Assembly (NCBI RefSeq): GCF_900078705.1
Contig: NZ_FKIF01000006.1
Span: 930,001-994,000 of the forward strand
Length of the DNA stretch: 64,000 nt
Reading direction: 5' to 3'
Source: Bordetella ansorpii
GTDB lineage: Bacteria; Pseudomonadota; Gammaproteobacteria; Burkholderiales; Burkholderiaceae_B
Position 1 is the first letter of the stretch; each line of letters opens with the position of its first letter. Positions 1 through 64,000 of this stretch are shown one piece after another. Under the pieces are notes generated by a model. That model searched no databases and had not been told where the DNA came from. It saw nothing but the letters and a program-made list of their open reading frames with translations. Both the position numbers and the translations under genes were made by a program.

Positions 1-206
1 TGCTCGACGGTCAGCTCGCCGAACTGGCCGATCTTCGGCTTGCGGCGCTCGCCCCAGTTCGTGCGGTACTGGAGCATGAAGACCTTGCGGCCGTGGGCGG
101 TGACTTTGCAGAGAAAGCCGGGGACAATGGTATCCCGCAGTTCGTAATCCTTGCCGGTGACTTCTGCCGTATCGACAGCGGATTTGGTGAGTTTGATCTT
201 AGCCAT
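1..206 (-). CDS. Tyrosine-type site-specific integrase, N-terminal part (runs off the window)
   Basis: Only the first 68 residues are inside the window. They start MAKIKLTKSAVD and read through RDTIVPGFLCKVTAHGRK and VFMLQYR, the pattern of the arm-type DNA-binding (DUF4102) domain that opens P4-like and prophage integrases. The catalytic domain with the Arg/His/Tyr residues would lie beyond position 1. The start is supported by a consensus Shine-Dalgarno (AGGAGG, complement of 211-216) four bases upstream. The gene is read away from a tRNA-Leu fragment at 374-436, so it very probably belongs to a mobile island extending to the left. Known of the family: these enzymes integrate DNA into tRNA 3' ends. 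Inferred: it made or used the nearby attachment scar. Confidence 0.85.
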   Translation of the reverse strand, partial: MAKIKLTKSAVDTAEVTGKDYELRDTIVPGFLCKVTAHGRKVFMLQYRTNWGERRKPKIGQFGELTVE

Positions 207-373
207 GACGCCTCCTAGTTCGAGATCGAACGCAGGAACCAGCCAGGAGCCACGGCATCAGAATGTCTGCCGCAATCGGTCTGGTCTAGGCGTAAGGCTA
301 AACGGGACTAGCCTCTTGGAAAACCAAGCGCAGCAAGGCTCTGCGGGTTCCAGCGTGGTCTCATGCTAGTCTC

Positions 374-436
374 GGGACTCAATCTCAAAATCCCCCGCCG
401 CAAGGCGTGCCGGTTCGATTCCGGCCTCGGGCACCA
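374..436 (+). other. 3' part of tRNA-Leu (CAA), probable island attachment site
   Basis: Bases 384-436 match the second half of a class II leucine tRNA: anticodon loop CTCAAAA (anticodon CAA), the 3' side of the anticodon stem, a short variable arm (GCCGCAAGGC), the T arm with GGTTCGATTCC, the acceptor strand CTCGGGC and an encoded CCA. The 5' acceptor strand (GCCCGAG), D arm and most of the 5' half are not found upstream, so it cannot make a tRNA by itself. The 5' side has GGGACTCAAT followed by CTCAAAAT, as if the loop were partly duplicated by recombination. Such 3' tRNA fragments are typical att repeats left by tyrosine integrases. Confidence 0.75.
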
Positions 437-533
437 TCTGGCCTTCCCTTCAAGGCCTATAGTCAAAAAATTCGCTTTTAGATCAGCGAGTTGGCGCTGG
501 AAAAATATCCCGGCGAGTCCCATGGATTCCCGC

Positions 534-610
534 TGGGTACACCGAAGCCCGCGTTTCTGGGCTCCCTGGCGTGTACCCAGAATGCTCTCCGAATTCCTCG
601 TGGGTACACC
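534..610. repeat. Three copies of TGGGTACAC (two direct, one inverted)
   Basis: TGGGTACACC occurs at 534-543 and 601-610, and its reverse complement GTGTACCCA at 571-579. The copies lie 100 to 175 bases beyond the tRNA-Leu 3' fragment and just before an integrase remnant. Short repeated sites flanking a tRNA core are how arm-type binding sites of tyrosine integrases usually look, so that role is a reasonable inference. It is not proven by the sequence. Confidence 0.5.
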
Positions 611-687
611 CCTTTCTGAAGAGCATATGAAGCTTACGGCCAAGCAATGCGCGGTGGTCTTTACCTACGCCTGCGCCGGCCGAACGC

Positions 688-789
688 ATGACCGCCGAAG
701 CGGCGCTGGCCCGCTACCTCAAGGAAGTCACGCCCACCAAGCTGGCGTCGACCCACACTGGTGAACACAGGAAAGCGCGGGTCATCATC
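688..789 (+). pseudogene. Remnant of a second tyrosine integrase (core-binding domain)
   Basis: About 33 codons read MTAEAALARYLKEVTPTK and then RKARVI, with the composition and spacing of the SAM-like core-binding domain of tyrosine recombinases (typically a 'tl.eal.rYl.evtptk....e..r.r.l' pattern). The frame then runs into unrelated sequence, with no catalytic domain. It faces right, away from the tRNA-Leu fragment, opposite to the intact integrase start at 206. It is therefore probably left over from another element inserted at the same tRNA. Identification rests on pattern recognition of a short segment. Confidence 0.5.
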
Positions 790-897
790 CGGCATCCTGG
801 TTGCCTGTTTTCTCGACAAATCCCCAAAAAAACCCACCTTGTAAAAGACGGTCGCCCGTTGACGGTTCTCCGACCCATCACTCCGACAGGGGGATCC

Positions 898-951
898 CGA
901 TACGTCAGCATCCGCTATAGCGCGCGCTTGGCCGAGACCGGCACCGAGCCG
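898..951 (+). pseudogene. Fragment of an IS3-family transposase (OrfB, middle of the DDE domain)
   Basis: Eighteen codons read RYVSIRYSARLAETGTEP. This resembles the stretch just after the second catalytic Asp in IS3-family OrfB proteins (commonly 'GSQYVSIRYTERLAEAGI.PS'). Neither the preceding catalytic motif nor the following 'GDSYDNALAE' motif is present. The piece is on the plus strand and is too short to be functional. A complementary fragment from the beginning of the same domain lies at 10301-10381. Confidence 0.55.
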
Positions 952-1112
952 TTCCGCCACGAACGGCCGTGGTCTGCCCCATTGGCGCCATGTCGCGCGA
1001 CACGTATCGCCTCGCGGATTCCCCTCCCCCAGCACGGTACCGGTCCGCCGTCTCCACCCCAAGCCTGCCCCCAAGCGGGTCAAACATCGTCCGCCCCCTC
1101 AAGGACCGCCCG

Positions 1113-1139
1113 AAAAGTTTCTTTTATAGAAACTTTTCT
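1113..1139. promoter_or_regulatory. Perfect 11-bp inverted repeat upstream of the acyl-CoA operon
   Basis: The arms are GAAAAGTTTCT (1113-1123) and AGAAACTTTTC (1129-1139), separated by TTTAT. The symmetry and AT-richness suit an operator or promoter element. It lies about 220 bases before the operon's first gene, next to IS debris, so it could instead belong to a lost element. There is no T-tract for a plus-strand terminator beyond a few T residues. Confidence 0.4.
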
Positions 1140-1357
1140 TGGATAAAAAGCGATAAAACACACCAAACGTTGATGCAAGTGAAAATATCTCTTAGACTCG
1201 GCGGACGGGTCGAGAGGCGTTGACTACTGGCAATCGTCGGCATCGAAGACCAACGCGGGTTGCGTCCACCTCGCCTGGAAACCGCGGTGCCGGGGCACAT
1301 GCCGATCACAAAAAATGAAATCCCGGCGCCATCCGAACTTTTCAAGGGAAACCTGAC

Positions 1358-2476
1358 GTGGGAAATTGGTCGTTGAGAGATAAAGCCTGCATGGTGGGAG
1401 TCGGCACCACTGACTATGGAAGCTTCCCGGACACGGACGCTTATGGCCTTGGCGCGATTGCCCTGAACCGAGCGCTCGACGACGCGGGGCTTCGCCACGA
1501 CGAGCTCGACGGACTGATCGTGTGCAGGATCCCGTCCTATGAGCGGTTTGCAGAGATCACGCGCCTGAATCCGCAGTACTGCCACCAGATGGAAGCGCCC
1601 GGCCGCTTCTCCGGCGTGTCGCTGATGCTGGCCGCGCAAGCCCTTGCTACCGGCGCGGCGAAGAACATCGCCCTCGTCTACGCCAACAACGGGCGGTCGG
1701 CAGGCGCCACCTATGGCGGCAACGAAAGTGCGTTGTGGGCGCCCTGGGGATTCACCTCGCCTGGCGCATCCCACGCGATGATGTTCCGGCGACACATGGA
1801 GCAGTTTGGAACGTCGTCGGAAGACTTGGCGCACATCGCGATGGCCATGCGCAGGCATGCCACCTTAAACCCGCAAGCCGTGCGGCGCGACCCCATGACG
1901 GTGGCCGATCATCAAAACTCCCGGTACGTGTGCGACCCGCTACGCCTGTACGACTATTGCCAAATCAATGATGGAGGGGTCGCCTGGATCATGACGACGG
2001 CAGACCGGGCGAAGGACCTGCCCAAACGTCCGGTTTATGTATCCGGCTTCGCACGCCAAGACGCGTTCACACACGCCTCGCTGCCGCCCGACGACTATTG
2101 GTATCCAGAACTTCAAGAGGTATCCCGCCTGGTCTACCAGCGTGCCGGTATCGATCGCGAAGCCATCGACGGTCTGATGATCTACGACAACTTCACGCCC
2201 ACGGTGCTGTTTTCGCTGGAAGGGATGGGATTCTGCGATCAAGGCGAGGGAGGCGCGTTCGTACGCGACGGAATGCTCGAACTCGGCATCGGGCGGTGGC
2301 CCACCAACACGTCAGGCGGCCACCTTTCGGAAAGCTATATGCAAGGCTGGGCACTAATAGCCGAGATGGTGCGGCAACTGCGAGGGGAGTGTGATGATCG
2401 CCAGATTCCCGACTGCCAAGCCCTCCAGTACATCTGCGCCACCAACATCGCGCACTCGATCATTCTGAGGAACTAG
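1358..2476 (+). CDS. Thiolase-fold protein, possible acyl-CoA aldolase partnered with DUF35
   Basis: The 372-residue protein has the thiolase fold signature of the SCP-2/acetyl-CoA acetyltransferase-like group: N-terminal MVGVGTTDYG near residues 12-21, and a C-terminal NTSGGHLSESYMQGW region near 316-330 matching the thiolase 'N..GG....GHP.GA' loop. The segment where true thiolases carry the nucleophilic Cys reads EAPGRFSGVS (residues 79-88) with no Cys, so Claisen condensation or thiolysis is unlikely. Family knowledge: Cys-less thiolase-like proteins paired with DUF35 proteins, such as Ltp2/ChsH2 in steroid degradation, are retro-aldolases. The next gene is a DUF35 protein five bases away, so an aldolase role is a fair inference. 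Translation starts at GTG 1358 after AAGGGAA; the first downstream ATG (1391) would cut conserved sequence. It is the first gene of an operon running to 8299. Confidence 0.8.
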   Translation: MGNWSLRDKACMVGVGTTDYGSFPDTDAYGLGAIALNRALDDAGLRHDELDGLIVCRIPSYERFAEITRLNPQYCHQMEAPGRFSGVSLMLAAQALATGAAKNIALVYANNGRSAGATYGGNESALWAPWGFTSPGASHAMMFRRHMEQFGTSSEDLAHIAMAMRRHATLNPQAVRRDPMTVADHQNSRYVCDPLRLYDYCQINDGGVAWIMTTADRAKDLPKRPVYVSGFARQDAFTHASLPPDDYWYPELQEVSRLVYQRAGIDREAIDGLMIYDNFTPTVLFSLEGMGFCDQGEGGAFVRDGMLELGIGRWPTNTSGGHLSESYMQGWALIAEMVRQLRGECDDRQIPDCQALQYICATNIAHSIILRN

Positions 2477-2481
2477 CAGCC

Positions 2482-2898
2482 ATGTCTTACGATAAACCCA
2501 TGCCCCTGATCGACGTCTGGAACCGTCCTTTCTGGGAGGCCTGCCGCGAGGGCCGGCTTATCGCTCAGAAGTGCCTGCAGAGCGGCGAAGTCTGGTTTCC
2601 CCCCGCCCCGATATCGCCGGTCAGCCGTACCGAGCAATGGGAGTGGGTGCATCTATCGGGCATGGGACGGGTGGCGTCCTGGGTTGTCTTTCACAAAGGC
2701 TACTTCAAGGGATTTTCCGCCGAGCTCCCTTACGTCGTCGCTCAGATCGACCTGCAGGAAGGGCCGAGCCTGTTGTCCAACCTGATTGACGTGGAAGCAT
2801 CCGAGATAACCACGGGGATGCCAGTCGAAGTGGTGTTCCAGAATGCTGCCGAGGGCATGCTTATCCCCTGCTTCAAAAAAAGGAAAGATGCGGCATGA
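2482..2898 (+). CDS. DUF35 OB-fold protein, partner of the thiolase-fold protein
   Basis: The 138-residue protein begins with a helix carrying WNRPFWEACREGRLIAQKC. A region where DUF35 proteins have a four-Cys zinc ribbon follows, then an OB-fold with GRVASWVVFHKGYFKGF and PYVVAQIDLQEGP. Only one Cys (in AQKCLQSGEVWFPP) remains of the expected CxxC...CxxC set, so zinc is probably not bound. DUF35 proteins bind acyl-CoA and complete the active site of thiolase-like or aldolase partners. The gene follows the thiolase-fold gene by five bases and its stop overlaps the next start (ATGA), so the three genes are translationally coupled. The catalysed step cannot be read from the sequence. Confidence 0.75.
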   Translation: MSYDKPMPLIDVWNRPFWEACREGRLIAQKCLQSGEVWFPPAPISPVSRTEQWEWVHLSGMGRVASWVVFHKGYFKGFSAELPYVVAQIDLQEGPSLLSNLIDVEASEITTGMPVEVVFQNAAEGMLIPCFKKRKDAA

Positions 2899-3698
2899 GC
2901 ACATCGGCAAAGACTTCGACGGTGGTGGTGGAGGTCGCCGGCCAGGTGGCCACGATCCGGATCAATCGCGCGGACAAGCGCAATGCTGTCGACCAAAGCA
3001 CCCGTCTGGCACTGCTCAGGGCCTTCGACAGCATTCTCGGTCGCTGCACGGCTGTCGTTCTGACCGGTACGGGGAGCGCCTTCTGCGCAGGCGTGGATCT
3101 CAAAGAATCACACGCCATGCGGGAGGCTGGCATGACGCCGGACCCGGCGGCGAGCTGGGAGAAGGTAAACCTGGCCATTCGCGAACATCCTGCGATATTC
3201 ATCGCAGCGGTGAACGGAATTGCGCTGGGAGGCGGCTCGACATTGATCAATGTCTGCGACCTTGCCGTCGCTGCGGAAGATGCACAGATCGGCATGCCGG
3301 AGATCGGCTTTGCCATGTATCCGAAGCTCGCCGGTCCGGCAGGACAGAAAGCGTTGTCTCGCAAGCGTGCTGCCTGGATGATCCTGACGGGCCAGCGTAT
3401 ATCCGGACGAACGGCCGAGTCCTGGGGCATGGTCAATATCTGCTGCCCGGCCGCCGAGGTCCTGGCGCAAGCCCACGCCCTGGCCGAGCAGGTTGCCCGC
3501 TTCGACCCCTTTGCGCTGGCCGAGAGCAAGCGTGCGCTGGACTACATCCCGGATGTCGTCAGCGACTGGAAGCAGATGTTCGACTACGGCGAGAAGGTCA
3601 ACGCCGTCATCCGGGGTGGCACATCGGCGCAACGCGCGGGAATGTCTCGCTTCTTCGAAGGCGAGCGAAATCCCGGCCAGGGGCAAGGACAGGCCTGA
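2895..3698 (+). CDS. Enoyl-CoA hydratase/isomerase (crotonase) family protein
   Basis: The 267-residue crotonase-fold protein has both oxyanion-hole segments: GSAFCAGVDLKE near residues 60-72 and NGIALGGGSTLINVCD near 106-121. In mitochondrial enoyl-CoA hydratase two Glu residues hold the water. The first is kept here (MPEIGF, about residue 136). The second position, before ILTGQRI, is Trp instead of Glu (KRAAWMILTGQRI). The enzyme may therefore be an isomerase, decarboxylase or C-C hydrolase rather than a plain hydratase. Its ATG overlaps the DUF35 stop, and its TGA overlaps the ATG of the CoA-transferase (TGATG at 3696-3700), so it is a coupled member of the operon. Confidence 0.85.
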   Translation: MSTSAKTSTVVVEVAGQVATIRINRADKRNAVDQSTRLALLRAFDSILGRCTAVVLTGTGSAFCAGVDLKESHAMREAGMTPDPAASWEKVNLAIREHPAIFIAAVNGIALGGGSTLINVCDLAVAAEDAQIGMPEIGFAMYPKLAGPAGQKALSRKRAAWMILTGQRISGRTAESWGMVNICCPAAEVLAQAHALAEQVARFDPFALAESKRALDYIPDVVSDWKQMFDYGEKVNAVIRGGTSAQRAGMSRFFEGERNPGQGQGQA

Positions 3699-5908
3699 TG
3701 CGCCCTTTGACAGACATGCTGGTAATAGAGCAGTTCAAGCCCGACAGCCCGGAGGCGCTCCGCCTCGCCTTGGCCATGGCGGGCAGGATCCTGTCGGATT
3801 TTGGCGCCACGGTGCTGCGAATTCAGCCGCGCGACCAGCCCGTCTTCATGCCGGCGCTGAATACCGAAGACGGCATCACGAGTTCCCACGAGGAAGCTTT
3901 CCTGAATGCGGGAAAGCCCAGGGTCCTCGCAAGCGACGACGCGCTTGCGATGCGCGCAGACATCGTCCTGACAGACGACGACACGCTGGATCGTGCCCAC
4001 GCGGACCAGATCGTCGTTCTCGTGAAGTCGGTCCCGGGCGGCCACGCCCTGGAAGGCAAGCGCGTGAGCGAGTTGTGCCTCATGGCGCAGTCCGGGCTTC
4101 TCGACATGGTGGGCGAGCCCGACCGGGAGCCGCTGATGCTGGCGGGTCACCAGCCTGCCTACGCGGCTGGGCTAGCGGCCTTTGCGGCCACGGCGGCAGG
4201 TATCGCGGCGCGTCAGAGCGGCCTCGGTGGCGATATATATACGGTCTGCGCGCTAGATGTATTGGCCTGGATCAACTGGAAGAGTCTCGCAAGCCATCTT
4301 ATCGGCGAGAGCGGGTCGTGCTCGCGCGAAGGCCCGAGTACGGAGTGGCCCGTCCTGCCATGCCGTGATGGATGGGTGGTGCTTGCGTTCACACGTTCCG
4401 ATTGGCATCGCGTCGTCGACATGGTCGGCGTGGAACGGCTTCGAAGTCCGGAGTTCGAAACCGGGGCGGGACGTGCGGCGAGACGAGCCGAGTACATTCG
4501 GATTCTGCGGGAATGGTCCTATGCGATGACGCGGGCCGAGATTCAACTGGCAGCCACCACCTTCGGATTGCCGGTCGCCGTCGTGCTCGATGCGCACGAA
4601 GTGATATCGGATCCGCACAACGTCGCTCGTGGCGTCTTCGAGAAAGACCAGGAACCTGGTGCATTGGCGCAACCCGTTTTGCCGCTGCGCTGGAATGGCG
4701 AACGATTCCTGCGGCGTACTCGGCCGGAGAACGCATCGGCGCTGGACACGCGCTGCGCGCCAGCGACGGCGCCCTCCGTGAAACAGTCGTCTCCGGATGA
4801 GCTTCCCTTGTCCGGATTTCGCGTGCTCGACCTCGGGATATTGACCGCCGGAGCCGGCACCTCGGCGTTGTTGGCCGATGCCGGAGCCCACGTCATCAAG
4901 GTGGAATCTTCCAGGCATCCGGATCCCTTTCGCGGCTGGTCCGATGTCTCGGCCGATGAAGCACGCACGTCCATCTTCTCGTTCTCCAACCGGAACAAGG
5001 ACGGCGTCGAGCTCGATCTCAAGAGTGCGGAAGGTCGAGAGACCTTCTTGAGACTGGTCGAGCGCAGTGACATCGTGGTCGAAAACTTCAGGCGGGGCGT
5101 GCTGGAAAATCTCGGGCTTTCATTCGAGACATTGCGCCAGCGTAACCCGGCCATTGTGCTCGCCTCCATCTCCAGCCAGGGCGAAACCGGACCGGATAGC
5201 AAGAAGCCGTCATACGGCTCGACCCTGGAAGCCCTCAGTGGCATGGCGTCCGCTTGCGGATACGCGGGCGAAGGGCCTCAAGTGTCCGGTCGAAACGTGA
5301 ACTATCCAGACCAGGTGGTCAGCCTTTTCGCAATGGGAGCCGTCACGCTCGCAGCGTTGAGCGCCCGGCGCAACGGTGTGGGCGTGCACCTCGATATTCC
5401 GCAGCGCGACGTCGCGTCGTTTCTGATCGGCGATCGCCTTATGGCGGCACAAGCGGCACGAACATCCGCTGCTACGCGATCCGGCAATTCGAGCCTCTCC
5501 GGCCATCTCCAGGGCTGCTTCAAGAGCGTCGATGGCCAGTGGATCGCCGTCACCGTGCCTGACGGGTCCATACGCAACGGCCTGGCCGGCTTGCTCGGCT
5601 CGAGCGACGTCGACGAAAAGACCTTGCGAAGCTGGATCGCGTCCAAACCGTCCGCCGATGCTCTCGCCACCCTGCAGCAGCTTGGCGCGTCGGCCGCGAC
5701 AGTCGCGAACAACGCGGCGGTCTGTGAAGCCTTGGCGGGCACTACCGCCTCTGCGCTGTCGAGAGCTCCTAATGAAGAGTTGCTGAAGGGATTCCCCTTC
5801 CAGTCGGCGAGGACGCCGTTCGTCGTGCGCAAACTCGCCCCGCGACTGGGGGAGGACACCGCCACGGTACTGCACAACGTGCTGGGCGAATCGGCTCGCG
5901 GTGTCTAG
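3698..5908 (+). CDS. Tandem-domain class III (CaiB/BaiF) CoA-transferase
   Basis: The 736-residue protein is about twice the usual CaiB/BaiF length (near 400) and contains two copies of the fold. The C-terminal copy (from about residue 370) begins LSGFRVLDLG and has VIKVE, NRNKDGVELDLKS, DIVVENFRRGVLENLGL and YGSTLEALSGM. A likely catalytic Asp lies in NYPDQVV (about residue 538). The N-terminal copy (1-345) is recognisable (MRPLTDMLVIEQF, GRILSDFGATVLRIQP, SGLLDMVGEPDREP), but the matching position reads GHQPAYAAG, without Asp, so it is probably structural. Class III enzymes move CoA between carboxylic acids. In this operon it would activate the substrate. The ATG at 3698 overlaps the preceding TGA; the frame is open further upstream but that part lies inside the crotonase gene. 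Confidence 0.85.
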   Translation: MRPLTDMLVIEQFKPDSPEALRLALAMAGRILSDFGATVLRIQPRDQPVFMPALNTEDGITSSHEEAFLNAGKPRVLASDDALAMRADIVLTDDDTLDRAHADQIVVLVKSVPGGHALEGKRVSELCLMAQSGLLDMVGEPDREPLMLAGHQPAYAAGLAAFAATAAGIAARQSGLGGDIYTVCALDVLAWINWKSLASHLIGESGSCSREGPSTEWPVLPCRDGWVVLAFTRSDWHRVVDMVGVERLRSPEFETGAGRAARRAEYIRILREWSYAMTRAEIQLAATTFGLPVAVVLDAHEVISDPHNVARGVFEKDQEPGALAQPVLPLRWNGERFLRRTRPENASALDTRCAPATAPSVKQSSPDELPLSGFRVLDLGILTAGAGTSALLADAGAHVIKVESSRHPDPFRGWSDVSADEARTSIFSFSNRNKDGVELDLKSAEGRETFLRLVERSDIVVENFRRGVLENLGLSFETLRQRNPAIVLASISSQGETGPDSKKPSYGSTLEALSGMASACGYAGEGPQVSGRNVNYPDQVVSLFAMGAVTLAALSARRNGVGVHLDIPQRDVASFLIGDRLMAAQAARTSAATRSGNSSLSGHLQGCFKSVDGQWIAVTVPDGSIRNGLAGLLGSSDVDEKTLRSWIASKPSADALATLQQLGASAATVANNAAVCEALAGTTASALSRAPNEELLKGFPFQSARTPFVVRKLAPRLGEDTATVLHNVLGESARGV

Positions 5909-5966
5909 CAGACCCGGCCGGCGGCTCGAACCAAGACAAAACACGACCTCATGGAGGAGACAACTC

Positions 5967-7145
5967 GTGGAACAGATCTCAACACCCTACACCTACTATC
6001 GTGGTGGCACGAGCAAGGCCGCGATTGTGCTGCGAAGCGATCTTCCCGTCGAGGACGAAGCGCAACTCGAAGCATGGATACTGGCGATCTACGGTTCACC
6101 AGACCGTCGCCAGATCGACGGCATTGGCGGGGCCGACATTTTGACCAGCAAGTTCGCGGTGGTGGGCCCGTCCACACGTCCCGACGCGGATGTGGACTAC
6201 ACCTTCTACCAGGTCGACATCCTGACTGCAGCCGTACACCGGGGATTGAACTGCGGCAATATCTCTGCCGCCATCGGCCCCTTCGCCATTGACAGCGGCC
6301 TAGTGCAGGCAACCGATCCGGTGACGCCAGTGCGGATCCACGCCACCAATTTCGGCAGGGTCATACATGCGCTCGTGCCGACGCTCAACGGCCGCGCCCG
6401 CGTCAGCGGCGACACGAAGATCGACGGCGTGCCGGGAACGGGTGCCGCCATCGAGCTTGATTTCCGCGATACGGTCGGAGGCCTCACGGGCGCGCTTCTC
6501 CCCACTGGAAATGTCGTCGACCTAATCGCAGTCGATGGGGTCGGGTTGGTGGAGATGAGCATCGTCGATCTCGCGAATCTCGTTTGCTACGTGCGCGCCG
6601 AGACGCTGGGGCTGGAAGGAACCGAGGATCCGGTCGCCTTGGCTGGGGATGCCGCGTTGATGGAGCGTTGCGAGCGCATACGCCTGGCTGTCGCGGCCCA
6701 ACTGGGCATCGCGCCCGACTTCGAAACCGCGCTCGCCAAGCCACCCGCCACGCCGTGGCTGGGCATCGTGTCGCCACCGAAGGCGTGGCGCAACTTCGCT
6801 ACGGGTGCACAGCATCCCGCAGACGCCTGCGACCTGGCCGCACGCCTGTTCACTCGACGCAACATCCACAAAGCCTATCCAGGGACAGGCACCGCATGCC
6901 TGGGCGTTGCGGCGGCCATTCCCGGAACCATTCCAAACCAGATCGCGCCGTCAGCGCAGCGCGAAGCCAGCGTGCTGCGTATCGGACATCCATGCGGCGT
7001 CATTACGGTGAAGGCGGATGTGCAACGCGCCGAAGACGGTGCGTTGCACATCGGTCAAGCGAGCTTCACCAGAACGGCGCGGCGAATCGCCGACGGTAAC
7101 GTGTACGCCGCCGTGGACCGCCTTGCCTGGCTATCGGGAAGCTAG
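5967..7145 (+). CDS. PrpF-family isomerase (methylaconitate/oxalomesaconate type)
   Basis: The 392-residue protein belongs to the PrpF family (diaminopimelate-epimerase-like fold), with the hallmark YYRGGTSKA near the N-terminus, DRRQIDGIGGADILTSK and NCGNISAAIGPFAI. Characterised relatives catalyse allylic isomerisation of unsaturated tricarboxylates: 2-methylaconitate in the methylcitrate cycle and 4-oxalomesaconate in gallate degradation. I chose the GTG at 5967, which has GGAGGAG (5953-5959) seven bases upstream. An ATG at 5901 would overlap the CoA-transferase and add 22 residues not typical of the family. It sits without AcnD, prpC or gallate genes, among acyl-CoA enzymes and a carboxylate receptor. 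Its substrate here is therefore open, but an unsaturated di- or tricarboxylate is likely. Confidence 0.85.
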   Translation: MEQISTPYTYYRGGTSKAAIVLRSDLPVEDEAQLEAWILAIYGSPDRRQIDGIGGADILTSKFAVVGPSTRPDADVDYTFYQVDILTAAVHRGLNCGNISAAIGPFAIDSGLVQATDPVTPVRIHATNFGRVIHALVPTLNGRARVSGDTKIDGVPGTGAAIELDFRDTVGGLTGALLPTGNVVDLIAVDGVGLVEMSIVDLANLVCYVRAETLGLEGTEDPVALAGDAALMERCERIRLAVAAQLGIAPDFETALAKPPATPWLGIVSPPKAWRNFATGAQHPADACDLAARLFTRRNIHKAYPGTGTACLGVAAAIPGTIPNQIAPSAQREASVLRIGHPCGVITVKADVQRAEDGALHIGQASFTRTARRIADGNVYAAVDRLAWLSGS

Positions 7146-7324
7146 ACGCCCGATCGTTCATCTCAAGGCGAACGACAAACCAAGGACTCGCGCCCAGCAG
7201 CGCCGCATCAGTCTAGCAGTGGCGGTTCTCGCCGCCGGCGCTGAGAACAGGCTCCGGGGCAACGTTTTATTAACTGAAGAGAAACACGAGTTTCCAGGTC
7301 TTTCCAATCAAAGGAGGCAGTCAA

Positions 7325-8299
7325 ATGTTGAGCAAATTTTTCTTCGCCCTGGCGTTAGCAGGTGTCCTCGGCTCTAGCCCCGCAGCCCACGCGGCGTCGT
7401 GGCCGACGCAGTCGGTACGCCTCGTGGTTCCGTACGCCCCTGGCGGTATTGCGGACACTATCGCGCGCGGCGTAGCGGAACGTATGGGGGAGTCGCTCCA
7501 CCAGACCGTCATCGTCGAGAACCGGCCCGGCGCAAATGGAATCATTGCCGCGAGCTTCGTCAGTCGTACACCCGCCGATGGGTACACGCTCTTGTTCGCC
7601 AGCGATTCGATAAACGTATTGAATCCGCTGCTGCACAAGAATTTGAGCTACACGTTCAAAGATAGCTTCACGACGATCGGAGAAGTTGGTGCATCGCCAT
7701 TTGCTCTAGTGGTCAACGCAGCCCTGCCCGTCAAGAACGTCAAGCAATTCGTTGAGTACGCCAAGGAGCGACCGGGCAAACTCAACTACGCTTCCACCGG
7801 CATTGGCGGTGCCTACCATCTGGCCGGCGAACTCTTCGCCGATCAGAACGGGCTCAAGCTCACCCACATTCCGTACAAAGGGGGTAGCGAGTTCGTTTCC
7901 TCACTCATCACGGGCGAGACCCATGCAGTCTTCGGCGCGCTCCAGACTTTCGGCCCTCAAATCGCAGCCGGCAAGCTGCGCGCGCTTGCCATTGCCTCGG
8001 ACTCCCGCCTGGCCAACTTTCCCGAGGTTCCCACCTTTGCAGAGGCAGGGTTTCCCAACTACGCCGCCCAGGCGCGATTTGGTTTGATCGCCCCCCATGG
8101 CGTCAGCCCTGAAATCGTGAAAAAACTCGCAACAGCGCTTAATCACGCGCTGTCGGACCCTGGCTTTCGAGCGCCTTTTGAACAGCAGGGCATGGCCGTT
8201 CGCACCAGCACGTCGCCAGAGGCCTACCGCGAAGCCACCGAGTCCGATGCGAAACAGTGGTCTGCGCTGATACACAAGCTCAAGATCACCCTCGACTAG
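7325..8299 (+). CDS. Tripartite tricarboxylate (Bug/TctC family) periplasmic receptor
   Basis: The 324-residue protein has a cleavable signal peptide (MLSKFFFALALAGVL...AHA, cut near residue 23) and the full Bug-family pattern: VRLVVPYAPGGIADTIAR, VENRPGANGIIA, LNYASTGIGGAYHLAGELF, THIPYKGG and the 'P.V.TF.EAGFP' C-terminal segment. Bug receptors bind small carboxylates in the periplasm. Only some work with TctAB membrane partners, and none is found here. A strong Shine-Dalgarno AAGGAGG (7311-7317) precedes the ATG. It follows prpF after 179 bases, so it may have its own promoter while serving the same pathway. The likely ligand is the substrate of the upstream operon (inference). Confidence 0.9.
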   Translation: MLSKFFFALALAGVLGSSPAAHAASWPTQSVRLVVPYAPGGIADTIARGVAERMGESLHQTVIVENRPGANGIIAASFVSRTPADGYTLLFASDSINVLNPLLHKNLSYTFKDSFTTIGEVGASPFALVVNAALPVKNVKQFVEYAKERPGKLNYASTGIGGAYHLAGELFADQNGLKLTHIPYKGGSEFVSSLITGETHAVFGALQTFGPQIAAGKLRALAIASDSRLANFPEVPTFAEAGFPNYAAQARFGLIAPHGVSPEIVKKLATALNHALSDPGFRAPFEQQGMAVRTSTSPEAYREATESDAKQWSALIHKLKITLD

Positions 8300-8310
8300 A
8301 GATCCGCGAC

Positions 8311-9063
8311 CTAGGCCGAAAGCGATTCTTCAATTTCGCGCTTTGCGTTCTGGAGCGCCTGCAGGATTGCCGGTTCGCGCTCGCCAGTCATCCGCTCGGT
8401 GATTCCCACCACCGACAGGCTGGCCACAGGACGACCGGAGCTCGACATCAGGGCCACAGAAATCGTCCAGGCGGCCTCCGTCGTGGCGGTGCGCTGGGAG
8501 GCGTAGCCTGCCTCCCTGATTCTCTCGATAGCCGCCACGACCGCGGTTTCGCTCAGCCCGCGCTCTGCGCAGCGATCGAGATTCTTCGTGACTATCGTGC
8601 GCCACTCAGCCTCTGGCAACGCAGCAAGAATGACCTGTGTGCCGCCCCCGACGCCCAATGGACGTCGGGCTCCTTCCTCCACCGTCACGACCTGCACCGG
8701 GTAATCCCCTGAGACTCTACGTAAGCACAGGCAATCAAGGCCATCCCTCACGCTCATCATGACCGTATTGTCAGTTTGTCGCACAAGCGACTGCAGGAAC
8801 GGCTCGCAGATGGAGCGCAGATCGAACGGCGTCGACGTCACGCTGGCAAGTTCGTAAATCAAAGGTCCTAGGTGAAAGCGTTTCCGATCTTTACCCGTGG
8901 CCAGGAAACCTGACGCGGCAAGCGCTTTAAGAACCCTGTGAACGGTGGCCTTGTCAAGAGCAGTGAGGTTGACGACATCGACTTGGCGTAACCCCTTTCG
9001 ATTATGTTCGGCGATTTGGCGCAATATAAGTGCTATGCGCGCTGGACCGTTCTGGTCGTGCAT
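8311..9063 (-). CDS. IclR-family transcriptional regulator
   Basis: The 250-residue protein has an N-terminal winged helix (residues about 5-65, ALILRQIAEHNRKGLRQ, DKATVHRVLKALAASGFL) and a C-terminal GAF-like IclR effector domain, with RRPLGVGGGTQVILAALPEAE near 140-160 and ISVALMSSSGRPVASLSV near 205-222. IclR proteins usually control catabolic operons and bind the pathway's substrate or intermediate. The gene converges on the Bug receptor gene, with only 11 bases between their stops, and closes the catabolic block. Control of the 1358-8299 operon is the natural inference, although no operator is assigned. Confidence 0.9.
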   Translation of the reverse strand: MHDQNGPARIALILRQIAEHNRKGLRQVDVVNLTALDKATVHRVLKALAASGFLATGKDRKRFHLGPLIYELASVTSTPFDLRSICEPFLQSLVRQTDNTVMMSVRDGLDCLCLRRVSGDYPVQVVTVEEGARRPLGVGGGTQVILAALPEAEWRTIVTKNLDRCAERGLSETAVVAAIERIREAGYASQRTATTEAAWTISVALMSSSGRPVASLSVVGITERMTGEREPAILQALQNAKREIEESLSA

Positions 9064-9148
9064 GTTACGGGACTTTAGATTTTAGATAGAGTAAGAAGGC
9101 TCGCCCCATCCTAGCTTTTCCTATTGAGGAAAGCCAGCCGAAGACGAA

Positions 9149-9901
9149 ATGGGCCGCATCGTCCTGGTGGCCGACGCCGACAGCGGCACGCCCGCCAAGA
9201 CCGCCCGCGATGAGCTGGAGACGCTGGTGCGCAAGGACGTGAAGTCGGGCGGCGGTCCGCTTGCTTTCTCAACCGGCTTGGCCGATGCCTTGTTCCCCGG
9301 CACGAAGCAACGCGTGTTGAGGTTGTTGTTCGGCCAGCCCGAGCGCAGCTTCTATGCAAAAGAGTTGATAGGCCTGATGCGAAGCGGTTCGGGAGCCGTA
9401 CAATGCGAAATCGCCACGCTGACCGCCAGCGGCCTGGTCACCGTCAAAACGATCGGCAACCAGAAACACTACCAAGCCAATCCCGCCTCCCCCATTTTTG
9501 CGGAATTGCAGGCGATCGTACGCAAGGCAATTGGGTTGGCCGAATCCATTCGTAATGCATTGACCTGCGTCGCCTCACGAATAGAGGCTGCATTCGTCTA
9601 TGGCTCGATCGCGAAGGGCACCGACACGGCTCGTAGCGACATTGATCTGATGCTGCTGAGTGACACGCTGAGCTACGGAGGTATTTTCGCGGCCCTCGAA
9701 GGGACCAACGATGTGCCTGGCCGCCCCGTGAATCCGACCATCCTGACACGGTCTGATTTCGTCAAACGCATTGCCGCGCACGAGTCCTTCCTGACTAGAG
9801 TCTTGGAGCAACCCAAGATCTGGATCATCGGAGGAAACCATGATCTCCCCACTGGAAAATCTCAGCGGACCGGGCAAACCGTTAAAGATCGGGCCGCCTG
9901 A
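9149..9901 (+). CDS. Winged-helix/nucleotidyltransferase protein (MntA-like antitoxin)
   Basis: The 250-residue protein has a winged-helix segment (about residues 45-115: FPGTKQRVLRLLFGQPERSF, QKHYQANPASPIF) followed by a minimal nucleotidyltransferase domain with the metal-binding motif FVYGSIAKG...SDIDL (about 150-169). Minimal nucleotidyltransferases next to HEPN genes act as antitoxins: MntA adds AMP units to the HepT RNase. Here the domain carries its own DNA-binding part, suggesting autoregulation. The first 40 residues (GRIVLVADADSGTPAKTARD...) do not look like the family. The frame stays open upstream to a stop at 9125, and a GTG at 9239 could be the true start. The C-terminal end overlaps the downstream HEPN gene by 62 bases. 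Confidence 0.8.
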   Translation: MGRIVLVADADSGTPAKTARDELETLVRKDVKSGGGPLAFSTGLADALFPGTKQRVLRLLFGQPERSFYAKELIGLMRSGSGAVQCEIATLTASGLVTVKTIGNQKHYQANPASPIFAELQAIVRKAIGLAESIRNALTCVASRIEAAFVYGSIAKGTDTARSDIDLMLLSDTLSYGGIFAALEGTNDVPGRPVNPTILTRSDFVKRIAAHESFLTRVLEQPKIWIIGGNHDLPTGKSQRTGQTVKDRAA

Positions 9902-10273
9902 TCCACGTGAGCTGGAAGGACTGAAACGTTCTGGTCTCGCCAAACTGCAAGACGCACTGAGCGCGCCGCTAACCCTGGAAAGCCGCTTCGATTTGGCCTA
10001 CAACGCCGCTCACGCACTATGCCTGGCTGCAATGCGAAGGTGCGGTATCGCCCCAGCCATCGCTACGTCGTATTCCAGCTATTGCCACAGACGCTGGATC
10101 TTGGCCCCGGAGTCTGGCGAGTGCTGTCCAAGTGCCACGACATACGCAACCTCGGCGAGTACGAGGGCAATCTGAATATCGACGATCGCATCGTGACCGA
10201 TCTCCTTATTGCCTGCCAGGCCGTCGCTCAAAAAATCGAAGCGCCAAGTCCGCTGGGCACGGTCGAATCGTGA
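9840..10273 (+). pseudogene. HEPN-domain protein (HepT-like), broken by a frameshift
   Basis: Two frames together give one HEPN protein of about 144 residues. Frame one (9840 on) reads MISPLENLSGPGKP to SRFDLAYNAAHALCLAAMRRCG. The second frame takes over near 10042-10046 with YRPSHRYVVFQLLPQTL, then SKCHDIRNLGEYEG and the stop at 10273. Homologous proteins read straight across this point ('...LRW.GYRS.NRY.VFQ.L...'), so one base is missing in or near TGCGGTATCG (10041-10050). The predicted RNase feature is the conserved RFDLAYNAAH helix. A GGAGG at 9832-9836 precedes the ATG. It pairs with the upstream nucleotidyltransferase gene. The product is probably non-functional unless the shift is a sequencing error or is bypassed. 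Confidence 0.75.
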
Positions 10274-10300
10274 AATGAGACAGCGCTGCTCACGCATCGC

Positions 10301-10381
10301 CAACAGCGATGCCAACTCCGGGTCTCGGACTTCACCCAGGTCTCGACCTGGCTGGGCCGGCTGTACGCACGCGGCATTCGG
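10301..10381 (+). pseudogene. Fragment of an IS3-family transposase (OrfB, start of the DDE domain)
   Basis: The codons read QLRVSDFTQVSTWLGRLYARG. This matches the IS3-family OrfB region holding the first catalytic Asp (commonly 'QLWVSDFTYVSTW.G..YVAFVID'). The following part of the domain is lost and the MFS exporter gene begins to be read from the other strand at 10404. The fragment lies on the plus strand, as does the 898-951 fragment, but represents an earlier part of the protein. The two pieces are therefore in inverted order relative to an intact element. Confidence 0.55.
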
Positions 10382-10403
10382 GCGGCGTCCCATCGCGGCC
10401 CCT

Positions 10404-11876
10404 TTACGCCGAAGACGGTCCCCTGCGCGCCAGCGTCACGCCCAGTCCCGCCCCGACCGCCAGGCACCCGGCAATACAAAGCACCGCCACCATGAACGCC
10501 CGAACAATTACCTCGGGCTCTGTCCGCCCGCCCATCAGGTTGTAGAAAATCCCGCCGATCACGGCCACGCCAAGCGCCACGCCGATCTGCAAGGTCGACG
10601 TAACCACTCCGGCGATCATCCCCGAATACACGGGCGCCACGCGCCCCGTCACCATCCTCATCAAGCTCGGCATCCCCAGCCCTTGTCCGAAACCGGCGAC
10701 GAACAGGATGATGGCAAGCGGTGCGGCCGCGGGGGCCGTGCCGGCCGGCGCCGCCATGACGAGCCACACCAGCGCCACCATGCCGGCCGCCTCCAGGCCC
10801 AGGCCGACAGGGTTGACGTAAGCGCCAACCCTCCGCCTGAAGAAGGGGGCCGTCAACGGTCCCACCAGATACCCCAGCCCGAACGGCAGGAACACGAGGC
10901 CCGCGCTCAGTGCGGTCGCGTGCAGCGCCTCCTGGAGATAGACCGAGAGCAGCAGGAAAAAGGTGCCCGTGGAATAGAACAGCAGCGCGATCAGCAGCGC
11001 ACGGCCCAGTCCCGGCGCCCGCAGCGCGACCGGGTCGAGCAATGGCGCGCCGCCGGCCATGGACAATCGGGTCTGGTAGCGCCAGAACCCTCTCGCCAGC
11101 ACCGGCACCGCGGCCAGCGACACCCACGACCACCACGGCCAGCCCGCCTCGCGTCCCTCGATCAACGGCACGATCAACGTGGCCAGGGTCACCATCGACA
11201 GCGCCATGCCTCCCAGGTCGGGCTTGCGCGCGTTGGGCGCGCGGGTCTCCTTGAGCAAGGGAATGCCGAACAGCACGACCAGGACCGCCACCGGCAGATT
11301 GACCAGGAAGATCGCGCGCCATCCCAGGCCGAAGAGGTCAAGGGAAATCAGGATGCCCCCCATCGCCTGTCCGATCACGGAGGCCAGCCCAAAGACGGCG
11401 CCATAGATGCTGAGCGCAAGGGGCTTCTCCGATTCCGGAAAGATCGCCTGCACCGAGGCGAGCGCCTGCGGCGCCATCACGGCCGCCGTCACGCCTTGCA
11501 GGGCCCGTCCGGCGACCAGCACCCATGGCGAGCCGGCGAAGCCGCACAGCGTGGACGCGACGGCAAAGCCGATCAGGCCGAGGAAGAACATGCGGCCGCG
11601 TCCGTACAGGTCGCCCAGCCGGCCGCCGGTGGTCAGCGTCACGGCATACAACGCCGCGTACGAGGAAATGACGAGTTGCTCGGCCGAGGAAGAGGCGCCC
11701 AGATCGCCCTGGATGGACGGCAGCGCGACATTGACAATGAAGAAATCGAGCGGCGGCAGGAACGCGCCGACCAGCAGGATCACGAACATCGCCCACCGGC
11801 GCGGCGGCGGCGCGGCGCCCTCGTCGCGGGAGGCGGCCGCCGGCAGGACCGCCGCAGGGCGGGTCGTCGTGCTCAT
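10404..11876 (-). CDS. MFS drug exporter, DHA2 (EmrB/QacA-type) family
   Basis: The 490-residue membrane protein has about 14 hydrophobic segments. The first (WAMFVILLVGAFLPPLDFFIVNVALPSI) carries the 'D...VNVALP' motif of DHA2 transporters, and motif A follows as GGRLGDLYGRGR. These pumps use the proton gradient to export drugs and toxic organics. The start at 11876 has GAGGAG six bases before it and lies 10 bases after the stop of the SDR gene, so the two form an operon. An in-frame ATG at 11942 would overlap the SDR gene. A LysR gene divergent from the pair is the likely regulator. The terminal residues of the exporter abut an IS fragment. Confidence 0.88.
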   Translation of the reverse strand: MSTTTRPAAVLPAAASRDEGAAPPPRRWAMFVILLVGAFLPPLDFFIVNVALPSIQGDLGASSSAEQLVISSYAALYAVTLTTGGRLGDLYGRGRMFFLGLIGFAVASTLCGFAGSPWVLVAGRALQGVTAAVMAPQALASVQAIFPESEKPLALSIYGAVFGLASVIGQAMGGILISLDLFGLGWRAIFLVNLPVAVLVVLFGIPLLKETRAPNARKPDLGGMALSMVTLATLIVPLIEGREAGWPWWSWVSLAAVPVLARGFWRYQTRLSMAGGAPLLDPVALRAPGLGRALLIALLFYSTGTFFLLLSVYLQEALHATALSAGLVFLPFGLGYLVGPLTAPFFRRRVGAYVNPVGLGLEAAGMVALVWLVMAAPAGTAPAAAPLAIILFVAGFGQGLGMPSLMRMVTGRVAPVYSGMIAGVVTSTLQIGVALGVAVIGGIFYNLMGGRTEPEVIVRAFMVAVLCIAGCLAVGAGLGVTLARRGPSSA

Positions 11877-11886
11877 GGCAGGCTCC

Positions 11887-12717
11887 TCAGGCATCGAAAT
11901 CGGTGGCGATGGAGACGTCGCGCCAGGCATCGATGTCTGCACGGAAGGAGGCCAGCTTGTTCTGCGCGATGCGGTGCGCGGCCGGCCCCAGCGGCAGGTG
12001 CAGCGGCGGGTTCTCCGCGTCGATGGCCAGCAGCATCACGGCGACGGCGCGGGCGGGATCGCCCGCCTGCCTGCCGTCATTGGTTTCGCGGTAATGCCGC
12101 CGGGCAGCCCCGGTCTCGGCATAGGCGTCGATCCTGCGCGCGGCGGCGGCCATCGAGCGGCCGAGAAACTCGGTGCGGAAGGGTCCCGGCTCGACGATGA
12201 TCACTTTCGGTCCGAGCGGACGAAGCTCCTGCGCGAGCGCTTCGGAGAGCCCTTCGACCGCGAACTTGGTGGCGTTGTAGTACCCCGACCCCGCCGAGCC
12301 GGCGATGCCCGCGCCCGACGAGAGATTGACGATGCGGGCGCCCGCGCTCGCCCGTAGCGCCGGCAAGGCGGCGCGGGTGGTCTCGATCAGGCCGAACACA
12401 TTGGCCTCGAACACGCGTCGGTACTCGGCGGGCTCCGCTTCCTCGATCGCCCCGATGAAGCCGAAGCCGGCATTGTTGACCAGTACGTCGAGGCCACCGA
12501 ACGCGCTTTGCGCCAGTGCGACGGCGCGGGCGGCATCGCCGGGTCGGGTGACGTCGAGCGCCAAGCGGCGCACCGTGTCGGGATAACGCTCGCCCAATTC
12601 CCGCAGCGAATCCGCGGAACGCGCGGTGGCGACGAGGCGGTCGCCGCGCGCGGCGACCGCCTCGGCCAACTGCTTGCCCAACCCTGTGGAACAGCCCGTT
12701 ATCAACCAGGTTTTCAT
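11887..12717 (-). CDS. Short-chain dehydrogenase/reductase, classical type
   Basis: The 276-residue SDR has the cofactor loop TGCSTGLGKQLAEA (TGxxxGxG) at the N-terminus, the NNAGFGFIGA motif, the catalytic Ser in IVNLSSGAG and YYNATKF (YxxxK), and PGPFRTEF after the active site. It belongs to the group of SDRs that act on small ketones or aldehydes with NAD(P)H; the substrate is unknown. The start at 12717 has GGAGG upstream, whereas an ATG at 12798 would add 27 residues before the Rossmann strand. It is the first gene of a two-gene operon with the MFS exporter and is divergent from a LysR gene. Confidence 0.9.
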   Translation of the reverse strand: MKTWLITGCSTGLGKQLAEAVAARGDRLVATARSADSLRELGERYPDTVRRLALDVTRPGDAARAVALAQSAFGGLDVLVNNAGFGFIGAIEEAEPAEYRRVFEANVFGLIETTRAALPALRASAGARIVNLSSGAGIAGSAGSGYYNATKFAVEGLSEALAQELRPLGPKVIIVEPGPFRTEFLGRSMAAAARRIDAYAETGAARRHYRETNDGRQAGDPARAVAVMLLAIDAENPPLHLPLGPAAHRIAQNKLASFRADIDAWRDVSIATDFDA

Positions 12718-12879
12718 CCTGAATTCCTCCTGCGCCCACGGTCGCGACGCGATCCGGCGCGCGGCCCATTCGAAAAAAGCTCGCAAGGCGAGCGGCATGG
12801 GGGAAGTCTAGGACTACAAGATTTGTTCTAAAACTGACAATATTGCATTCTTGTCGTTCACTTTTGTGAGGGGTCGAAA

Positions 12880-13740
12880 ATGGAATGGAGCGACGTCCGG
12901 ATCTTTCTTGCCATCGCCCGGGCGGGCACCCTGGGCGCCGCCGCCCGCGCCCTGCACCTGAGCCACCCCACGGTCGGGCGCCGCCTGCGGGCACTGGAGC
13001 AGGCCACGGGCCACACGCTGTTCCAGCGCACCGCCGACGGCTTCGTACCGACGGAGGAAGGCGCCGGCATCATCGCGCTGGCGGAGCAGATGGAAGAAGG
13101 GGCGCTGGCCCTGCAGCGCAGGCTGGCCGGGCGGGAACAGCAGTTGCAGGGCAGCCTGCGCATTTCGTCGGCCGACTGGTTCGGCGCCTACGTGCTGCCG
13201 CCCATCGTCACGGAATACACCCGCGCCTATCCGCACGTCGACGTCGAAATCCTGACGGGCACGCGCCTGTTCAGCCTGGCCCAGCGCGAGGCCGACATCG
13301 CGTTCAGGATCGTGCCGTTCGACACGCCCGACGTGGTGCAGCGGCGGCTGGTCAGACTGCCTTACGGTGTCTACGTGGCGGCGGGCTCCCCGGAACCCGC
13401 CTACGGCGATGGCGCGGGCTTCCGGCTCATCACGCACGACACCTCGACGGGCCAGTTCCCGGACATCGACTGGCTGAAGGAGGCGTTCCCCAACGCCAGG
13501 ACCGTCATGCGTTCGAACAACCGGAACGTGCAGGGGCACATGTGCGGCATGGGCATCGGCATTGCCGTGCTGCCACGGGTGGTGGGCGACCGGATGCCTG
13601 GCCTGCGCCGGCTGAGCCTGCCCGCTCAACCGCCCACACGCGACATCTGGATGGGCTACCACCGCGACATGCGGCGGCTCCAGCGCCTGCGCGCGTTCAT
13701 CGGCATGGTGACCCAGCACGTCGAGAACGCGCAGTCCTGA
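12880..13740 (+). CDS. LysR-family transcriptional regulator
   Basis: The 286-residue protein has a LysR helix-turn-helix (residues 1-60: MEWSDVRIFLAIARAGTLGAAARALHLSHPTVGRRLRALE) and a type 2 periplasmic-binding-like effector domain. It starts 163 bases from the divergent SDR gene. The shared intergenic region contains the AT-rich stretch at 12815-12860, suited to a LysR operator. LysR proteins usually regulate the divergent neighbour, so control of the SDR-MFS operon is the natural inference. The effector is unknown. Confidence 0.9.
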   Translation: MEWSDVRIFLAIARAGTLGAAARALHLSHPTVGRRLRALEQATGHTLFQRTADGFVPTEEGAGIIALAEQMEEGALALQRRLAGREQQLQGSLRISSADWFGAYVLPPIVTEYTRAYPHVDVEILTGTRLFSLAQREADIAFRIVPFDTPDVVQRRLVRLPYGVYVAAGSPEPAYGDGAGFRLITHDTSTGQFPDIDWLKEAFPNARTVMRSNNRNVQGHMCGMGIGIAVLPRVVGDRMPGLRRLSLPAQPPTRDIWMGYHRDMRRLQRLRAFIGMVTQHVENAQS

Positions 13741-13745
13741 CAACC

Positions 13746-13938
13746 CTATTTATCCAACGCCCAATCGATGGCGGCTTCGCGATGGATCAAGGCCGTATCG
13801 AAGACCGGCACGCCGGCGTTGCCCGCATCGAGCAGCATGCCCACTTCGGTGCAACCGAGGATCACGCCATCCGCGCCGCGCGCCAGGGCGCGGGCGTCGA
13901 GATCGCGGACATGCCGTCCAGGATCCGATGGTCTGCAT
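13746..13938 (-). pseudogene. Aspartate/glutamate racemase family gene reduced by internal deletion
   Basis: Read on the minus strand, the ATG at 13938 gives MQTIG, the usual first residues of YgeA-like amino-acid racemases. The sequence then jumps, in another frame, to the C-terminal part: DGVILGCTEVGMLLDAG with the second catalytic Cys, then PVFDTALIHREAAIDWALDK and a TAG at 13746-13748. Family members are about 230 residues, so roughly 500 bases are missing between the two ends. Both termini kept next to each other show an internal deletion. The remnant cannot be functional. It lies just after the LysR gene, tail to tail. Confidence 0.7.
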
Positions 13939-14225
13939 TGCGTCCCGATTCAGAGGTTCGTCGTGGCCCGGGCCACGAGGACGCCCTCGGCTTCCGTGGC
14001 GAAGGAACGGGAAGGATTTGCTGGCGGACCGTCGCCCCCTCGCGACATGGCGGAAAACGCCTCTATCTGCCCGGCACAGAGTGCGCTATAAGACCTGAAG
14101 ATTACAAAATGTATAAACCGGTCGCAAACGCACTCAAACTGCGTAGAAAATAACCACGGCCGGATAACCAAGGGAGAAACGCGGAGGTCCGCGAAGGCTT
14201 ATCCGTGGCTCGGTTCGTCTGAAGC

Positions 14226-17200
14226 ATGAAGCGCAATTTCTTTTTCCGGCTGCTGGCGCGGCTCAGAGTCGGCCGCAAGCTGCTGCTGATCTATCTCCTT
14301 GACCTGACAGCGGTCGTGTACATCAGCGGCATCCTGATCCACGAGAAGTACATCTCCATCGATTTCTCCGACAAGGAGATCCTGGGCAGCGCCTACATCA
14401 CCACCGTGCGCGACACGCTGGTCGATGTCGCATTGGCCGGCGCGGGACATCCCGCCACACCCGGCGCGCTGGCACAGGCCCGGTCCGCGTTGAAACAGGC
14501 CGAGGAACACTACGGCGACGGCATGGAAAGCGCGCAGTTGAACGAGCGCCTGCGTGCCCAGCTGGCGGCGCTGTCCAAGCTGCCTCATCCCGATCACGAT
14601 GCGCTGGCGCAGGCGCTGGATACGTGCCGCGCGCTGATCACCCGGGTGGGCAACCAGTCCAACCTGATCCTGGATCCGGACCTGGACAGCTATTACGCGA
14701 TGTCGCTGTCGATCCTGCGGTATCCGGCCCTGCTGGATTCGGTGAACAGCATCGGGCAACTGCTGCACAGCGCGGACCCTGCCCTGCAATCGCATGAGGC
14801 CATGCGCGCGCGCTATCTGCTTCTGGAAGGCCAGCTGGATGCCGTGTTGCAGGGCCTGCGCTCGGATTTCTCGGAAGCCCGCGCGGCCAACCGCCGTTTG
14901 GGCGAGGCGCTGGCGTCTTCCATGCAGCACCTGCTGGCGGCCACCGACGCCTATCGCGACTCCGTGCACGTGGTGCTCGACGGCGACGGCTCGACGCGCG
15001 ACGCGCAGGCGCTGGCCGGTTCGGAAACCACGCAGCGCGTGGTCGTGAGGGCCGTGAACGAGGCCTGGATCGTGACCGGCACGCAGCTCGAAGCCCTGCT
15101 GCACGAGCGCGTCAGCGGGCTGTATTCACGCATGTGGCTGCACCTGGGCACGGCGCTGTTCCTGCTGTTCAGCATCCTGTGCATGGTGTACTTCGTGGCG
15201 CAGCAGATCTCCAGTCCGCTGCGCCACCTGGCGCGCGTGATGGACAAGGTGCGCCGCACGGGCGACCACTCGCAGCGCGCCTCGTGGAGCAGCCAGGACG
15301 AGATCGGCCAGCTGGTGCGCGGCTTCAACGAAATGCTGGAGCAACTGGACCGCGAACGCGACCTGCAGAAGGAACTGGCCGCCACGGCGCGCGCCTCGGC
15401 CGCGCAGCACTCGCTGGTCGAGGCCACGCCGGTGCCGATGATGGTGACCTCGGTGCCCGGCCACGAAGTGCTGCACGCCAACCAGCCCGCGCTGTCGTGG
15501 CTGGGCGGCCGCACGACGGACCCGTGGATGCACGGCATGGATTCGTCGGTGCGGGCGCGCTTCTTCCAGCAGTTGTCCGACCACGATGCCGTCGATGAAT
15601 TCGAGGTGCAGTGGAAGGCCGGCGACGAGCCGACCTGGGCCATGCTGTCGGCGCGCCGCCTGGATTTCCAGGGCCGCGACGCCATCCTGACCGCCTTCAC
15701 GCCGATCAACCAGATCAAGCTGATGGAACAGCGGCTGGAGCTGTGGGCGAAAGTCTTCGAAGCCTCGTCCGAATCCATCCTGATCCTGGATGAAGAATGC
15801 AAGCTGCTGAGCGCCAACGCCGCGTTCTACCGTTCCACCGGGTTCAGCACGGCGGACGTGCTGGGCAAGGCGCCCGCCTTCATCCAGGCCGAGTCCGGCA
15901 ACGGCGCGGTGATGGAGAACCTGGCCGGCTACGTGGAGCGTACCAGCACCTGGAGCGGCGAGGCGCAGATCCGGCGCAGGCATGGCCGCGAGTACCCGGC
16001 CTGGCTGATGATCAGCGCGGTGCGCGACAAGCACGCCAGCGTGTCGCACTACATCTGCACGCTGATCGACATCACCGACCGCAAGAAGAGCGAGGCGCGC
16101 ATCCGCTTCCTGGCCGAGCATGACGTGCTGACGCAACTGCCCAACCGCGCGCTGTTCATCAAGCGCCTGGCCGCGTCGCTGGATGCCGGCGAACAGGCAT
16201 CGCGGCGCTGCGCGGTGCTGTTCATCGACCTGGACCGTTTCAAGGACATCAACGACTCGCTGGGCCATCACATCGGCGACGGCCTGTTGAAGTCGATCTC
16301 GCGCCGCCTGCTGCAGGCGGTGCGCAGCGGCGATACGGTCGGCCGGCTGGGCGGCGACGAATTCACGGTGATCCTGAATGGCGTGACCGACCGCGCCGAC
16401 GTGGAGGCGCTGATCGCCGAACGCCTGATTCCACTGGTGCGCCAGCCGCACGAGATCGCGGGCGTGACCTTGCAGGTGTCCTGCAGCGTGGGGGTGGCGC
16501 TGTATCCGGACGATGGCCTGGACATCGACACGCTGATGCAGAACGCGGATGCGGCCATGTACCAGGCCAAGGCGGCGGGCCGCAACATGGTGAAGTCGTT
16601 CTCGCCCGAGATGGCCGAGCGTTCGCGCCAGCGGCTGGCCATCGAGGCCGGCCTGCGTACCGCCGTGGCGCAGCAGGAACTGGCGCTGGTCTTCCAGCCC
16701 TGCATCGATGCGGACACCGGCAAACTGGTGGGTGTCGAAGGCCTGCTGCGCTGGACCTCGCCCACGCTGGGCGCGATCGCCCCCACGCAGTTCATCCCCA
16801 TCGCGGAAGAAACCCGCCTGATCATTCCGATCGGCGCCTGGGTCATCGACGAAGCCTGCCGGCAGATGGCGGCCTGGCGCGCGCAGGGACATCCCGAAGT
16901 GCGCACGTCCATCAACCTCTCGGCCATCCAGTTGCGCGAACCCGGCTTGCTGGACACCCTGCGGCACAGCCTGCAGGCGCATGGCATCGGCGCGCAATGG
17001 CTGGAACTGGAAATCACCGAAACGGTACTGATGAGCCACGCCGAGAGTTATCTGGAAGCCATACGCGGCATTCGGGCATTGGGCGTGACGCTGTCGCTGG
17101 ATGATTTCGGAACGGGTTATTCGAGCCTGAGTTATCTGAACCGTTTTCCGCTGGATCGCCTGAAAGTCGACCAGACTTTCGTGCGCGACATGCTGCACGG

Positions 17201-17423
17201 CCCCGCTGACCTGGCCGTGGTGAAGGCCATTATCGAATTGGGCCACGAACTGGGATTGCGGGTGGTGGCCGAAGGCGTGGAACGCGAGGAGGAAGCGCAG
17301 GCGCTGCGCAATATCGGCTGCGATGAATTGCAGGGTTATCTGTATGGCCGGCCCATGCCGGGTGCGCAGGTGCCCGCATGGCGGCAGGCATGGCAGGCGG
17401 CGCGCATCCCCGCGGAGGCATGA
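14226..17423 (+). CDS. Membrane GGDEF-EAL protein with HAMP and PAS domains (c-di-GMP turnover)
   Basis: In order, the 1065-residue protein has an N-terminal membrane helix (about 18-40), a roughly 260-residue periplasmic sensor, a second membrane helix (about 302-325), HAMP (326-378), two PAS-like domains (about 400-495 and 508-620), GGDEF (635-800) and EAL (815-1055). The cyclase site is intact (RLGGDEF at about 707) and has an RxxD inhibitory site (RSGD) five residues before it. The EAL motif reads EGLLRW (about 837), with LELEITE, DDFGTGYSSLSYL and LKVDQ also present, so phosphodiesterase residues seem complete. The protein is inner-membrane bound and may both make and degrade c-di-GMP according to an external signal. 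It stands alone, with no linked target gene. Confidence 0.92.
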   Translation: MKRNFFFRLLARLRVGRKLLLIYLLDLTAVVYISGILIHEKYISIDFSDKEILGSAYITTVRDTLVDVALAGAGHPATPGALAQARSALKQAEEHYGDGMESAQLNERLRAQLAALSKLPHPDHDALAQALDTCRALITRVGNQSNLILDPDLDSYYAMSLSILRYPALLDSVNSIGQLLHSADPALQSHEAMRARYLLLEGQLDAVLQGLRSDFSEARAANRRLGEALASSMQHLLAATDAYRDSVHVVLDGDGSTRDAQALAGSETTQRVVVRAVNEAWIVTGTQLEALLHERVSGLYSRMWLHLGTALFLLFSILCMVYFVAQQISSPLRHLARVMDKVRRTGDHSQRASWSSQDEIGQLVRGFNEMLEQLDRERDLQKELAATARASAAQHSLVEATPVPMMVTSVPGHEVLHANQPALSWLGGRTTDPWMHGMDSSVRARFFQQLSDHDAVDEFEVQWKAGDEPTWAMLSARRLDFQGRDAILTAFTPINQIKLMEQRLELWAKVFEASSESILILDEECKLLSANAAFYRSTGFSTADVLGKAPAFIQAESGNGAVMENLAGYVERTSTWSGEAQIRRRHGREYPAWLMISAVRDKHASVSHYICTLIDITDRKKSEARIRFLAEHDVLTQLPNRALFIKRLAASLDAGEQASRRCAVLFIDLDRFKDINDSLGHHIGDGLLKSISRRLLQAVRSGDTVGRLGGDEFTVILNGVTDRADVEALIAERLIPLVRQPHEIAGVTLQVSCSVGVALYPDDGLDIDTLMQNADAAMYQAKAAGRNMVKSFSPEMAERSRQRLAIEAGLRTAVAQQELALVFQPCIDADTGKLVGVEGLLRWTSPTLGAIAPTQFIPIAEETRLIIPIGAWVIDEACRQMAAWRAQGHPEVRTSINLSAIQLREPGLLDTLRHSLQAHGIGAQWLELEITETVLMSHAESYLEAIRGIRALGVTLSLDDFGTGYSSLSYLNRFPLDRLKVDQTFVRDMLHGPADLAVVKAIIELGHELGLRVVAEGVEREEEAQALRNIGCDELQGYLYGRPMPGAQVPAWRQAWQAARIPAEA

Positions 17424-17496
17424 AACACGCCGGGAATGCCACCATCGCGGGCTACCCATATCGCCGGATCGCCATCCACGGCTTGAACGCCGATGG

Positions 17497-18273
17497 CTAC
17501 CTCGACGACAGGATCGCCTGGACGATCTGATACAGCCCCAGCAGGATCAGGCTGTACATGAACCACAGGCGAAACGTCCGCGGCGGCAGGCCGCGGCGCA
17601 ATCGCGTACCTGCCCACATGCCGGCCAGCGCGGGCAATAGCATCAATAGCGATGCCCCCGCGGCGCCCGGCGCATAGCCCCCGGCCAGCCACAAGCCTCC
17701 TGCCAGCGCCACGGTGGAAACCGTGAACGACACGCCCATTGCCTGGATCAGCCCGTCCCTGCCCAGCCCCAGCGCCTGCAGATACGGCACGGCCGGCACG
17801 GCGAAGACGCCCGTTGCCGCGGTGACCACGCCGGTGACGGCGCCCACCAGCAGGCCGGCCCAACCTTCGGCAGCCGGGTCGATGGCGAGCGGCTGGCCGA
17901 ACAATCCCCACAGTGCGTAGGCCACCAGCGCCACGCCCAGCGCGGCCGAGGCCAGATGGCCCGACGGGGCCCCCAGCAGCCAGGCGCCGCCCAGCGTGCC
18001 CACGCACACGCCGATCTGCATGCCGCCGATGCGGCGCAACAGCGGACCCAAGGTATGGAATGGGCGGGCCTGCCAGACATTGGTGAGGAACGATGGCACG
18101 ATGAGCAGCGCCGCGGCCTGCGCGGGCGGCATGAAAAGCGCCAGCAACGCCATGGAAATCGTCGGCAGGCCCAGCCCCACCACGCCCTTGACCAGGCCCG
18201 CCAATACGAATACGGCCGCGACAAACCCCCATGTCCCGGCCGGCAGGCCGGAAACCATTGCTGCAAGATCCAT
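17497..18273 (-). CDS. TauE/SafE-family membrane permease
   Basis: The 258-residue protein is highly hydrophobic with about eight membrane segments. It has two repeats of the TauE/SafE pattern: VFVLAGLVKGVVGLGLPTISMALL near the N-terminus and GLLVGAVTGVVTAATGVFAVPAVPYLQALG in the second half. Family members export sulfite, sulfoacetate or other small anions. The substrate here is unknown. I prefer the ATG at 18273, which has AAGGGG seven bases upstream, over the ATG at 18291. The gene is read leftward after the AllA-like gene, with 141 bases between, and faces the end of the GGDEF-EAL gene. Confidence 0.88.
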   Translation of the reverse strand: MDLAAMVSGLPAGTWGFVAAVFVLAGLVKGVVGLGLPTISMALLALFMPPAQAAALLIVPSFLTNVWQARPFHTLGPLLRRIGGMQIGVCVGTLGGAWLLGAPSGHLASAALGVALVAYALWGLFGQPLAIDPAAEGWAGLLVGAVTGVVTAATGVFAVPAVPYLQALGLGRDGLIQAMGVSFTVSTVALAGGLWLAGGYAPGAAGASLLMLLPALAGMWAGTRLRRGLPPRTFRLWFMYSLILLGLYQIVQAILSSR

Positions 18274-18414
18274 CCGATTACCCCTTCCCATGTGGCACGC
18301 CGATACAGCCGACTATTCTGCTTGCCGGGGGCCGGCGGGCATATCGGTCTTTGCTTGAGCGTGGTTCAGGCGGGGCTTGAGGCTTGATGATCTCTCCCCG
18401 CCCAGGCGGCCGGG

Positions 18415-18957
18415 TCAGGCCGGCGCCAGCATGCATCCCTCGAATGACACGATGGCGCTTTCCGCCGCGGCCTCCCGGCCGTCCAGATGCGCCACCAGAT
18501 CGGCGGTGGTGGACCGCCGGGTCAGCATGAGACACGTGACTTCGCCGGGCGTGGCGATACGGGTCGCGTGCCAGCACCCCGGCTTCATGCAGATGCCCTG
18601 GCCCACCGGCACCTCGAACGCCGCCAGGGTGGCCGCATCGGGCAGGCCATCGGCCCCGCTGGCCGCCACCACCTGGATGACCGGTCCCGTCAACGGCACG
18701 ATCGCCTGCTGCGTCAGCAGATGCACTTCGAGATTGCCCACGGCACGGTCCGCGTTGCGGTAGTTCACCCACAGCACTTCGGTTTCCCCGCCAGCGCCGG
18801 GGTCGAATACGTGCTCCTGCCAGAAATCGGTGGCGGGATTGCTGAACACGGGCGTTCCCGCGCCCGCGGCGGGCAGGGGCTTGCCCAGCATCCAGCCATA
18901 CGGGGCAAAGGCCCGCGCGTCCAGCCTGCATATGCCCAACGTCCTGATGCCTTCCAT
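18415..18957 (-). CDS. AllA-like protein (ureidoglycolate lyase/cupin family)
   Basis: The 180-residue protein shows the ureidoglycolate lyase pattern: N-terminal LDARAFAPYGWMLGKP, then GNLEVHLLTQQAIVPL, PVIQVVAAS and GICMKPGCWHATRIA, where the core beta-barrel and active site lie. AllA releases glyoxylate and urea from ureidoglycolate in purine breakdown. No other allantoin gene is in the window, so the exact reaction is uncertain. The start at 18957 has GGAGG four bases before it, while an upstream ATG at 19101 would overlap the beta-glucosidase gene. It follows that gene by 25 bases and may be co-transcribed with it, an unusual pairing. Confidence 0.75.
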   Translation of the reverse strand: MEGIRTLGICRLDARAFAPYGWMLGKPLPAAGAGTPVFSNPATDFWQEHVFDPGAGGETEVLWVNYRNADRAVGNLEVHLLTQQAIVPLTGPVIQVVAASGADGLPDAATLAAFEVPVGQGICMKPGCWHATRIATPGEVTCLMLTRRSTTADLVAHLDGREAAAESAIVSFEGCMLAPA

Positions 18958-18982
18958 GAAGCCTCCAGCCTGGGGAATGACG

Positions 18983-21316
18983 TTACCGCAGCACGAAACT
19001 GGCGACGTTCGCATCGCGCGAATCCAGCCCCAGGTACACGTTGAATCGTCCCGGCTCGACGTTGAAACGGCCCTGCCCATCGTAGAAGCCCATCTGCGCA
19101 TCGCCGATCTCGAAGCTGACCACGCGCGACTCGCCGGCCTTCAGGAATATCTTCGAAAAGCCCTTCAGCTCTTTCACCGGACGGCTGATCGAAGCGACCG
19201 GATCCTGCACATACAGCTGCACCACGGTCTCGCCATCGCGCTGCCCGCTGTTGCGCACCGTGACGCTGGCCGTGAGCTTGCCGCCGCGCGCCAGTTGCGC
19301 CGTGGACAGCGTCACGCCCGACAGGTCGAACGTCGTGTAGCTCAGGCCATAGCCGAACGGATAGAGCGGTCCGTTCTCGTGATCGAAATAACGCGAGGTG
19401 TACTTGTTGGGCCTGGCCGGATCGAAAGGCCGGCCGGTGTTCAGATGGTTGTAGTACAGCGGCACCTGTCCCACCACGCGCGGGAAGGTCATCGGCAGCT
19501 TGCCCGAGGGGTTGTAGTCGCCGAACAGCACATCGGCGATGGCGTGGCCGCCCTCGGTGCCCGCGTACCAGGTCTCCAGCATGGCGTCGGCATTGGCGTC
19601 TTCCCATTCCAGGGCCAACGGCCGGCCATTCATCAGCACGATCACCAACGGCTTGCCCGTGGCCTTCAGCGCGCGCAGCAAGGCGCGCTGGCTGTCGGGA
19701 ATGACGATGTCGGTGCGGCTGGACGCCTCGTGCGCCATGCCCTGCGACTCGCCCACCACGGCCACCACCACGTCAGAGGCGCGGGCCGCCTGCACGGCCT
19801 CGTCGATCATGGCCCGCGGCGTACGCGAATCGACTTCGACGTCCTTCTCGAACTCGTTCAGGTAGGTCACGATGCGGGCATCGTCGATGACGTTGGCGCC
19901 CTTGGCATAGCGCAGCGTGGCGCGGCCGGCGGTGGCTTCGGCCAGGCCCTGGTACACGGACACGGCCTGGCGCGCCTTGCCCGCCGCCGACCAGTTGCCC
20001 ATGACGTCGCGCTGGCTCCTGGCCAACGGGCCGATCACGGCAATGGTGCCCTGCTTGCGCAACGGCAGCGTGCTGGCGCTGTTCTTCAGCAGCACCAGGC
20101 TACGGCGCGCCACGTCCCTCGCATCGGCACGGTGCAGGCGGTTCTCGGCATCGTTGTCGGCGGGATCGTCCGCAGCCCGACCCACGTGACGATACGCGTC
20201 ACGGAACAGGCCCAGGTCGTACTTCACGCGCAGCACGTCGCGCACGGCGCGGTCGATGTCGGCGATGGCGACCTCGCCGCTCTTCACCAGGGGCTCCAGA
20301 TCCGTGCCGTAGACCTTGTCGTTCATGCTGAGATCGGTGCCGGCCTGGATGGCCAGGCGCGCGGCATCGCGGCCATCGGCGGCCACGCCATGGCGCAGCA
20401 GTTCGAGAATGGCGCCGTGGTCGCTGATGGTGATGCCCTTGAAGCCCCACTGCTTGCGCAGCAGGTCCTGCAGCAGCCATTTGTCGGCGGTGGCGGGCAC
20501 GCCGTTGACGGCGTTCAGCGCGACCATCACGCCGGCCGCGCCCGCGTCGATGGCGGCCTTGTAGGGCGGCAGGTAGTCCTGGTACATGCGCTGCGGGCTC
20601 ATGTCCACGGTGTTGTAGTCGCGCGCGCCCTCGATGGCGCCATACATGGCGAAATGCTTCACCGAGGCCATGATGGTGCCGGGCGCGGACGGATCGTCGC
20701 CCTGGTAGGCCTTGACCAGCGTGGCGCCGATCCGCGAGGTCAGGTACGTGTCTTCGCCATACCCCTCGGAATTGCGGCCCCAGCGCGGATCGCGCGAAAT
20801 GTCCACCATGGGCGAGAAGGTCAGGTTCAGGCCGTCCGCGTTGGCCTCGATGGCCGACACGCGGCCGCTGCGCGCAATGGCGTCCATGTCCCACGACGAG
20901 GCCAGGCCCAGTCCGATGGGAAACACGGTACGGTGGCCATGGATCACGTCATACGCGAAGAACAGCGGGATCTTCAGGCGGCTTTGCATGGCCGCGTCCT
21001 GCAGCACGCGGATGTCGGGCCGGGTGACCGTGTTGAAGATGGCGCCGACCTGGCCCGTGCGGATCTCGTCCAGCAACACCTCCTTGCGCGCGTCGGGGCC
21101 CGCATCCACGCTGCGCAGGCGCAGCTGGCCGATCTTCTCCTGCAGCGTCATGCGCTGCATCAGGGCATCGATGTCGCTTTCGCGGGCTTGCGCGGCCTGC
21201 GGCGCGGGCGCGGTGCCGGGGCTGGCCAGCGGCTGGGGGGATGGCTGGGCGCAGGCGGCCAGCAGCGCGGCGGCCACGGCGGCGGCCAGCAGCTTCAAGG
21301 AGAAAAGCCTGTTCAT
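18983..21316 (-). CDS. bglX: Glycoside hydrolase family 3 beta-glucosidase, lipoprotein (BglX-like)
   Basis: The 777-residue protein has a lipoprotein signal (MNRLFSLKLLAAAVAAALL, lipobox LAAC), the GH3 N-terminal barrel (MTLQEKIGQLR onwards), the nucleophile Asp in KGITISDHGAI, the C-terminal alpha/beta sandwich (VAVVGESQGMAHEASSRTDI) and a fibronectin-like tail (LKGFSKIFLKAGESRVVSFEIGD). It matches E. coli BglX closely in layout and length. It would hydrolyse beta-glucosides in the periplasm, although the lipobox predicts membrane anchoring rather than a soluble form. No Shine-Dalgarno is obvious at either ATG 21316 or ATG 21331, so the start is uncertain by five codons. The AllA-like gene follows after 25 bases. 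Confidence 0.9.
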   Translation of the reverse strand: MNRLFSLKLLAAAVAAALLAACAQPSPQPLASPGTAPAPQAAQARESDIDALMQRMTLQEKIGQLRLRSVDAGPDARKEVLLDEIRTGQVGAIFNTVTRPDIRVLQDAAMQSRLKIPLFFAYDVIHGHRTVFPIGLGLASSWDMDAIARSGRVSAIEANADGLNLTFSPMVDISRDPRWGRNSEGYGEDTYLTSRIGATLVKAYQGDDPSAPGTIMASVKHFAMYGAIEGARDYNTVDMSPQRMYQDYLPPYKAAIDAGAAGVMVALNAVNGVPATADKWLLQDLLRKQWGFKGITISDHGAILELLRHGVAADGRDAARLAIQAGTDLSMNDKVYGTDLEPLVKSGEVAIADIDRAVRDVLRVKYDLGLFRDAYRHVGRAADDPADNDAENRLHRADARDVARRSLVLLKNSASTLPLRKQGTIAVIGPLARSQRDVMGNWSAAGKARQAVSVYQGLAEATAGRATLRYAKGANVIDDARIVTYLNEFEKDVEVDSRTPRAMIDEAVQAARASDVVVAVVGESQGMAHEASSRTDIVIPDSQRALLRALKATGKPLVIVLMNGRPLALEWEDANADAMLETWYAGTEGGHAIADVLFGDYNPSGKLPMTFPRVVGQVPLYYNHLNTGRPFDPARPNKYTSRYFDHENGPLYPFGYGLSYTTFDLSGVTLSTAQLARGGKLTASVTVRNSGQRDGETVVQLYVQDPVASISRPVKELKGFSKIFLKAGESRVVSFEIGDAQMGFYDGQGRFNVEPGRFNVYLGLDSRDANVASFVLR

Positions 21317-21481
21317 GGGCGAAAAGTGCATGCGGGGAATGGAAAGCGCCGGACCGGAAAGCCGGCGCCTGAAAATCGCTTGAAAGCAGCGCGCAGTGTG
21401 CCATACCGCCACCTCGCACGCGCCTGCGGTTTCCCCGCTTGCGCTGCCCCGCAACGTCCATGTTCCGGGGCAGGCGCGGCA

Positions 21482-22237
21482 TCACACGAACATGCCTCCC
21501 GACACCTCGATGCGCTGCGCGGTCAGCCAGCGGTTCTCGTCGCCCAGCAGCGCGGCGATCATGGGGCCGATGTCGTCCGGCACGCCAGCGCGGCCCATGG
21601 CGGTATTGCTGGCCACCAGCTTGTTCAGGCCGGCATCGTCGCGCACGTGCCCCCCGCCGAAGTCCGTCTCGATGGCGCCCGGCGCCACCGCGTTGACGGC
21701 GATGCCGCGCGCGCCCGCTTCCTTGGCCAGGTAGCGCGAGAACACTTCGATGGCGCCCTTCATCGACGCATAGGCCGCGTAGCCGGGCATGGCGAAGCGC
21801 GCCAGGCCGCTGGAGAGGTTGACGATGCGGCCCCCATCGGCGATCAGCGGCAGCAGCTTCTGCGTCAGGAAGAAAACGCCCTTGAAGTGCACCTGGTACA
21901 GGCTGTCGAAGGCCGCTTCGGACATCTCGGCGATCAGGCCGGCCGCGCCATGCCCGGCGTTGTTGACCAGGAAATCGAAGCGGTCGCGGCCCCAGGTGGC
22001 CTGCAGCACGCGGGCGGCCTCGGCGGCGAAAGCGGGGAAGCTGGCGCTGTCGCCGGTATCCAGTGGGAGGGCCACGGCGCGGGCGCCCAGGGCCTGGATC
22101 TCGGCCACGGCCGCATCGGCCTCGGTGCGATTCGCGCGATAGGTGATGATGGAACCCGTGCCGCGGCGGGCCAGGCTGACGGCGGTGTTGCGGCCCAGGC
22201 CGCGGCTGCCGCCGGTGATGATGGCAATCTTTTCCAT
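21482..22237 (-). CDS. Short-chain dehydrogenase/reductase (FabG-like)
   Basis: The 251-residue SDR starts MEKIAIITGGSRGLGRNTA (TGxxxGxG) and has NNAGHGAAG, the catalytic Ser in GGRIVNLSSGLA, YAAYASMKGAIE (YxxxK), PGAIETDF and a C-terminal ISGGMFV-type end (EVSGGMFV). An N-terminal arginine-rich turn (TYRANRTEADAA) suggests NADPH. The substrate is unknown. The gene is divergent from an AraC-family regulator with 153 bases between the starts, a common layout in which the regulator controls the enzyme. The long open frame before the ATG at 22237 runs through the AraC gene in antisense and is not coding. Confidence 0.9.
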   Translation of the reverse strand: MEKIAIITGGSRGLGRNTAVSLARRGTGSIITYRANRTEADAAVAEIQALGARAVALPLDTGDSASFPAFAAEAARVLQATWGRDRFDFLVNNAGHGAAGLIAEMSEAAFDSLYQVHFKGVFFLTQKLLPLIADGGRIVNLSSGLARFAMPGYAAYASMKGAIEVFSRYLAKEAGARGIAVNAVAPGAIETDFGGGHVRDDAGLNKLVASNTAMGRAGVPDDIGPMIAALLGDENRWLTAQRIEVSGGMFV

Positions 22238-22390
22238 GGCGTTTCCAGAAATTAGCGGAAGATAAAGGGGAAGAACACGGGAAAAGTCTATGCCTGGGCG
22301 GGTCCGCCAGAAATATCGGATCTCTCGAATTTCATGCCTGATCCTACAAACCGCGATACGCTCGCGCGGGGCCTGAACTAAAATCCGTCC

Positions 22391-23371
22391 ATGCCCATCC
22401 CCCAGGCGCATGAATTGCCTTGCCATCCGCCGAAGCCTTCGCCCATGCCGCAGTCCGCGCTGAAAAACGCCATTGCCCGCTATCTCGATGCCCGCCATCC
22501 GGGCGAGAACGGCGCCTTCGCCACGGCCGTCGACGGCCTGGCGCTGATGCGCAACACCCGCACGGACGTGCTCAATCACATGGTCTACCGCCCGGCGCTG
22601 TGCCTGGTGGCGCAGGGCGCCAAATGCGTGATGCTCAATGACCAGGTGCTGCACTATGCCGAGATGCAATCGCTGGTGATCAGCGTCGAGTTGCCCGGCG
22701 TGGGCCGCGTCACCCAGGCCACGCCCGACCGGCCCTACCTGGCGATCGCGCTGGAGTTCGATCCGCTGATCCTGCGCGAGGTGCTGGCGCAGTTGCCGGT
22801 GCGGCCCGCCCCGGCCGCCCCCGGGCTGGGCCTGTACGTGGAAGACACCGACGCCGCGCTGGCCGACTGCATGCTGCGCCTGGTGAACATGCTGGAGACG
22901 CCCGTCATGCTGGCGGTGCTGGCCCCGCTGCTGATGCGCGAGATCTGCGCACGATTGCTCACGGGCCCTCACGGCGGCCGGCTCTGTACGCTGGCGCTGC
23001 CCGCCGGCCACGCGCACCGCGTGGGCGAGGCCATCCGCCTGCTGCGCGCGGAGTTCGCGCGCGCCCTGCGCATCGAGGAACTGGCGGCCGCGGCCAACAT
23101 GAGCACGTCTTCGTTCCACCAGCACTTCAAGCAACTGACTTCGATGACGCCATTGCAATACCAGAAGCAGTTGCGCCTGCTGGAGGCACGCCGGCTGATG
23201 CTGGTGGAGAACGCCAACGTGATGCGCGCGGCCTATCAGGTGGGCTACGAAAGCCCGTCGCAGTTCAGCCGCGAATACACCCGGATGTTCGGCGTGCCGC
23301 CCAAGCGCGACGCGCTGGCCTCGCGCAGCCTGGGGATGGCGGACATCCAGGCGTACCGCGTCGCGGCCTGA
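22391..23371 (+). CDS. AraC-family transcriptional regulator (AraC_N type)
   Basis: The 326-residue protein has an N-terminal AraC_N effector domain (about residues 50-205: MVYRPALCLVAQGAKCVML, VISVELPGVGRVTQATPDRPYL) and a C-terminal double helix-turn-helix (about 220-310), with AAAANMSTSSFHQHFKQLT in the first and AYQVGYESPSQFSREYTRMFG in the second. This is the YqhC-like subgroup, whose members often sense aldehydes or related compounds and activate a divergent oxidoreductase gene. The divergent SDR fits that pattern (inference). The start could also be the ATG at 22445, because the first 18 residues are Pro/His-rich and not conserved. Confidence 0.9.
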   Translation: MPIPQAHELPCHPPKPSPMPQSALKNAIARYLDARHPGENGAFATAVDGLALMRNTRTDVLNHMVYRPALCLVAQGAKCVMLNDQVLHYAEMQSLVISVELPGVGRVTQATPDRPYLAIALEFDPLILREVLAQLPVRPAPAAPGLGLYVEDTDAALADCMLRLVNMLETPVMLAVLAPLLMREICARLLTGPHGGRLCTLALPAGHAHRVGEAIRLLRAEFARALRIEELAAAANMSTSSFHQHFKQLTSMTPLQYQKQLRLLEARRLMLVENANVMRAAYQVGYESPSQFSREYTRMFGVPPKRDALASRSLGMADIQAYRVAA

Positions 23372-23467
23372 GCCAGCCCGAAACCCGCGGCAGGAGGCCC
23401 GGGCTTGCAAGCGGCCGCCCGGTTCGCCAGGCGCAAGCCGCGGGACGTCCCCGCCCCGCCGCCCCCA

Positions 23468-26080
23468 TCAGGTCTTGGGACGTTCCGGCTCGGTGGCCGA
23501 AGCCGGTCCCCCCTGCGCCTGCGCGGCCTCGTCGGCCAACCCCTCGTTGCGCGCTTCCAGCTCGTTGCCCAGCACGTCGGCGGGATTGCCCTCGGTGTCC
23601 TCCCGCTTCAGCTTGCGCCGCGTGTGGCCGGCCGCGCGGGCACCCTCGCCCGGCACCTGCGGCCGCTCGGTCTGCATGGCCACGTTGGCCGGCGGCGCGT
23701 AGCCCTGCTTGTCCTGGCCGAAGTAGACGACCATGTGCGGATACGGCAGTTCGATGCCGGCGGCCTCGAAGTGCTTCTTGACCAGGCGGTTGTAGCCACG
23801 CTGCACGGCCCACTGCATGCCCGGCGTGGTCTTGATCAGCACGCGGATGGTGACGCCCTTCTCGTTGACGGCGGTGACGCCCGGGATAGTGATGTCCTCG
23901 ATCACTTCGGGCGACAGCACCGGATCGGACATCAGCTCGGCAAAGGCGCTGCGCAGATGCTCGACGGCGTCGTCCACGCTCTCGCGGTGCGCGATGGTGT
24001 ACTCACCAAGATGATAAGAAAAATCACGCATGTGGTTGGCGACCACGTCCACCGACGAGAACGGCACCAGGTGATAGCCGCCGTCCAGCGTGCGGATGCC
24101 CACGGAACGGATGGTCATTTTCTCGACCGTGCCGAACACGCCCGCGACCTGCACGACGTCGTTCTCGTTCATGCCGTTTTCCAGCTGGATGAAGACACCG
24201 GTGATGATGTCCTGCACCAGCTTCTGCGCCCCGAAGCCAATGGCCAGGCCGACGACACCGGCACCGGCGATCAGCGGGCCGATGTTGATGCCGATCTGCG
24301 ACAGGATGATCAACGCCGTCATGGTGACGATGACGATCAGCGCGGCGTTGCGGAACAGCGACAGCAGCGTGCGTTCGCGCGCGCTGGGCATGGGCCGGCC
24401 GTCGACCTGCGTCAGGCGGTGCTCGATGAAGCTGGCGATCACGGTCCAGGCCAGCGCGGCGATCAGCAGCACGATGACCACGTTCACCACCATGCGGATC
24501 GCCGTGGCGCCCGCGTCGGAGGCCAGCCAGTACGACAGGTCGAAGGCGCGCCAGGCGTCCAGGATCAGCAGCAGCACCACGATGCGGATGATCCAGCCCA
24601 TGATCTTCAGGCCGGCCGGCACGTAGGAGTTGACGCGCGCCTCCAGCATCGGCAGGCGACGGCGCAGGTCGTCGGACAGCTGGATGGGCCTGCCCAGGAA
24701 GGTGTTCATCAGCAGGATCAGCAGGCTGCCGCCCCCGATGGCCACCAGGGTCTGCACCGTCGCGTGCGCCATGAAGGGCAGCGCATTGAGCGGATCGATC
24801 TGGCTCACCACCAGCAGCACCGTGAAATAGGCGATGCCCAGCAGGTGCCAGATGCGCGACAGGAAGCGCAGCCGCGAACCCATGAAGGTGGTGGCGTTGG
24901 TCGCGCGCTTCTCAAGGCGCTCGCGCACGATCAGGCGGTTCCGCCAGATGCCGCGCACGGCGTATACGTACACGATCAGCATGATGACCATGCCGGCCAG
25001 GCGGCCCAGCGCGGGCGACAGGGTGGCGGTCATCACCGGATCGACCAGCATGGTGCCGTAACCGGCGCCCGCGGCGATCAGCACCAGCCAGCCGTTCCAG
25101 TACTTGGCGGGGCCATCGGCCAGCGACACCAGGCGCAGGTGGGGATGGCGCACGGCGAACACGGTGCGGATCAGCACCTTGACGATCTCCACGGCCACGA
25201 AGGCTTTCAGGAAAACCAGCGCGAGAGCATCGAGCGTGCCGCGGCCCGGGGTGGACCACAGCGCGGCGCTGCTGCCAGCCATGGCGGCCAGCAGCACCAC
25301 GGCCACGTCGATGCCCAAGGCGCCGATGATGGCGCCCGCGCGGCGGCAGAGCACCCGCAGGCTGGCATGGTGTCCCGGCTCGGGGCGGGCGACGCCCTCC
25401 TGGCCCAACTCGCCGACCCAGCGGTCGATGCGGCCGTAGATGCGCATGGCGATCATGCGCAGGATGGCGAAGGCGACCAGGGTGACCAGGATGGCCAGGG
25501 CCAGCGGCAGCAGCGCCTGGCTGGCCGTGCCGGCTTCCAGGCGCAGGCTTTGGCCCGAGGCCAACGCGCGCATGTCGTCCACGCCCTGGCCCATGTCGGC
25601 GGCCACGCCGGACAGGAAGCGCTGGGCGCCGTCGGTGATGCGGTCTTGCAGGCCTGGGGGCGCGGGCCGGCCGGCGACGGGCGTGCCGCCGGGCGTGGCG
25701 GGGGTGGCATTGGCCGCCGATGGGGCGCCGCCGGCAGCGGCATTGGAGGCCGCCGGCGCATTGCCCGTGGCGGCCGATGCGCCGCCACCCGGGACCTGCG
25801 CGCGCAACTGGTCGATCAGGGTCTTTCTGGTGTCGGGATTCTCGAGCAGATCGGCCAGCGCCGCCGGTGTCAGGCCCGGAGCGGCAGCCGGCGCCTGTTG
25901 CTGCGCCGCCGCCGGAGGATTCGCAACCTCCGCCGCCATCGCCCGCGTCGACACGCAACTCAACAGCGCCATCAGCATCGCCACGGCCCACCAGGGCCGC
26001 GCCCGCCTGTGCCGCCACAGGCCGGCGGCGTGATTCCAAAGAAGGATGAAGGTCGATGCTGTCGCTGCGAGTCGAACCAC
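23468..26080 (-). CDS. Mechanosensitive (MscS-family) ion channel, large form
   Basis: The 870-residue protein begins with a signal-like helix (WWAVAMLMALLSCVSTRAMA) and an Ala/Pro-rich periplasmic region. Many membrane segments follow. The MscS pore and beta domain lie at about residues 610-720: INIGPLIAGAGVVGLAIGFG, AQKLVQDIITGVFIQLENG, DVVQVAGVFGTVEKMTIRS, and a PFSSVDVVANHM segment. The C-terminal tail is long and charged. Such large MscS relatives (YbiO, MscM type) open on osmotic downshock. I place the start at GTG 26080, which has AGGAGA seven bases upstream; an ATG at 26206 would add 42 low-complexity residues. The gene is tail to tail with the AraC gene and 135 bases downstream of the end of a LysR gene. 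Confidence 0.88.
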   Translation of the reverse strand: MVRLAATASTFILLWNHAAGLWRHRRARPWWAVAMLMALLSCVSTRAMAAEVANPPAAAQQQAPAAAPGLTPAALADLLENPDTRKTLIDQLRAQVPGGGASAATGNAPAASNAAAGGAPSAANATPATPGGTPVAGRPAPPGLQDRITDGAQRFLSGVAADMGQGVDDMRALASGQSLRLEAGTASQALLPLALAILVTLVAFAILRMIAMRIYGRIDRWVGELGQEGVARPEPGHHASLRVLCRRAGAIIGALGIDVAVVLLAAMAGSSAALWSTPGRGTLDALALVFLKAFVAVEIVKVLIRTVFAVRHPHLRLVSLADGPAKYWNGWLVLIAAGAGYGTMLVDPVMTATLSPALGRLAGMVIMLIVYVYAVRGIWRNRLIVRERLEKRATNATTFMGSRLRFLSRIWHLLGIAYFTVLLVVSQIDPLNALPFMAHATVQTLVAIGGGSLLILLMNTFLGRPIQLSDDLRRRLPMLEARVNSYVPAGLKIMGWIIRIVVLLLILDAWRAFDLSYWLASDAGATAIRMVVNVVIVLLIAALAWTVIASFIEHRLTQVDGRPMPSARERTLLSLFRNAALIVIVTMTALIILSQIGINIGPLIAGAGVVGLAIGFGAQKLVQDIITGVFIQLENGMNENDVVQVAGVFGTVEKMTIRSVGIRTLDGGYHLVPFSSVDVVANHMRDFSYHLGEYTIAHRESVDDAVEHLRSAFAELMSDPVLSPEVIEDITIPGVTAVNEKGVTIRVLIKTTPGMQWAVQRGYNRLVKKHFEAAGIELPYPHMVVYFGQDKQGYAPPANVAMQTERPQVPGEGARAAGHTRRKLKREDTEGNPADVLGNELEARNEGLADEAAQAQGGPASATEPERPKT

Positions 26081-26215
26081 TAACGAATCTCCTGTTCGAA
26101 AGGATGCAAGGCGGTGGCCGGACGGAGCCGCGCATGCGGATGCGCCGGGTCCGGGGCCCTGCCCGATGATAAATCCCCGGCGGCGGCAGGCGCCACCCGC
26201 CCCCATTACGAGACG

Positions 26216-27100
26216 CTACAGGGCGGCCGTTTCCTTCAGCAGCCAGCGCTCCACCGCCGCCGCGGCGGCGGACCTCGGGCCCTGCGCGGGCCGCACCACG
26301 TAATAGGCCATGCCTTCCAGCGCCGGCCCGATCGGCGCCCGCAGCAGGCCCAGCTTCAATTCCTCCTGCACCAGCGCCAGGCTGAGCAGGGCCACGCCCT
26401 GCCCCGCCACGGCCCCCTGGATCGCATGGCTTTCATCGGAATAGCGGATACCCGCCGACACATCGATCCCGGGCTGACGCGCGACACGCGCCCATTCGGC
26501 CCACGTCAGGTCGACGGGCAGCTTGCGGTGCCAATCGAAATGGATCAACGCGTGCCGCCGCACGTCGGCGGCACGCCGGATCTTCAGATGCGGACTGGCG
26601 ACCGGCGCGTAGCGGTCGCGCATCAGCAACGTGGCGCGCAGCCCTGGATACGCGCCCGTGCCATAGCGGATCGCCAGATCGGCCGTGCCGCCGTGCAGGT
26701 CGACAGGATCGTTCGACGCGAGCACCCGCAGGTCCATGCCGGGATGGTCCGCCTGGAACGCAGCCAGGCGCGGCACCAGCCAGCGCGCCGCGAACGCGGG
26801 CGTGGCCGACAGCGTGGCCGAGGGGCGTTCCCGTGGCCGCAACCGCTGCACGCCGGCCTCGATCGCGGCGAATCCGTCGTGCACGGAGGCATACAGCGCC
26901 TGGCCCGCAGGCGTCAGCTCGATGGCCCGGGTCTTGCGGACGAACAGCCGGCAGTCCAGGCTGGTTTCCAGCACGCGGATGCGATGGCTGATCGCGGTGG
27001 CCGTCACCGCCAGTTCATCGGCGGCATGCTTGAAGCTGCGCAGGCGCGCGGCCGCCTCGAAGGCATGCAGCGCAACCAGGGAAGGCAATCGGGAAGACAT
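26216..27100 (-). CDS. LysR-family regulator (GcvA-like)
   Basis: The 294-residue protein starts MSSRLPSLVALHAFEAAARL, the usual opening of the GcvA-type subgroup, with the helix-turn-helix through residue 65 (ADELAVTATAISHRIRVLE). The effector-binding domain contains ARWLVPRLAAFQADHPGMDLRVLAS and DLAIRYGTGAYPGL, also typical of GcvA-like proteins. It is divergent from the azoreductase gene with 139 bases between. A TCTCA-N9-TGAGA palindrome lies in that gap and is a candidate binding site. Control of the azoreductase, and possibly of the oxidoreductase behind it, is the likely role. Confidence 0.9.
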   Translation of the reverse strand: MSSRLPSLVALHAFEAAARLRSFKHAADELAVTATAISHRIRVLETSLDCRLFVRKTRAIELTPAGQALYASVHDGFAAIEAGVQRLRPRERPSATLSATPAFAARWLVPRLAAFQADHPGMDLRVLASNDPVDLHGGTADLAIRYGTGAYPGLRATLLMRDRYAPVASPHLKIRRAADVRRHALIHFDWHRKLPVDLTWAEWARVARQPGIDVSAGIRYSDESHAIQGAVAGQGVALLSLALVQEELKLGLLRAPIGPALEGMAYYVVRPAQGPRSAAAAAVERWLLKETAAL

Positions 27101-27139
27101 GGCGCACCCAGGTGTCCAGAGACGATATGCATGAATTTA

Positions 27140-27158
27140 TCTCATCCGTTGGTTGAGA
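27140..27158. promoter_or_regulatory. Candidate LysR operator (TCTCA-N9-TGAGA)
   Basis: The interrupted palindrome TCTCA (27140-27144) and TGAGA (27154-27158) sits between the divergent LysR and azoreductase starts. It fits the T-N11-A rule of LysR binding sites when centred on the same axis. The function is inferred from position and symmetry only. Confidence 0.45.
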
Positions 27159-27239
27159 AAGCATCGTTTGCCGCAGGAGCCGCACGCAGCAGACACTGGC
27201 GGCACGGATGAATTTCCATGACCCACCGGAGCCTTTTCC

Positions 27240-27938
27240 ATGACCACTCTCCTGCACATCGACGCCAGCGCCCGCAGCGGCGCATCCGGCGCCCAGCCGC
27301 ATGGCTCGCACACGCGCCGCCTGACCCAGCGCTTCGTCGAACAATGGCTTGCGCTGCACCCCGGCACCACCCTCATCCGCCGCGACGTCGGCGCCCAGCC
27401 GCCCGCGCCGGTGAGCGGCCAATGGATCCACGCGGCGTTCACCCCGCAGGCCCGGCGCGAAGCGTGGATGCACGAGACGCTGGCGCAGAGCGACGAACTG
27501 GTCGACGAACTGCTGGCCGCCGACGTCATCGTGGCTGGCGTGCCCATGTACAACTTCGGTCCGCCCGCGCAATTCAAGGCCTACATCGACAACATCGTGC
27601 GCGTGGGCCGCACTTTCGGCTTCGACCGCCAGCGCGCGGGCGATCCCTACTGGCCGCTGCTGGCTGGCCAGGGCAAGCAACTGGTGGTGCTGTCCTCGCG
27701 TGGCGACCACGGCTACGGGCCCGGCGAACGCATCGCGCATCTCAACCACGTCGAGGCCTCGATCCGCACCGCATTCGCCTACATGGGCATCACCGACATG
27801 CATGGCGTGGCCATCGAATACGACGAATTCGGCGATCAGCGCCTGGCCGATTCCATCGCGCGGGCCGAGGCGGAAGTGGATGAATTGTCACGGTCGGTGC
27901 GTCCGCGGGAACCCGCGCCGCGGCATGGGATTTGCTGA
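27240..27938 (+). CDS. azoR: FMN-dependent NADH-azoreductase family protein
   Basis: The 232-residue flavodoxin-like protein has the azoreductase pattern: LLHIDASARS (FMN phosphate loop), SHTRRLTQRFVEQW, IVAGVPMYNFGPPAQFKAYID (flavin ring contact) and VVLSSRGDHGYGPG. AzoR enzymes reduce quinones and azo dyes using NADH in two-electron steps, which protects against quinone stress. The C-terminus is about 25 residues longer than in E. coli AzoR. The gene is divergent from a GcvA-like LysR gene and is followed after 37 bases by a quinone-reductase-like gene in the same direction. The two may form an operon against electrophile or quinone stress. Confidence 0.88.
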   Translation: MTTLLHIDASARSGASGAQPHGSHTRRLTQRFVEQWLALHPGTTLIRRDVGAQPPAPVSGQWIHAAFTPQARREAWMHETLAQSDELVDELLAADVIVAGVPMYNFGPPAQFKAYIDNIVRVGRTFGFDRQRAGDPYWPLLAGQGKQLVVLSSRGDHGYGPGERIAHLNHVEASIRTAFAYMGITDMHGVAIEYDEFGDQRLADSIARAEAEVDELSRSVRPREPAPRHGIC

Positions 27939-27975
27939 TTTTCAAGGGTTCTCAACGCGCTCCCAGGAGGTAAGC

Positions 27976-28908
27976 ATGAACCGTATGCACGCTTTTCGCA
28001 TCGACAGCTTCGGCGGACCGGAAGTCCTGCATCGTGAGCACGTTCCCATTCCGCCCCCGCGATCCGAGCACGTATTGGTCAAGGTCGCGGCCGCCAGCCT
28101 GAACCCCGTCGACGTCAAGACGCGATCCGGCCGATTCCCCCTGGTGAAGGAAACGCAATTGCCTTTCACGCTGGGCCGGGACTGCGCGGGCGTCGTGCAG
28201 GAATCGGAAGACACGCATGGTCCCTTCCGCCCCGGACAGGAGGTGTTCGCTTTCGTCGGCCACGGCCAGGGCTCTTACGCAGAGTTCGCGCTGGTGCCGC
28301 GCGAGGCGCTGGCGCCCAAGCCGCAGTCGTTGGATCTGGTCGAGGCGGCGGCCGTGCCGCTGGCCGCGCTGACGGCCTGGCAGGGACTGTTCGAACACGG
28401 GCGGCTGGAACCGGGGCAGACCGTGCTGATCCATGCGGCCTCGGGCGGGGTCGGGCATTTCGCGGTGCAATTCGCCAAGGCACGAGGCGCGCGGGTGATC
28501 GCGACGGCGTCGGGCGAGGCCGGTGAATTCGTGCGTTCGCTGGGCGCGGATACGGTCATCGACTACCGCAAGATGGCCTTCGAGCGGCAGACGCCGCCCG
28601 TGGACCTGGTATTCGACCTGGTGGGCGGCGAAACGCAGGAGCGCTCGTGGGGCGTGCTGAAGGATGGCGGCGCATTCGTGTCCACGGTGGCCGACCCCTC
28701 GTCCGGCAAGGCCGCCGCGCGCCGGATACGTGCGGTACGCTACACCGCCCAGCCCGATGGCGCGGAACTGGCGCTGATCGGCAGGCTGATCGACGCGGGC
28801 CGCATCCGCGTGCACGTGTCCGAGGTATATCCATTCGATGCGATGGAGCAGGCCCTGCACCGGCTGGAGGAAGGCCATAACCGGGGCAAGATGGTGCTGC
28901 GGCTGTGA
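27976..28908 (+). CDS. Zinc-independent medium-chain oxidoreductase (quinone reductase-like)
   Basis: The 310-residue MDR-superfamily protein starts MNRMHAFRIDSFGGPEVLH, has LNPVDVKTRSG and LGRDCAGVV in the catalytic domain, and the nucleotide-binding GQTVLIHAASGGVGHFAVQFAKARGARVIATAS segment with AxxGGVG. The Cys/His ligands of zinc alcohol dehydrogenases are absent, so it belongs with NADPH:quinone reductase/zeta-crystallin-like enzymes. The start at 27976 has CAGGAGG six bases ahead. The longer frame from 27700 overlaps the azoreductase gene and is rejected. It probably shares transcription with the azoreductase. Confidence 0.9.
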   Translation: MNRMHAFRIDSFGGPEVLHREHVPIPPPRSEHVLVKVAAASLNPVDVKTRSGRFPLVKETQLPFTLGRDCAGVVQESEDTHGPFRPGQEVFAFVGHGQGSYAEFALVPREALAPKPQSLDLVEAAAVPLAALTAWQGLFEHGRLEPGQTVLIHAASGGVGHFAVQFAKARGARVIATASGEAGEFVRSLGADTVIDYRKMAFERQTPPVDLVFDLVGGETQERSWGVLKDGGAFVSTVADPSSGKAAARRIRAVRYTAQPDGAELALIGRLIDAGRIRVHVSEVYPFDAMEQALHRLEEGHNRGKMVLRL

Positions 28909-28982
28909 TCGATCGAGGCCGGCCGAGGCATGACGGCGGCGCGTTGCCCCCGCCGGGTGCGGCGCGCCGCCGCGAGCGATCT

Positions 28983-29387
28983 TTACTTCATCAGGCGCGA
29001 CAGCAGGCTCAGCATTCCCATCGGGCTCATGTCCTTGACGTCGTCGATGGTGCCGTTGGGGGTGGCCTTGTCGACCAGGCCGGGCAACATGGCGGCCAGC
29101 GATTCCAGCACGTCGGGCCGCGCGCGGCCGGTATCGGCGGCAATGGCGTCGATCACGGCCGGCTCGAACACGGCTTCCAGTTGCTGCGCCGAGATCGGCA
29201 GGTTCTCGCCGTTGCCGATCCACGACTGCACCACCGCACCCAGGCCGCCACGCTCGAAGGCCTCCATCAGCCCGGCGATGCCGCCCGGATACTTGCCCAG
29301 TTGCTTCAACACGGCGGGCAGCAGGCCGCTGCCTTCACCAGAAGCACCGGAGGCCAGGGAGGTCATCAAGGAATCCAGCAGTCCCAT
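28983..29387 (-). CDS. YidB-like protein (DUF937 family)
   Basis: The 134-residue protein starts MGLLDSLMTSLASG and has the YidB pattern GGIAGLMEAFERGGLGAVVQSWIGNGENLPIS, followed by ISAQQLEAVFEPAVIDAIA and a C-terminal segment ending SLLSRLMK. The function of the family is not established. Proteins are soluble, small and Gly/Leu-rich, with no catalytic motif. An upstream in-frame ATG at 29567 would add 60 Arg-rich residues and is unlikely. The gene is divergent from a LysR gene, with 194 bases between the starts. Confidence 0.85.
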   Translation of the reverse strand: MGLLDSLMTSLASGASGEGSGLLPAVLKQLGKYPGGIAGLMEAFERGGLGAVVQSWIGNGENLPISAQQLEAVFEPAVIDAIAADTGRARPDVLESLAAMLPGLVDKATPNGTIDDVKDMSPMGMLSLLSRLMK

Positions 29388-29581
29388 GACAGAAATCGTC
29401 CTTTCATCTTGGCGCGCCCGGCGCGCCGTGGGGAAGTTGCCCATCCGCGCATCCGGCGAACGGGAACGAGGCGGCACTTTACTCGAGAAAGCGCCCGGCG
29501 CGTACACCACCGGCGCAGATGGACGGAGCCGCGCCCGGCCGGCGGTATAGTCCCGAGCACCCGCCACGCCCCGTCCTTTCC

Positions 29582-30529
29582 ATGGCCATCTCCACCGACA
29601 GCGTCCTCTCCCGCCTGCGCCTGAAACAGCTGGGCCTGATGATCGCCCTGGACCACCACCGCTCGCTGCGCCGCGCCGCCGCCGACCTGTCGATGACGCA
29701 ATCGGCCGCCAGCAAGGCGCTGGCCGAGATCGAGAGCGTGATGGGCGGCGCGCTGTTCACGCGCAGCCGCACCGGCATCATGCCCACCGACCTGGGCCGT
29801 GTCGTCATCCGCTATGCCTGGCTGCTGCGCGCCGACGTGGAAGCCATGTGCCAGGAAGTGGCGCGCATCCAGCTGGGGCACGGCGGCCGCCTGTCGCTGG
29901 GCGTCATCATGGGCTCGGTGCCGAACGTGATGGCCCATGCCGTGACGGCGCTGCGGAAATCCGAGCCCGACGTGTCGATCCAGATCCACGAAGACACCAG
30001 CGCGCACCTGCTGGCCATGCTGGACCAGGGGCAGATCGACGTGATGCTGGGCCGCACCACGGTCAGCCCCAATCCAGGCCAGTACCACTACCGGCACCTG
30101 TCGGAAGAGCCGCTGAACATCGCGGTGGGCGCCGACCATCCCCTGGCACGCGCGCGCAAGGTGCGCCTGCAGGATCTGCAGAACGATAGCTGGGTGGTCT
30201 ATCCCAGCCGCATGCCGTTGCGCGCGCTGCTCGAACGCGAATTCGCCGACGCGGGCATGGCGCTGCCGTCGAATTTGATCGAGACTTCATCGGTATTCTC
30301 AACCGTGACGCTATTGCGCCGCGCTTCCGATCTGGTCGCCCTATTGCCCGATGAAGTGTGCGAATTTTTCCGTGAATACGGCATGCTGCGCGTATTGCCC
30401 ATTGCGTTGGTGTCGCGGGGCCAGCCTTTCGGATTAATAACCCGCGTCGGCGCGCAGCCGTCGCCCATCGCACGGCGTTTCATCGAGATCCTGTTACGGC
30501 AATATCCCTTGCCGGCCGCTTCCGCATAA
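29582..30529 (+). CDS. LysR-family transcriptional regulator
   Basis: The 315-residue protein has a helix-turn-helix at residues about 10-70 (RLKQLGLMIALDHHRSLRRAAADLSMTQSAASKALAEIE), then a linker and a substrate-binding domain (GGRLSLGVIMGSVPNVMAHAVTALR, DQGQIDVMLGR, HPLARARKV). It resembles the GbpR/CbbR-like group that senses sugars or carboxylates. The start at 29582 is the conserved one; the frame continues upstream to 29519 without a good Shine-Dalgarno. It lies before a PLP enzyme gene in the same direction, with 121 bases between, and opposite the YidB-like gene. Confidence 0.88.
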   Translation: MAISTDSVLSRLRLKQLGLMIALDHHRSLRRAAADLSMTQSAASKALAEIESVMGGALFTRSRTGIMPTDLGRVVIRYAWLLRADVEAMCQEVARIQLGHGGRLSLGVIMGSVPNVMAHAVTALRKSEPDVSIQIHEDTSAHLLAMLDQGQIDVMLGRTTVSPNPGQYHYRHLSEEPLNIAVGADHPLARARKVRLQDLQNDSWVVYPSRMPLRALLEREFADAGMALPSNLIETSSVFSTVTLLRRASDLVALLPDEVCEFFREYGMLRVLPIALVSRGQPFGLITRVGAQPSPIARRFIEILLRQYPLPAASA

Positions 30530-30650
30530 TGCGGCGCGGCATCCCGCGCTATGCATTCACGGCATAGCGGACGCCGAAAAAAGTCGTTGCTGCCTGGGGC
30601 GGCCCTGCCGATACCATCGGGGTTCATCTCCCGTTCGACACGGTGCCCTC

Positions 30651-31847
30651 TTGCCGACCTCTTCCGCCGCCGCCCTGCGCCCCGACGCCTTCCAATCCTT
30701 CCGCTCGCACTTCCCCGGCACTGCCACGCGCGCCTACCTGGACGTCGCCAGCCGCAGCCTGGTGCCCGCCAGCGCCATGGCCGTCGCCACCGAGCACATT
30801 GCCGAACGCATGGAAGGCCGCGTCGACAAGAAGCAGTATTTCGAGGTCGTGGAATCCGCCCGCCAGCGCTTCGCGCGCATGATCGGCGCACATCCCGACG
30901 AGATCGCCGTCACCAAGAACGTGTCGGAAGGCCTGAACATCATGGCTGGCGCCATCGACTGGCAGCCGGGCGACGTGGTGCTGCTGTGCTCGGCCATCGA
31001 ACACCCCAACAACGTCTATCCGTGGCGCAACCTGGAGAACCAGGGCGTGCGCGTGCACGACCTGCCCAGCAGCGACGGCCAGTTCCCGATGGCGCAGGCG
31101 CTGGACATCCTGGCCCGGCGTGGCGCCCGCGTGGTGTCGGTGCCCAGCACGTCGTTCCGCCCCGGTTTTCGCACCGATCTCGATGCGCTGGCCGCCGCCT
31201 GCGAACAGGCTGGCGCGCTGCTGATCGTGGACGGCGCGCAATCGGCCGGCGTGATGCATCTGGACGTGCGGGCAACGCCCATCGCGGCGCTGGCGGTCAG
31301 CACGCAGAAGGGACTGTGCGCGCTGTACGGCATGGGCTTTTTGTATGTGCGCCGCGAGCTGGCCGAGCGCCTGACGCCCCGTGCCCTGGCGCGCTTCGGC
31401 GTGCAGATATCGGCCACGCACGAAGCCGACTACGATCCGGGCCCCATCGAATACCGCCGCGGCGCCTTGCGCTTCGACCTGGGGAATTACAACTTCCTGG
31501 CCGCCGCCCTGGTGGACGATGCCATGGCCCTGCTGGAGACCTGCGGCGGCACCCAGGCCATCCAGGCTTACACGCTGGACCTGGGCGAACGCCTGACGAC
31601 GGGCCTGGCCGATTGCGGCGCTCCCGTGGTGCGCGCCGCCGGCGCACTGGGCTCGAACATCGTCTCGGTGTCGTTCCCGGACCAGCCCGCAGCGGCGAAG
31701 GCTCTGCAGGCCTGGCTGGTCTCGCGGCAGGTGTTTGCCGCCGTGCGCGGCAGCACGCTGCGCTTCTCGATCCACGCCTACAACGATGCGGACGACATCG
31801 ACCAGGCCGTGCGCGCGACGGCGCAGTGGCTTCGACAATCGCGCTGA
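30651..31847 (+). CDS. Class V aminotransferase (cysteine desulfurase-like PLP enzyme)
   Basis: The 398-residue fold-type I PLP enzyme of the NifS/class V group has EIAVTKNVSEGLNIMAGA (cofactor phosphate region), SAIEHPNN (the His that stacks on PLP), LLIVDGAQSAGVM (PLP-N1 Asp) and STQKGLCALYGMG, with Lys220 as the PLP Schiff-base residue. No reactive-Cys loop of the kind seen in desulfurases is obvious, so an aminotransferase, isopenicillin-epimerase-like or kynureninase-like role is equally possible. The reading frame starts at a TTG (30651) with no clear Shine-Dalgarno. The first ATG in frame would lose conserved sequence. A LysR gene converges on its end with one base between. Confidence 0.8.
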   Translation: MPTSSAAALRPDAFQSFRSHFPGTATRAYLDVASRSLVPASAMAVATEHIAERMEGRVDKKQYFEVVESARQRFARMIGAHPDEIAVTKNVSEGLNIMAGAIDWQPGDVVLLCSAIEHPNNVYPWRNLENQGVRVHDLPSSDGQFPMAQALDILARRGARVVSVPSTSFRPGFRTDLDALAAACEQAGALLIVDGAQSAGVMHLDVRATPIAALAVSTQKGLCALYGMGFLYVRRELAERLTPRALARFGVQISATHEADYDPGPIEYRRGALRFDLGNYNFLAAALVDDAMALLETCGGTQAIQAYTLDLGERLTTGLADCGAPVVRAAGALGSNIVSVSFPDQPAAAKALQAWLVSRQVFAAVRGSTLRFSIHAYNDADDIDQAVRATAQWLRQSR

Positions 31848-31848
31848 T

Positions 31849-32784
31849 TCAACCGACGACTGCGTGCGCGGGATAGACCTGGCGCAGCCACTGCAGGAAC
31901 AGCATCACCGCAGGCTTGTCGGACGAGCGCGGCGCGCACACGGCGTGATAGTTCAGGCCGTCGCGCACCTGGCCGGGATAGGGCTGCACCAGCGTGCCGC
32001 ACTGCAAGGCCGCGTCCACCAGCGATGAGCGGATCAGGGTCACGCCCATGCCGGCTTCCAGCACGCCCAGCAAGGTGGCCGAGTCGTTGAAGTTCAGCGA
32101 GGGGCCGTCATCGGGCTGCAGCCTGCGGCGGTCGTCCTGGTTCCACAGGTCCAGGTAATCGCGCTCGGTATTGCGCAGGAAAGCCGGCTGCGCCGGCGGG
32201 CCGGCGGCGCCACCGCTGCCTTCCGCCTCCTGCAGGCAGCGCGCCACCGCCGGCGTGCATACCGGAACGATGACGTCGTCGGTCAGGCGCAACACGTGGT
32301 AGTGCGGCCAATCGCCCGTGCCCAGGCGGATGGAGATATCCACCCCGGACGATTCGAGATCGGCATAGAAGCGGTGCACGTCGATGCGCAGGTCGATCCA
32401 CGGGTGCGCGGCAATGAACTCGGGCAGCCGGACCGCCAGGTTGCGCAGCGAGAAACTGCGCGCCGCCGACACCACCAGGGTCTGCCGCTCGACGTCCAGC
32501 ATCAGCCGGTTCAGGCCAGTGCCCAGCAGGTCGAACGCACGGCAGGTGAAGTCGTAGAGCAGCTCGCCTTCCTGCGTGAAGCGCAGCCCGCGCGGGCCTC
32601 GCTCGAACAGCGCGAAGCCAACGTGATCTTCCAGCGCCTTGAGCTGCCTGCTAAGGGCGCCCTGGGTCTGGAACAGTTCTTCCGAGGCGCGCACCAGATT
32701 CAGATGCTTGCCGGCAACGTTGAATACCAGCAATGATCTGAGCGAAGGCAGGCGCGCCAGCAGACCGGTATTCGATAGTCTCAT
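31849..32784 (-). CDS. LysR-family transcriptional regulator
   Basis: The 311-residue protein has the helix-turn-helix (LPSLRSLLVFNVAGKHLNLVRASEELFQTQGALSRQLKALE) and a GcvA-like effector domain (SAARSFSLRNLAVRLPEFIAAHP, DISIRLGTGDWPHYHVLRL, GVLEAGMGVTLIRSSLVDAAL). The first ATG is at 32784; the frame also opens with TTG at 32805. It is divergent from a Bug-type receptor gene, with a perfect palindrome in the gap. LysR regulators next to Bug receptors usually respond to the receptor's carboxylate, so regulation of that gene is a good inference. Confidence 0.88.
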   Translation of the reverse strand: MRLSNTGLLARLPSLRSLLVFNVAGKHLNLVRASEELFQTQGALSRQLKALEDHVGFALFERGPRGLRFTQEGELLYDFTCRAFDLLGTGLNRLMLDVERQTLVVSAARSFSLRNLAVRLPEFIAAHPWIDLRIDVHRFYADLESSGVDISIRLGTGDWPHYHVLRLTDDVIVPVCTPAVARCLQEAEGSGGAAGPPAQPAFLRNTERDYLDLWNQDDRRRLQPDDGPSLNFNDSATLLGVLEAGMGVTLIRSSLVDAALQCGTLVQPYPGQVRDGLNYHAVCAPRSSDKPAVMLFLQWLRQVYPAHAVVG

Positions 32785-32825
32785 AGCGCAGCGCCAAATC
32801 CTCAATAGCGGAAAGCGGGTAGCGC

Positions 32826-32841
32826 CCGTATTCTAATACGG
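32826..32841. promoter_or_regulatory. Perfect palindrome between divergent LysR and Bug receptor genes
   Basis: CCGTATT-CT-AATACGG occupies 32826-32841, between the starts at 32784 and 32890. The symmetry, AT-rich centre and position make it a candidate operator for the LysR protein encoded next to it. Confidence 0.5.
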
Positions 32842-32889
32842 CTTTTAATGCTGCTGTTTTCACTTCATAACAACCAGGGATTCTTGGCA

Positions 32890-33876
32890 ATGGGTGTTTG
32901 CAGAATCAGGCGGTCGATTATCCAGCGCACCGCGCTGGTTTTTGCATTGGCAACCGCGGCGCCTTTGGCGACGGCGGCCCAGGGCTTTCCAAACCACGCC
33001 ATCAATCTGGTCGTCCCTTATGCGCCGGGCGGCAGTTCCGACGTGGTGGCGCGCCTGCTGGCGCAGAAACTCAGCGAACAATTCGGCCAATCGGTCGTGG
33101 TCGAAAATAAACCCGGCGCCGGCGCCACCATAGGCACGGCATATGTGGCGCAGCCCGGCCACGGCGGTTATGTCGCCTTGTTGGCCGACAACGCGCAGAC
33201 CACCGCGCCGGCCATGTACAGCAAGCTGTCCTACGACGCCGTGAAGGATTTCAGCGTGGCCGGTTTCGTCGGCCAGGCCTCGGCCCTGTTGTTCGCCAGC
33301 AAGAATTCCGGGCTGACCAGCGTGCAGGACGTGCTGGACCGGTCCAAGGAAAAACCGAAGTCGCTGACCATCGGCACCGGCAACGGATCGCCCAGCCACC
33401 TGATCAGCGAGCTGTTCCAGATCAAGTCGGGCGTGCAGTTGCAGGTGGTGCCTTACAAGGGCGCGTCGGCGGCATTGAACGATCTGCTGGCGGGCCACAT
33501 CGACATGGTCTTCACGAACCCCGCCTCGGCGGCGCAGTACCTGGAAGGCGGCCGTCTGACCGTATTGGGCCAGACGGGCGCCAAGCGTGACCCACGTTTT
33601 GCCGACGTGCCGAATTTCAAGGATTCCGGCATCAAGAATCTGGACGTGGCGTATTGGTTCGCGGTGCTGCTGCCCGCGGATACGCCCGCCGACATCAAGG
33701 CGCGCTGGCGCAAGGAAGTCGGCGTGGCGCTGAACTCGCCGGAAGTAAAAGCGAAGCTCGACAGCCTTGGCATCAATCAAACCGGCATGACCCCCGCCGC
33801 GGCCGAGTCCCTCATCAAGGACGAAGCCGTCATGTGGAAGCAGGTGGTCAAGGAAGCCGGCATCAAGGCCGAATAA
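32890..33876 (+). CDS. Tripartite tricarboxylate (Bug/TctC family) periplasmic receptor
   Basis: The 328-residue protein has a signal peptide (positively charged CRIRRSIIQR, hydrophobic ALVFALATAAPLATAA, cut near AAQ) and the Bug pattern INLVVPYAPGGSSDVVARLL, VENKPGAGATIGT, TIGTGNGSPSHLISELF, VPYKGASAALNDLLAGHIDM and the 'DVPNFKDSG' segment. It binds a small carboxylate in the periplasm; no TctAB membrane pair is nearby. An ATG at 32848 would add 14 residues before the charged n-region and is less likely. The gene is divergent from a LysR gene and convergent with an aldehyde dehydrogenase gene. Confidence 0.9.
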   Translation: MGVCRIRRSIIQRTALVFALATAAPLATAAQGFPNHAINLVVPYAPGGSSDVVARLLAQKLSEQFGQSVVVENKPGAGATIGTAYVAQPGHGGYVALLADNAQTTAPAMYSKLSYDAVKDFSVAGFVGQASALLFASKNSGLTSVQDVLDRSKEKPKSLTIGTGNGSPSHLISELFQIKSGVQLQVVPYKGASAALNDLLAGHIDMVFTNPASAAQYLEGGRLTVLGQTGAKRDPRFADVPNFKDSGIKNLDVAYWFAVLLPADTPADIKARWRKEVGVALNSPEVKAKLDSLGINQTGMTPAAAESLIKDEAVMWKQVVKEAGIKAE

Positions 33877-33993
33877 CGCCGCGAACCCGGCGGGGGAAGG
33901 AACTGCAAGCACGGCGAATGGTGCGCAGTTCCCTGGTGCGGCGGCGGGCTGGCAGTACGGCCCGCCGCAGTCATCAGACTATCCCGTCATCAA

Positions 33994-35436
33994 TCAGGCT
34001 AGCGTATAGGCCGTCTTCACGGTCGTATAGAACTCACGCGCATAGGCGCCCTGCTCGCGCGGGCCGTAGCTGCTGCCCTTGCGGCCGCCGAACGGCACGT
34101 GATAATCCACGCCCGCTGTCGGCAGGTTCACCATCACCATGCCGGCCTGCGCATGGCGCTTGAAGTGCGTGGCGTACTTCAGCGACGTGGTCGCGATGCC
34201 GGCCGACAGGCCGAACATCGTGTCGTTGGCCACGGCCAGCGCCTCGTCGTAGTCCTTGACTCGGATCACGCTGGCCACCGGCCCGAAGATCTCCTCGCGG
34301 TTGATGCGCATGCCCGCCGCGCTTTCCACGAACAGCGCCGGCGACATGAAATAGCCTTCGGTGGCCGCTTTCACCGCGTCACCGCCCGCAGCCAGGCGCG
34401 CGCCTTCGTCGCGGCCGATGGCCAGGTAGCTCAGGTTCTGCTCCAGCTGCGGACGCGACGCCACCGGGCCCATGTCGATGCCCTGCGCCAGTGCATCGCC
34501 CACCTTGATGCGCGCCATGCGTTCCCGCAGCGCCTGCACGAACCGGTCGTGGATGGCGTCGGTGACGATCAGGCGGCTCGATGCCGTGCAACGCTGGCCG
34601 GTCGAGTAGAACGCGCTCTGCGCGCTGAGTTCGACGGCAACGTCCAGGTCGGCGTCGTCCAGCACCACCTGCGGGTTCTTGCCGCCCATTTCCAGCTGCA
34701 CTTTCTTCATCGTGCGCGAGGCGCGCTCGGCGATGCCGCGGCCCACGCCTTCCGAACCCGTGAAGCTGATCGCATCGACTTCCGCATGGTCGACCAGCGC
34801 GTTGCCGATGACGCTGCCGCGGCCCATCACGAGGTTGAATACGCCGGCGGGAATGCCGCTGCGGCTGATGATGTCGGCCAGCGCCCAGGCGCAGCCCGGC
34901 ACCAGGTCGGCGGGCTTGATCACCACGCAGTTGCCATGGGCCAGCGCGGGCGCGATCTTCCAGGCCGGAATGGCGATGGGGAAGTTCCACGGCGTGATCA
35001 GGCCGACGACGCCCACGGGCTCGCGCGTAATCTCGACACCGACGTTGGGACGCACCGAGGGCAGCACCTCGCCTGCCTGGCGCACCACTTCACCCGCGAA
35101 GAAACGGAAGATCTGGCCGGCACGCACCACTTCGCCGATGGCTTCGGGGCGGGTCTTGCCTTCTTCACGTGCCAGCAGCTCGCCCAGTTCTTCGCGGCGG
35201 GCCAGGATTTCGGCGGCGATCTTTTCCAGCGCATCGGCGCGCGCCTGCACGCTGCCGGTGGACCAGGCGGGGAAAGCGGCGCGGGCGGCCCGCACGGCGG
35301 CCTCGACCTGCGCGGCATCGCCCTGGGCGTACTCGCCGATCACGTCGGCCAGGTTGGAGGGGTTCAGGTTCTGGGAATAGCTGTTGCCAGCGACCCATTG
35401 GCCATCGATGAGGTTGTCGTAACGGGGGGTGGTCAT
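33994..35436 (-). CDS. NAD(P)-dependent aldehyde dehydrogenase, semialdehyde type
   Basis: The 480-residue protein has the full ALDH active site: GLITPWNFPIAIPAWKIAPALA (cofactor binding), FTGSEGVGRGIA, the general base Glu249 in VQLEMGGKNP, the nucleophile Cys283 in GQRCTASSR and EEIFGPVASVIRV. It most resembles 2,5-dioxopentanoate (ketoglutarate semialdehyde) and succinate semialdehyde dehydrogenases that finish pentose or hexarate breakdown; the exact substrate is not fixed by motifs. The gene converges with the Bug receptor gene. A GC-rich inverted repeat (33941-33949 and 33960-33968) lies between their ends. The promoter should lie in 35437-35600. Confidence 0.88.
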   Translation of the reverse strand: MTTPRYDNLIDGQWVAGNSYSQNLNPSNLADVIGEYAQGDAAQVEAAVRAARAAFPAWSTGSVQARADALEKIAAEILARREELGELLAREEGKTRPEAIGEVVRAGQIFRFFAGEVVRQAGEVLPSVRPNVGVEITREPVGVVGLITPWNFPIAIPAWKIAPALAHGNCVVIKPADLVPGCAWALADIISRSGIPAGVFNLVMGRGSVIGNALVDHAEVDAISFTGSEGVGRGIAERASRTMKKVQLEMGGKNPQVVLDDADLDVAVELSAQSAFYSTGQRCTASSRLIVTDAIHDRFVQALRERMARIKVGDALAQGIDMGPVASRPQLEQNLSYLAIGRDEGARLAAGGDAVKAATEGYFMSPALFVESAAGMRINREEIFGPVASVIRVKDYDEALAVANDTMFGLSAGIATTSLKYATHFKRHAQAGMVMVNLPTAGVDYHVPFGGRKGSSYGPREQGAYAREFYTTVKTAYTLA

Positions 35437-35635
35437 ACACGTCTCCTGGGAATGCAGCCAGGGCGCGGGCGGGATGCGGCGGCGCCGCGCGTCATGCCGG
35501 CGGGCAGCAGCGCAAAGGCATGGCGGGAAGGTCCGCCGGCACGCCCTGGGGTTCGTGGCGAGTGTAGGAGTCGATCCGAGACACTGTCGATGGAATTATT
35601 TCGATAATGTGTTCACTTTCGCGACTATAGGCGCG

Positions 35636-36094
35636 CTAGGCGGTGGAGGAGCCCGCCTGCTTCGACCGCGCGTGTTTCGCCAGCCCGGCATAGTGCCTGG
35701 CCAGCTTGTCCAGGCTGTCCTCGTCCAGGTCCTCGGCGTCGATCACGTCGTCGTCCGCGCCTTTCAGGGCGAACAACAGTTCGTCCAGCTTCATCTGCAA
35801 GGCCTTGCTGTCCTTGTTCTGGCTTTGCTGGATCAGGAACACCATCAGGAAGGTGACGATGGTGGTGCCGGTGTTGATCACCAGTTGCCAGGTGTCGGTA
35901 AAGCCGAAAATCGGGCCACTGACCGCCCAGGCGATGACGACCACGAGGGCCAGGCAGAAGCTGGCCGGAGAACCGGTCCAGCGCGAGACCGCGCTGGCGA
36001 ATCTGTCGAACGCGTGATGAACGGGATGTTGGGAAGCGTCGCTCACGTGAACGTTGTCTTCCTGGGAGCGAGAGGTGCCCGATTTCCTGTTCAT
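35636..36094 (-). CDS. Low-affinity iron permease family membrane protein
   Basis: The 152-residue protein has two membrane helices (about residues 44-64, SFCLALVVVIAWAVSGPIFG, and 68-90, WQLVINTGTTIVTFLMVFLIQ) followed by QQSQNKDSKALQMKLDELL, the hallmark of the bacterial 'low affinity iron permease' family named after yeast Fet4. The acidic segment DDDVIDAEDLDEDSLDKL follows. Actual iron transport by these short bacterial proteins is not well proven. It is read in the same direction as the methionine aminopeptidase gene but 58 bases downstream of its end. Confidence 0.82.
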   Translation of the reverse strand: MNRKSGTSRSQEDNVHVSDASQHPVHHAFDRFASAVSRWTGSPASFCLALVVVIAWAVSGPIFGFTDTWQLVINTGTTIVTFLMVFLIQQSQNKDSKALQMKLDELLFALKGADDDVIDAEDLDEDSLDKLARHYAGLAKHARSKQAGSSTA

Positions 36095-36152
36095 GGCCGT
36101 TTTCCGGAAATGGAAAACGAGGCATGAGCAAACGCCATACCCAGACGCCCGG

Positions 36153-36932
36153 CTATGGCGTCTCTTGAGCGGGCACCTTCTCGTCAGGCCGCAAGGTCAG
36201 CACCCGCACCCCCTGCCTGGTGACGGCAACGGTGTGCTCGAACTGCGCCGACAGTTTGCCGTCGCGCGTGACGACGGTCCAGCCGTCGTCACGGGTTTCG
36301 ACCGCGTTCAGGCCCTGGTTGATCATCGGCTCGATGGTGAACACCATGCCTTCGCGCAGCGTCAGGCCCGTGTTTGGCCGGCCCCAATGCAGCACCTCGG
36401 GCGCCTCGTGCATTTCACGGCCGATGCCGTGTCCGCAGTATTCGCGCACGACGGTATAGCCGTTCTTGCGCGCGTGCGATTCGATGGCGTGGCCGACGTC
36501 GCCCAGGCGAGCCCCGGGACGCACGGCCTTGATGCCTTTCCACATGGCCTCGTAGGTGGCCTTCACCAGCCGCCTGGCTGCCGGCGCGACCTCTCCCACC
36601 AGATACGTCTTGCTGGAGTCGGCGATGTAGCCGTTCTTCTCCAGCGTGATGTCCAGGTTGACGATGTCTCCGGAAAGCAGGATCTCGGAGGTGGACGGCA
36701 CGCCGTGGCACACCACGCTGTTGCGCGACGAATTCAGCGAATACTTGAACCCGTACTGCCCCTTGCTGGCGGGCCGTGCCTGCAGATCGTTGGTGATGTA
36801 CCGGTCGACCAGGTCGTTGACCTGCATGGTCGACATGCCGATCAGGTTCAGGCGGTCGAGATGGGTGAACACCTGCGCCAGCAGCTTGCCGGACACCGCC
36901 ATCAGTTCGACTTCTTCCGGCCGTTTGGTCAT
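36153..36932 (-). CDS. map: Type I methionine aminopeptidase, accessory copy
   Basis: The 259-residue protein has all five metal ligands of methionine aminopeptidase: Asp in VNLDITL, Asp in YIADSSK, His in YCGHGIGREMHE, Glu in VFTIEPM and Glu in SAQFEHT. It removes the N-terminal Met from new proteins in the cytoplasm. This does not look like the essential copy, which normally sits by rpsB/tsf. Its ATG overlaps the stop of a ParD-like gene (ATGA at 36929-36932), so the two are translationally coupled. The longer upstream frame, out to 37148, is the ParD-like gene in another frame. Confidence 0.92.
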   Translation of the reverse strand: MTKRPEEVELMAVSGKLLAQVFTHLDRLNLIGMSTMQVNDLVDRYITNDLQARPASKGQYGFKYSLNSSRNSVVCHGVPSTSEILLSGDIVNLDITLEKNGYIADSSKTYLVGEVAPAARRLVKATYEAMWKGIKAVRPGARLGDVGHAIESHARKNGYTVVREYCGHGIGREMHEAPEVLHWGRPNTGLTLREGMVFTIEPMINQGLNAVETRDDGWTVVTRDGKLSAQFEHTVAVTRQGVRVLTLRPDEKVPAQETP

Positions 36933-37153
36933 GTTGCGACAGGCGCCAAAGCCCCCGCGGCCACGCCTGCGGCCCGCAGCTCGCGGCCGACGATGTCGTT
37001 GAAGCTTTGCGTGGGGTTCATTTCGCAGAGCATGCCGATCTTCATCCAGAAGGCGGCCTGCGCATTGATGGAGCGGCAGGAGACGGTGCTGGCCTTGCGC
37101 AGTTGGTCGTGCAGGTCGTCGTCGATGTTCACGATGCCCATGATGCAATCCAT
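36929..37153 (-). CDS. ParD-like antitoxin-family protein
   Basis: The 74-residue protein (or 70, from the ATG at 37141) reads MGIVNIDDDLHDQLRKASTV then SCRSINAQAAFWMKIGMLCE, the ribbon-helix-helix arrangement of the ParD_like family, ending NPTQSFNDIVGRELRAAG. ParD-type proteins bind DNA as dimers and repress their own operon. No ParE toxin follows; instead the stop overlaps the start of a methionine aminopeptidase gene. A 7-bp palindrome (37151-37169) covers the start, with a TATAAT-type -10 (complement of 37171-37176) just upstream, which supports autoregulation. The pairing with map is the odd feature. Confidence 0.8.
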   Translation of the reverse strand: MDCIMGIVNIDDDLHDQLRKASTVSCRSINAQAAFWMKIGMLCEMNPTQSFNDIVGRELRAAGVAAGALAPVAT

Positions 37154-37176
37154 ATACGATCAGTATATGGATTATA
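37151..37176 (-). promoter_or_regulatory. Promoter -10 box and operator palindrome of the ParD-like/map operon
   Basis: On the minus strand a consensus -10 (TATAAT, complement of 37171-37176) is followed at once by the palindrome CATATAC-GATCA-GTATATG (37151-37169). The palindrome would cover the transcription start and the ATG at 37153. The -35 (TTAAAA near 37194-37199) is weak. This layout is what an autorepressed ribbon-helix-helix operon would need. Confidence 0.55.
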
Positions 37177-37318
37177 TATTAATAACCCTATATTTTTAAA
37201 TAACAATTCCAGAGCCAAATTTTCTACCGATACTTCAGCCACAAATCCGAAACACAAGATTCCCAGCCGCCACGCCCAAAACGCCCCTCTCGCACACCAC
37301 AACCCACAGCCGAAACCC

Positions 37319-37350
37319 AAAAAAATACGGCGAGTAAAAACTCGCCGTAT
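37319..37350 (-). terminator. Rho-independent terminator of the FAD/Fe-S dehydrogenase gene
   Basis: The 11-bp arms ATACGGCGAGT (37325-37335) and ACTCGCCGTAT (37340-37350) enclose a four-base loop. On the minus strand the hairpin is followed by a run of T (complement of the A run at 37319-37324). It lies 31 bases after the stop codon at 37381. Confidence 0.9.
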
Positions 37351-37380
37351 CCATCACGCAATCAAACCGAAGCCGGCAAC

Positions 37381-40300
37381 CTACACCAGCACCCGCTCGA
37401 TCCCGCCTTCGTTCGCACGCTTGACGTAGTCTTCCATCCACGTCGCGCCCAGCACATGGCGCGCCATCTCGACCACGATGTAATCCGCATCCACGCCGGT
37501 GTCGCCTTCGTAGCGCGACAAGCCTTGCAGGCACGACGGGCACGACGTCAGCACCTTCACGTCGCCGTTGAAACCATCGGCGCGCAGTCCCTGCGTATTC
37601 TTCCGCAGTTCCTCTTCCTTGCGGAAGCGGATCTGCGTGGAAATATCCGGACGCGTGACGGCCAGCGTGCCCGACTCGCCGCAGCAGCGATCGCTCTTGA
37701 TGGTGGCATCGCCCACCAGCGAACGCACGGTCTTCATCGGGTCCTGCAGCTTCATCGGGGTATGGCAGGGGTCGTGGTACATGTAGCGCACGCCCTGCAC
37801 GCCATCGAGCTTCAGGCCCTTCTCCATCAGGTATTCGTGGATGTCGATCAGGCGGCAACCGGGGAAGATCTTCTCGAACTCATACCCCGCCAACTGGTCG
37901 TAGCAGGTGCCGCAGCTGACCACCACCGTCTTGATGTCGAGGTAGTTCAGCGTGTTGGCCACGCGATGGAACAGCACGCGGTTGTCGGTGATGATCTGCT
38001 CGGCCTTGTCGCTCATGCCGTTGCCGCGTTGCGGATAACCGCAGCACAGGTAACCCGGCGGCAGCACGGTCTGCACGCCGGCATGCCACAGCATGGCCTG
38101 CGTGGCCAGGCCGACCTGCGAGAACAGGCGCTCGGAGCCGCAACCCGGGAAATAGAACACCGCTTCCGTCTCGGCCGTGGTGGCCTGGGGATTGCGGATG
38201 ATCGGCACGTAGTTGGCGTCTTCGATGTCCAGCAGCTTGCGCGCGGTCTGCTTGGGCAGGCCGCCGGGCATCTTCTTGTTGACGAAGTGCACCACCTGCT
38301 CGCGCAGGGGCGCGCGGCCCACCGTGGCCGGCGGGTTGGCCGTCTGCTTGCGCACCAGGCCGCCCAGCAGGTCGTGCGCGGCGCGTTGCACCTTGTAGCC
38401 CACACCCACCATGGCCTGGCGGGTGACGTTGATGGTGGCCGGATCCTTTGCGTTCAGGAAGAACATGGCGGCCGACGTGCCGGGGTTGAACGACTTGCGG
38501 CCCATGCGGCGCAGCAGCGCGCGCATGTTCATCGACACGTCGCCGAAGTCGATGTCGACCGGGCATGGGTTGTAGCACTTGTGGCAGACCGTGCAGTGAT
38601 CGGCCACGTCCTCGAACTCTTCCCAGTGCTTCAGGCTGACGCCGCGGCGGGTCTGCTCTTCGTACAGGAACGCCTCGACCAACAGCGAGGTGGCCAGGAT
38701 CTTGTTGCGCGGCGAGTACAGCAGATTGGCGCGCGGCACGTGCGTGGCGCACACCGGCTTGCACTTGCCGCAACGCAGGCAGTCCTTCACCGAGGCCGAG
38801 ATGGCGCCGATGTCGCTCTGCTGCATGATCAGCGACTCGTGGCCCATCAGGTTGAAGCTGGGCGTCCAGGCGTGGCGCAGGTCGGCGCCCGGCATCAGCT
38901 TGCCGGCGTTGAAGTGGCCGTTGGGATCGATGCGGCGCTTGTACGCCTGGAACGGCGCCAGCTCTTCCTCGGTCAGGAATTCGTACTTGGTCAGGCCGAT
39001 GCCGTGCTCGCCAGAGATGACGCCATCCAGGTCGCGCGCGATCTGCATGATGCGCTCGACGGCCTGGTGGGCCTCCTGCAGCATGTCGTAGTCGTCGGAG
39101 TTGACCGGGATGTTGGTGTGGACGTTGCCGTCGCCGGCGTGCATGTGCAGCGCCACGAACACACGGCTTTTCAGCACGCGCGCGTGGATGGCGCGCAGGC
39201 CGTCCAGGATGGGCTTGCCCGCGTTGCCGGGGAACAGGCCCTGCAGGCTGGACAGCACTTCGGCGCGCCACGAGACGCGCACGGTGCGGTCCTGCACCAC
39301 GTCGAACACGCGGGCCTGCGCCTGGCGCGCCAGGCGCTCTGCCAGCGTGCCCTGCAGGTGCGCCATGCCCAGGCGTGGCAGTTCGGGCAGCATCTGCGCC
39401 AGGGGCAGATCCAGGTTGTCCAGCAGCCACTGCCAACGCTGGCGCGCGGCATGCAGCATCTCGATGGCCTGCCGCGTGCGCTCGGCCAGCACGTCGCTGC
39501 TGGTGATGCCGGCGTCCTCGTCGTCCTCGGGCTTGCCCAGCGGCAGCGGGTCGGACAGATAGGCTTCGAGCGCGTCCAGCAACCGCAGCTTGTTGGCGGT
39601 GGACAGCTCGATGTTGATGCGTTCGATGTGGTCCGTGTACTCGCCCATGCGGCCCAGCGGGATCACCACGTCTTCGTTGATCTTGAAGGCGTTGGTGTGG
39701 CGCGAGATGGCGGCGGTGCGGGCACGGTCGGCCCAGAACTTCTTACGGGCCTCGGCGCTGACGGCGACGAAGCCTTCGCCGTGGCGCGTATTGGCCAGGC
39801 GCACCACTTCGCTGGCGGCCGCGGCCACGGCGTTCTCGTCGTCGCCGACGATGTCGCCCAAGAGCAGCATCTTGGGCAGGGTGCCGCGCTTACTCTTGGT
39901 GGCGTAGCCCACGGCGCGCAGATAGCGTTCGTCCAGGTGCTCCAGGCCGGCCAGGATGGCGCCGCGCGCGCGGCCCTCGCCATCGAGATAGCCCTTCACT
40001 TCCAGGATGGACGGCACGGCGTCGCGCGCCTGGCCGAAGAACTCCAGGCAGACGGTGCGCGTGAACTTGGGCATGCGGTGCAGCACCCAGCGCGCGGACG
40101 TGATGAGGCCGTCGCAGCCTTCCTTCTGCACGCCCGGCAGGCCCGCCAGGAACTTGTCGGTGACGTCCTTGCCCAGCCCGACCTTGCGGAAACGCCTGCC
40201 TTCGATTTCGAGGGTTTCGCTGCGCAGCAGGCGCTCGCCGGGCTTGCCGGCGCCATCGAACCACTTGACCTCGAAGCGGGCCACGTCCACGTCATGGATC

Positions 40301-41325
40301 TTGCCCATGTTGTGGTCCAGGCGCGTGACTTCGAGCCAGTTGCCGTCGGGATCGACCATGCGCCACCAGGCCAGGTTGTCCAGCGCGGTGCCCCACAGCA
40401 GGGCTTTCTTGCCGCCGGCGTTCATGGCGATGTTGCCGCCGATACAGGACGCCTCGGCGGAGGTGGGATCGACGGCGAACACGTAGCCCGCATGCTCGGC
40501 CGCTTCGGCCACGCGCTTGGTGACCACGCCCGCGCCGGTGGCGATGACGCCCACGGGCTCGGCCAGCCCGGGCAGCATACAGGACTCGACCGCGCCCAGC
40601 GCGTCGAACTTCTCGGTGTTGATGACGGCCGATTTCCACGTCAGCGGAATGGCGCCGCCGGTGTAGCCGGTGCCGCCGCCGCGCGGCACGATGGTGAGGT
40701 TCAGCTCGATACAGGCGCGCACCAGCGCGGCGATCTCTTCCTCGTGGTCGGGCGTGAGCACGACGAAGGGATATTCCACGCGCCAGTCGGTGGCGTCGGT
40801 GACGTGCGAGACGCGCGACAGGCCATCGAACTTGATGTTGCCGCGCGCGGTGATGCGGCCCAGCACGCGCAGCGCATCGCGGCGCAGGTGCTCGGTCTGC
40901 TCGAACTGTTGCTCGAACTCGGCCACGGCGGTGCGGCCGCGCGACAGCAGTTCGACGACCTTGGCATCGTGGCCGGCCTCGCCGGAACCCGGCGCGCGGC
41001 GCTTGTCGATCTCGCGCAGGCGGTGGTGCAGGGCCTCGATCAGCAGCTTGCGGCGCTTGGGGTTGTCCAGCAGGTCGTCCTGCAGGTAGGGATTGCGGCG
41101 CACGACCCAGATGTCGCCCAGCACCTCGTAGAGCATGCGCGCGGATCGGCCGGTGCGGCGTTCGCCGCGCAGGTCTGACAGCAGTTGCCAGGCATCTTCG
41201 CCCAACAGCCGCGAGACCACTTCGCGGTCGGAGAACGAGGTGTAGTTGTAGGGGATTTCGCGCAGGCGCGCGCCGGCGGCCACGGGGGTTGCCGCAAGGA
41301 CTTGGCTGGCAAGAGGGGCGTTCAT
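37381..41325 (-). CDS. Giant FAD-linked oxidase fused to Fe-S/CCG subunit (D-lactate/glycolate dehydrogenase-like)
   Basis: The 1314-residue protein has an N-terminal DUF3683 region (about 20-200), an FAD-binding PCMH domain ([36 protein letters not shown]), an FAD-oxidase C-terminal domain ([29 protein letters not shown]), two 4Fe-4S motifs ([11 protein letters not shown] near 846 and [12 protein letters not shown] near 909), and two CCG domains (CCGYPQRG near 1093, [17 protein letters not shown] near 1212). It therefore unites in one chain what is GlcD plus GlcF, or Dld plus its Fe-S subunit. It should oxidise a 2-hydroxy acid and pass electrons to the quinone pool. The substrate is unproven. 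It is transcribed alone, with a terminator behind it. Confidence 0.9.
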
Positions 41326-41495
41326 GGAAGCAGCAGAGAGGGCCCTTAAAAACCCATTTTATGTCATTACCGGAAACAGACGCGGCAAGAACTGTTACCG
41401 CCGGACGTTAAGCGCCATGAAAGCGCTCGTAGCCTGACGTTGAGCGTTTTTTGCCGGACGATGACGGAACTCCCGGCATTCCTTCCGCGCAACGG

Positions 41496-42062
41496 CTAGA
41501 GGTGCACGCCCGAGGTGGCCCACAACAGGCCGGCCGTCATGGTGAGGTAGCGCAGGAACTTGCCGATGGCCATGTAGACGACGCACGGCCAGAACGACAG
41601 GCGCAGCCAGCCGGCCACGGCGCACATCGGATCGCCCACCACGGGCAGCCAGGCCAGCAACAGCGCGGGCGGTCCCAGGCGCGTCAGCCAGGCGCGGGCC
41701 TTGGCGTGCCAGCGGCCCTTCATCATGTCCTTGGGCGCTTCGTCCGTGGACGAGCCTTCGGCGCCATCGCGGAACGCCTCGCGCCCGTGATGCTCGCGCC
41801 AGCGCTCCACGCCGCGATGCGCGCCCCACCCCATCGCATAATTGACCAGCCCTCCGAGCGTGTTGCCGACGGTGGCGATCAGGATGGCGGGCCAGAACAT
41901 GTCCGGCGAGACCTTCACATACGCATAGACGGCCGGTTCGGAGCCCAACGGCAGCAGGGTGGCCGAGACGAAGCTGACGAAGAAGATGGCGGACAGCCCG
42001 ATCTCGGGCAACGCCAGCCATCCCAGCACCGTGTGGATCGCGGCGAGCAGAGTCTGTTCCAT
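41496..42062 (-). CDS. YqaA/DedA-like (VTT domain) inner-membrane protein
   Basis: The 188-residue protein has hydrophobic segments at both ends (EIGLSAIFFVSFVSATLLPLG; WPAILIATVGNTLGGLVNYAMGWG; PPALLLAWLPVVGDPMCAVAG; SFWPCVVYMAIGKFLRYLTM), with the 'G.lvNY..G' and 'P..GD......G' patterns of YqaA/SNARE-associated (VTT) proteins. Relatives in the DedA superfamily move lipid carriers across the membrane; this small form has no proven role. I chose the ATG at 42062; the frame continues 14 codons upstream. It is divergent from ilvA, with 147 bases between. Confidence 0.82.
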   Translation of the reverse strand: MEQTLLAAIHTVLGWLALPEIGLSAIFFVSFVSATLLPLGSEPAVYAYVKVSPDMFWPAILIATVGNTLGGLVNYAMGWGAHRGVERWREHHGREAFRDGAEGSSTDEAPKDMMKGRWHAKARAWLTRLGPPALLLAWLPVVGDPMCAVAGWLRLSFWPCVVYMAIGKFLRYLTMTAGLLWATSGVHL

Positions 42063-42209
42063 AGTGCCGGCCAGTGTAGCCGCCCGGTAGGACGCCGCCG
42101 ACAACAGGCGCGGAGGCTTGGCGGAAAGACCCTGTCACGCGCTGTGCTACTCTGGCGAGCCGGCCGGCGCGGGGCGTCGGCTCATGCTCATTCCGCACAA
42201 CGCGCTTCC

Positions 42210-43718
42210 ATGTCCACCGACTACCTCAAACGCATCCTGACCTCCAAGGTCTACGACGTCGCCGTCGAATCCCCCCTCGAAACCGCCACTCTGTTGTCGC
42301 AGCGAATTTCGAACACGGTGATGCTCAAGCGCGAGGATACGCAGGCGGTGTTCAGCTTCAAGCTGCGCGGGGCGTACAACAAGATGGCCCACCTGACGCC
42401 GGCGGCGCGCAGCCGGGGCGTCATCGCCGCCTCGGCGGGCAACCATGCCCAAGGCGTGGCGCTGGCCGCCAGCCGCCTGGGCTGCCGTGCCGTGATCGTC
42501 ATGCCGACCACCACGCCCGAGGTCAAGATCGAAGCCGTGCGCCGCCTGGGCGGCGAGACGGTGCTGGCCGGTGAAAGCTTCACCGACGCCTACGAACATG
42601 CCAAGCAGTTGGAAAAGACCGAGAAACTGACTTTCGTGCACCCCTTCGACGATCCCGACGTGATCGCCGGACAGGGCACGGTGGGCATGGAGATCCTGCG
42701 CCAGCATCCCGGCGAGATCGAGGCGATCTTCGTGGCCATCGGTGGCGGCGGCCTGATCTCCGGCGTTGCCGCGTACGTGAAGCAACTGCGTCCCGGGATC
42801 AAGATCATCGGCGTGCAGACCGAAGATTCCGATGCCATGGTGCGCAGCGTGCGCGCCGGCCGCCGCGTGCAGTTGAACGACGTGGGCCTGTTCTCGGACG
42901 GCACCGCGGTCAAGCTGGTGGGCGCCGAAACGTTCCGCCTGACGCGCAAGTACGTGGACGACTTCGTGGTGGTCAACACCGACGCCATCTGTGCGGCCAT
43001 CAAGGACGTCTTCCAGGATACGCGCAGCGTGCTGGAACCCTCGGGCGCCATGGCCCTGGCGGGCGCCAAGCAGTACGCCGCGCAGCACAAGCTCAAGGGC
43101 AAGACGCTGATCGCCATCGCCTGCGGCGCCAACATGAATTTCGACCGCCTGCGCTTCGTCTCCGAACGCGCGGAGGTCGGCGAAATGCGCGAGGCCGTGT
43201 TCGCCGTGACCATGCCCGAGCAGCGCGGCAGCTTCCGCCGCTTCTGCGAGCTGGTGGGCAACCGCAGCGTCACCGAATTCAACTACCGCATCTCGGATGC
43301 CGATCGCGCGCACGTGTTCGTGGGCCTGCAGGTCTCTTCGCCCAACGAGCCCGCCAGGATCGCCACGCACTTCAGGAAAAGCGGCTTCGACACGCTGGAC
43401 CTGACGCACGACGAAATGGCCAAGACGCACTTGCGCCACATGGTGGGCGGGCGCTCGCGCCTGGCGGAAAACGAACTGCTGTACCGCTTCGAATTCCCCG
43501 AGCGTCCCGGCGCGTTGATGCGCTTCCTGAACGCGATGAATCCCGACTGGAACATCAGCCTGTTCCACTACCGCAACCAGGGAGCCGACTACGGCCGCAT
43601 CCTGATCGGCATCCAGGTGCCGCCGTCCGACAAGAAGCAATTCAAGACCTTCGTGACGGAACTGGGCTATCCGCACTGGAATGAGACCGACAATCCCGCC
43701 TACAAGCTCTTCCTGTAG
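42210..43718 (+). CDS. ilvA: Threonine dehydratase, biosynthetic (threonine ammonia-lyase)
   Basis: The 502-residue enzyme has a PLP catalytic domain with Lys51 in FSFKLRGAYNK, SAGNHAQGVALAA, the glycine-rich phosphate loop IGGGGLISG, and two C-terminal ACT-like regulatory domains (MREAVFAVTMPEQRGSF and LLYRFEFPERPGALMRFLN). That architecture is the biosynthetic, isoleucine-inhibited type. It deaminates threonine to 2-oxobutanoate, the first step to isoleucine. The long upstream frame, from 41451, runs antisense to the DedA-like gene and is not coding. No leader-peptide attenuator is seen before the ATG. A strong terminator follows. Confidence 0.95.
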   Translation: MSTDYLKRILTSKVYDVAVESPLETATLLSQRISNTVMLKREDTQAVFSFKLRGAYNKMAHLTPAARSRGVIAASAGNHAQGVALAASRLGCRAVIVMPTTTPEVKIEAVRRLGGETVLAGESFTDAYEHAKQLEKTEKLTFVHPFDDPDVIAGQGTVGMEILRQHPGEIEAIFVAIGGGGLISGVAAYVKQLRPGIKIIGVQTEDSDAMVRSVRAGRRVQLNDVGLFSDGTAVKLVGAETFRLTRKYVDDFVVVNTDAICAAIKDVFQDTRSVLEPSGAMALAGAKQYAAQHKLKGKTLIAIACGANMNFDRLRFVSERAEVGEMREAVFAVTMPEQRGSFRRFCELVGNRSVTEFNYRISDADRAHVFVGLQVSSPNEPARIATHFRKSGFDTLDLTHDEMAKTHLRHMVGGRSRLAENELLYRFEFPERPGALMRFLNAMNPDWNISLFHYRNQGADYGRILIGIQVPPSDKKQFKTFVTELGYPHWNETDNPAYKLFL

Positions 43719-43748
43719 GCGCCGTTCCCGCAACGGCAAGCCACCACA

Positions 43749-43772
43749 CGGGGCCGAAAGGCCCCGTTTTCC
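43749..43772 (+). terminator. Rho-independent terminator of ilvA
   Basis: CGGGGCC (43749-43755), loop GAAA and GGCCCCG (43760-43766) form a tight hairpin followed by TTTTCC, 31 bases after the ilvA stop. Confidence 0.9.
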
Positions 43773-43989
43773 TTTGCCGGCATCGAAGGCGGACGGCGCT
43801 CCATCGCCCCGGCGCACGCAGGCCGGGCTTGGGTTGCCGATTGACAACAGATTGAATGCAACCGGGGTTCAGCTCGGTAAAAACCCTCGATTTTGCAAAC
43901 TTTATTCCATCTGTGGAAATATTTGCTGGGATATCATCCATTACAGATAAAAGAGGCATCAATGCCCGCTGCTACCAGAAGACCAGCAG

Positions 43990-44880
43990 ATGGATATCCA
44001 GCTCAACGACATCGCCCTGTTTGTCGAAGTCGCCAAACGCAAGAACTTCAGCCACGCCGCCGAGGCGCTGGGCATTCCGACGTCCACGCTGTCGCGCCGC
44101 GTCACCGAGCTCGAACGCGGCATCGGCATGCGCCTGCTGAACCGCAGCACCCGCCGCATCGACCTGACCGAAGCGGGCGCCGTGTATTTCGAGCGTTGCC
44201 GCCACATCGTGGAAGAGGCCCGTGTCGCGCACGAGCAATTGCTGGACATGGCCGCGCAGCCCAAGGGCCGCCTGCGCATCTCGATGCCCACCAGCCTGGC
44301 GCAGTTGTTCCTGCCTGCCGTGATCCGCGAATTCCGCGCCCAGTACCCCGATATCGAGTGCGATTTCGACCTGAGCATGCGGCCCATCGATCCGATCAGC
44401 AATCCGTACGATCTGGTGCTGCGCTTCGGCCAGCAGCCGGACTCCAGCCTGATCGCGCGGCAGATCGTGCTGATGACGCAGCGCCTGTATGCCTCGCCCG
44501 CCTACCTGGAACGCTACGGCGAGCCGCGCACGCCGTCCGACCTGAGCCACCACGAATGCCTGCGGCCGGCGATGACGGACGTGATGTCCTACTGGGTGCT
44601 GCACTCGGGCGAAAAGGTCGAGCGCGTGCAGGTATCCGGCCGGCTGGCGGCCAACAACGTCGGCATGCTGGGACGCCTGGCCAGCCAGGGGCTGGGCATC
44701 ACCCCGCTGCTGGTGTTCGAGGCCATGGAACGCGCCATCACGCAGAACGGCCTGGTGCGCGTGCTGCCCGACTGGGCACTGACGCCGCTGCCGCTGTTTG
44801 CCCTGCTGCCCTCGCGCATGATTCCCGCCAAGACGCGCGCGTTCCTGGATTTCATCCAGCCCCGGCTGAACGAGGCATGA
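43990..44880 (+). CDS. LysR-family transcriptional regulator
   Basis: The 296-residue protein has a helix-turn-helix in residues 1-60 (MDIQLNDIALFVEVAKRKNFSHAAEALGIPTSTLSRRVTELE) and an effector domain of the CrgA/DsdC-like group (GRLRISMPTSLAQLFLPAVIREF, LRFGQQPDSSLIARQIV, GLGITPLLVFEAM). It follows the ilvA terminator and an AT-rich stretch (43850-43960) with its own promoter. No divergent partner is present, since the next gene (apt) is convergent, so its target cannot be inferred from position. Confidence 0.9.
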   Translation: MDIQLNDIALFVEVAKRKNFSHAAEALGIPTSTLSRRVTELERGIGMRLLNRSTRRIDLTEAGAVYFERCRHIVEEARVAHEQLLDMAAQPKGRLRISMPTSLAQLFLPAVIREFRAQYPDIECDFDLSMRPIDPISNPYDLVLRFGQQPDSSLIARQIVLMTQRLYASPAYLERYGEPRTPSDLSHHECLRPAMTDVMSYWVLHSGEKVERVQVSGRLAANNVGMLGRLASQGLGITPLLVFEAMERAITQNGLVRVLPDWALTPLPLFALLPSRMIPAKTRAFLDFIQPRLNEA

Positions 44881-44911
44881 GAGGCAACCGCGCGCGCCCC
44901 ATGCCCGGCAT

Positions 44912-45466
44912 TCAGGCCGGGTCTTCGGCGCCGAACTGACAGACCGTGTACAGCGGCGTTCCCGTCGCGGCGATCTGCCTGGAGCCCCCCAGTTCGGGCA
45001 GGTCGATGACCGCGGCCGCCTCGACCACGTTGGCGCCCAGGCGCTGCAACAGCTTGATGGCCGCCAGCATGGTGCCGCCGGTGGCGATCAGGTCGTCGAC
45101 CAGCAGCACGCGCTGGCCGGTGCGCACGGCATCCGTGTGCATTTCGACGGTGGCATTGCCGTATTCCAGCGAATAGGATTCGGCCAAGGTGCGGAACGGC
45201 AGCTTGCCTTTCTTGCGCACGGGTACGAAACCCAGGTTCAGCTCATAGGCCAGCACGCTGCCCAGGATGAAACCGCGCGCATCGACGCCGGCCACCAGGT
45301 CGAGCCGCTGGCGCATGTAGCGATAGACGAACAGATCGATCAGGGCGCGGAAGGTGCGCGGGTCCTGCAGCACGGGCGTGATGTCACGGAACATCACGCC
45401 TGGCGAGGGCCAGTCGGGGACGCTGCGTATGGTGCGCCGGACAACGTCGGCGTAATCGGTCTGCAT
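44912..45466 (-). CDS. apt: Adenine phosphoribosyltransferase
   Basis: The 184-residue protein has the PRPP-binding signature [18 protein letters not shown], the adenine site region [19 protein letters not shown], and [20 protein letters not shown] with KKGKLPFRT, all typical of Apt. It makes AMP from adenine and PRPP in the cytoplasm. The start at 45466 follows GGGGACG; the ATG at 45502 would add 12 residues. The gene comes 54 bases after cydC in the same direction and may be read with the cytochrome bd operon. Confidence 0.93.
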
Positions 45467-45520
45467 GGTGGAACGTCCCCGGAATGGCACAGCAGCCCGC
45501 ACTATACCCGCGCGGATCGC

Positions 45521-47266
45521 TCAAGCCAATGACGCCGGCTGGCCTTCGACCAGTCGTCCCGCATGCAGCCGTAACCGCCGGTGCACCGCGCCCGCCGGCA
45601 GCGCGGCATGGGTGGCCAGCACGACCGCGCGGCCCTGCACCGCCTGGCCCAGGTCGCGCAGGAAAGCGGCCTCGGTCGCGGCATCCAGGCCCGCGGTGGG
45701 TTCGTCCAGCAACAGCACCGCGGCCGGCGAAAGCACCACGCGTGCCAGGCACAGGCGGCGGGCCTGGCCCGCCGACAATCCGGCGCCGGTCTCGCCCACC
45801 CAGGTGTCCAGGCCCTGCGGCAGGCCGCGTACGAAGTCGTCCAGCCGTGCAGCGGCCAGCGCCGCCCACAGCGCGGTATCGCTGGCCTGCGCGTCGCCGA
45901 TCAGCAGATTGGTGCGCAGGGTGCCCAGAAAAACCGGCGAATCCTGCGACAGCAGCGCGATGCGCTGGTGCAGCGCCTGCTGGGCGCATTGCCGCACGTC
46001 GCACCCCCCATAGGTGACGCGCCCGTCCCGTGGATCGTCCAGGCGCAGCAGCAGGTGCAGCAGCGTGGACTTGCCCGATCCGCTGGCGCCCTCGATGGCC
46101 ACCCGTTCGCCCGGCGCCACGCGCAGGTCGACGCCGTCCAGCACCCATGCGCCGGGTGCTGCCTCGGGATAGGCGTAACGCAGGCCATGCGCCTGCAGGT
46201 CGCCCGCCACGGGCAGCGGCTGCGGCGAGGCGACATCCTGCAGATCGGGCTCGGCGGCGACGATGTCGCGGATACGCGCGGCGGCGGCGCGAGCCGCGCC
46301 CAGGCGGGACACGCCGCGCATCACCGGACCCGCCACTTCGAAGATACCGATGGTGGCCAGCAGCAGGCCGGCCATCAACGGCCCTGAAATCCTGCCCTCG
46401 GGCAGGCCGCCCAGGCCTGCCCACAGCACCGCCAGCATGGCGGCGCCCGCGGCGGCCTGCAGCATCCATTGGCCGGCGGCCGCGATGCGCGCCTGCCGCT
46501 GACGCGCCCGCCCGGCCTCCAGGCACAGGGCGTCGAAGCGCTGCTGCGCGGGCGTGGCCGCATGCATGGCGGCGATGTCGGCATGGCCTTCGACCGCATC
46601 CAGCACCGCGGAACGCAGGCCTGCGGCGCTCTCCTGCAGCGCGGCGCCGGGACGCTTCGAGGCCCTCACCAGCAGCAGCGGCACCAGCACACAGGCCGTG
46701 AACAGCGCCAGGGCCACGGCCAGGCCAGCCGCCGGCAACCACCCGCCCACCACCAACGACAGCACCGTGCCGCCCAGCAACGCGGTCGCGACGGGCGCCA
46801 CGACGAACAGGAAGAGGGTGTCCAGCGCATCCACGTCGCCGGTCAGGCGCGCGACCAGATCGCCGCCGCGATAGCGGGCCAGTTGGCGCGGCGACAGGCG
46901 GATCAGCGCGCGGAACACCGAGCCGCGCAGGTCGGCCAGCAGATGCAGCGTGGCGGCATGGCCCACCAGGCGCTCGGCGTAGCGCGCGCCGATGCGCAGG
47001 AAGGACAGGCCGCGCACCATCGCGGAGGGCACGAAGAGATTGAACGCGGACCCCGCGCCCGCCAGCGCCGCCCCGGTGAGAAACCAGCCGGACACGCCCA
47101 GCAGGCCCGTGCCCGCGGCCACGGTGACCAGGGCCAGCAGCAAGGCGGCGGACAGGCTGCGCCAGCGGCGCAGGTAGAGGGCGCGCAGGCGGCTGCGCCG
47201 CGTGACGGGCTGCGCTTGCGATTCGATCGGCGTGCTCATGCCGCCCCCTCGGCCCCCCGCGCTCAT
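45521..47266 (-). CDS. cydC: Heterodimeric ABC exporter subunit CydC
   Basis: The 581-residue half-transporter has six membrane helices in the N-terminal part (LSAALLLALVTVAAGTGLLGVSGWFL onwards) and an ABC domain with Walker A EGASGSGKST, signature LSAGQARRL and Walker B AVLLLDEPTAGLD. CydCD moves heme, cysteine or glutathione-related compounds across the membrane and is needed to assemble cytochrome bd. I place the start at 47266, where ATGA overlaps the cydD stop and GGAGG precedes. The ATG at 47239 also has a good Shine-Dalgarno (GAGGGGG). It is the last cyd gene before apt. Confidence 0.93.
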   Translation of the reverse strand: MSAGGRGGGMSTPIESQAQPVTRRSRLRALYLRRWRSLSAALLLALVTVAAGTGLLGVSGWFLTGAALAGAGSAFNLFVPSAMVRGLSFLRIGARYAERLVGHAATLHLLADLRGSVFRALIRLSPRQLARYRGGDLVARLTGDVDALDTLFLFVVAPVATALLGGTVLSLVVGGWLPAAGLAVALALFTACVLVPLLLVRASKRPGAALQESAAGLRSAVLDAVEGHADIAAMHAATPAQQRFDALCLEAGRARQRQARIAAAGQWMLQAAAGAAMLAVLWAGLGGLPEGRISGPLMAGLLLATIGIFEVAGPVMRGVSRLGAARAAAARIRDIVAAEPDLQDVASPQPLPVAGDLQAHGLRYAYPEAAPGAWVLDGVDLRVAPGERVAIEGASGSGKSTLLHLLLRLDDPRDGRVTYGGCDVRQCAQQALHQRIALLSQDSPVFLGTLRTNLLIGDAQASDTALWAALAAARLDDFVRGLPQGLDTWVGETGAGLSAGQARRLCLARVVLSPAAVLLLDEPTAGLDAATEAAFLRDLGQAVQGRAVVLATHAALPAGAVHRRLRLHAGRLVEGQPASLA

Positions 47267-49080
47267 ACCGCCTCCGCCCATTTGCCCGCCCGCAGCACCA
47301 GGCGGCGCGGCAGGCGGCTGGCGACCGTTTCGGAGTGCGTGGCCATCAGCACGGTACGGCCCTGCGCGAACGCCAGCAGTTCATCGAGCACACGCGCCTG
47401 CGTATCGGCATCCAGGTGCGCCGTGGGCTCGTCCAGCAGGATCAGGCCCGGATCGCGCAGGAACAGGCGCGCCAGCGCCACGCGCTGCGCCTGACCACCC
47501 GACAGGCCGCGTCCGCGGCTGGCCAGGCGCGTGTCCAGGCCTCGCGGCATGGCCTGGGCGAACTCCATCACGCAGGCACGGCGCGCGGCATCGGCCACGT
47601 CCTGCGCGCTGGCGTCGGGCCGCGCCAGGCGGATGTTGTCGGCGATGGTGCCTTCGAACAGATACGGCTTCTGGCCGATCAGCGCCACGCGGGTGCGCAG
47701 CGCGGCCTCGTCCCACTCGGACAGCGCCAGGCCGTCGAGCGCGATGGCGCCGGAGGTTTCGCGCAGGCGGCACAGGGCTTCCAGCAGCGTGGTCTTGCCC
47801 ACGCCGCTGACGCCCATCAAGGCCACATGCTCGCCTGGAGCCAGCGCCAGATCCAGTTCGTTCAACACGGGTTGGCCACGGCCGGGCACCGACACCGTCA
47901 AGCCGTGCACCCGCAGGCGCGAGGCACGGCGGGCCGCGCGCGGCGGCATGGCGCGAGAGGGGCCGGAGCGCGCAGCCACGGCCTGCACCGCGCCGGCCGC
48001 CTCGGTGGCGGCGCGGGAATCGACCGCGTCGCCAGGAAAGGGCTCGCTGCCCGGCAGGCCGTCGAACGCCTGCTCGATCTGGGTGACGGCGGCGCGCGCG
48101 GCGGCGCGGTCGTGATAATGCGCGGCGAACAGGCGCAGCGGGGCATACACCTCGGGCGCCATCAACAGACAGAAGAAACCGGCCTGCAGCGTCAGCGCCT
48201 GGCTGCGCACGTCCAGATAACCCAGATACGTCAGGCCGATGTACACCGCCACGCCGGCCACGCCCAACGCGGCGAAGAATTCGAGCACGGCGGAAGAAAG
48301 AAAGGCGATGCGCAGCACCGCCATGGTCCGTTCGCGCAACGCCGAACTGGCCTCGGCCACGGCCTGGGCTTCCGCCTCGGCACGGCCGTGCAGCTTCAGC
48401 GTGGACAGGCCGCGCAGACGGTCGGCGAAGAAGCCCGACAGGCGGGCAAAGGCCCGCATGTGGCGGCGGCTGGCGGCTTCCGCGCCCCAGCCCACCAGCG
48501 CCATGAACAGGGGGATCAGCGGCGCGGTGACCAGCAGCAGCAGGCCGGACACCACGTCCACCGGCAACAGCACGACCGAGAACGCCACGGGCAGCACGGC
48601 GGCCGCCCCCATCGAAGGCAGATAACGCGCGAAGAAGCCGTCCAGCGCCTCGACCTGGTCGACCACCGCGCTGGACAGCTCGCCGGACGCGCGCTGGCGC
48701 GTCCATTGCGGACCGGCCTCCAGCAGGCGGCCGAACAGGGCCTGGCGCACCTGGCGCTTGATGCGCTCGGCGGCTTGCGCGCCGGCGCGTTCGGCCAGCC
48801 AGGCCAAGCCCGCCCGCGCCAGGATCAGCGCGGCGATGGCGGCCAGTGAACCGGTGAGTTCGGCGCGCGGCGCGCCCCGCGCGATGGCCGCGTCCAGCAC
48901 GCGCGCCAGCAGCCAGGCCTGCGCCACCAGCAACACGCCGCCCAGCAGCGGCGCGCCGGCGGCCAGCGCCAGCGGCACGCGCGCGGTGCGGGCCAGGCCG
49001 CCCAGCCAGCGCGTCTGCGCCCGCGTGGGCCGGCCCAGTGCGGCCGAAGGATCGTGCTCGATGCCGGACGGGCTGCTCAC
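47263..49080 (-). CDS. cydD: Heterodimeric ABC exporter subunit CydD
   Basis: The 605-residue half-transporter has an N-terminal membrane region (RVPLALAAGAPLLGGVLLVAQAWLLARVLD and five more helices) and an ABC domain with Walker A MGVSGVGKTT, IGQKPYLFEGTIADNI, signature LSGGQAQRV and Walker B LILLDEPTAHLD. It pairs with CydC in the cytoplasmic membrane. A Pro/Ala-rich insert (about residues 350-385) precedes the ABC domain. Translation starts at GTG 49080, four bases after the cydX stop. Its stop overlaps the cydC start. Confidence 0.93.
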   Translation of the reverse strand: MSSPSGIEHDPSAALGRPTRAQTRWLGGLARTARVPLALAAGAPLLGGVLLVAQAWLLARVLDAAIARGAPRAELTGSLAAIAALILARAGLAWLAERAGAQAAERIKRQVRQALFGRLLEAGPQWTRQRASGELSSAVVDQVEALDGFFARYLPSMGAAAVLPVAFSVVLLPVDVVSGLLLLVTAPLIPLFMALVGWGAEAASRRHMRAFARLSGFFADRLRGLSTLKLHGRAEAEAQAVAEASSALRERTMAVLRIAFLSSAVLEFFAALGVAGVAVYIGLTYLGYLDVRSQALTLQAGFFCLLMAPEVYAPLRLFAAHYHDRAAARAAVTQIEQAFDGLPGSEPFPGDAVDSRAATEAAGAVQAVAARSGPSRAMPPRAARRASRLRVHGLTVSVPGRGQPVLNELDLALAPGEHVALMGVSGVGKTTLLEALCRLRETSGAIALDGLALSEWDEAALRTRVALIGQKPYLFEGTIADNIRLARPDASAQDVADAARRACVMEFAQAMPRGLDTRLASRGRGLSGGQAQRVALARLFLRDPGLILLDEPTAHLDADTQARVLDELLAFAQGRTVLMATHSETVASRLPRRLVLRAGKWAEAV

Positions 49081-49084
49081 GGTC

Positions 49085-49210
49085 TTACTCTTCGGGCGGC
49101 AGATTCAAGGGGTCGTGCGCATGGCCTTCACGCAGTTCGAACCACATCGCGTTGACGATGCCGAAGATGCAAGCCAGGCTCAGGCCCAGGATCCAGGAGA
49201 AGTACCACAT
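49085..49210 (-). CDS. cydX: Small subunit of cytochrome bd oxidase (CydX)
   Basis: This 41-residue protein lies in the gap between cydB and cydD. It begins MWYFSWILGLSLACIFGIVN, then AMWFELREGHAHD and an acidic tail PPEE. That single helix starting MWYF.WILG is the hallmark of CydX, which stabilises the heme site of CydAB. The reading frame is too short for usual gene calling. Spacing is tight: 16 bases after cydB and four before cydD. Confidence 0.93.
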   Translation of the reverse strand: MWYFSWILGLSLACIFGIVNAMWFELREGHAHDPLNLPPEE

Positions 49211-49226
49211 GGTCGAAGCTCCTCAA

Positions 49227-50381
49227 TCAGTAGGAATTGGGCGTATCGCCCACGGTTTCATGCGTGACCTTGCCGCGCATCACGCGATACACCCAGGCGG
49301 TGTACACAGTGACGATGGGCAGGAAGAACGCGGTGGCCAGCACCATGATCCACAGCGTCATCGGGCTCGACGAACTGTCCCACACCGTCAGGCCGGCGTT
49401 GGGCTGGCTGGACGACGGCATGATGAACGGGAACAGCGAGAAGCCGACGGTGAGGATGATGCCGGCGATGGACACCGACGAGGCGATGAAGCTGCCCGGA
49501 CCCGCGCGCAGGATCATCAGCAGCGCCGCGCCCAGCGCGCCCGCCACGCCCATGATGGGCGCCAGCCACATGAACGGCCACTTGTAGTAGTTGGCCATCC
49601 AGCCGCCCGGCACCAGGTCTACCGTCTTGGCCAGCGGATTGGACGGGGCGGCCGTGTCGATGGCGCTGGTGATGACGTGGCCGTCGACGCCATTGGACAC
49701 CCAGAAGCCCCCCACGGTGAACAGCACCACCGTCAGCGCGGCGGCGATGCAGCCCCACTTGCGGGCGCGCTCGGCCACCACTTCCTCGGTGCGCCAGGCC
49801 AGCAGCACGGCGCCGTGCATGGCCAGCATCACCACGCTGAGCACGCCGGCCAGCAGCGCGAACGGCGTGAACAGCTGGAAGAAGTGCCCTTCGTACAGGG
49901 GCCGCATCGACGTCGGCTCGAAGCCCGAGGGCACGCCCAGGATGACGTTGCCCATCGCCACGCCGAACACCAGCGAGGCCACCACGCCGCAGAAGCACAG
50001 CACGGCGTCCCAGCGGCTGCGCCACACGGGGCTCTCGAACTTGCTGCGGTACTTGAAGGCCACCGGACGCAGGATCAGCGCCAGCAGCACCAGCATCATC
50101 GCCAGGTAGAACCCGGAGAACGAGGCCGCGTACAGCAGGGGCCAGGCGGCGAAGATGGCGCCGCCGGCCGTGATCAGCCACACCTGGTTGCCTTCCCAGA
50201 CCGGGCCGACCACGTTGATGACGATGCGGCGTTCGGCGTCGGTCCTGGCGACGATGGGCAGCATCGCCGCCGCGCCCAGGTCGAAACCGTCCATGATGGC
50301 GAAGCCGATCAAGAGCGCGCCCAGCAGCGCCCACCACACGACACGCAGGGTGCCGTAATCAAGAGGAATCAAACTGTCCAT
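49227..50381 (-). CDS. cydB: Cytochrome bd ubiquinol oxidase subunit II
   Basis: The 384-residue membrane protein has about eight to nine helices and the CydB pattern WWALLGALLIGFAIMDGFDLG, PVWEGNQVWLITAGGAIFAAWP, PVAFKYRSKF and FVSNG-like WVSNGVDGHVI. CydB is the second large subunit of the proton-motive, high-affinity terminal oxidase. I use the ATG at 50381 (GGAGA upstream); the ATG at 50405 would overlap cydA. Spacing to cydA is 13 bases. Confidence 0.95.
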   Translation of the reverse strand: MDSLIPLDYGTLRVVWWALLGALLIGFAIMDGFDLGAAAMLPIVARTDAERRIVINVVGPVWEGNQVWLITAGGAIFAAWPLLYAASFSGFYLAMMLVLLALILRPVAFKYRSKFESPVWRSRWDAVLCFCGVVASLVFGVAMGNVILGVPSGFEPTSMRPLYEGHFFQLFTPFALLAGVLSVVMLAMHGAVLLAWRTEEVVAERARKWGCIAAALTVVLFTVGGFWVSNGVDGHVITSAIDTAAPSNPLAKTVDLVPGGWMANYYKWPFMWLAPIMGVAGALGAALLMILRAGPGSFIASSVSIAGIILTVGFSLFPFIMPSSSQPNAGLTVWDSSSSPMTLWIMVLATAFFLPIVTVYTAWVYRVMRGKVTHETVGDTPNSY

Positions 50382-50394
50382 GTCGGCTCTCCGT

Positions 50395-51966
50395 TCAGGC
50401 TTCAATCGCCGCTTGGATGGGATCGGCAGGCCGGCGCGGCGCCGGCTTGTCGGACTTGGGGCCCGCCTTGATGGCGTGCAGCATCACCTTCACGGCGATG
50501 ACCAGCAGCACGGTGTAGAGCAACAGGAAGATGCCCAGGCTGATGGCGAGATCCACGAAGGTGAGGCCGGATGCCGCGTAGTACGTGGGCAGCACGCCTT
50601 CGATCACCCAGGGTTGGCGGCCGTACTCGGCCACGAACCAGCCGCATTCGATCGCCACCCACGGCAGCGGCAGGCTCCACAGCGCCACCTTCAGCATCCA
50701 CGGGCGCGCATCCAGACGGCCGCGCGAGGCCAGCCAGAAGGCCACGGCAAAGAACAGGATGAGGTACATGCCGACCGCGACCATGACGCGGAACGTGATG
50801 AACAGCGGCGCCACGTTGGGCACGGTGTCCAGCGCGGCCTGCTTGATCTGCGCGTCGGTCACCTTGCTCAGGTCTTCCTCGTAGCGCTTGACCAGCAGCC
50901 CGTAGCCCAGGTCGGGCCAGGTCTTGTCGAAGGTCATGCGCGCATCGACGTCCTTGGGATTGGCCCGGATGCGCTGCAAGGCCTGGTACGCGACGATGCC
51001 CTCGCGGATGCGCGTCTCGGCGCGCAGCACCAGGTCGTCGATGCCCAGCAGCGGCGTGGTCAGCGAGCGCGTGCCGATGATGCCCATGACGTACGGGATC
51101 TCGATGGCATAGTCGTTGCGGCGCTCTTGCTGGTTCGGGATGGCGAACAGGTTGAAGCTGGCGGGCGCGGGCTCGGTGTGCCACATGGCTTCCATGGCCG
51201 CGATCTTCATCTTCTGGTGTTCGGTGGTCAGATAGCCGCTTTCGTCACCCAGCACCACCACCGACAGCGAGGCCGCCAGGCCGAAGCTGGCCGCCACCGC
51301 CATCGAACGCTTGGCCAGGTCGACGTGGCGGCGGCGCAGCAGGTACCAGGCGCTGATCGACATCACGAACATCGCGCCGGCCACGTAACCCGCGCTGACC
51401 GTGTGCACGAACTTGGCCTGCGCCACGGGATTGAACACCACCGCGGCGAAATCGGTCATTTCCATGCGCATGGTGTCGGGATTGAAGACCGCGCCCACCG
51501 GATTCTGCATCCAGCCGTTGGCGACCAGGATCCACAGCGCCGAGAAGTTGGTGCCGAAGGCGACCAGCCAGGTCACGATCAAGTGGCCGACCTTGGACAG
51601 GCGGTTCCAGCCGAAGAAGAACAGGCCGACGAAGGTGGCTTCCAGGAAGAAGGCCATCAGCCCCTCTAGGGCCAGCGGGGCGCCGAAGATGTCGCCCACG
51701 TAGTGGCTGTAGTAGGACCAGTTCATGCCGAACTGGAACTCCATCACCACGCCGGTGGCCACGCCGATGGCGAAGTTGATGCCGAACAGCGTGCCCCAGA
51801 ACATGGTCATGCGCTTCCAGATCTGGCGCCCCGTCATGACGTACACGCTTTCCATGATGGCCAGGATGAACGACAGGCCCAGGGTGAGCGGCACGAACAG
51901 GAAGTGGTAGAGCGCGGTCGCGGCGAACTGGAAGCGCGACAGGTTGACGACGTCGATATCAATCAT
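50395..51966 (-). CDS. cydA: Cytochrome bd ubiquinol oxidase subunit I
   Basis: The 523-residue subunit carries the hemes: His21 in ALYHFLFVPLTLG (heme d/b595 ligand), a second conserved His in AKFVHTVSAGYVAG (heme b558), and the GWFVAEYGRQPW motif of all CydA proteins near 445. The quinol-binding Q loop (after ALSVVVLGDESGYLT, rich in charged residues) is of the long type, as in E. coli, judged by total length. It oxidises quinol and reduces oxygen to water at low oxygen. It is the first gene of cydABXDC, and the GbsR-like gene lies 121 bases upstream. Confidence 0.96.
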   Translation of the reverse strand: MIDIDVVNLSRFQFAATALYHFLFVPLTLGLSFILAIMESVYVMTGRQIWKRMTMFWGTLFGINFAIGVATGVVMEFQFGMNWSYYSHYVGDIFGAPLALEGLMAFFLEATFVGLFFFGWNRLSKVGHLIVTWLVAFGTNFSALWILVANGWMQNPVGAVFNPDTMRMEMTDFAAVVFNPVAQAKFVHTVSAGYVAGAMFVMSISAWYLLRRRHVDLAKRSMAVAASFGLAASLSVVVLGDESGYLTTEHQKMKIAAMEAMWHTEPAPASFNLFAIPNQQERRNDYAIEIPYVMGIIGTRSLTTPLLGIDDLVLRAETRIREGIVAYQALQRIRANPKDVDARMTFDKTWPDLGYGLLVKRYEEDLSKVTDAQIKQAALDTVPNVAPLFITFRVMVAVGMYLILFFAVAFWLASRGRLDARPWMLKVALWSLPLPWVAIECGWFVAEYGRQPWVIEGVLPTYYAASGLTFVDLAISLGIFLLLYTVLLVIAVKVMLHAIKAGPKSDKPAPRRPADPIQAAIEA

Positions 51967-52086
51967 GGCCGTGCTCCCGGGCAGCGGATAAAAGTCCCGT
52001 GGCTTGCTGGCGTGACAGACAGCCGGGCCACGATACGGAACGGATGCGCATCTTCATCTTAGTGTTTCCAACGGGCACGGCTGGCT

Positions 52087-52632
52087 TCAATCCCGACCGC
52101 GCAACTTACCGGCGAACCCAAGCACCCTCTGGACCCGGGACCCCATCTTCATCAGGCTTTGCAGGGTCTCGGGGGGAAGGCGCTGTATCTCATCGAACCA
52201 GCCGGTGGAAAGTTCGATGAGTTCGAGCATTTCGTGCATGCGCTTCTGGGCGTGAACCTCGGACGAGTCCTTGGGGGCATCCAGCAGCGTGTCGCGCAAC
52301 AGGGTCAACGTGGGATCGATCTCGCGCTTGCGCTTCTCTTCCATCAGGATGCGGAAGATTTCCCAGACATCCTTGGGGGTTTCGAAGTAGTCGCGGCGAT
52401 CGCCCACCTGGTGCACCAGCTTGACCAGGCGCCAGGACTGCAACTCTTTCAGGCCCATGCTGACGTTGGAGCGCGAGAAACCGAGCTTCTCTGCGATGTC
52501 GTCCGCGTGCAGGGGATCCTCGGCCAGGAACAGCAGCGCGTAGATCTGGCCGACGGTGCGATTGACGCCCCAACGGCTGCCCATTTCGCCGAAATGCAGG
52601 ACGAAGCGCTCGGTCTGGGGGGAAAGCGGCAT
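52087..52632 (-). CDS. GbsR/MarR-type transcriptional regulator
   Basis: The 181-residue protein has a winged helix in its first 100 residues (GVNRTVGQIYALLFLAEDPLHADDIAEKLGFSRSNVSMGLKELQ; QVGDRRDYFETPKDVWEIF), matching GbsR-type MarR relatives, and a helical C-terminal part (SEVHAQKRMHEMLELIELS). It lies directly upstream of cydA in the same orientation, so it may control the bd oxidase operon. It may also be expressed with it, since no terminator is seen in the 120-base gap. An operator-like palindrome sits before its own start. Effector unknown. Confidence 0.85.
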   Translation of the reverse strand: MPLSPQTERFVLHFGEMGSRWGVNRTVGQIYALLFLAEDPLHADDIAEKLGFSRSNVSMGLKELQSWRLVKLVHQVGDRRDYFETPKDVWEIFRILMEEKRKREIDPTLTLLRDTLLDAPKDSSEVHAQKRMHEMLELIELSTGWFDEIQRLPPETLQSLMKMGSRVQRVLGFAGKLRGRD

Positions 52633-52656
52633 GGCGTTTTATGTTTCGTTACGTTG

Positions 52657-52676
52657 ATTTCAGTATTTCCTGAAAT
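52657..52676. promoter_or_regulatory. Candidate operator upstream of the GbsR-like gene
   Basis: The perfect 7-bp palindrome ATTTCAG-TATTTC-CTGAAAT lies 25 bases before the regulator's ATG, in an AT-rich stretch that should hold the promoter. This suggests autoregulation by the winged-helix protein. The rest of the gap from 52677 to the purT terminator shows nothing else recognisable. Confidence 0.5.
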
Positions 52677-52919
52677 TATCGAACTTTGCGAAATCAAAAG
52701 CAACCGATCCGCCAAAAACCTTACTCTCAGTGATGTCATCTTGCCACCCCACGGGCCGGCCGAGACATGCCGATCCGGCGGTTTGTTGCGCTGGGACAAA
52801 TTTCGGGCGACTTTCCGGCACGCCAAAAAGACCCGACACGCCTGCCGAAGACATTTCGAGCCAGAACGCGTGGGGCGGACTTGCGGCAGGCGGCTGCGCG
52901 GTGGCGGCGGCCAGATGGC

Positions 52920-52973
52920 AAAAGCCCGGCGGGCGCCGGGCTGTCAGGGAGAAGGCGCCACGCGCGTGGCGCC
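52920..52973 (-). terminator. Tandem GC-rich hairpins behind purT
   Basis: AGCCCGGC-GGGC-GCCGGGCT (52923-52942) forms a strong hairpin. On the minus strand it is followed by four T residues, so it can end purT transcription. A second perfect hairpin, GGCGCCAC-GCGC-GTGGCGCC (52954-52973), stands between it and the purT stop. The first is the likelier terminator. Confidence 0.7.
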
Positions 52974-52984
52974 ACTGGACGGCG

Positions 52985-54205
52985 TCAGGCCTTCTTCCGC
53001 ACCGTCACGGCCGATGACACGCGGCGCGCCTTGGCGCGCGCCTGCGTGACGTCCAGCGCGGTGGCCAGGCCCACGCCCATGCGGCGCTTGACGAACGATT
53101 CGGGCTTGCCGAACAGGCGTACGTCGGTGCCGGGCTCGGCCAGCGCCTGGGCCACGCCATGGAACGTGACGTCCTTCGCTTCGACGCCGCCGTAGATGAC
53201 GCTGCTGGCGCCCGGCTGGGTGAGCGCGGTATCCACCGGCAGGCCCAGCAGCGCGCGCGCGTGCAGTTCGAATTCGTTCTGCACCTGCGTAATCATCGTG
53301 ACCATGCCGGTGTCGTGCGGACGCGGACTGACCTCGGAGAACCAGACCTGGTCGCCCGCCACGAACAGCTCGACGCCGAAGATACCCAGGCCGCCCAGTT
53401 CGGACGTGACCGCCAGCGCCACGTCGCGCGAACGCGCCAGCGCGGTGGACGACATGGGATGGGGCTGCCAGCTTTCCACGTAGTCGCCGTCGACCTGCTT
53501 GTGGCCGATGGGTTCGCAGAAGCGGGTTTCGATCTCGCCGCCGGCGCCACGGGCGCGCACCGTCAGCAGCGTGATCTCGTATTCGAAATTGATGAAACCC
53601 TCGACAATGGCGCGCCCGCCGCCCACCCGGCCGCCCTCCTGGGCGTAACGCCAGGCCTGGGCCACGTCGTCGGCGCCGCGGATGACCGACTGGCCCTTGC
53701 CGGACGAGGACATCACCGGCTTGATGACGCAGGGATAGCCGATGCCGCCGTCGATGGCCTGGCGCAGTTCGGCTTCGCTGTCGACGAAACGGTACGGCGA
53801 GGTGGGCAGGCCCAGCGTTTCGGCCGCCAGCCGGCGGATGCCCTCGCGGTTCATGGTGAGCTGGGCGGCGCGGGCGGTGGGTGTGACGCGCACCTGGCCG
53901 GCGGCCTCGAGCTCGACCAGCAGGTCGGTGGCGATGGCCTCGATCTCGGGCACGATGACGTGCGGCTTTTCGGCCTCGATGACCTGGCGCAGGGCCTGCG
54001 CGTCGGTCATGGACACCACGTGGGCGCGGTGCGCCACCTGGTGGCCCGGCGCGTCGGCATAGCGGTCGACGGCGATGACCTCGACGCCCAGGCGCTGCAA
54101 GGCGATGATCACTTCCTTGCCCAGCTCTCCGGACCCCAGGAGCATGACGCGGGTGGCGGACGGCGACAGCGGAGTACCGAGGACGGGAGCGGGAAAAGAG
54201 GACAT
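52985..54205 (-). CDS. purT: Formate-dependent phosphoribosylglycinamide formyltransferase
   Basis: The 406-residue ATP-grasp enzyme has [22 protein letters not shown] (N-terminal Rossmann-like fold), [32 protein letters not shown] (ATP loop), [16 protein letters not shown], and [16 protein letters not shown], all diagnostic of PurT. It formylates GAR with formate and ATP in purine synthesis, an alternative to folate-dependent PurN. The start is ATG 54205; the ATG at 54283 would add 26 residues. It is divergent from kdsD, with 127 bases between the starts. Confidence 0.95.
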
Positions 54206-54332
54206 GGCAGGTTTATCAGGGACGGAAAAAGCGGAAAAAAGCGCCTCGATAGCGGGCGCCGGATAGCGTCGCCAGCATGCCACACGCCACCAGGGCGGGC
54301 AACCGCCGCCCGGTACGATTAAAATCCCGCGA

Positions 54333-55322
54333 ATGATCGATCATCCCACCCCCTCGCCGGACGACGCCATCGCATCGGCCCGCCGCACGCTGCAAGTCGA
54401 AGCCCAGGCCATCCAGGATCTCTCTTCGCGCCTGGACGACAGTTTCAGCCGCGTCGTGCACATGCTGCTGGAATGCCGCGGACGCGTTGTCGTCAGCGGC
54501 CTGGGCAAGACCGGCCACATCGCCCGCAAGATCGCCGCCACCTTCGCCTCCACGGGAACCCCTGCCTTTTTTGTCCATGCCGGCGAAGCCGTGCATGGTG
54601 ACCTGGGCATGATCACCGCGGACGACGTACTGATCGCCATCTCGTATTCGGGAGCCGGCCAGGAACTGCTGACCATCCTGCCCGTGGTGCGCCGCATGGG
54701 CGCCGGGCTGGTGGCCATCACCGGCAACCCCACCTCCGAACTGGCCCTGCAGGCCGACGTGCACCTGGACGCCAGCGTGGCCCAGGAAGCCTGCCCGCTG
54801 AACCTGGCCCCCACCGCCAGCACCACCACCGCGCTGGCGCTGGGCGATGCGCTGGCGGTCGCCTGCCTCGAGGCGCGCGGCTTCGGCACCGAGGATTTCG
54901 CCCGCTCGCACCCCGGCGGCGCGCTGGGCCGCCGCCTGCTGACCCACGTGCGCGACGTGATGCGCCACGGCGCCGGCCTGCCCACCGTGCCGGTCGACGC
55001 CCCCCTGTTCCGCGCCCTGGAGGAAATCTCCGCCAAGGGCATGGGCATGACGGCGGTGGTGGATGGCGACGGTTATCCTGTCGGCATCTTCACCGACGGC
55101 GATCTGCGCCGCCTGATCGAACGGTGCGGCGACGTGCGCGGACTGGCGGTCAACGAAGGCATGACGCGCGCGCCGCGCACGATCTCTCCCGACGCGCTGG
55201 CGGCCGAGGCCGCCCAGCAGATGGACGAATTGCGGTTGAATCAGGTACTGGTGGTCGACGGCGAAGGCAAGCTGATCGGCGCTGTGCATACTCACGATCT
55301 GATGGCCGCCAAGGTAGTGTAA
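54333..55322 (+). CDS. kdsD: D-arabinose 5-phosphate isomerase
   Basis: The 329-residue protein has a SIS sugar-isomerase domain (about 35-175: [69 protein letters not shown]) and two CBS domains (about 210-265 and 280-329). It converts ribulose 5-phosphate to arabinose 5-phosphate, the first step to Kdo of LPS. It begins a tightly packed kdsD-kdsC-lptC-lptA-lptB group; kdsC starts four bases after its stop. Confidence 0.95.
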
Positions 55323-55325
55323 AAA

Positions 55326-55928
55326 ATGACGAACCCGACTTTCGCCACCCATCCCGGCGAGGCCCTCGTATTGGCCCGCGTGGCCCCCAACGCGCGCGAA
55401 CGCGCCGCCGCCGTCCGCCTGATGGTGTTCGACGTCGACGGCGTGCTGACCGACGGCAGCCTCTACTACGGCGAGAACGGCGAGCAGATGAAGCGCTTCC
55501 ATGCGCTGGACGGCCACGGCCTGCGATTGCTGATGGAGGGCGGCGTGAAGGTCGCGCTGATCACCGGCCGCTCCGGTCCCATCGTCGCCCGCCGCGCGGC
55601 CGAACTGGGCATCGCCGATGTGCAGCAAGGCGTGCGCGACAAGGGCACGGCGCTGGCTGAACTTGCCCAGCGCCACTCGGTCCAACTGAACGAGACGGGC
55701 TATATGGGCGACGACATCATCGACCTGCCCGCCATGCAACGCGCCGGCTTCTCGGCCAGCGTGCCCAACGCCCCCGGCTACGTGTCGCAATCCGCCCACT
55801 GGATTGCAACTTTGCCAGGCGGCAGCGGCGCCGTACGCGAATGCTGCGACCTGCTGCTGGCCGCCCGCGGCCGGTTGGCCGGCTTCCTTGCCGGTCCCGC
55901 GCTGCTCGACCGCGACGTCATACAGTAA
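55326..55928 (+). CDS. kdsC: 3-deoxy-D-manno-octulosonate 8-phosphate phosphatase
   Basis: The 200-residue HAD phosphatase has the nucleophile Asp36 and Asp38 in MVFDVDGVLTDGSLYYGENGE, the RHALDGHGL-type FHALDGHGLRLL and ITGRSG segments, and YMGDDIIDLP (third HAD motif). It removes the phosphate from Kdo-8-phosphate. The first 25 residues form an extension relative to E. coli KdsC. Neighbours: kdsD four bases before, lptC 10 bases after. Confidence 0.94.
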   Translation: MTNPTFATHPGEALVLARVAPNARERAAAVRLMVFDVDGVLTDGSLYYGENGEQMKRFHALDGHGLRLLMEGGVKVALITGRSGPIVARRAAELGIADVQQGVRDKGTALAELAQRHSVQLNETGYMGDDIIDLPAMQRAGFSASVPNAPGYVSQSAHWIATLPGGSGAVRECCDLLLAARGRLAGFLAGPALLDRDVIQ

Positions 55929-55937
55929 CGGCTGCCA

Positions 55938-56570
55938 ATGAAAGAACGCTTTCCCGCCCTCATCGCCCTGTTCCTGCTGACCGCGCTGGTCCTTGGCACA
56001 TGGTGGGCGGCCGACTACGCCCAACGCGCCGTGCAAGTCGATCCGCCGCGCCGCGTCACGCATGAAATGGACAGCTGGGCGCGCGGCTTCGTCATGCTGC
56101 GCACCGATCCCGACGGCAAGCCCATCAACCGCATCGAAGGCGAGTACGCCGAGCACTTTCCCGACGACGACTCGTACCACGTCACCTCGCCGCGCGCGAT
56201 AGGCCAGCAGGAAGGCAATCCCATCACGGTGGGCGTCTCGAAGACCGCGATCATCGAAGCGGGCGGCAAGCGCATCGTCATGAACGGCGACGCCCACATA
56301 CACCGCCAGCCCGATGCCCGCAACGATCCGCTGGACGTGCGCAGCCAGCAACTGATCATCCTGCCCGATGAGGACGTCGTACTCACCGATCTGCCTGCCC
56401 AAGTGTTAAAAGGCAATTCACGCATGAACGGCACGGGCATGCACTATGACAACAAGACCCGGCAACTGCGGGTATCGTCGTCCTCCGACGTCGAGATCGC
56501 CGGGTCCGAGTCGCGCAAACGCCAGCAAGGCGACAGCGCGCCGGACAACTCCAACCAGAAACAACCATGA
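55938..56570 (+). CDS. lptC: LPS export protein LptC
   Basis: The 210-residue protein has one N-terminal membrane helix (PALIALFLLTALVLGTWWAADYA) and a periplasmic beta-jellyroll with THEMDSWARGFVMLRTDPDG, GEYAEHFPDD, and VRSQQLIILPDEDVVLTDLP, as in LptC. It hands LPS from the LptB2FG transporter to LptA. Its stop overlaps the lptA start (ATGA). Confidence 0.92.
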   Translation: MKERFPALIALFLLTALVLGTWWAADYAQRAVQVDPPRRVTHEMDSWARGFVMLRTDPDGKPINRIEGEYAEHFPDDDSYHVTSPRAIGQQEGNPITVGVSKTAIIEAGGKRIVMNGDAHIHRQPDARNDPLDVRSQQLIILPDEDVVLTDLPAQVLKGNSRMNGTGMHYDNKTRQLRVSSSSDVEIAGSESRKRQQGDSAPDNSNQKQP

Positions 56571-57190
56571 CCCTTCCGATCGCTTCCGCCACGACCCGCC
56601 TGCTGGGCGCCCTGCTGCTGGCCGCCGCCTGCGCGCAGGCCCAGGCGGCGCAACCCGCGCAGCAGGAAGATCCCAGCACGCTGATCCTGTCCGACACGCT
56701 GCACTACGACGACATCAAGCGCCAGAGCGTCTTCACGGGCAACGTCGTGCTGACGCGCGGCCTGATGAAACTGAACGCCGACAAGCTCGAAGTCAACGAG
56801 GACGCCAAGGGCAACCAGCACGGCGTGGCCACGGCCAACAAGGGCAAGATGGTGACGCTGCGCCAGGAACGCCCCGAGACCTTCGAGACCATCGAGGGCG
56901 TGGGCCTGCGCGCCGAATATGACGGCGGCAGCAGCCAGTTCGACCTGATCGGCCAGGCCGTGGTCACGCGCTTCATCTGTGGCAAGCCCTTCGACGTCAT
57001 CCGCGGACAGCGCGTGCGCTACAACGACAAGACGGGCACCTACGAAGCCGAAGGCGGCCCGAACTCGTCGGCGCCGGGTGGCCGCGTGCGCTCGCTGGCC
57101 GAACCCCGCGCCAAGACCGAGGCGGCCATCGCGCAATGCCGCGCCCAGCAAGGCAAGAAGCCGGCGGCCGACGCCCAGAAGGCCAAGTAA
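56567..57190 (+). CDS. lptA: LPS transport periplasmic protein LptA
   Basis: The 207-residue protein has a signal peptide ([16 protein letters not shown], cut near residue 27) and the OstA/LptA fold: [38 protein letters not shown], and [19 protein letters not shown], with repeated short strands. It forms the periplasmic bridge that carries LPS to the outer membrane. The C-terminal tail is Lys/Ala-rich (about residues 165-207). It starts inside the lptC stop. Confidence 0.92.
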
Positions 57191-57236
57191 TCCTCCGTCC
57201 TTCGCCAGGCGCCTCCACACCGCATTTGCATTCACG

Positions 57237-58028
57237 ATGACCGAACCCACTTCGCCCGCCCTGTCCGCCGCCACTTCGGGCTCCCGCCAGGGCACTTTGC
57301 AGGCTACCGGGCTGCGCAAGACCTACAACGGCCGCACCGTGGTGCAGGACGTCTCGCTGTCCGTCGCGGGCGGCGAGGTCGTGGGACTGCTCGGGCCCAA
57401 CGGCGCGGGCAAGACCACCAGCTTCTACATGATCGTCGGGCTGGTGCCGGCCGATGCCGGCCGCATCGAGATCGACGGCTCGCCCATCACCGCGATGCCG
57501 ATCCACAAGCGCGCGCGCATGGGCCTGTCGTACCTGCCCCAGGACGCCTCGGTGTTCCGCCGCCTGACCGTCGAGCAAAACATCCGCGCGGTGCTGGAAC
57601 TGCAGGTCGATGCCCAGGGCAAGACGCTGTCGACCGCCAGGATCAAGGAAGAGCTCGAGTCCCTGCTGGACGAGCTGCAGATCGGCCATATCCGCGCCAA
57701 TGCGGCCATCTCCCTGTCCGGCGGCGAACGCCGCCGCGTCGAAATCGCACGCGCCCTGGCCACGCGCCCCCGCTTCATCCTGCTGGATGAACCCTTCGCC
57801 GGGGTGGACCCGATCGCCGTGATCGAGATCCAGCGCATCGTTCGCTTCCTGAAAGGCCGCGGCATCGGCGTGCTGATCACCGACCACAACGTGCGCGAAA
57901 CCCTGGGCATCTGCGATCGCGCCTACATCATCAGCGAAGGCAAGGTGCTGACCGACGGCCATCCCGACGAGATCGTCGGCGATCCTGCCGTGCGCCGTGT
58001 CTATCTCGGTGAGCACTTCCGGATGTAA
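57237..58028 (+). CDS. lptB: LPS export ABC ATPase LptB
   Basis: The 263-residue ATPase has Walker A GPNGAGKT (53-60), the Q loop YLPQDASVF, the signature [15 protein letters not shown], Walker [14 protein letters not shown] and the switch His in [11 protein letters not shown]. It powers extraction of LPS from the inner membrane with LptFG. An N-terminal Ser/Thr-rich stretch of 18 residues is longer than in E. coli. I use the ATG at 57237, 46 bases after lptA. The expected next gene, rpoN, is absent: hpf follows. Confidence 0.95.
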
Positions 58029-58253
58029 CGCCGGACGTCGGCGCATTCCCCGCCAGTCACCCCCGGGAAAATCCCAATCCTGCCTGCGGCGCGGTCACAA
58101 TTTTGGTGGTCCGCGCCGCTTGTTTTGGGCGGCAGAGTCTATACACTAGGAATCAAAGACAGTTTGATTACACGACTACAGGAGGATCTGCCTAGCGATT
58201 CACACGCGCATCCCGCGCATCTGTTTTTTCTCTTTTTTCTAGGAGAGCAGCTT

Positions 58254-58589
58254 ATGAACCTGAGCATCAGCGGTCGTCATCTCGACGTCACCCCGGCCAT
58301 CCGGGAATATGTCATGAACAAACTGGCGCGAGTGCTGCGGCATTTCGATCACGTCATCGATACCCAGGTCATGCTCTCAGTGGAGCCATTGCGCCACAGA
58401 GCCGAAATCACCATGCGCTTGCGCGGCAAGGACATCCATTGCGAAGCCGTGGATGAGAACCTCTACGCCGCCATCGATCTGCTGGCCGACAAGATCGACC
58501 GCCAGGTCCTCAAGTACAAGGACAAGGTCCAGAGCCACGCCACCGACTCCGTCAAGCGGCAACCTGTCGAACTGACGCAGCAGTTGTGA
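58254..58589 (+). CDS. hpf: Ribosome hibernation-promoting factor, short form
   Basis: The 111-residue protein has the S30AE/Hpf fold: MNLSISGRHLDVTPAIREYV, NKLARVLRHFDHVIDTQVML, RLRGKDIHCEAVDENLYAAIDLLADKIDRQVLKYKDK. Short Hpf binds the ribosome decoding site in stationary phase and favours 100S dimers together with RMF, or silencing like YfiA. A Shine-Dalgarno AGGAGAG is found nine bases before the ATG, and the frame upstream to 58125 is not conserved. The 225-base gap after lptB has a TATACA -10-like box near 58138 and may hold its promoter. Confidence 0.93.
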   Translation: MNLSISGRHLDVTPAIREYVMNKLARVLRHFDHVIDTQVMLSVEPLRHRAEITMRLRGKDIHCEAVDENLYAAIDLLADKIDRQVLKYKDKVQSHATDSVKRQPVELTQQL

Positions 58590-58650
58590 TGAGCGCCACG
58601 GCGCACGCGCGCCGCATGCTCTGCACACCGGGCCGATAGCGCCCACGAAC

Positions 58651-58682
58651 CGATGTCCCGACTTCCGTGTGCCGGGACATCG
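58651..58682. repeat. Perfect 10-bp inverted repeat between hpf and ptsN
   Basis: CGATGTCCCG (58651-58660) and CGGGACATCG (58673-58682) are separated by 12 bases, 62 bases after the hpf stop. No T run follows on either strand, so it is a weak candidate for a classical terminator and could be an RNA processing or binding site. Apart from this and the ptsN promoter, the 302-base hpf-ptsN gap shows no gene. Confidence 0.5.
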
Positions 58683-58866
58683 GCATCAAGTACCTTCCCT
58701 CCGAGCGTTGCATCCATGCCCGCCCGCTCTTCACAGCGCCGGCCGCATGCGGCTATGCTTATCCATCGACTCGCCGTGCATATTTCGCCGCCGGCCCGCG
58801 CAAAGGCCAAAACGCCCTCCGAGACAGGGGCAATCCACCCGCCGCGCGGGGCCGGCCCATCGTTTT

Positions 58867-58893
58867 TTGCACTGCGACATAAAAACCTATAAT
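58867..58893 (+). promoter_or_regulatory. Probable ptsN promoter with consensus TATAAT
   Basis: A perfect -10 TATAAT lies at 58888-58893, with TTGCAC (58867-58872) 15 bases upstream as a possible -35; the spacing is short. Transcription would begin near 58900, at the second ATG of ptsN (58901), implying a leaderless or nearly leaderless message. Confidence 0.55.
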
Positions 58894-58900
58894 GCTTCGC

Positions 58901-59356
58901 ATGAATCATCTGTCGCGCATCCTATCCGCCGGCAATGTCGTGCTCGACATGCAGGCCACCAGCAAGAAACGGGCGTTCGAACAGGCAGGCCTGCTATTCG
59001 AGAACCTTCATGGCCTGGCACGCTCCGTCGTGTTCGACAGCCTGTTCGCCCGCGAGCGCCTGGGATCCACGGCGCTGGGCCAGGGCGTCGCCGTGCCGCA
59101 TGGCCGCGTCAAGGGCCTGCAGCAAGCCCAGGCCGCGTTCCTGCGCCTGGCGCAGCCCATTCCGTTCGACGCCCCCGATGGCCAGCCGGTATCGATGCTG
59201 CTGTGCCTGCTGGTCCCCGAAACCGCCACGCAACAGCACCTGGACATCCTGGCCGAGTTGGCCCAATTGATGTCGAACAAGCCCCTGCGCGATGCACTGG
59301 CCACCGAAGCCGATCCGGCCGTGGTGCATCGCATGCTCACTACCGGACAACTCTGA
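58901..59356 (+). CDS. ptsN: Nitrogen-PTS EIIA protein PtsN (EIIA-Ntr)
   Basis: The 151-residue (or 154, from the ATG at 58892) protein has the EIIA-Ntr fold with the phosphorylatable His in [32 protein letters not shown] and [19 protein letters not shown]-Ntr is phosphorylated by the PTS-Ntr chain and controls potassium uptake and other proteins. I prefer the ATG at 58901 because a perfect TATAAT box overlaps the earlier ATG. It is followed by hprK after seven bases, and the first hprK frame overlaps its end. This cluster links the PTS to HprK and RapZ. Confidence 0.92.
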
Positions 59357-59363
59357 CACCGCC

Positions 59364-60290
59364 ATGCTTACCGTCCAGGAACTGGTCGACGACAACGCCG
59401 ACACGATCTCGTTCCACTGGATTGCCGGTCAGAACGCCGCAGACCGCGCCATCCCCGACGACGGCATGGCTGCCGCCGACCTGGTGGGCCACCTCAACCT
59501 GATCCACCCATCGCGGGTGCAGGTATTCGGCCAGGAAGAGCTTGCGTACTACACGCGCTTCGACCTGCGCCGCCGCATGCACCACATGGACGAGTTGCTG
59601 ATCGGCGGCGTGCCGGCGATCCTGCTGGCCGACGGCCTGACGCCGCCGCAAGACCTCGTCGACCAATGCGAGCAGCATCAGGTGCCGCTGCTGTCCACCC
59701 CGGTGGCCGCCGCGCAGTTGATCGACCTGCTGCGCATCTACCTGGGCAAGAAGCTGGCGCCCACCACCACGGTGCACGGCGTCTTCATGGACGTGCTGGG
59801 CCTGGGCGTGCTGATCACCGGCGAATCGGGCCTGGGCAAGAGCGAACTGGCGCTGGAACTGATCTCGCGCGGCCACGGTCTGGTGGCCGACGACGCGGTC
59901 GAGTTCTCGCGCACCGCCCCCAACGTCATCGAGGGCCATTGCCCGCAGTTGCTGCAGAACCTGCTGGAAGTGCGCGGCCTGGGCCTGCTGGACATCCGCA
60001 CCATCTTCGGCGAGACCTCGGTGCGCCGCAAGATGCGCCTGAAACTGATCGTGCACCTGGTGCGCGCCACCGCACAGGACAAGTTCGAACGCCTGCCCCT
60101 GCAGGACATCACGCAGGACATGCTGGGCCTGCCGGTGCGCAAGGTCATGCTGCAGGTGGCCGCCGGCCGCAACCTGGCCGTGCTGGTCGAGGCCGCCGTA
60201 CGCAACACCATCCTGAAACTGCGCGGCATCGACACGCTGGGCGAGTTCATGGAGCGCCAGGCCATGGCGATCCTGCAGAACAGCAAGTGA
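59364..60290 (+). CDS. hprK: HPr kinase/phosphorylase
   Basis: The 308-residue protein has the N-terminal HprK domain ([20 protein letters not shown]) and the P-loop [19 protein letters not shown] (about residues 153-171), the catalytic region [24 protein letters not shown], and the HPr kinase signature RNTILKLRG near the end. It phosphorylates HPr on Ser46 and removes the phosphate again. In beta-proteobacteria it regulates the PTS without sugar-PTS genes. I use the ATG at 59364; the frame upstream lies within ptsN. Confidence 0.94.
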
Positions 60291-60557
60291 CCAGACGGTG
60301 ACACGCCGTGGGGACGACCACCGCCCCTCGGCCCGATTTCGACTTGTGTTGAAATATTTACGCGATGACAGGGCGGTAACATCCTGAGGTCGGCGGCATC
60401 GTCGCCCATCGGATTTCCGGCCCTCGGCCTCCCCGGCAGGCCGCGCCCCCGCGTCGTGCGCCGTGGTTGCCCCCTCGCAGGGGCAATGAGCCGAAAAGTA
60501 CGGCGTCCAAGGCCTTTTACCGTTCTCCCCGCCGCAAACCATGCCACAATCACAGCC

Positions 60558-61427
60558 ATGTTGAGCGTCGTCCTAATCACCGGCATCTCTGGCTCCGGCA
60601 AATCCGTCGCCCTGCGCATGCTGGAAGACACCGGCTATACGTGCATCGACAATCTGCCGGTGCGGTTCCTCAGCGAGTTCATCGCCACCTCGTCGGCCAA
60701 CGACACCACGCAGCGCGTGGCCATCGCCATCGACGTGCGTTCGCCGGGCGAGCTGGCCGAACTTCCCGATGCCATCACCGCGTTGCGGTCGCTGGGCACC
60801 AGTCTGCGCGTGGTGTTCCTGGACGCGGACACCGACACGCTGGTGCATCGTTATTCCGAATCGCGGCGCCGCCACCCCCTGACCGACCGCGCCGCGCGCC
60901 TGGGCCGCAATCCCTCGCTGCAAGGCTGCATCGATCTCGAACGCGACATGCTGGCGCCGCTGCGCGAGCAGGCGCACGTCATCGACACCACGGCGCTCAC
61001 GCCCGGCCAGCTGCGCGCCTGGATGCGCGACCTGATCCAGGCCGACCGCGCGCCGCTGGTGCTCACGTTCGAATCCTTTGCCTACAAGCGCGGCGTGCCC
61101 AACAGCGCCGACCTGCTGTTCGACGTACGCTGCCTGCCGAACCCGCACTACGACAGCACGCTGCGTCCGCTGACCGGCCGCGACGAACCCGTGGCCAACT
61201 GGCTGGCGGGCTTCGACGTGGTGGGCAACATGATCGACGACATCGCCGGCTTCATCCGGCGCTGGCTGCCCGAATACACGAAGGACACCCGCAACTACCT
61301 GACGGTGGCGGTGGGCTGCACCGGCGGACAGCACCGGTCGGTCTACGTGGTCGAGCAACTGGCCCGCATCTTCGCCGACCACGAACCGCTGCTGGTGCGC
61401 CATCGCACCCAACTGCCGGACGAATGA
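60558..61427 (+). CDS. rapZ: RNase adapter RapZ / nucleotide-binding protein
   Basis: The 289-residue protein has the N-terminal Walker A GISGSGKSVALRMLED (residues 8-23), Walker B-like VVFLDADTDTLVHRYSESRRRHPL and the C-terminal RNA-binding segment (LTVAVGCTGGQHRSVYVVEQL, with the H-R cluster). In E. coli RapZ guides GlmY/GlmZ small RNA decay to tune amino-sugar synthesis; GlmZ partners are not known here. The ATG at 60558 gives a start identical in style to other RapZ proteins. It is 267 bases after hprK and 10 before the lipoprotein gene. Confidence 0.93.
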   Translation: MLSVVLITGISGSGKSVALRMLEDTGYTCIDNLPVRFLSEFIATSSANDTTQRVAIAIDVRSPGELAELPDAITALRSLGTSLRVVFLDADTDTLVHRYSESRRRHPLTDRAARLGRNPSLQGCIDLERDMLAPLREQAHVIDTTALTPGQLRAWMRDLIQADRAPLVLTFESFAYKRGVPNSADLLFDVRCLPNPHYDSTLRPLTGRDEPVANWLAGFDVVGNMIDDIAGFIRRWLPEYTKDTRNYLTVAVGCTGGQHRSVYVVEQLARIFADHEPLLVRHRTQLPDE

Positions 61428-61437
61428 TCCACCGCAC

Positions 61438-62403
61438 ATGATCCTGCTGCCCCGTTCCTTCGCGCTGCTGGCGACCCTGATGCTCGCCATTGTCATGGCG
61501 GGATGTTCGTCCACCGGCGAACGGCGCAGCGCGGGGGGCGGCGGCTACTACAAGGACGACGGCCCCGGCAGCAACCCGCCGTCCAACCTCGACGCCATTC
61601 CCGACGCCGTGCCGCGCATCGAACCGCTGGCCAGCGGCGCCAACCGCCCCTACGTGGTGTTCGGCAAACGCTACGTGCCGGACCTGGACGACGACGTGCA
61701 CCACCAGGAAGGCATCGCCTCCTGGTACGGCAAGAAATTCCACGGCAACTCGACGTCCAACGGCGAAAAGTACGACATGTACGCGATGACGGCCGCGCAT
61801 CCCACCTTTCCCATCCCCAGCTACGCGCGCGTCACCAGCAAGGTCAATGGCCGCACCGTCATCGTGCGCGTCAACGACCGCGGGCCTTTCCACAGCGACC
61901 GCATCATGGATCTGTCCTATGTGGCCGCCTACAAGCTGGGCCTGATCGGGCCGGGCAGCGGTCCGGTCACGGTCGAACGCATCCTGCCCGAAGAGATCAA
62001 TTCCATGATCGCCCGCAACGGCTCGGGCGGCGCCGGCAACGAACCCGTCGCCACGCCCATCGCCGAAGCCAGCAGCTCGCAGGCGGCGGTGCTGCCCGTG
62101 GCGGCAAGCCTGCCGGTCACTGCGCCTGCGCGGCCGTTACCGCAGGCGGCGCCCGCGGTAACGGCCGCGGCGGGCGGGTTCTATCTGCAGTTGGGCGCCT
62201 TTGGCCAGCAGGCCAATGCGCAATCGTTGGTCAACCGCATCAACACGCAGCTCGACGCGGGTACGCCGCCCGCCGTCATCGTGCAGACCAACCAGCTATA
62301 CCGCGTGAAGATCGGCCCTTATCCCAACCGCGAAGCCGCGCTGGGCGCGGTACAGCAGGTATCTTCGCGCACCGGCATCCTGCCCACGCTGGCTGCGCAA
62401 TAA
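61438..62403 (+). CDS. rlpA: RlpA-type septal lipoprotein with SPOR domain
   Basis: The 321-residue protein has a lipoprotein signal (LLATLMLAIVMAGCSS), the DPBB_1 double-psi beta barrel of RlpA with EGIASWYGKKFHGNSTSNGE and MTAAHPTFPIPSYARVTSK, then NDRGPFHSDRIMDLSYVAAYKLGL, an Ala/Pro linker, and a C-terminal SPOR domain (GFYLQLGAFGQQANAQSLVN, YRVKIGPYPNREAA). Such proteins bind denuded peptidoglycan at the septum and are lytic transglycosylases in Pseudomonas. It follows rapZ by 10 bases and may be translated with it. Confidence 0.93.
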   Translation: MILLPRSFALLATLMLAIVMAGCSSTGERRSAGGGGYYKDDGPGSNPPSNLDAIPDAVPRIEPLASGANRPYVVFGKRYVPDLDDDVHHQEGIASWYGKKFHGNSTSNGEKYDMYAMTAAHPTFPIPSYARVTSKVNGRTVIVRVNDRGPFHSDRIMDLSYVAAYKLGLIGPGSGPVTVERILPEEINSMIARNGSGGAGNEPVATPIAEASSSQAAVLPVAASLPVTAPARPLPQAAPAVTAAAGGFYLQLGAFGQQANAQSLVNRINTQLDAGTPPAVIVQTNQLYRVKIGPYPNREAALGAVQQVSSRTGILPTLAAQ

Positions 62404-62479
62404 AGACGCCCCCAACCGAGCCTTCGGCTGGCGGTCCAGCTCGCGGTGCGCCGGCCGCTCGGATCCGCCAGGCAAGAAC

Positions 62480-63049
62480 CTACCAGGGCAGTTCGGCCTG
62501 CGCGTTCGATGTGCGGCGCGTGCGGGCATCGGGCCCGACATAGCGGTGCCCCTCGTGCGCCAACAGTTCGCGCTTGCGCGCCAGGCCGCTGCTGAAGCCG
62601 GTGAGCGACGTGTCGTGGCCGATCACGCGATGGCACGGAATGAAGATCACCAGCGGATTGCGGCCCACGGCGCCGCCCATCGGCCGCACGGCCTTGGGCC
62701 TGCCGATGCGGCGCGCCAGGTCGCCGTAGCTGACCAGCTCGCCGAATTCGAGCTCGATGAGCGCACGCCACACCTGACGCTGGAAATCGGTGCCGATCGG
62801 GCGCATGGGCACGTCGAAACGCTGCCGCTGGCCCGCGAACCATTGCGCCAGTTCCTCTTCGGCCTGGCGCAGCACCGGCGCAGTTTCGCACTGCCAGTGC
62901 GCAGGCGCGGGCTCGTCGTCGCGGGCCAGGAAACTGGCTTCGCACAGGGCATCCTCTTTGCTGACCAGGCGCAGCGTGCCCAGCGGCGTGGCAATGTCCT
63001 GGTAGCGGTAGCGGCCCTGCACGTCGCCGGCGGCCTGCTTCTGCCTCAT
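62480..63049 (-). CDS. ogt: Methylated-DNA-[protein]-cysteine S-methyltransferase
   Basis: The 189-residue protein has the methyl-acceptor Cys139 in the signature IPCHRVIG, with RQVWRALIELEFGELVSYGDLARRIG (helix-turn-helix) before it and GFSSGLARKRELLAHEG after. It repairs O6-methylguanine by taking the methyl group onto its Cys, once per molecule. The N-terminal domain is Ogt-like, and there is no Ada domain. The ATG overlaps the rsmI stop (ATGA at 63046-63049), so translation is coupled. Confidence 0.94.
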   Translation of the reverse strand: MRQKQAAGDVQGRYRYQDIATPLGTLRLVSKEDALCEASFLARDDEPAPAHWQCETAPVLRQAEEELAQWFAGQRQRFDVPMRPIGTDFQRQVWRALIELEFGELVSYGDLARRIGRPKAVRPMGGAVGRNPLVIFIPCHRVIGHDTSLTGFSSGLARKRELLAHEGHRYVGPDARTRRTSNAQAELPW

Positions 63050-63990
63050 GCCTGCTGCTCCTTGCGCGCCAGGGCACGGTTGTACAGCTTGTCGCGCGGC
63101 AGGCCGGTGACGCGCGCGGCCACGCGGGCGGCATCGCGCACCGACAGGCTTTCCAGCAAGGCGTCCAGCAGCGTGTCGGTCTGCGGGTCCATGTCGGCGG
63201 CTTCTTCGTCATCGACCGCCGTCACGACGGCCTCGTGGACGATCAGCACGAATTCGCCCTGGCCGCGATGGGAATCGGCGGCCAGCCATTCGGCGGCCTC
63301 GCCCAGCGGCACGGTCGCGATCTCTTCGAAGCGCTTGGTCAGTTCGCGCGCCACGGTCAGGCGGCGCGACGGCCCGCAGACTTCCAGCAGATCGGCCAGG
63401 GTGGCGGCCAGCCGGTGCGGCGACTCGAACATCAGCACCGGCGCGGGCAACGCGCACCAGCTGCGCAGCCAGCGTTGCCGCGCCGTGGCCTTGGGCGGCG
63501 CGAAACCGGCGAAGGCATAGGCAGGGTTTTCGTCGGAGGTGGCGCCGCTGCCCATCAGGGCGGCGATGACCGCGCTGGGACCCGGAATCGGCACCACGTT
63601 GTAGCCAGCCTCGCGCGCGGCGCGCACCACCCGCGCGCCGGGATCGCTGACGGCGGGCGCACCCGCATCGGACACCAGCGCCACGCGCTGGCCTTGCGCC
63701 AGGCGCTCGCAGATGGCTTGCGCGGCGGCGGCCTCGTTGTGGCGGTGGGCGGCCATCAGCGGCGTGGAAATGCCCCAGGCGTCCAGCAGGGTGCGGCTGG
63801 CGCGGGTGTCCTCGGCCGCGATCACGTCGGCGCGGGCCAGGGCCTGCCAGGCCCGCAGGCCCAGGTCGCCCAGATTGCCGATGGGCGTGGCCACCACGTA
63901 CAACGTGGCCTCGGGCCAGTGCTGGGCGGCGACGCGCTCGGCCACCCGGCGCCAGGCATCGCCCGCCACGGGTGAGACATCTTGATTCAT
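63046..63990 (-). CDS. rsmI: 16S rRNA (cytidine1402-2'-O)-methyltransferase
   Basis: The 314-residue protein has the tetrapyrrole-methylase-like fold of RsmI: ATLYVVATPIGNLGDL, EDTRASRTLLDAWGI, RVALVSDAGAPAVSDPGA, VPIPGPSAVIAALMGSG, FESPHRL and ARELTKRFEEI. It methylates the 2'-OH of C1402 in the ribosomal decoding centre with RsmH. The last 55 residues form an HTH-like C-terminal extension (LSVRDAARVAARVTGLPRDKLYN). The ATG at 63990 is 10 bases from the window edge; the next gene upstream is not seen. Confidence 0.95.
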   Translation of the reverse strand: MNQDVSPVAGDAWRRVAERVAAQHWPEATLYVVATPIGNLGDLGLRAWQALARADVIAAEDTRASRTLLDAWGISTPLMAAHRHNEAAAAQAICERLAQGQRVALVSDAGAPAVSDPGARVVRAAREAGYNVVPIPGPSAVIAALMGSGATSDENPAYAFAGFAPPKATARQRWLRSWCALPAPVLMFESPHRLAATLADLLEVCGPSRRLTVARELTKRFEEIATVPLGEAAEWLAADSHRGQGEFVLIVHEAVVTAVDDEEAADMDPQTDTLLDALLESLSVRDAARVAARVTGLPRDKLYNRALARKEQQA

Positions 63991-64000
63991 CGCAAAGCTT

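Follow-up and report, generated by a model that had tools for sequence, protein, structure and literature searches.

The 64,000-nt stretch of Bordetella ansorpii DNA analysed here (the window) carries a six-gene operon, probably of lateral origin, to which we give about an even chance of serving the catabolism of a branched, unsaturated dicarboxylate of C4 type from the itaconate/citraconate family, probably a 2,3-disubstituted one. The operon and the adjacent regulatory gene are composed of:

1358..2476, plus strand: thiolase-superfamily protein, predicted Ltp2-type retro-aldolase (Pfam Thiolase_C_1)
2482..2898, plus strand: ChsH2/DUF35-type OB-fold partner of the aldolase (Pfam OB_ChsH2_C, zf-ChsH2)
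2895..3698, plus strand: putative crotonase-family hydratase (Pfam ECH_1)
3698..5908, plus strand: double-length family III (CaiB/BaiF) CoA transferase, 736 aa (CoA_transf_3, two stretches)
5967..7145, plus strand: PrpF-superfamily isomerase, closest relative of known structure 3-methylitaconate delta-isomerase Mii (Pfam PrpF; PDB 3g7k)
7325..8299, plus strand: Bug/TctC periplasmic receptor (Pfam TctC)
8311..9063, minus strand: IclR-family regulator, convergent to the operon (Pfam IclR_C, HTH_IclR)

The sequence-only reading of this DNA had grouped a receptor, a PrpF-type isomerase, CoA activation, a crotonase, an aldolase-like pair and an IclR regulator, and this gene set was confirmed: the six plus-strand genes and the convergent IclR gene are all open at the positions it gave, and the Pfam match of each of the seven products exceeds the family cut-off. 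The CoA activation gene had to be corrected to one double-length protein. In gene order, the six genes are joined by a 5-bp gap, a 4-bp overlap, a 1-bp overlap, and gaps of 58 bp and 179 bp, which is operon-like spacing. The likely prpF start is the GTG at 5967, preceded by GGAGGAG, while an in-frame upstream start at 5901 is possible. No description of this operon was found among the listed titles and abstract beginnings of openly licensed papers.

Among PrpF-superfamily members of solved structure, the isomerase is closest in sequence and fold to Mii (3g7k, E 7e-102), with 47.5% identity to Mii, 41.1% to LigU and 36.6% to PrpF; 3g7k is also the top Foldseek match of its AlphaFold model (pLDDT 86.3). 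Lys62 and Cys96 are shared with Mii, PrpF and LigU, and we take the matching residues of Mii to be catalytic. For SoPrpF, PMC5690661 describes K73 and C107 as catalytic. The unsaturated di- or tricarboxylate suggested earlier as the substrate class is plausible. Mii-likeness is broad among PrpFs, which weakens the case for a branched C4 dicarboxylate: the window PrpF ranks only 6th of 75 by identity to Mii, behind five others in the tree, and 15 of the 75 reach 44%. Deep nodes of this tree were unsupported (0.0-0.115). In favour of the dicarboxylate reading, the neighbours of the sister PrpF (support 0.995) include two lyases, one PrpB-like and one RipC-like, together with a CaiB and a truncated aconitase. 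The plasmid records examined mostly label PrpFs of this subgroup 'PrpF domain-containing protein'.

The same tree bears on a tricarboxylate substrate, which we consider improbable. Here, PrpF would isomerise an aconitate-type acid (aconitate, methylaconitate or a homologue), which would then be activated with CoA, hydrated and split in a retro-aldol step into an acyl-CoA and oxaloacetate (or a homologue). According to PMC5690661 and PMC4720413, substrates of PrpF relatives include 2-methylaconitate and aconitate, and other PrpFs in the family adjoin TcuA, LeuCD and Bug genes; however, four TcuA-LeuCD-Bug clusters (L030, L093, L095 and L097) have PrpFs that form a clade apart from the window PrpF (0.994), though further LeuC- or TcuA-linked PrpFs are placed elsewhere in the tree. 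The window PrpF also scored 247 bits with TIGR02334 (2-methylaconitate isomerase PrpF), below the equivalog cut-off of 440.55 bits, and its identity to PrpF is lower than to Mii. As an argument rather than a result, aconitate requires no CoA route.

In the PDB, the first gene product matched 4u4e, labelled 'thiolase' (E 1e-57), and Ltp2 (6ok1, E 9e-55). A thiolase was ruled out by the active-site residues: in the alignment, the segment where the thiolases of loci L031 and L034 carry the nucleophilic Cys has none, and the motifs YDNFT and SESY align with Tyr294 (YDxF) and Tyr344 of Ltp2. Both Tyr are found in 11 of 17 aligned relatives. The catalytic roles of Tyr294 and Tyr344 are given in PMC12329534, whose discussion suggests that the Ltp2 set handles hindered substrates (C17-OH, C20 methyl). 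The best PDB chain for the adjoining DUF35/OB protein is the Ltp2 partner (6ok1_B, E 4e-18). With these residues, the term 'aldolase-like pair' proved right for the thiolase/OB pair, and the first gene is predicted from its sequence to encode an Ltp2-type retro-aldolase cleaving a 3-hydroxyacyl-CoA. Unlike the Ltp2-ChsH2(DUF35) system, to which identity is 36.6%, the window protein has Asn at Ltp2 His296, the zinc-ribbon Cys are mostly lost from the partner (a single Cys is left in this stretch; zf-ChsH2 match 23.9 bits, cut-off 23.2), and the hydratase is a crotonase. The AlphaFold model of the aldolase (pLDDT 48) was too poor for use.

In the crotonase, the Glu144 position is kept and the Glu164 position is Trp, likewise in its Chelativorans homologue. 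Both halves of the transferase pass the CoA_transf_3 cut-off (101 and 245.9 bits). In the column presumed to hold the catalytic Asp of family III CoA transferases, the canonical Asp is missing in both: the N half has Glu there and the C half has Gly, which tells against the scheme proposed below; in the eight relative clusters described below, this column is Asp/Gly in seven and Glu/Gly in L065.

The best NCBIfam model for the crotonase was PRK09120, hydroxycinnamoyl-CoA hydratase/lyase (150 of 276 bits), and that for PrpF was NF033377, 4-oxalomesaconate tautomerase (320.4 bits). Both would fit a larger acid (a terpenoid, an aromatic side chain or a ring-fission product), whose CoA-activated side chain the trio of aldolase, OB partner and crotonase would shorten as in steroid or hydroxycinnamate breakdown, with PrpF tautomerising a 4-oxalomesaconate-like product. 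Relatives of the aldolase on two Rhodococcus plasmids, which lie amid general catabolic genes, aldehyde dehydrogenases and MFS carriers, point the same way. We nevertheless find this rather doubtful, as Pfam assigned none of the seven products to an oxygenase, CoA ligase or aldehyde dehydrogenase family, the PrpF score is below the NF033377 cut-off of 440 bits, and LigU is farther from the window PrpF than Mii.

The fused transferase was detected in one of 268 family genomes (E <= 1e-60; up to 4 candidates scored per listed genome) and one of 369 class genomes (E <= 1e-50; up to 2 candidates scored per listed genome), and the aldolase at E <= 1e-80 in one of 398 phylum genomes (up to 5 candidates scored per listed genome), in each case the genome itself. 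Across 72,556 plasmid records, no fused-transferase match reached 60% identity, plasmid PrpF matches were all below 60%, and the single aldolase match of at least 60% was from Chelativorans (70.3%). Scanning genome contigs with six PrpF peptide patterns gave 19 loci, the best in Streptomyces (48%). A neighbourhood search for the same six-gene order, proposed by the sequence-only reading, had a divided outcome: the exact order occurred in no second record among the matches listed in these searches, but relatives carry the functional set next to PrpF as well, which suggests a class of pathway. Among 45 loci of the family, eight combine PrpF with two CaiB domains, ECH, ACAD, PrpD and an Fe-dependent alcohol dehydrogenase, and seven of those eight also have the aldolase/OB pair. 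The alcohol dehydrogenase, present in all eight, is outside the reach of the scheme proposed below.

This distribution also tells on whether two unrelated modules, the trio plus transferase and PrpF-Bug, were merely joined in a genomic island. The gaps grow before PrpF and before Bug, and in some stretches, e.g., L078, PrpF-Bug occurs while the remaining reference genes are absent. The trio is kept on the Chelativorans plasmid (70, 44 and 52.5% identity), where it is adjoined by ACAD with PrpF absent among the annotated neighbours, so the aldolase module is not bound to PrpF. Against this, aldolase, OB, ECH, CaiB and Bug genes stand together in 7 of 45 PrpF loci, compared to ~0.9 expected for the aldolase alone (P about 2e-5, by a rough chance model that assumes five aldolase-family genes per 5 Mb, the loci being related and not independent), and two plasmids combine PrpF, Bug, CaiB, ECH and a thiolase/OB pair. 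We regard two unrelated modules as distinctly improbable.

Known itaconate degradation relies on Ich of the MaoC family and Ccl of the CitE family, and no HpcH_HpaI/CitE or MaoC match was found among the seven products (Pfam, E 0.001). Itaconate, methylcitrate and gallate pathways were excluded by missing enzymes and sub-cut-off scores, in agreement with the initial view of a CoA-type carboxylate pathway that is none of these three. Canonical itaconate clusters were sought by scanning the genus with a RipC model and taking 16 flanks; none of the 15 genus genomes scored over the cut-off. Locus L145 (G081) resembles such a cluster, with CaiB, CitE, ACAD, Bug and PrpD and no MaoC match. Of the two G000 loci, L142 has CitE and Bug only, and L143 has CitE, CaiB, ECH, two ACAD and Bug, with PrpD and MaoC unmatched. 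The ACAD and PrpD of the operon's relatives are only distantly like those of the putative itaconate cluster L145 (127 and 134 bits), which weakens the case for a Mcd/Msi-like role.

The published itaconate/methylsuccinate cluster (Ict-Ich-Ccl, Mcd, Msi) comprises a CoA transferase, hydratase, lyase, ACAD and MmgE/PrpD, the latter two families bringing methylsuccinate into the pathway (PMC12290011). An itaconate cluster has also been introduced into Pseudomonas putida KT2440 (PMC9875883). The operon would share the logic of the published cluster, in which a branched dicarboxylate receives CoA, is hydrated and is then cut at a C-C bond to pyruvate and an acyl-CoA, and the operon's relatives carry ACAD and MmgE/PrpD family members, a family-level likeness. 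In contrast to Ict-Ich-Ccl, the operon has a crotonase hydratase, a thiolase-superfamily aldolase with OB partner, and PrpF. Benzylsuccinate beta-oxidation, which uses BbsEF, BbsH and BbsAB with BbsCD as dehydrogenase, likewise has a CaiB transferase in two parts, one of them of the Gly type (9fn0_B), and a thiolase-fold/OB pair; however, BbsB has His at both positions where the window aldolase has Tyr, and a BbsCD counterpart is absent from the operon. In the Mii-DmdAB-DmdC route of nicotinate fermentation in Eubacterium barkeri, DmdAB is an aconitase-type hydratase and DmdC a PEP-mutase/ICL-type lyase. The operon, whose PrpF is closest to Mii, would likewise add water to such an acid and split the product into pyruvate and a propionyl unit, but it would work on CoA esters rather than free acids, with crotonase and aldolase instead. 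The Mii reaction itself is cited in PMC4720413.

The operon was probably acquired laterally and lies in an integration slot at tRNA-Leu, next to an integrated element of ~66 kb:

402..436, plus strand: attachment-site copy (tRNA-Leu 3' end), right end of the element, with an exact second copy at G000:C6:864030-864064
L105:13854-15206: integrase

PDB matches of the receptor include 2dvz, 5oei, BugD and terephthalate-binding proteins. It is an orphan, as all five TctA matches in the genome lie outside the window, the one on this contig at C6:435591-436850. The pathway had been called complete-looking, a description that does not cover uptake, given the orphan receptor.

A branched C4 dicarboxylate is favoured by the nearness of PrpF to Mii and by the parallel with the itaconate/methylsuccinate cluster. 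The genes present, their catalytic-residue patterns and the recurrence of the functional set are observed; the substrate and every reaction are inferred. The Bug receptor would bind the acid, and PrpF would shift its double bond in a Mii-like manner, from alkylitaconate to dialkylmaleate. The CaiB-type protein would form the CoA thioester, the crotonase would hydrate the conjugated bond to a tertiary 3-hydroxyacyl-CoA, and the Ltp2-type aldolase, together with the OB protein, would split this into an acyl-CoA and a 2-oxo acid; 2,3-dimethylmaleate would yield pyruvate and propionyl-CoA. More specifically, and as a tentative, rather unlikely proposal, the operon may encode a third, convergent route for 2,3-disubstituted itaconate-type acids (3-methylitaconate/2,3-dimethylmaleate) through PrpF, CoA transfer, crotonase and Ltp2-type retro-aldolase to pyruvate and propionyl-CoA, which would parallel the anaerobic Mii-Dmd route at the level of CoA esters and occur in rearranged form in other family genomes.

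The scheme as a whole would be a possible third route alongside the two published itaconate variants. Known thiolase-superfamily retro-aldolases with DUF35 partners act on steroid side chains in the papers examined; this operon, together with its relatives, points to such retro-aldol chemistry also for small branched dicarboxylates and offers a concrete, testable gene set. Such a reading would also assign a function to a PrpF subgroup.

In the B. ansorpii assembly (G000; 6.2 Mb, 10 contigs; window = G000:C6:930001-994000), the genes under study are arranged as follows:
1358-8299, + strand, six genes in a row: aldolase ('thiolase'), OB-fold partner, crotonase, double CoA transferase, PrpF, Bug receptor
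8311-9063, convergent to the six-gene row, IclR gene (Pfam)
Along the row, the first two genes are 5 bp apart, the next two junctions overlap by 4 bp and by 1 bp, and gaps of 58 and 179 bp precede PrpF and the receptor, respectively; GGAGGAG stands ahead of the PrpF start codon (GTG at 5967). Every product has a Pfam family above cut-off, which bears out the gene set noticed in the sequence-only reading. Five TctA matches exist in the genome, none inside the window, and the Bug receptor is therefore an orphan. The set had also been read as an unassigned carboxylate-CoA pathway, with an unsaturated di- or tricarboxylate suggested as substrate; that reading is partly right, the carboxylate-CoA-type logic being supported and the substrate class plausible.

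The best PDB matches of the 'thiolase' were 4u4e, deposited as a thiolase, and the steroid side-chain retro-aldolase Ltp2 (6ok1). When its residues were aligned with Ltp2, BbsB and 17 fetched relatives, YDNFT and SESY fell at Ltp2 Tyr294 and Tyr344, and Cys was absent from the nucleophile segment; judged by these residues, the protein is an aldolase. A 2025 paper (PMC12329534) gives Tyr294 as the base and Tyr344 as the acid of Ltp2, and suggests that this set acts on substrates hindered by an adjacent methyl and the C17 hydroxyl. In the same alignment both Tyr occur in 11 of the 17 relatives, two are intermediate (Tyr/Phe and Tyr/His), and four, from three loci, have the Cys plus thiolase-type residues, including those encoded by plasmid clusters of Cupriavidus necator N-1 and Variovorax boronicumulans. 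The top PDB match of the OB-fold partner was the partner of Ltp2 itself (E 4e-18); a single Cys remains in its zinc-ribbon stretch.

The crotonase retains the Glu144 position and has Trp at the Glu164 position (rat numbering), a pattern shared by its Chelativorans homologue. The CoA transferase is one chain with two CaiB domains; at the aligned column that we take to be the usual catalytic Asp of the family, the first half has Glu and the second Gly. CaiB domain pairs of eight relative clusters likewise have one member with Asp (seven clusters) or Glu (L065) and the other with Gly, and Gly also occupies this column in a benzylsuccinate CoA-transferase subunit, so it seems normal for one part of a CaiB pair to look inactive.

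The window PrpF shares 47.5% identity with 3-methylitaconate isomerase (Mii), against 41.1% with LigU and 36.6% with the Shewanella PrpF, and a structure search with its AlphaFold model (pLDDT 86.3) ranked Mii first. This closeness should not be over-read, because the protein is only sixth among 75 PrpFs aligned with Mii, 15 of which reach at least 44%. Its Lys62 and Cys96 coincide with Lys and Cys in all three references; the equivalents K73 and C107 are described as important for Shewanella PrpF in PMC5690661. The protein scores under the NCBIfam cut-offs of both methylaconitate isomerase and oxalomesaconate tautomerase. In the PrpF tree, whose deep nodes are unsupported (0.0-0.115), its sister branch is Streptomyces spiralis PrpF (support 0.995). 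The S. spiralis cluster (L005:563-9832) comprises a PrpB-like lyase gene before PrpF, a truncated aconitase gene after it, and CaiB, ACAD, LysR and RipC-like lyase genes nearby; its lyases, aconitase and PrpF all score under NCBIfam cut-offs. On a Yersinia ruckeri plasmid (L029:5635-8093), an aconitase-family gene that is short at its N-terminal end forms one row with a LeuD/DmdB small-subunit gene and PrpF.

At E <= 1e-75, PrpF was found in 52 of 268 same-family genomes (56 places counting the window), and flanks were taken for 45 of the 55 other places, some stretches ending at contig ends. Eight of the 45 loci contain two CaiB domains, ECH, ACAD, MmgE/PrpD, an iron-type alcohol dehydrogenase, Bug and an IclR gene. 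Aldolase and OB genes are present in seven of these (L065, L066, L072, where the aldolase is clipped by the stretch end, L073, L077, L090 and L096) and were not found within the fetched stretch of L071. For the aldolase alone, a rough chance model that assumes five aldolase-type genes in every 5 Mb puts 7/45 at P about 2e-5, but these loci are related to one another. A search of openly licensed papers found no published function for this recurring cluster. In plasmid clusters L031 and L034, PrpF, Bug, CaiB, ECH and OB are accompanied by a genuine thiolase and an SDR. A Chelativorans plasmid carries the aldolase-OB-crotonase trio (identity 70, 44 and 52.5%, respectively) with ACAD next and no PrpF among the annotated neighbours. 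The neighbourhood check proposed in the sequence-only reading found the exact six-gene order in no other record searched (268 family, 369 class and 398 phylum genomes and 72,556 plasmid records), among the matches listed.

The G+C content of the operon is 0.621 vs 0.673 for window 10404-64000. Window 402-436 exactly duplicates the 3' end of a tRNA-Leu; the other copy lies at C6:864030-864064, accompanied by an integrase gene (tyrosine integrase at L105:13854-15206). These exact copies and the integrase therefore delimit an integrated element of ~66 kb (G000:C6:864064-930402; right end = window 436) ending just left of the operon; a ParB-like ORF was recognised by eye within it. In two same-genus genomes, core genes are conserved on both sides of a slot bounded by tRNA-Leu(CAA) and the MFS gene (window 10404-11942); the slot content is about 7 and 10 kb, and the fused transferase was not found in either genome among the matches listed. 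It is therefore likely that an integration hotspot carries the operon as cargo.

In the interval from tRNA-Leu to the variable cargo, window 673-800 resembles by eye a broken integrase N-terminus, with a counterpart (88%) in a same-genus genome (G079, L130:14226-14353). In the tRNA-Leu(CAA) itself (L131:8741-9064; G000:C6:863741-864064), ARAGORN in intron mode places an intron of 237 nt within the anticodon loop, and its Rfam group I match is weak (18.7 bits vs gathering 50, E 0.039); a cut copy of the 5' exon lies at L131:8518-8555. The intron-split sequence has a second place at G000:C9:72068-72401, and 83 near-full-length places, two in G000, are listed in the 268 family genomes (identity 78-100%). 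Window 9149-10175 encodes a nucleotidyltransferase-domain protein (Pfam Polbeta, NTP_transf_2; 28 bits against the MntA antitoxin model, cut-off 60), then a small ORF with no Pfam match, possibly an MNT/HEPN-type pair.

In the proposed scheme, water addition to a dialkylmaleyl-CoA would give a tertiary 3-hydroxyacyl-CoA that bears an alkyl group on its alpha carbon and would present the bond type cleaved by Ltp2; dimethylmaleate as substrate would yield pyruvate and propionyl-CoA. This chemistry, modelled on that of the enzyme families, would fit, and the iron-type alcohol dehydrogenase of the relatives has no role in it. Since the genome has another PrpF (L106) that groups with methylcitrate-cycle PrpF in the tree, propionyl-CoA could be usable by the host. 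We give this branched-dicarboxylate retro-aldol scheme an even chance. Its logic is like that of the itaconate route, for which PMC12290011 already describes two convergent variants and a cluster with CoA transferase, hydratase, lyase, ACAD and MmgE/PrpD, the last two families feeding in methylsuccinate, but in the window operon and its relatives crotonase and aldolase replace the usual hydratase and lyase, and PrpF is additional. The parallel holds between families rather than demonstrated orthologues; L077 ACAD and PrpD as queries scored only 127 and 134 bits against their counterparts in L145, the nearest to a canonical itaconate cluster among 16 flanks taken in the genus.
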